Source of the DNA: Chloroflexota bacterium | Lineage (GTDB): Bacteria > Chloroflexota > Anaerolineae > Caldilineales > Caldilineaceae | DNA: 10,242 nt | Direction of reading: 5' to 3' | Assembly (NCBI GenBank): GCA_003577005.1 | Contig: QEUW01000304.1 | Coordinates: 1 to 10,242, forward strand | Part shown: positions 1 through 10,242 of the stretch, piece by piece | Layout: the number at the start of each line of letters is the position of its first letter | How positions within the stretch are numbered: position 1 is the first letter of the stretch | Program-made: the position numbers and the translations under genes | The notes under the pieces: generated by a model | What the model saw: only the letters and a program-made list of their open reading frames with translations | Databases searched by the model: none | Told to the model about the DNA's origin: nothing

Positions 1-84
1 ACGGGCTGTCCGCTATTTGACAGGGGAGAGCTTCCCCAACTGCACGCTGAGTAGCGGGTTACGATCCTCGTGATGCCACGGCGC

Positions 85-1581
85 CTACCCCGTGACGCTG
101 AGGGCTGTAAAGGAAAGCGGTGGTAAGTGGAGCCGGAGGAGATTTCCAGCTAGCGGAGGGGGAGGCAAAGGGCGTGCTACGATCTTGTCGGGTTCATCCC
201 AGGAATTGGCGGCTTTGACACCGTCGCCGGTTACCTGCCACATCTCGCGGACCGCTGCCGGTGCGGCACTCTGCCAGACGATTTCGGTAGCGATGCTCTC
301 GGTTTGGCTGCGGTTGACGATAAAGATGGTCCCTTGACCGGTAGCGGCATCATGGCTGGCCGAGACATCCAACAACGGCATATCGCCATGCTTGGCCGTC
401 GCGTGCATGGGAGCGCGCACCAGCACATCGAGTGCGTGGCCACGGGCCAGATTGCTGACCAGTTTGAAGGGGTAAAACGAACTCTGCTTGAGCAGCCCGG
501 TGGGGGTTGTATGGAGCCACGAGATCACGTTGACGATCTGCGCTACGCAAGCGATCTTGAGCACGTCACATTTGCGCAAGAAGACGTTGAGCCACTGCGC
601 CACCACGAGGGCGTCCTCCAGGTTGTAGATCTCCTCGCTCAGGTGGGGCGCCTCGCTCCAGCCGCCGCGTCCCGATGTATCTTTGTACCAGACCTGCCAC
701 TCGTCCCACGAAAGATAGACATCGTGTTTGCTACGATTCTTGGCTTTGACATAGCGCAGCGTCCCGGCCAGTGTATCGACAAAAGTTTCGAACTGGGCGG
801 CTGAGGCGAGATAGCTGGTGGTGTCGCCGTCGCGGTTGCCGGCGTAATAGTGCATGGAGAGATAATCGATTTTATCCCAGCATACTTCCAACGCCACGCG
901 ATCCCATTCGGGGTAGGTGGGCATGCGGTCGTTGGACGAGCCACAGAGGATCAGCTTGAGCGATGGGTCGTGCCATTTCATCATCTTCGCCGCCTCGCGC
1001 GCCTTGTTGGCGTACTCGTGCATGTCCAGGTGGCCGATCTGCCAGGGGCCGTCCATCTCGTTGCCGACGCACCAGTATTTTACATTGTGTGGCTCGCGGT
1101 AGCCATGTTGGGCGCGCAGATCGGCGAAATAGGTGCCGGTGGGGGCATTGCAATACTCAACCAGGTTGGCTGCCTCCTGGACCGTGCCGGTGCCCATGTT
1201 GACGCCGAGCATAGGTTGCGCATCGATGGCGCGGCAGAATTCGATAAACTCGTTGGCGCCAAACTGATTGGTTTCGATGGATTGCCAGGCCAGTTCGCGC
1301 CGGCGCGGGCGTCGTTCTTTGGGACCGACCCCGTCGAGCCAGTTGTAGCCGCTGAGAAAGTTGCCACCCGGATAGCGGATGGTCGTGTACTTTTGCTCGC
1401 GCAGGGCCTCGAGGACATCGGTGCGCAAGCCGTGCTCGTCGGCGTGGGGCGAATCCGGGTCGTAGATGCCGCCATAGATACAGCGGCCCATGTGTTCGGC
1501 AAAGCCGCCAAAGAGCAGAGGCGAGATCTCGCCGATAGTGCGGTTGGTGTCGATATAGAGTTGAGCGATCTGGTTTGCCAT
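85..1581 (-). CDS. abfA: GH51 alpha-L-arabinofuranosidase (intracellular)
   Basis: This protein should remove terminal alpha-L-arabinofuranosyl groups from arabinan, arabinoxylan or their oligosaccharides by a retaining mechanism. With the start at 1581 it is 498 residues long, close to the usual ~500 for GH51. A (beta/alpha)8 barrel fills roughly residues 20-380 and a beta-sandwich the rest. The acid/base Glu is E175 in VGNEMDG and the nucleophile is E294 in SWDEWQVWY. These are the same numbers as in the Geobacillus stearothermophilus T-6 enzyme. Other family signatures are FGGFAEH near 24-30, IRYPGGNF near 68-75 and SMHYY near 242-246. The frame is open to 1644, but the extra 21 residues are not family-like and would overlap the upstream gene; the ATG at 1581 fits the family start. 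There is no signal peptide, so it is cytoplasmic and probably acts on imported oligosaccharides. It lies 49 bp after uup and could be co-transcribed. The Shine-Dalgarno is weak. Family assignment is very sure; the exact substrate is not. Confidence 0.95.
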
Positions 1582-1630
1582 AGGTCTTTCAGGTATTTTG
1601 TGTTTTGGGTGGATTCTAGGTAATGAATGG

Positions 1631-3550
<1,920 letters not shown>

Positions 3551-3567
3551 TGCTTGCGCTCAAATCG

Positions 3568-4218
3568 TCAGCCTTTCTTCTCTGGCCGCGGTCCATACCC
3601 GAGCAATAGCGGTTCAGCCCAGACGGCCCAGTTCCAGCGGGCATCGCCGAGGCCATCGGTCATAAACTGGAGGATCATATCCTGGCCGGCCAGGCTGGGC
3701 AGGTCGAGGAGAAAACGTTCCCACTTGTTGGTCTGCTTGGTGATGCTCCAGAGACGGATGCCGTTCACGTAGATGCGAAAGGCGCACCAGTTGTCCCCTT
3801 CCATGAGCGCGCCGTCGCGCAGACCAATGCCAAAGCGCAGACGCAGGCTGTCCACCTGGGGAGGAATCCGCACGCTGTACTCGCAGACCGCGCTGCCAAT
3901 GGTGGGCGGGTGCATCCAGAGCGCCATCTGTTGCACCATACCGCAGGTAGCTTGATCGACCTTGATCTCCATGCCACTTTGGGTGCGCGTCCCTTGTTTG
4001 CGGGCGGCCGGGAAGCCTTCAAGGAAATCGTATTGCCAGATGAGCGCCTGGTCGGCTGCGGGCGCGACCTCTTCCTCCAGCAGGCTGTGCCAGAGCTCTT
4101 CCTGCCACTTGAGGTAGCTGATAAATTGCGAAAGCTGTGTCAGCGACTGGTCGTTGAGGTCGGCGATGCGGCGCACGATCGCGTCGATGGTCTCTCTGCG
4201 CGCGTCTACTTTTGTCAT
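3568..4218 (-). CDS. Hypothetical protein: helical N-terminus plus jelly-roll-like domain
   Basis: I do not recognise a named family for this 216-residue protein. Residues 1-50 are helical and charged; the segment LSQFISYLKWQEELW resembles short DUF2281/antitoxin-like helices, but weakly. Residues about 80-207 are rich in beta strands and aromatic residues and look like a carbohydrate-binding jelly roll, with a G-D-x-W/V...F strand (GDNWCAFRIYVNG, 141-153), WERFLLDLP (166-174), a G-Q-D-x-I-L-Q strand (178-184) and a closing W-x-W-A-x-W-A-E-P-L-L-L (196-206). The same order of motifs is found at the end of the partial protein beginning at 9911. There is no signal peptide or membrane segment, so the domain appears cytoplasmic, which is odd for a sugar binder. 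It lies between the HNH gene (48 bp) and uup (17 bp) on the same strand, so it is probably in their transcript. The Shine-Dalgarno is poor. The gene is real by length and context; function is unknown. Confidence 0.75.
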   Translation of the reverse strand: MTKVDARRETIDAIVRRIADLNDQSLTQLSQFISYLKWQEELWHSLLEEEVAPAADQALIWQYDFLEGFPAARKQGTRTQSGMEIKVDQATCGMVQQMALWMHPPTIGSAVCEYSVRIPPQVDSLRLRFGIGLRDGALMEGDNWCAFRIYVNGIRLWSITKQTNKWERFLLDLPSLAGQDMILQFMTDGLGDARWNWAVWAEPLLLGYGPRPEKKG

Positions 4219-4266
4219 GGTTGCAAGAATGGATGGCGAGATAACCGTGTAGATGATGGCTGGCCG

Positions 4267-4812
4267 CTACGCCATCACCGGTTCGGCGACAACTGGGCGC
4301 TGCTCCCGGGTCATACCCATGAGTTGTTCCCAGCGTGCGGCAGCGATAGGGTTGCTCAGGAGAACAAGGGCGACGTAACTCGGTTCAAAAGGCCGGCGAA
4401 CCAGGCTCATCAGCGCTTCGTCTGGGGTCAGCGAACCTTTTTTTTGATTGCAGCGCTTACAGGCGGTGACCAGATTTTCCCACCCATGTCTGCCACCCCG
4501 GCTGCGCGGGATCACGTGATCGACCGTCAAATTTTGGCGGCCCGGGCTTTCACCACAATATTGGCAGGTGTAGGCGTCGCGCAACATCACTGCCGCGCGC
4601 GTCGCCGGCACGCGCCGGTGGGGTAACCGTACATAGTGCACCAGCCGAATCACAAGCGGAACAGGGATGGCGTGATTGGCGCTGGTAAACATCTGCTGGG
4701 TCGCCTCTAGCAGTTCCGCCTTTTCGCGCAAGAGCAGAACGATTGCTCGTCGCACCGATACCAGACTCAACGGCTCATAGCCTGCATTCAGCACCAGTAC
4801 TTGCTTCGACAT
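4267..4812 (-). CDS. HNH endonuclease family protein
   Basis: This 181-residue protein carries a complete HNH (beta-beta-alpha metal) nuclease domain. A structural zinc site is formed by C83 and C86 (CQYC) together with C118 and C121 (CKRC). The catalytic DH pair is D98-H99 in [11 protein letters not shown], and N122 follows in CNQKKG. The sequence [15 protein letters not shown] is typical of a widespread stand-alone HNH family found in Cyanobacteria, Actinobacteria and Chloroflexota. The N-terminal ~75 residues ([19 protein letters not shown]) are the conserved extension of this family. The C-terminal 50 residues are less conserved. It is the first gene of a likely operon with the 3568-4218 gene, uup and perhaps the arabinofuranosidase, and has the best sigma70-type promoter of the minus-strand genes in the window. 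Its cellular role is not established; DNA repair or mobile-DNA defence are guesses. No intron or restriction partner is nearby. Confidence 0.92.
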
Positions 4813-4828
4813 ACATCAATTCTTTATT

Positions 4829-4855
4829 CCACAATTGCCACAGATGCCACAGTCC
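4829..4855. repeat. Three imperfect 9-bp tandem units in the HNH leader
   Basis: Read on the plus strand, three adjacent nonamers begin CCACA: CCACAATTG, CCACAGATG and CCACAGTCC. They lie between the predicted transcription start and the ATG of the HNH gene, so they would be in its 5' untranslated leader. They could be an operator, a leader structure or chance. Confidence 0.4.
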
Positions 4856-4871
4856 CTGATGTGACGTCCCA

Positions 4872-4900
4872 ATTGTACCAGGAGTAGCCTATGCTTACAA
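4872..4900 (-). promoter_or_regulatory. Sigma70-like promoter for the HNH gene
   Basis: On the minus strand there is a -35 hexamer TTGTAA (complement of 4895-4900, four of six matches), a 17-bp spacer and a -10 hexamer TACAAT (complement of 4872-4877, five of six). Transcription would start near 4865, leaving a leader of about 50 nt before the ATG at 4812. It is the only good candidate upstream of the HNH-hypothetical-uup-GH51 gene run. Confidence 0.55.
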
Positions 4901-4949
4901 ACTAGTTATAATCTGCTTATGTTAACAGAAGATTAGAGCCAGACATCAA

Positions 4950-5327
4950 CTACTGGGCAACATAGCTCGCCCGTTGCAAAATGCCCCACAAAAAGGCGCA
5001 TGTGAGCGCCATCGCCAGCGTCTTGACCCGGTCGTCCTCCAGATTGCCAAAATAGGTGTAGGCGGCCGGCAGCGTGACCACCGCAACCACACCATAAAGA
5101 ATATGGAGGAAGGGTCGCGGCAGCGCCACGCCAAGCCCAATGAAATAGAGGTAGCCTCCCAACAGCCCCTGGGCAACGAGCAACAGTTCACCGACCACAG
5201 CCGCTCCGATCCACGAACCATCCAACCCGCGGCCACGGATTCGCAAGAAGAGCGCCCACAGGGCAAGAATACCGATAAAGAGCGAAGCCGTACTCGCAAG
5301 CCGGATATGGACTTCCACCAAAGACAT
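4950..5327 (-). CDS. Small four-helix membrane protein
   Basis: This 125-residue protein is almost entirely hydrophobic, with predicted membrane helices at about 9-29, 38-66, 72-93 and 101-118 and short polar loops. The start at 5327 is supported by an AGAGGA site (complement of 5332-5337) four bases upstream. H7 sits at the start of helix 1 in EVHIRLAS and H75 in helix 3 in RPFLHILYG, with Q53-G54 in LLLVAQGLLGGYLYF. This spacing recalls one four-helix half of the heme A synthase family (CtaA/COX15), where His residues bind heme, but the likeness is short and I treat it as a hypothesis. It has no partner oxidase gene here. It stands alone between the HNH promoter region (137 bp) and the Tat lipoprotein gene (135 bp), all on one strand. 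A real gene; function unassigned. Confidence 0.8.
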   Translation of the reverse strand: MSLVEVHIRLASTASLFIGILALWALFLRIRGRGLDGSWIGAAVVGELLLVAQGLLGGYLYFIGLGVALPRPFLHILYGVVAVVTLPAAYTYFGNLEDDRVKTLAMALTCAFLWGILQRASYVAQ

Positions 5328-5462
5328 GCTGTCCTCTTATCAGCGCTAGATTATGAGAAAGTAAAAAAGATAGAAGTTACGCAGTTGCTCCGGTGCGATG
5401 CACTTGCAAAGCGCGTTGCACCTCTAGCCGACGAATGACCCCTACGACAGCAACACCCAAAA

Positions 5463-6791
5463 TCATGCAGGTGCATGGACGCCCAGGTATTGCTGTAAGA
5501 CGGCTGCGGCCGGGCCAAGTACATCGTAGCTTTCCCAGTCGGCGCTGGCGGCCAGGGCATAGATGGCGCCACCCAAGACGTACTCATCCTGGCGCATGGC
5601 CTCGTCATACCAGACCAGTTGCTCCACATAGGCACCCGGCCCCCAGAGACCATAGCCATGCTCGGCCCAGTAGCCCTGGAAATCCTGCCAGCCGCGCGCA
5701 TCGGGTGGGCCAGGGCGGTTGTTTTGCACATAGCCATCCACCCCGATCTCGGTAAAGACCAGCGGGATCACCAGCCCGCGCGGTTTCAGGATCTGATTGT
5801 AGACCTGGCGATAGCGAAGCGTCAACCAGCCGGTGTCGTGGGCGCTTACCCCTGGATACCGTCCCTGGTTTTCGCGCGTGCTCATGAAGTAGATAGTGGG
5901 CGCCGAATACTCATGTAGCCCCAGCCAACCGTTGTATTGCTGGGCCGCCTGCACCGCGGGAAGAAAGTGTTCCCACAGCTCCAGCGGTGGTTGGCCGGTG
6001 CCAAAATTGCCGATCACGCTGCGGATGCCGCGCTCCGCCAGTAGCCGCGTCCGCTCGGCCTCGAGGTCGGCCAGGCGCCGCATCTCGTCGGGATTGGCTG
6101 CCACCGGTTCGTTGTACGACTGCCAGCCATCATAGTAGGGGCGGCGGGCGTCATCGTCGGCAATGGGCAAAAGTTGCTCGACAAACGCACGCGCCGTCGC
6201 CACTGGATCAAGCGTACTCAACTCCAACTGGGGCAGGTCGATCCGGCCCACAAGCAGTGTCCGTGGGGAGGCTTCTTTGATATGGCGGACAAATGTTGGG
6301 TCATGTTCCAGCGTGGAGATGAGAGCAACACCTCCCGTCTCCAACAGATCGAATATCTGTGGATGATTGCGCGCCACCACAAAACCCAACTTGCTTGGCG
6401 GGCCAGGCGGGAAGGGGGTCATTGTCGGTGTAGGCGTATCCGTTGGGCGGGGCGTATCGGTGGGTTTGGGTGGCGTAGGTGTCAGGGTGGGCTCTGGCGT
6501 GACCGTGGGTATCATGGCCACCTGCGAGCTGTTCTCCACCCACGGTAGATAACTGCGCACCTGCCCCCCTGGCGTAGTCAGTAAGCTTGACTGTGCCACC
6601 GGGGTCCCCGTACCGGTTGCGCTGGCAGTGGGACCCGGCGTTGGTGTGCGATCACGGCCACACGCCGCGGCCAATATCGCCACAGCCCCACTAGCCAGCC
6701 CACCAAGGAAGCGCCGGCGGTTGACCGGCGCCCCGGGCGCGGTAGGTGGTGTTACCTCCACTGTGCTTTTATTTTCATAAACGTCGGTCAC
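5463..6791 (-). CDS. Tat-exported lipoprotein with probable clan GH-A-like TIM-barrel domain
   Basis: This 442-residue protein starts with GTG at 6791. Its N-terminus has a twin-arginine motif (NRRRFLGG, R25-R27), a hydrophobic stretch and a lipobox LAAAC with C44, so it should be exported folded by Tat and lipid-anchored outside the membrane. Residues about 92-132 are a Pro/Thr-rich spacer (repeated TDTP, TPTP) that probably lifts the domain off the surface. Residues about 134-440 look like a (beta/alpha)8 glycosidase-type barrel: a candidate acid/base Glu E228 in [10 protein letters not shown], an aromatic-rich strand GLHEYSAPT near 291-299 and a candidate nucleophile E348 in [10 protein letters not shown]. 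The 120-residue gap between the two Glu fits clan GH-A. I cannot place it in a numbered GH family, and substrate and activity are unknown. It is transcribed away from the SelW-like gene across a 271-bp gap. The Shine-Dalgarno is weak (GAGAG). Confidence 0.85.
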
Positions 6792-6900
6792 GGCAACTCT
6801 CGAAGATAGCTAAATTTGACACGCAAGAAAATTGCATACAGGGTTCATCGCAGCAACTGCATCGAGGCTTCCGGGCGCAACGGGCGACTCGAAAACCGAT

Positions 6901-6919
6901 CTACAGATGAGCACTGTAG
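6901..6919. repeat. 6-bp perfect inverted repeat (CTACAG...CTGTAG)
   Basis: CTACAG at 6901-6906 and CTGTAG at 6914-6919 flank a 7-nt loop. It lies in the divergent gap between the Tat lipoprotein gene and the SelW-like gene. No T run follows directly on either strand, so it is not a clear terminator; an operator or chance are the alternatives. Confidence 0.4.
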
Positions 6920-6924
6920 CAAGA

Positions 6925-6954
6925 GTAACAGTTTTTCGTTGCAAAGAATGTTAC
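6925..6954. repeat. AT-rich imperfect hairpin upstream of the SelW-like gene
   Basis: GTAACA at 6925-6930 pairs with TGTTAC at 6949-6954. Beyond a bulged G6931 the stem continues with TTTTT (6932-6936) against AAAGA-type bases at 6944-6948 (one G-T pair), leaving a loop of about 7 nt. The total is about 11 pairs. It is six bases after the inverted repeat at 6901-6919. The 271-bp divergent gap holds these two hairpins, the candidate SelW promoter and no other gene that I can support. Confidence 0.4.
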
Positions 6955-7008
6955 ATTTGCCATATCCCCTGGACGGGTGTTCGATCAACGAGCATAGTGT
7001 GTCCTTTG

Positions 7009-7037
7009 TTCCCACCCCTGGTGTGTTGTCGTACAAT
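7009..7037 (+). promoter_or_regulatory. Candidate promoter of the SelW-like gene
   Basis: There is a -35 hexamer TTCCCA (7009-7014, four of six matches), a 17-bp spacer and a -10 hexamer TACAAT (7032-7037, five of six). Transcription would start near 7044, only about 20 nt before the ATG at 7063 and just ahead of the ribosome binding site. The TACAAT match is the same -10 as that of the HNH gene. Confidence 0.5.
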
Positions 7038-7050
7038 GCACCCAATGCAG

Positions 7051-7056
7051 AAGGAG
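7051..7056 (+). promoter_or_regulatory. Strong ribosome binding site AAGGAG of the SelW-like gene
   Basis: AAGGAG sits six bases before the ATG at 7063 and directly abuts an in-frame ATG at 7057. The spacing favours 7063. This site matters because, if UGA were a stop, it would serve a 13-residue peptide only; its strength supports translation through the UGA at 7102. Confidence 0.8.
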
Positions 7057-7062
7057 ATGGTA

Positions 7063-7329
7063 ATGGAACCGGTGACGGTCAGTATTGAATATTGCATGAA
7101 GTGAAACTATACTCCCCGCGCCGTCAGTTTGGCGGACGAACTTCTGCGCAACTATGGCCATCAAATCAAATCGCTGACCCTGCTCCCTTCTTCAGGAGGT
7201 CGTTTTGAAGTGATGGTCGACAACACTCTCATCTTTAGCAAAGCAACGCTACAACGCCACGCCGAACCCGGCGAGGTGGCAGAGTTGTTTGCCCAAAAAA
7301 CAGGCTTTGAACCCGCCGAGCAAACTTAA
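7063..7329 (+). CDS. SelW-like (Rdx family) selenoprotein with in-frame UGA
   Basis: Reading the TGA at 7102-7104 as selenocysteine gives an 88-residue protein with a thioredoxin-like fold of the Rdx family (SelW/SelT/SelH relatives), of normal length. It opens with a beta strand (EPVTVSIEYC), then the redox motif C11-M-K-U14, then NYTPRAVSLADELL as the first helix. A second strand (SLTLLPSSGGRFEVMVDN), a strand with LIFSKATLQRH and a final helix (PGEVAELFAQKTGF) follow. All of these are family landmarks, and the family has CxxC or CxxU at exactly this place. Frame is kept across the TGA without any shift. The start at 7063 is set by AAGGAG at 7051-7056. A TTG at 7129 is the only start after the TGA; it would drop the first strand, the redox motif and half a helix. 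A stem-loop after the UGA fits a bacterial SECIS. At least five other genes here end in TGA, so the code is standard. Probable role: thiol-selenol redox chemistry in the cytoplasm; partner unknown. The stop is TAA. Alternatives are a sequencing error in a Cys codon or a decayed gene. Confidence 0.88.
7102..7104 (+). other. In-frame TGA predicted to encode selenocysteine (Sec14)
   Basis: The codons around it read TGC ATG AAG TGA AAC TAT, giving C-M-K-U-N-Y. The position matches the second Cys or the Sec of the Rdx CxxC/CxxU motif. Sequence after the TGA is in the same frame and family-like to the stop at 7327. Confidence 0.85.
7119..7138 (+). promoter_or_regulatory. Putative bacterial SECIS stem-loop
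   Basis: Right after the UGA the RNA can fold with C7121-G7135, C7122-G7134, G7123-C7133, U7124-G7132 and C7125-G7131 around a 5-nt loop AGUUU. Two more pairs (C7119-G7138, G7120-C7137) follow below a bulged A7136. The loop begins about 21 nt after the UGA and has G at its second position followed by U. Bacterial SECIS elements bound by SelB lie within the coding region at about 16-37 nt after the UGA, with a short apical loop carrying an early G. An alternative pairing of CGCC (7119-7122) with GGCG (7131-7134) gives an 8-nt loop GUCAGUUU. Both satisfy the rule; folding was done by eye. Confidence 0.65.
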
Positions 7330-7339
7330 CAAGCCGTTT

Positions 7340-7370
7340 GGAATAGGCCGGGGCGCGGTCTCTATCCTTT
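7340..7370 (+). terminator. Weak candidate terminator after the SelW-like gene
   Basis: GGAATAG (7340-7346) can pair with CTATCC (7362-7367) with one bulged A, and an inner CCG/CGG pair is possible. Only three T follow (7368-7370). It lies in the 102-bp gap between two convergent genes. The short T run makes it doubtful. Confidence 0.3.
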
Positions 7371-7431
7371 GGTACGTACTGTGCTCGTGAAAGGTCAAGT
7401 TGGGCCAGCCCGTAGGGGGTAAGCGCCCCGG

Positions 7432-7647
7432 CTACTGCTCCCGCTGTGCTTCGTCGCCCCGCTGGAGAAAGCGTTTGACCTGGCGGGTAAACTTACGGCG
7501 TGGCAACAGCACTCGCCGTTTGCAGGTGAGACAGACCATCCCAATGTCGGCGCCCACGCGGTCGACCCGCCAGTGGGCGCCGCCACAGGGATGGGGTTTG
7601 CGCATCTCCACCACATCACCCACGTAGATGGGGTCATAGATCTGCAT
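7432..7647 (-). CDS. DUF951 family small protein
   Basis: This 71-residue protein matches the DUF951 pattern well: [19 protein letters not shown] at about 8-26, then [21 protein letters not shown] at 30-50 and a basic C-terminal tail. C21, C39 and C42 are laid out so that they could bind a metal, with H19 as a possible fourth ligand. The family is small, basic and of unknown function; a nucleic-acid role is a guess from charge. The frame is open far upstream to 8172, but that stretch is the shadow of the neighbouring gene; the family start is the ATG at 7647. It begins five bases after the stop of the 7653-8975 gene, so translation is probably coupled, with GGCGAG as a modest ribosome site inside the upstream gene. 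It converges on the SelW-like gene. Confidence 0.9.
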
Positions 7648-7652
7648 GGTGA

Positions 7653-8975
7653 TCAACTCGCCGGGCTCGTCGCCGGCGCCACTTCTGCCCGGGGCTGTCG
7701 CCGAGTCAAGATCAACCCGCCCACGGCCAGCACAAAGCTGACCAGGTAGAGCAGTCCCGCTGCAACTGCACCGACACAAGGGACCAGTAGCAATACACGA
7801 GCCAGAACCACTATAGCCAAGGTCCCCACCCAGAGCGCAACCAGTTCCCCTGTAGCATAGCCCCGTCCGACGAGCACCCCCCCCAGCCAGTAGCCGGTGA
7901 GCAGGGGACTCAAGATCCACAACAGGGCAGTCGCACCCACAAGAAACGAAGCCGTGGCCAGCGCACCGGGGATGCCCCAGAAGATGGCGCCCAGCAAGAC
8001 CAACGCTATGACCAGCGGCACAATGAGCGCCGCAGCCACGATGCCGTACAGCCCGGCCTCCAACGGTCGCAGCCGGATGCCGCCACCGGCCCGGCGCAGA
8101 AGGCCCGGCGCAAGCTGCCACATCAGCCATGCCAGCAAGGCAAAGCCAATGACCAACAAGGCTGTCCGCCACAGCCAGCTGAGGATCTGCTGGGCAGTGG
8201 TGGGTTGGGGCGCCGGTTGCGCCGCCCGCGGCGTCTCCTCTTGGACGACCGTGGCCGCCACACCCGGCGGGATACCAGCCGGTTGGCCGCTTGCATAGCG
8301 GAGTGTGCCGGCCACACGAGCATCGTCACCCACATCAATCCGTTCGCCGTACAGTTGGGCGTCCTCGGCGACACGCCCACCAAAGAGAATAGTGCCCATA
8401 CCGGCGAACAGATATCCGTCAAAGGCGCCATTCAGCGCGCCCTGGCCGCCTACGACATAAGCGTCTCCACCCACAGAGGCGCTGCTTGCGATCTGCACCC
8501 CGGGCACAATGGTGTGTGCGCCGGCCCGAAAGGTAAACGCGGGAACGCCCGGCCAGACTGGGCCGCCACCGGCCACAAATAGATCATCGGCGATGGCGCC
8601 GGCAACCGTCACGCTAGCGCCGGCAAGCCGCGCATCGTCACCCACGCGACCGTTGATCACGATGCCGGCGCCGGCCAGGATCGCATCTTCCGTCACTTCG
8701 CCGTTTACTTCGATATAGGCGCCTGCCGCAACCAGATCGCCCTCGACGATACCGTCGATATAGATTTCGCGGGCGCCCACGTAGAGGTCATCATTGATGA
8801 CTTCGCCGGCAGGCAGGCGAAAGATGTCCTCCTCGCCCTCGCCACTGCGCACTTCCGCTGCCACCGCCGGGATGGTAAACGCCAGCACTATCAGAGCCGC
8901 CACCAGCAGCGGCCACACATAGATTCTGCCCCTACCTCTCAGCCACCTTTGGATCTGCTTTGTCTGCCATCTCAT
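7653..8975 (-). CDS. Secreted bactofilin-like beta-solenoid with C-terminal membrane helices
   Basis: This 440-residue protein begins with a basic n-region and hydrophobic core ending in AVA-AE near 37-41, a likely signal peptide. Residues about 50-230 are a run of short Gly/Ala/Val repeats such as [33 protein letters not shown] and [16 protein letters not shown]. These resemble the right-handed beta-solenoid of bactofilins and other polymer-forming proteins. A Pro/Gln/Thr linker (about 245-262) leads to membrane helices at about 268-288, 309-335, 336-363, 378-395 and 396-424, then a charged tail. Bactofilins are normally cytosolic and short, so this is a different layout: solenoid outside and a multi-pass anchor. 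The start is firm: AAGGAG (complement of 8982-8987) lies six bases upstream. Such proteins are common in Chloroflexota as hypothetical genes; a role in envelope structure is an inference. Confidence 0.85.
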
Positions 8976-9015
8976 TGTCCGCTCCTTTTACGTGACATGC
9001 GTTTATGGCGCCCTC

Positions 9016-9024
9016 ATTCTATCA
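9016..9024 (-). promoter_or_regulatory. Candidate extended -10 promoter for the 7653-8975 gene
   Basis: On the minus strand TGATAGAAT (complement of 9016-9024) holds TG-n plus TAGAAT, five of six matches to TATAAT in the extended -10 form. I see no good -35 box. It lies in the 67-bp gap upstream of the ribosome site at 8982-8987. Confidence 0.35.
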
Positions 9025-9042
9025 CACGGGAGCAGAAAAGCA

Positions 9043-9867
9043 TCAGACGAGACCGGCAAAAAGGTCATGTTCGATTACGCTGGCTGGGGCCGGGAAGGCG
9101 CGGGTATAGCTTTCGGTTGCCATCATGCGCCGGCGCATAAAGCGCGGCAGGATGCGGATCCACGAAGGCCCGCCGCTGTACTGGCTGACGTGGGCCTGGC
9201 TGGCGGCCAGCTTGCGCGGCAGGTGCGCCTCAACATCTACCTGTGTATGCACCGGTGTGTACCAGCGGCTGATCTCCACCAGGTTGATGTCCTTGTTGCG
9301 CCCCAGCGCAGTCGGATCCTGGCCCCAGAGCGGCATGAGCCGGACCATCACTTTGAGGATCCGCTTGTCAAAGGCCGAATAATAAAGCTTCTGTGGCCCT
9401 TGATAGTCTGGCGCGCCGGCAAGCTGGTGGCGCGCCAGATGAAATGCAGCCGTCGTGGCTTCGCACACTCGGATGTGGTCTGGATGGCCATAGCCGCCAA
9501 AAGGGTCGTGGGTGATGACCACATGGGGGCGCAACCGGTGTAAATAACCCAGAATTTCCGCCACTGTTTGCTCCACCGGTTGTTGGATCAGTGCGTCGGG
9601 GTGCTGGTTGTCTTCCGAGTCGCGCATCCCGCTGTCGCGATAGGGGAGCGACCAGATGCTGGTGACGCCCAACGAGCGGGCCTGCGCCAGCGTAGCGTGA
9701 CCGTTGACTGCGTTGGTATCTTCGATCGAACCGGCGATGCCATCGGTGGCGATGATGACATGGACATCCTTCCCTTCGGCAGCGTAGCGGGCCAGCGTGC
9801 CGCCAGGGCCAAAGCTTTCGTCGTCAGGGTGGGCAAAGATGCCGAGTAAAGTGGGTTTATGTGTCAT
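9043..9867 (-). CDS. PIG-L/LmbE family zinc-dependent deacetylase
   Basis: This 274-residue protein belongs to the PIG-L family, whose members remove acetyl groups from N-acetylglucosamine-type substrates (MshB, BshB and GlcNAc-PI deacetylases). The first zinc-binding motif FAHPDDE is at 11-17 (H13, D16, and D15 as likely base). The second, GHPDH, is at 127-131 (H131 as third zinc ligand). The Rossmann-like core covers about 1-160; the C-terminal part (160-274) is family-variable. One oddity: after the strand [10 protein letters not shown] the usual R-x-x-E helix is replaced by [17 protein letters not shown]. There is no signal peptide, so it is cytosolic. The start at 9867 has no Shine-Dalgarno; instead a heptamer repeat array abuts the ATG. 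Its substrate is unknown; no bacillithiol or mycothiol genes are present here. Length is normal for the family. Confidence 0.92.
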
Positions 9868-9923
9868 AGTAGGAAGTAGGAAGTAAGAATTAGGGATTAC
9901 GCATTACGATTCACGATTCACCA
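9868..9923. repeat. Degenerate heptamer tandem array between two genes
   Basis: Eight adjacent 7-bp units fill this stretch on the plus strand: AGTAGGA twice, then AGTAAGA, ATTAGGG, ATTACGC, ATTACGA, TTCACGA and TTCACCA. Each unit differs from the next by zero to three bases, so the consensus drifts along the array. It begins on the base next to the ATG of the deacetylase gene and runs past the stop codon (9911-9913) of the next gene upstream. It therefore fills the whole gap and part of a coding end. Confidence 0.8.
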
Positions 9924-10242
9924 CGCACGTCAGGAGTGCCGCGCAGGAGCCAGGGAAGCCCCCAACCGGCGCGGTCGGCTGCGTCATTGTTGGCGGGGCC
10001 GGGATGGGTGCTCAGAATCAGGTCGATGCGCTCGCCCCGGTAGGCGTCAAGTGGGATAAGCGCCTCTTGCCAGCCCAGGTCATATGTCTCCGCCGGGTTG
10101 AGGTGGCGGGTGTAGAGCGTCGTCTCTTGCCCATCACGCGCCACTGCCGCCTCGAAGGTAACGCCGTCCCCACCCCAGCCCCACGCCTCTGGGTCGAGCG
10201 CCGGGCTGAGCCAGAGGAACGCCCGTTCATTTGGCACGGTCA
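9911..10242 (-). CDS. C-terminal end of a larger protein with jelly-roll-like domain (partial)
   Basis: The frame is open to the right edge, so the start lies outside the window. A GTG at 10237 could in principle be a start, but the domain already looks under way there. About 110 residues are visible: RAFLWLSPALDPEAWGWG, GDGVTFEAAVARDG, a strand ending in LYTRHL, GWQEALIPLDAYRGERIDLI, then THPGPANNDAADRAGWGLP near the end. This is a beta-rich, aromatic-rich module of the kind found at the C-terminus of large envelope or glycosyl-related proteins in Chloroflexota; that origin is an inference. Its motif order matches residues 125-206 of the 3568-4218 product. The last codons fall inside the heptamer array, so the final residues (about PDVRGES) may have been written by the repeat. 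The stop is TGA. Confidence 0.7.
   Translation of the reverse strand, partial: TVPNERAFLWLSPALDPEAWGWGGDGVTFEAAVARDGQETTLYTRHLNPAETYDLGWQEALIPLDAYRGERIDLILSTHPGPANNDAADRAGWGLPWLLRGTPDVRGES

What the first reader, a model, noticed from the sequence alone, without database searches (positions are those of the whole stretch)
7063..7329. Bacterial SelW-like selenoprotein hidden by an in-frame UGA
The sequence shows a strong AAGGAG site, an ATG, 13 codons ending in Tyr-Cys-Met-Lys, a TGA, and then 74 codons in the same frame that are plainly the rest of an Rdx-family protein. The TGA is exactly at the second position of the family's CxxC/CxxU redox pair. Known: Rdx proteins (SelW, SelT, SelH) use CxxU in eukaryotes, and a few bacterial SelW-like selenoproteins have been reported from metagenomic surveys. 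Standard annotation would give a 66-codon TTG-started fragment with no active site. If this is Chloroflexota, it widens the range of the family.
Basis: partly seen in the sequence, partly recalled or inferred. Interest (0 to 1): 0.92.

Follow-up and report, generated by a model that had tools for sequence, protein, structure and literature searches.

The report
Hidden SelW-like selenoprotein in a Chloroflexota bacterium
A small redox protein whose gene looks cut short by a stop codon is almost certainly read through with the rare amino acid selenocysteine; it belongs to an already known bacterial selenoprotein family, and databases often hold its relatives only as fragments.

Summary
Window 7063-7329 (+) reads as an 88-residue Rdx-family protein (PF10262, E 6e-20) with one in-frame TGA at the second position of the CxxC/CxxU pair. 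All 56 genome loci found carry TGA there. The window is syntenic with Caldilineaceae (Chloroflexota) contigs, and the closest such genome has selA, selB, selD and tRNA-Sec. The hairpin at 7121-7135 meets the published bacterial SECIS rules; across relatives it covaries, and its Ser codon is always AGY (67 of 67, against 16 of 87 for another Ser of the same genes). In 151 sampled genomes of the phylum, 54 of 54 with the TGA form have selA, against 68 of 97 without. It is not a new kind: SelW-like CxxU proteins led two marine surveys (2005, 2008), and a 2026 review lists the family. Added here: wide presence in Chloroflexota; heavy mis-annotation (86 of the 120 listed database homologues start after the TGA position, 13 show Trp there); and a SECIS hairpin in one of two registers 4 nt apart. 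The window's own genome is not held, so its machinery is inferred from relatives.

The parts
7051..7056 (+). Shine-Dalgarno site AAGGAG, 6 bases before the start codon
   Evidence: sequence
7063..7329 (+). SelW-like (Rdx family) selenoprotein gene, 88 residues with Sec at position 14, TAA stop
7093..7104 (+). CxxU redox motif (TGC ATG AAG TGA)
7102..7104 (+). in-frame UGA, read as selenocysteine (inferred)
7121..7135 (+). predicted SECIS hairpin: 5-bp stem CCGUC/GGCGG, loop AGUUU; 21 nt between UGA and loop (22 nt and a GUU loop if the A-U pair closes)
   Evidence: model in PMC13188914
7129..7329 (+). 66-codon TTG-started fragment that a standard gene caller would give
   Evidence: such fragments of relatives seen

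Best explanation
The gene encodes a small thioredoxin-like protein of the Rdx (SelT/SelW/SelH) family. The ribosome reads the UGA at codon 14 as selenocysteine, because SelB with Sec-tRNA binds the hairpin at 7121-7135 just downstream. Cys11 and Sec14 then form a CxxU redox pair. Shown by computation: the family, the TGA at the catalytic column in relatives, the hairpin and its covariation, the machinery in the nearest relative, the synteny. Inferred: that this organism has the machinery, that Sec is really inserted, and that the protein is an oxidoreductase; its partner is unknown.
For: Family; relatives of solved structure 2fa8, 3dex, 2p0g, with CxxC where this has CxxU in the two alignments shown. 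TGA at the column in 56 of 56 loci and at 54 of 80 Rdx places in 151 genomes; 21 of the 120 listed database homologues (of 494 found) have CxxC there. Hairpin: AGUUU loop with G second, 5 bp (6 with the A-U pair), 21 nt spacing, -9.2 kcal/mol with its neighbours, within all four limits of the published model (PMC13188914). Constraint on bases rather than residues: Ser at +8 uses AGY in 67 of 67, against 16 of 87 (FSK Ser) and 11 of 51 (IPS Ser) in the same genes; synonymous difference is 0.38 in codons +1 to +11 against 0.85 after them (L001), and 0.49 against 0.71 (L002). Covariation: in 30 contexts with GTCAGT one wobble pair is C-G 26, U-A 3, A-U 1, 30 of 30 paired, none of 10,000 permutations as good. 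An exact 5-bp stem with 5-nt loop in one of two registers: 80 of 85 Sec contexts, 0 of 20 Cys contexts. Machinery in 33 genomes (33 of the 56 loci given): selA over cut-off in 32, selD in 32, selB in 22, tRNA-Sec in 30. selA in 54 of 54 genomes with the TGA form, 68 of 97 without. Nine neighbouring genes and the gene itself in the same order on L001, 60-90% identity.
Against: The window's own genome is not held, so there is no direct proof of its Sec machinery. Its own hairpin is not more stable than expected (synonymous-shuffle z -0.28; dinucleotide z -0.63 to -0.99); the support comes from comparison. In a 71-nt piece the best fold is another one. Mean energy of the region does not differ between Sec and Cys forms. 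Rfam found nothing near the gene. One syntenic relative, G005, lacks selA, selB and a tRNA-Sec over the cut-off, perhaps because the assembly is incomplete; G002 lacks selD over the cut-off; G004's tRNA-Sec hit is marginal (49.5 bits); five of 33 genomes show no convincing selB.
Confidence: 0.95

Rival explanations
1. The UGA is a plain stop; the product is a 13-residue peptide, and the rest is made, if at all, from the TTG at 7129 as a 66-residue fragment without an active site.
For: It is what standard annotation gives; 86 of the 120 listed database homologues begin after the TGA position.
Against: The codons before the UGA encode the first strand and the Cys of the motif, which recur in distant relatives; the hairpin bases are under selection; the fragment lacks the redox pair.
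Confidence: 0.02
2. UGA is read as Trp (or another residue) by a changed genetic code in this lineage.
For: 13 of the 120 listed database homologues show CxxW.
Against: Of 10 other reading frames taken as genes in the window, 5 end in TGA as their stop (that none has an inner TGA is by construction of the ORF list). Trp would destroy the redox pair. Of the 13 CxxW entries, 11 lie on contigs of at most 1,045 bases, one on 1,257, one on 3,510, where gene callers may pick code 4 (inference); all 56 genome loci have TGA, none TGG.
Confidence: 0.01
3. Sequencing error or pseudogene: a Cys codon changed to TGA.
For: A single-base difference would do it.
Against: TGA at the same codon in relatives down to 41% identity; non-synonymous difference from L001 of 0.18-0.19 against a near-saturated synonymous one, on both sides of the TGA.
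Confidence: 0.01

Closest known systems
Bacterial SelW-like (SELENOW-like) selenoproteins, PF10262, CxxU
   Same: Same domain, same CxxU motif, same place of the Sec, bacterial SECIS directly after the UGA; family listed in PMC13188914 and described in PMC1088965, PMC1794560, PMC2398784 (passages read)
   Different: Lineage: Caldilineaceae-like Chloroflexota. In the searches I found no passage that ties SelW-like to Chloroflexota; PMC1794560 counts 3 Chloroflexi selenoproteins in 3 families, which the passages read do not name, and its supplements could not be opened
NCBIfam NF041051 SelTWH_Campy, SelT/SelW/SelH family (seleno)protein
   Same: Scores over the curated cut-off (92.6 against 88 bits)
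   Different: The model's name points to Campylobacter; the organism here is Chloroflexota
Cys-containing Rdx proteins of solved structure (2fa8, 3dex, 2p0g)
   Same: Related by sequence (E 1e-10 to 5e-8)
   Different: CxxC instead of CxxU in the two alignments shown (2fa8, 3dex)

Membership tests
Rdx family (PF10262) | Profile match over the curated cut-off along the whole domain | tested here: met
   71.7 bits, cut-off 22.6, profile 1-71 of 74, with C in place of U
SelW-like bacterial selenoprotein | CxxU: in-frame UGA at the second position of the family's CxxC | tested here: met
SelW-like bacterial selenoprotein | Sec/Cys exchange at that column among homologues | tested here: met
   CxxC in 21 of the 120 listed homologues; TGA in 56 of 56 loci
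SelW-like bacterial selenoprotein | bSECIS: loop 3-9 nt, stem 4-16 bp, G in the first two loop bases, spacing 16-37 nt, MFE at most -7.5 | tested here: met
   (39- and 45-nt pieces) against the model in PMC13188914; comparative support
SelW-like bacterial selenoprotein | Sec machinery (selA, selB, selD, tRNA-Sec) in the same genome | not testable with these tools
   window's genome not held; the nearest relative G001 has all four
SelW-like bacterial selenoprotein | Selenium in the protein | not testable with these tools
   needs mass spectrometry or 75Se labelling

The most novel reading that the evidence does not exclude
Within one selenoprotein family the SECIS hairpin has moved by 4 nt relative to the UGA and to a conserved protein stretch (mostly RAVS), more than once, each time keeping a stem of about 5 bp and a G (nearly always GU) in the apical loop, 21 or 17 nt after the UGA. 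The choice among synonymous Val codons follows the register: GTC in 39 of 39 Val-bearing register-A contexts, GTT (17) or GTG (14) in 31 of 31 register-B contexts (the register call itself uses that base). The family would be a natural experiment on how SelB tolerates SECIS spacing.
Probability: 0.55. Interest if true: 0.5.

Novelty: new member of a known kind. Interest (0 to 1): 0.38.

Why it matters
It shows a standard selenoprotein where annotation sees only a fragment, and puts the SelW-like family widely in Chloroflexota (TGA form in 54 of 151 sampled genomes of the phylum). Of the 120 best database homologues, 99 are truncated or carry Trp at the Sec position, so surveys of redox proteins and of selenium use may undercount it. 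The hairpin in two registers gives a comparative handle on what SelB needs from a SECIS element.

Tried and rejected
The own-genome search failed because no genome is held; relatives' genomes were used instead. Rfam gave one chance-level match elsewhere in the window and ARAGORN no tRNA. Mean folding energy after the UGA does not separate Sec from Cys forms; only the placed hairpin does. The window's own hairpin alone is not significant. A tree of Sec and Cys forms has too few columns to resolve the order of Sec/Cys changes (7 changes, 6). One Cys site counted was a false hit in L001 (E 280) and was dropped (20 Cys contexts, not 21). Most of the 20 Cys contexts are a separate paralogue (17 form one branch), so the contrast of 80 of 85 against 0 of 20 partly reflects protein sequence; the Ser-codon test inside the same genes is cleaner. 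A first register call by pair counts (A 47, B 28, both 21) was replaced by one by hairpin energy. The sequences are related, so permutation and Fisher values are not corrected for phylogeny. No structure was predicted.

Literature: 10 searches. PMC5029168 was searched for four terms without a hit. Others were seen as listings only. Supplements could not be opened.

Full report
What is there. Window 7063-7329 on the + strand has a Shine-Dalgarno site, an ATG, 13 codons, a TGA, 74 codons and a TAA. With the TGA read as a residue (C for U in searches), the product is an 88-residue Rdx protein: PF10262 at 71.7 bits, NF041051 at 92.6 bits and TIGR02174 at 56.6 bits, all over their cut-offs. The TGA falls on the second position of the CxxC pair, as the alignments to the solved Rdx proteins 2fa8 and 3dex show. 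The standard reading is a 66-codon TTG fragment.

Where it is. No genome is held for the window. Ten genes of the window, the SelW-like one included, lie in the same order on L001, a Caldilineaceae contig (ABC-F 84% over 300 residues up to the contig end, 216-aa protein 86%, HNH 90%, DUF951 87%, PIG-L 79%, the SelW-like gene 69%, the 440-aa protein 60%). Parts of the block recur on L002-L006. In all six the TGA gene stands beside the same divergently read gene for a 442-aa protein (with a sub-cut-off Tat-signal match). So the window is Chloroflexota, close to Caldilineaceae, and the gene is inherited in place.

TGA in relatives. The genome scan gave 56 loci, all with TGA at the codon, from Chloroflexota, marine Actinomarina and other groups; the search patterns favour this form. 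A profile search of 151 genomes of the phylum found 80 Rdx places in 71 genomes: 54 with exactly one TGA, 26 with no stop. All 54 TGAs lie at the CxxU column; of the 26, 20 were read and have Cys there. selA was over the cut-off in 54 of 54 genomes with the TGA form and in 68 of 97 without it (Fisher p 6e-7, not corrected for kinship).

Machinery. Of 33 genomes of TGA-form loci, selA is over the cut-off in 32, selD in 32, 31 of them with an in-frame TGA of their own, selB in 22 and tRNA-Sec in 30. The tRNA-Sec cut-off is lenient, since it is passed in 5 of 14 control genomes; 28 of 33 score 53 bits or more. The six Actinomarina-type genomes have selB hits below the cut-off; in all six the hit lies directly beside selA. 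G005 lacks selA, selB and a tRNA-Sec over the cut-off; G007, G009, G012 and G020 have no convincing whole selB. G001, the nearest relative, has all four.

The hairpin. Bases 7121-7135 form CCGUC-AGUUU-GGCGG, 21 nt after the UGA; the 39- and 45-nt pieces fold at -9.2 kcal/mol with this hairpin, an A-U pair and two more pairs, while a 71-nt piece prefers another fold. The published model asks for a 3-9 nt loop, 4-16 bp, a G in the first two loop bases, 16-37 nt spacing and at most -7.5 kcal/mol (PMC13188914): all are met. The window's hairpin alone is not unusual, but the relatives show selection on the bases. Over 53 contexts the region folds better than synonymous recodings (mean z -0.96, 87% below zero). 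The Ser at +8 is AGY in 67 of 67, while other Ser of the same genes are mostly TCN. One wobble pair covaries (C-G 26, U-A 3, A-U 1).

Two registers. 80 of 85 distinct TGA contexts hold an exact 5-bp stem with a 5-nt loop in one of two registers 4 nt apart (A only 38, B only 23, both 19), against 0 of 20 Cys contexts (one false Cys hit dropped). By hairpin energy 53 are register A (loop 21 nt after the UGA; the window is here), 31 register B (17 nt), 1 undecided. The loop has GU in 49 of 53 A (GG in 4) and 31 of 31 B. Val at +7 is GTC in 39 of 39 register-A contexts with Val, and GTT or GTG in 31 of 31 register-B contexts (the register call uses that base). On a weakly resolved tree the register needs 4 changes against 24.7 in shuffles; well-supported branches force 2. 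That SelB uses both is an inference.

Databases. Of the 120 listed homologues (of 494 found), 86 begin after the TGA position, 21 have CxxC and 13 CxxW. That CxxW stems from gene calling with code 4 is an inference; all 56 genome loci have TGA.

Known or new. SelW-like CxxU proteins are an established bacterial selenoprotein family: 48 genes, the most abundant, in the Sargasso Sea (PMC1088965); 427 Sec against 56 Cys in Global Ocean Sampling (PMC2398784); listed as predicted with high confidence in 2026 (PMC13188914). Chloroflexi had 3 known selenoproteins in 2006 (PMC1794560), and later papers report Sec formate dehydrogenases and SelD there (PMC4918011, PMC5736913, PMC3971608). No passage was found that ties SelW-like to Chloroflexota. 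Verdict: a well-supported new member of a known kind.

Noticed in passing
database homologues P0002-P0121: Most of the 120 listed database entries of this family are truncated after the TGA position (86) or carry Trp at the Sec position (13).
   Followed up: partly
genomes G001-G033: selD over the cut-off carries its own in-frame TGA in 31 of 32 genomes, so selenophosphate synthetase is probably itself a selenoprotein there.
   Followed up: no
G020 contig C358: tRNA-Sec, selD, selA and a partial selB match lie together on one contig of the genome behind L024, titled Verrucomicrobiales.
   Followed up: no
L036, L051: Contigs titled Euryarchaeota and Marinoscillum carry genes nearly identical to those of Actinomarina; perhaps binning contamination.
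   Followed up: no
L009, L049, L077, L082, L129: These five TGA forms have no exact 5-bp stem in either register; L077 and L082 also have a differing motif after the Sec (KTW, RTW). Their SECIS may be of another shape.
   Followed up: no
window 3568-6791: A block conserved with Caldilineaceae contigs (216-aa, HNH, 125-aa and 442-aa proteins), of which three proteins have no Pfam match.
   Followed up: no
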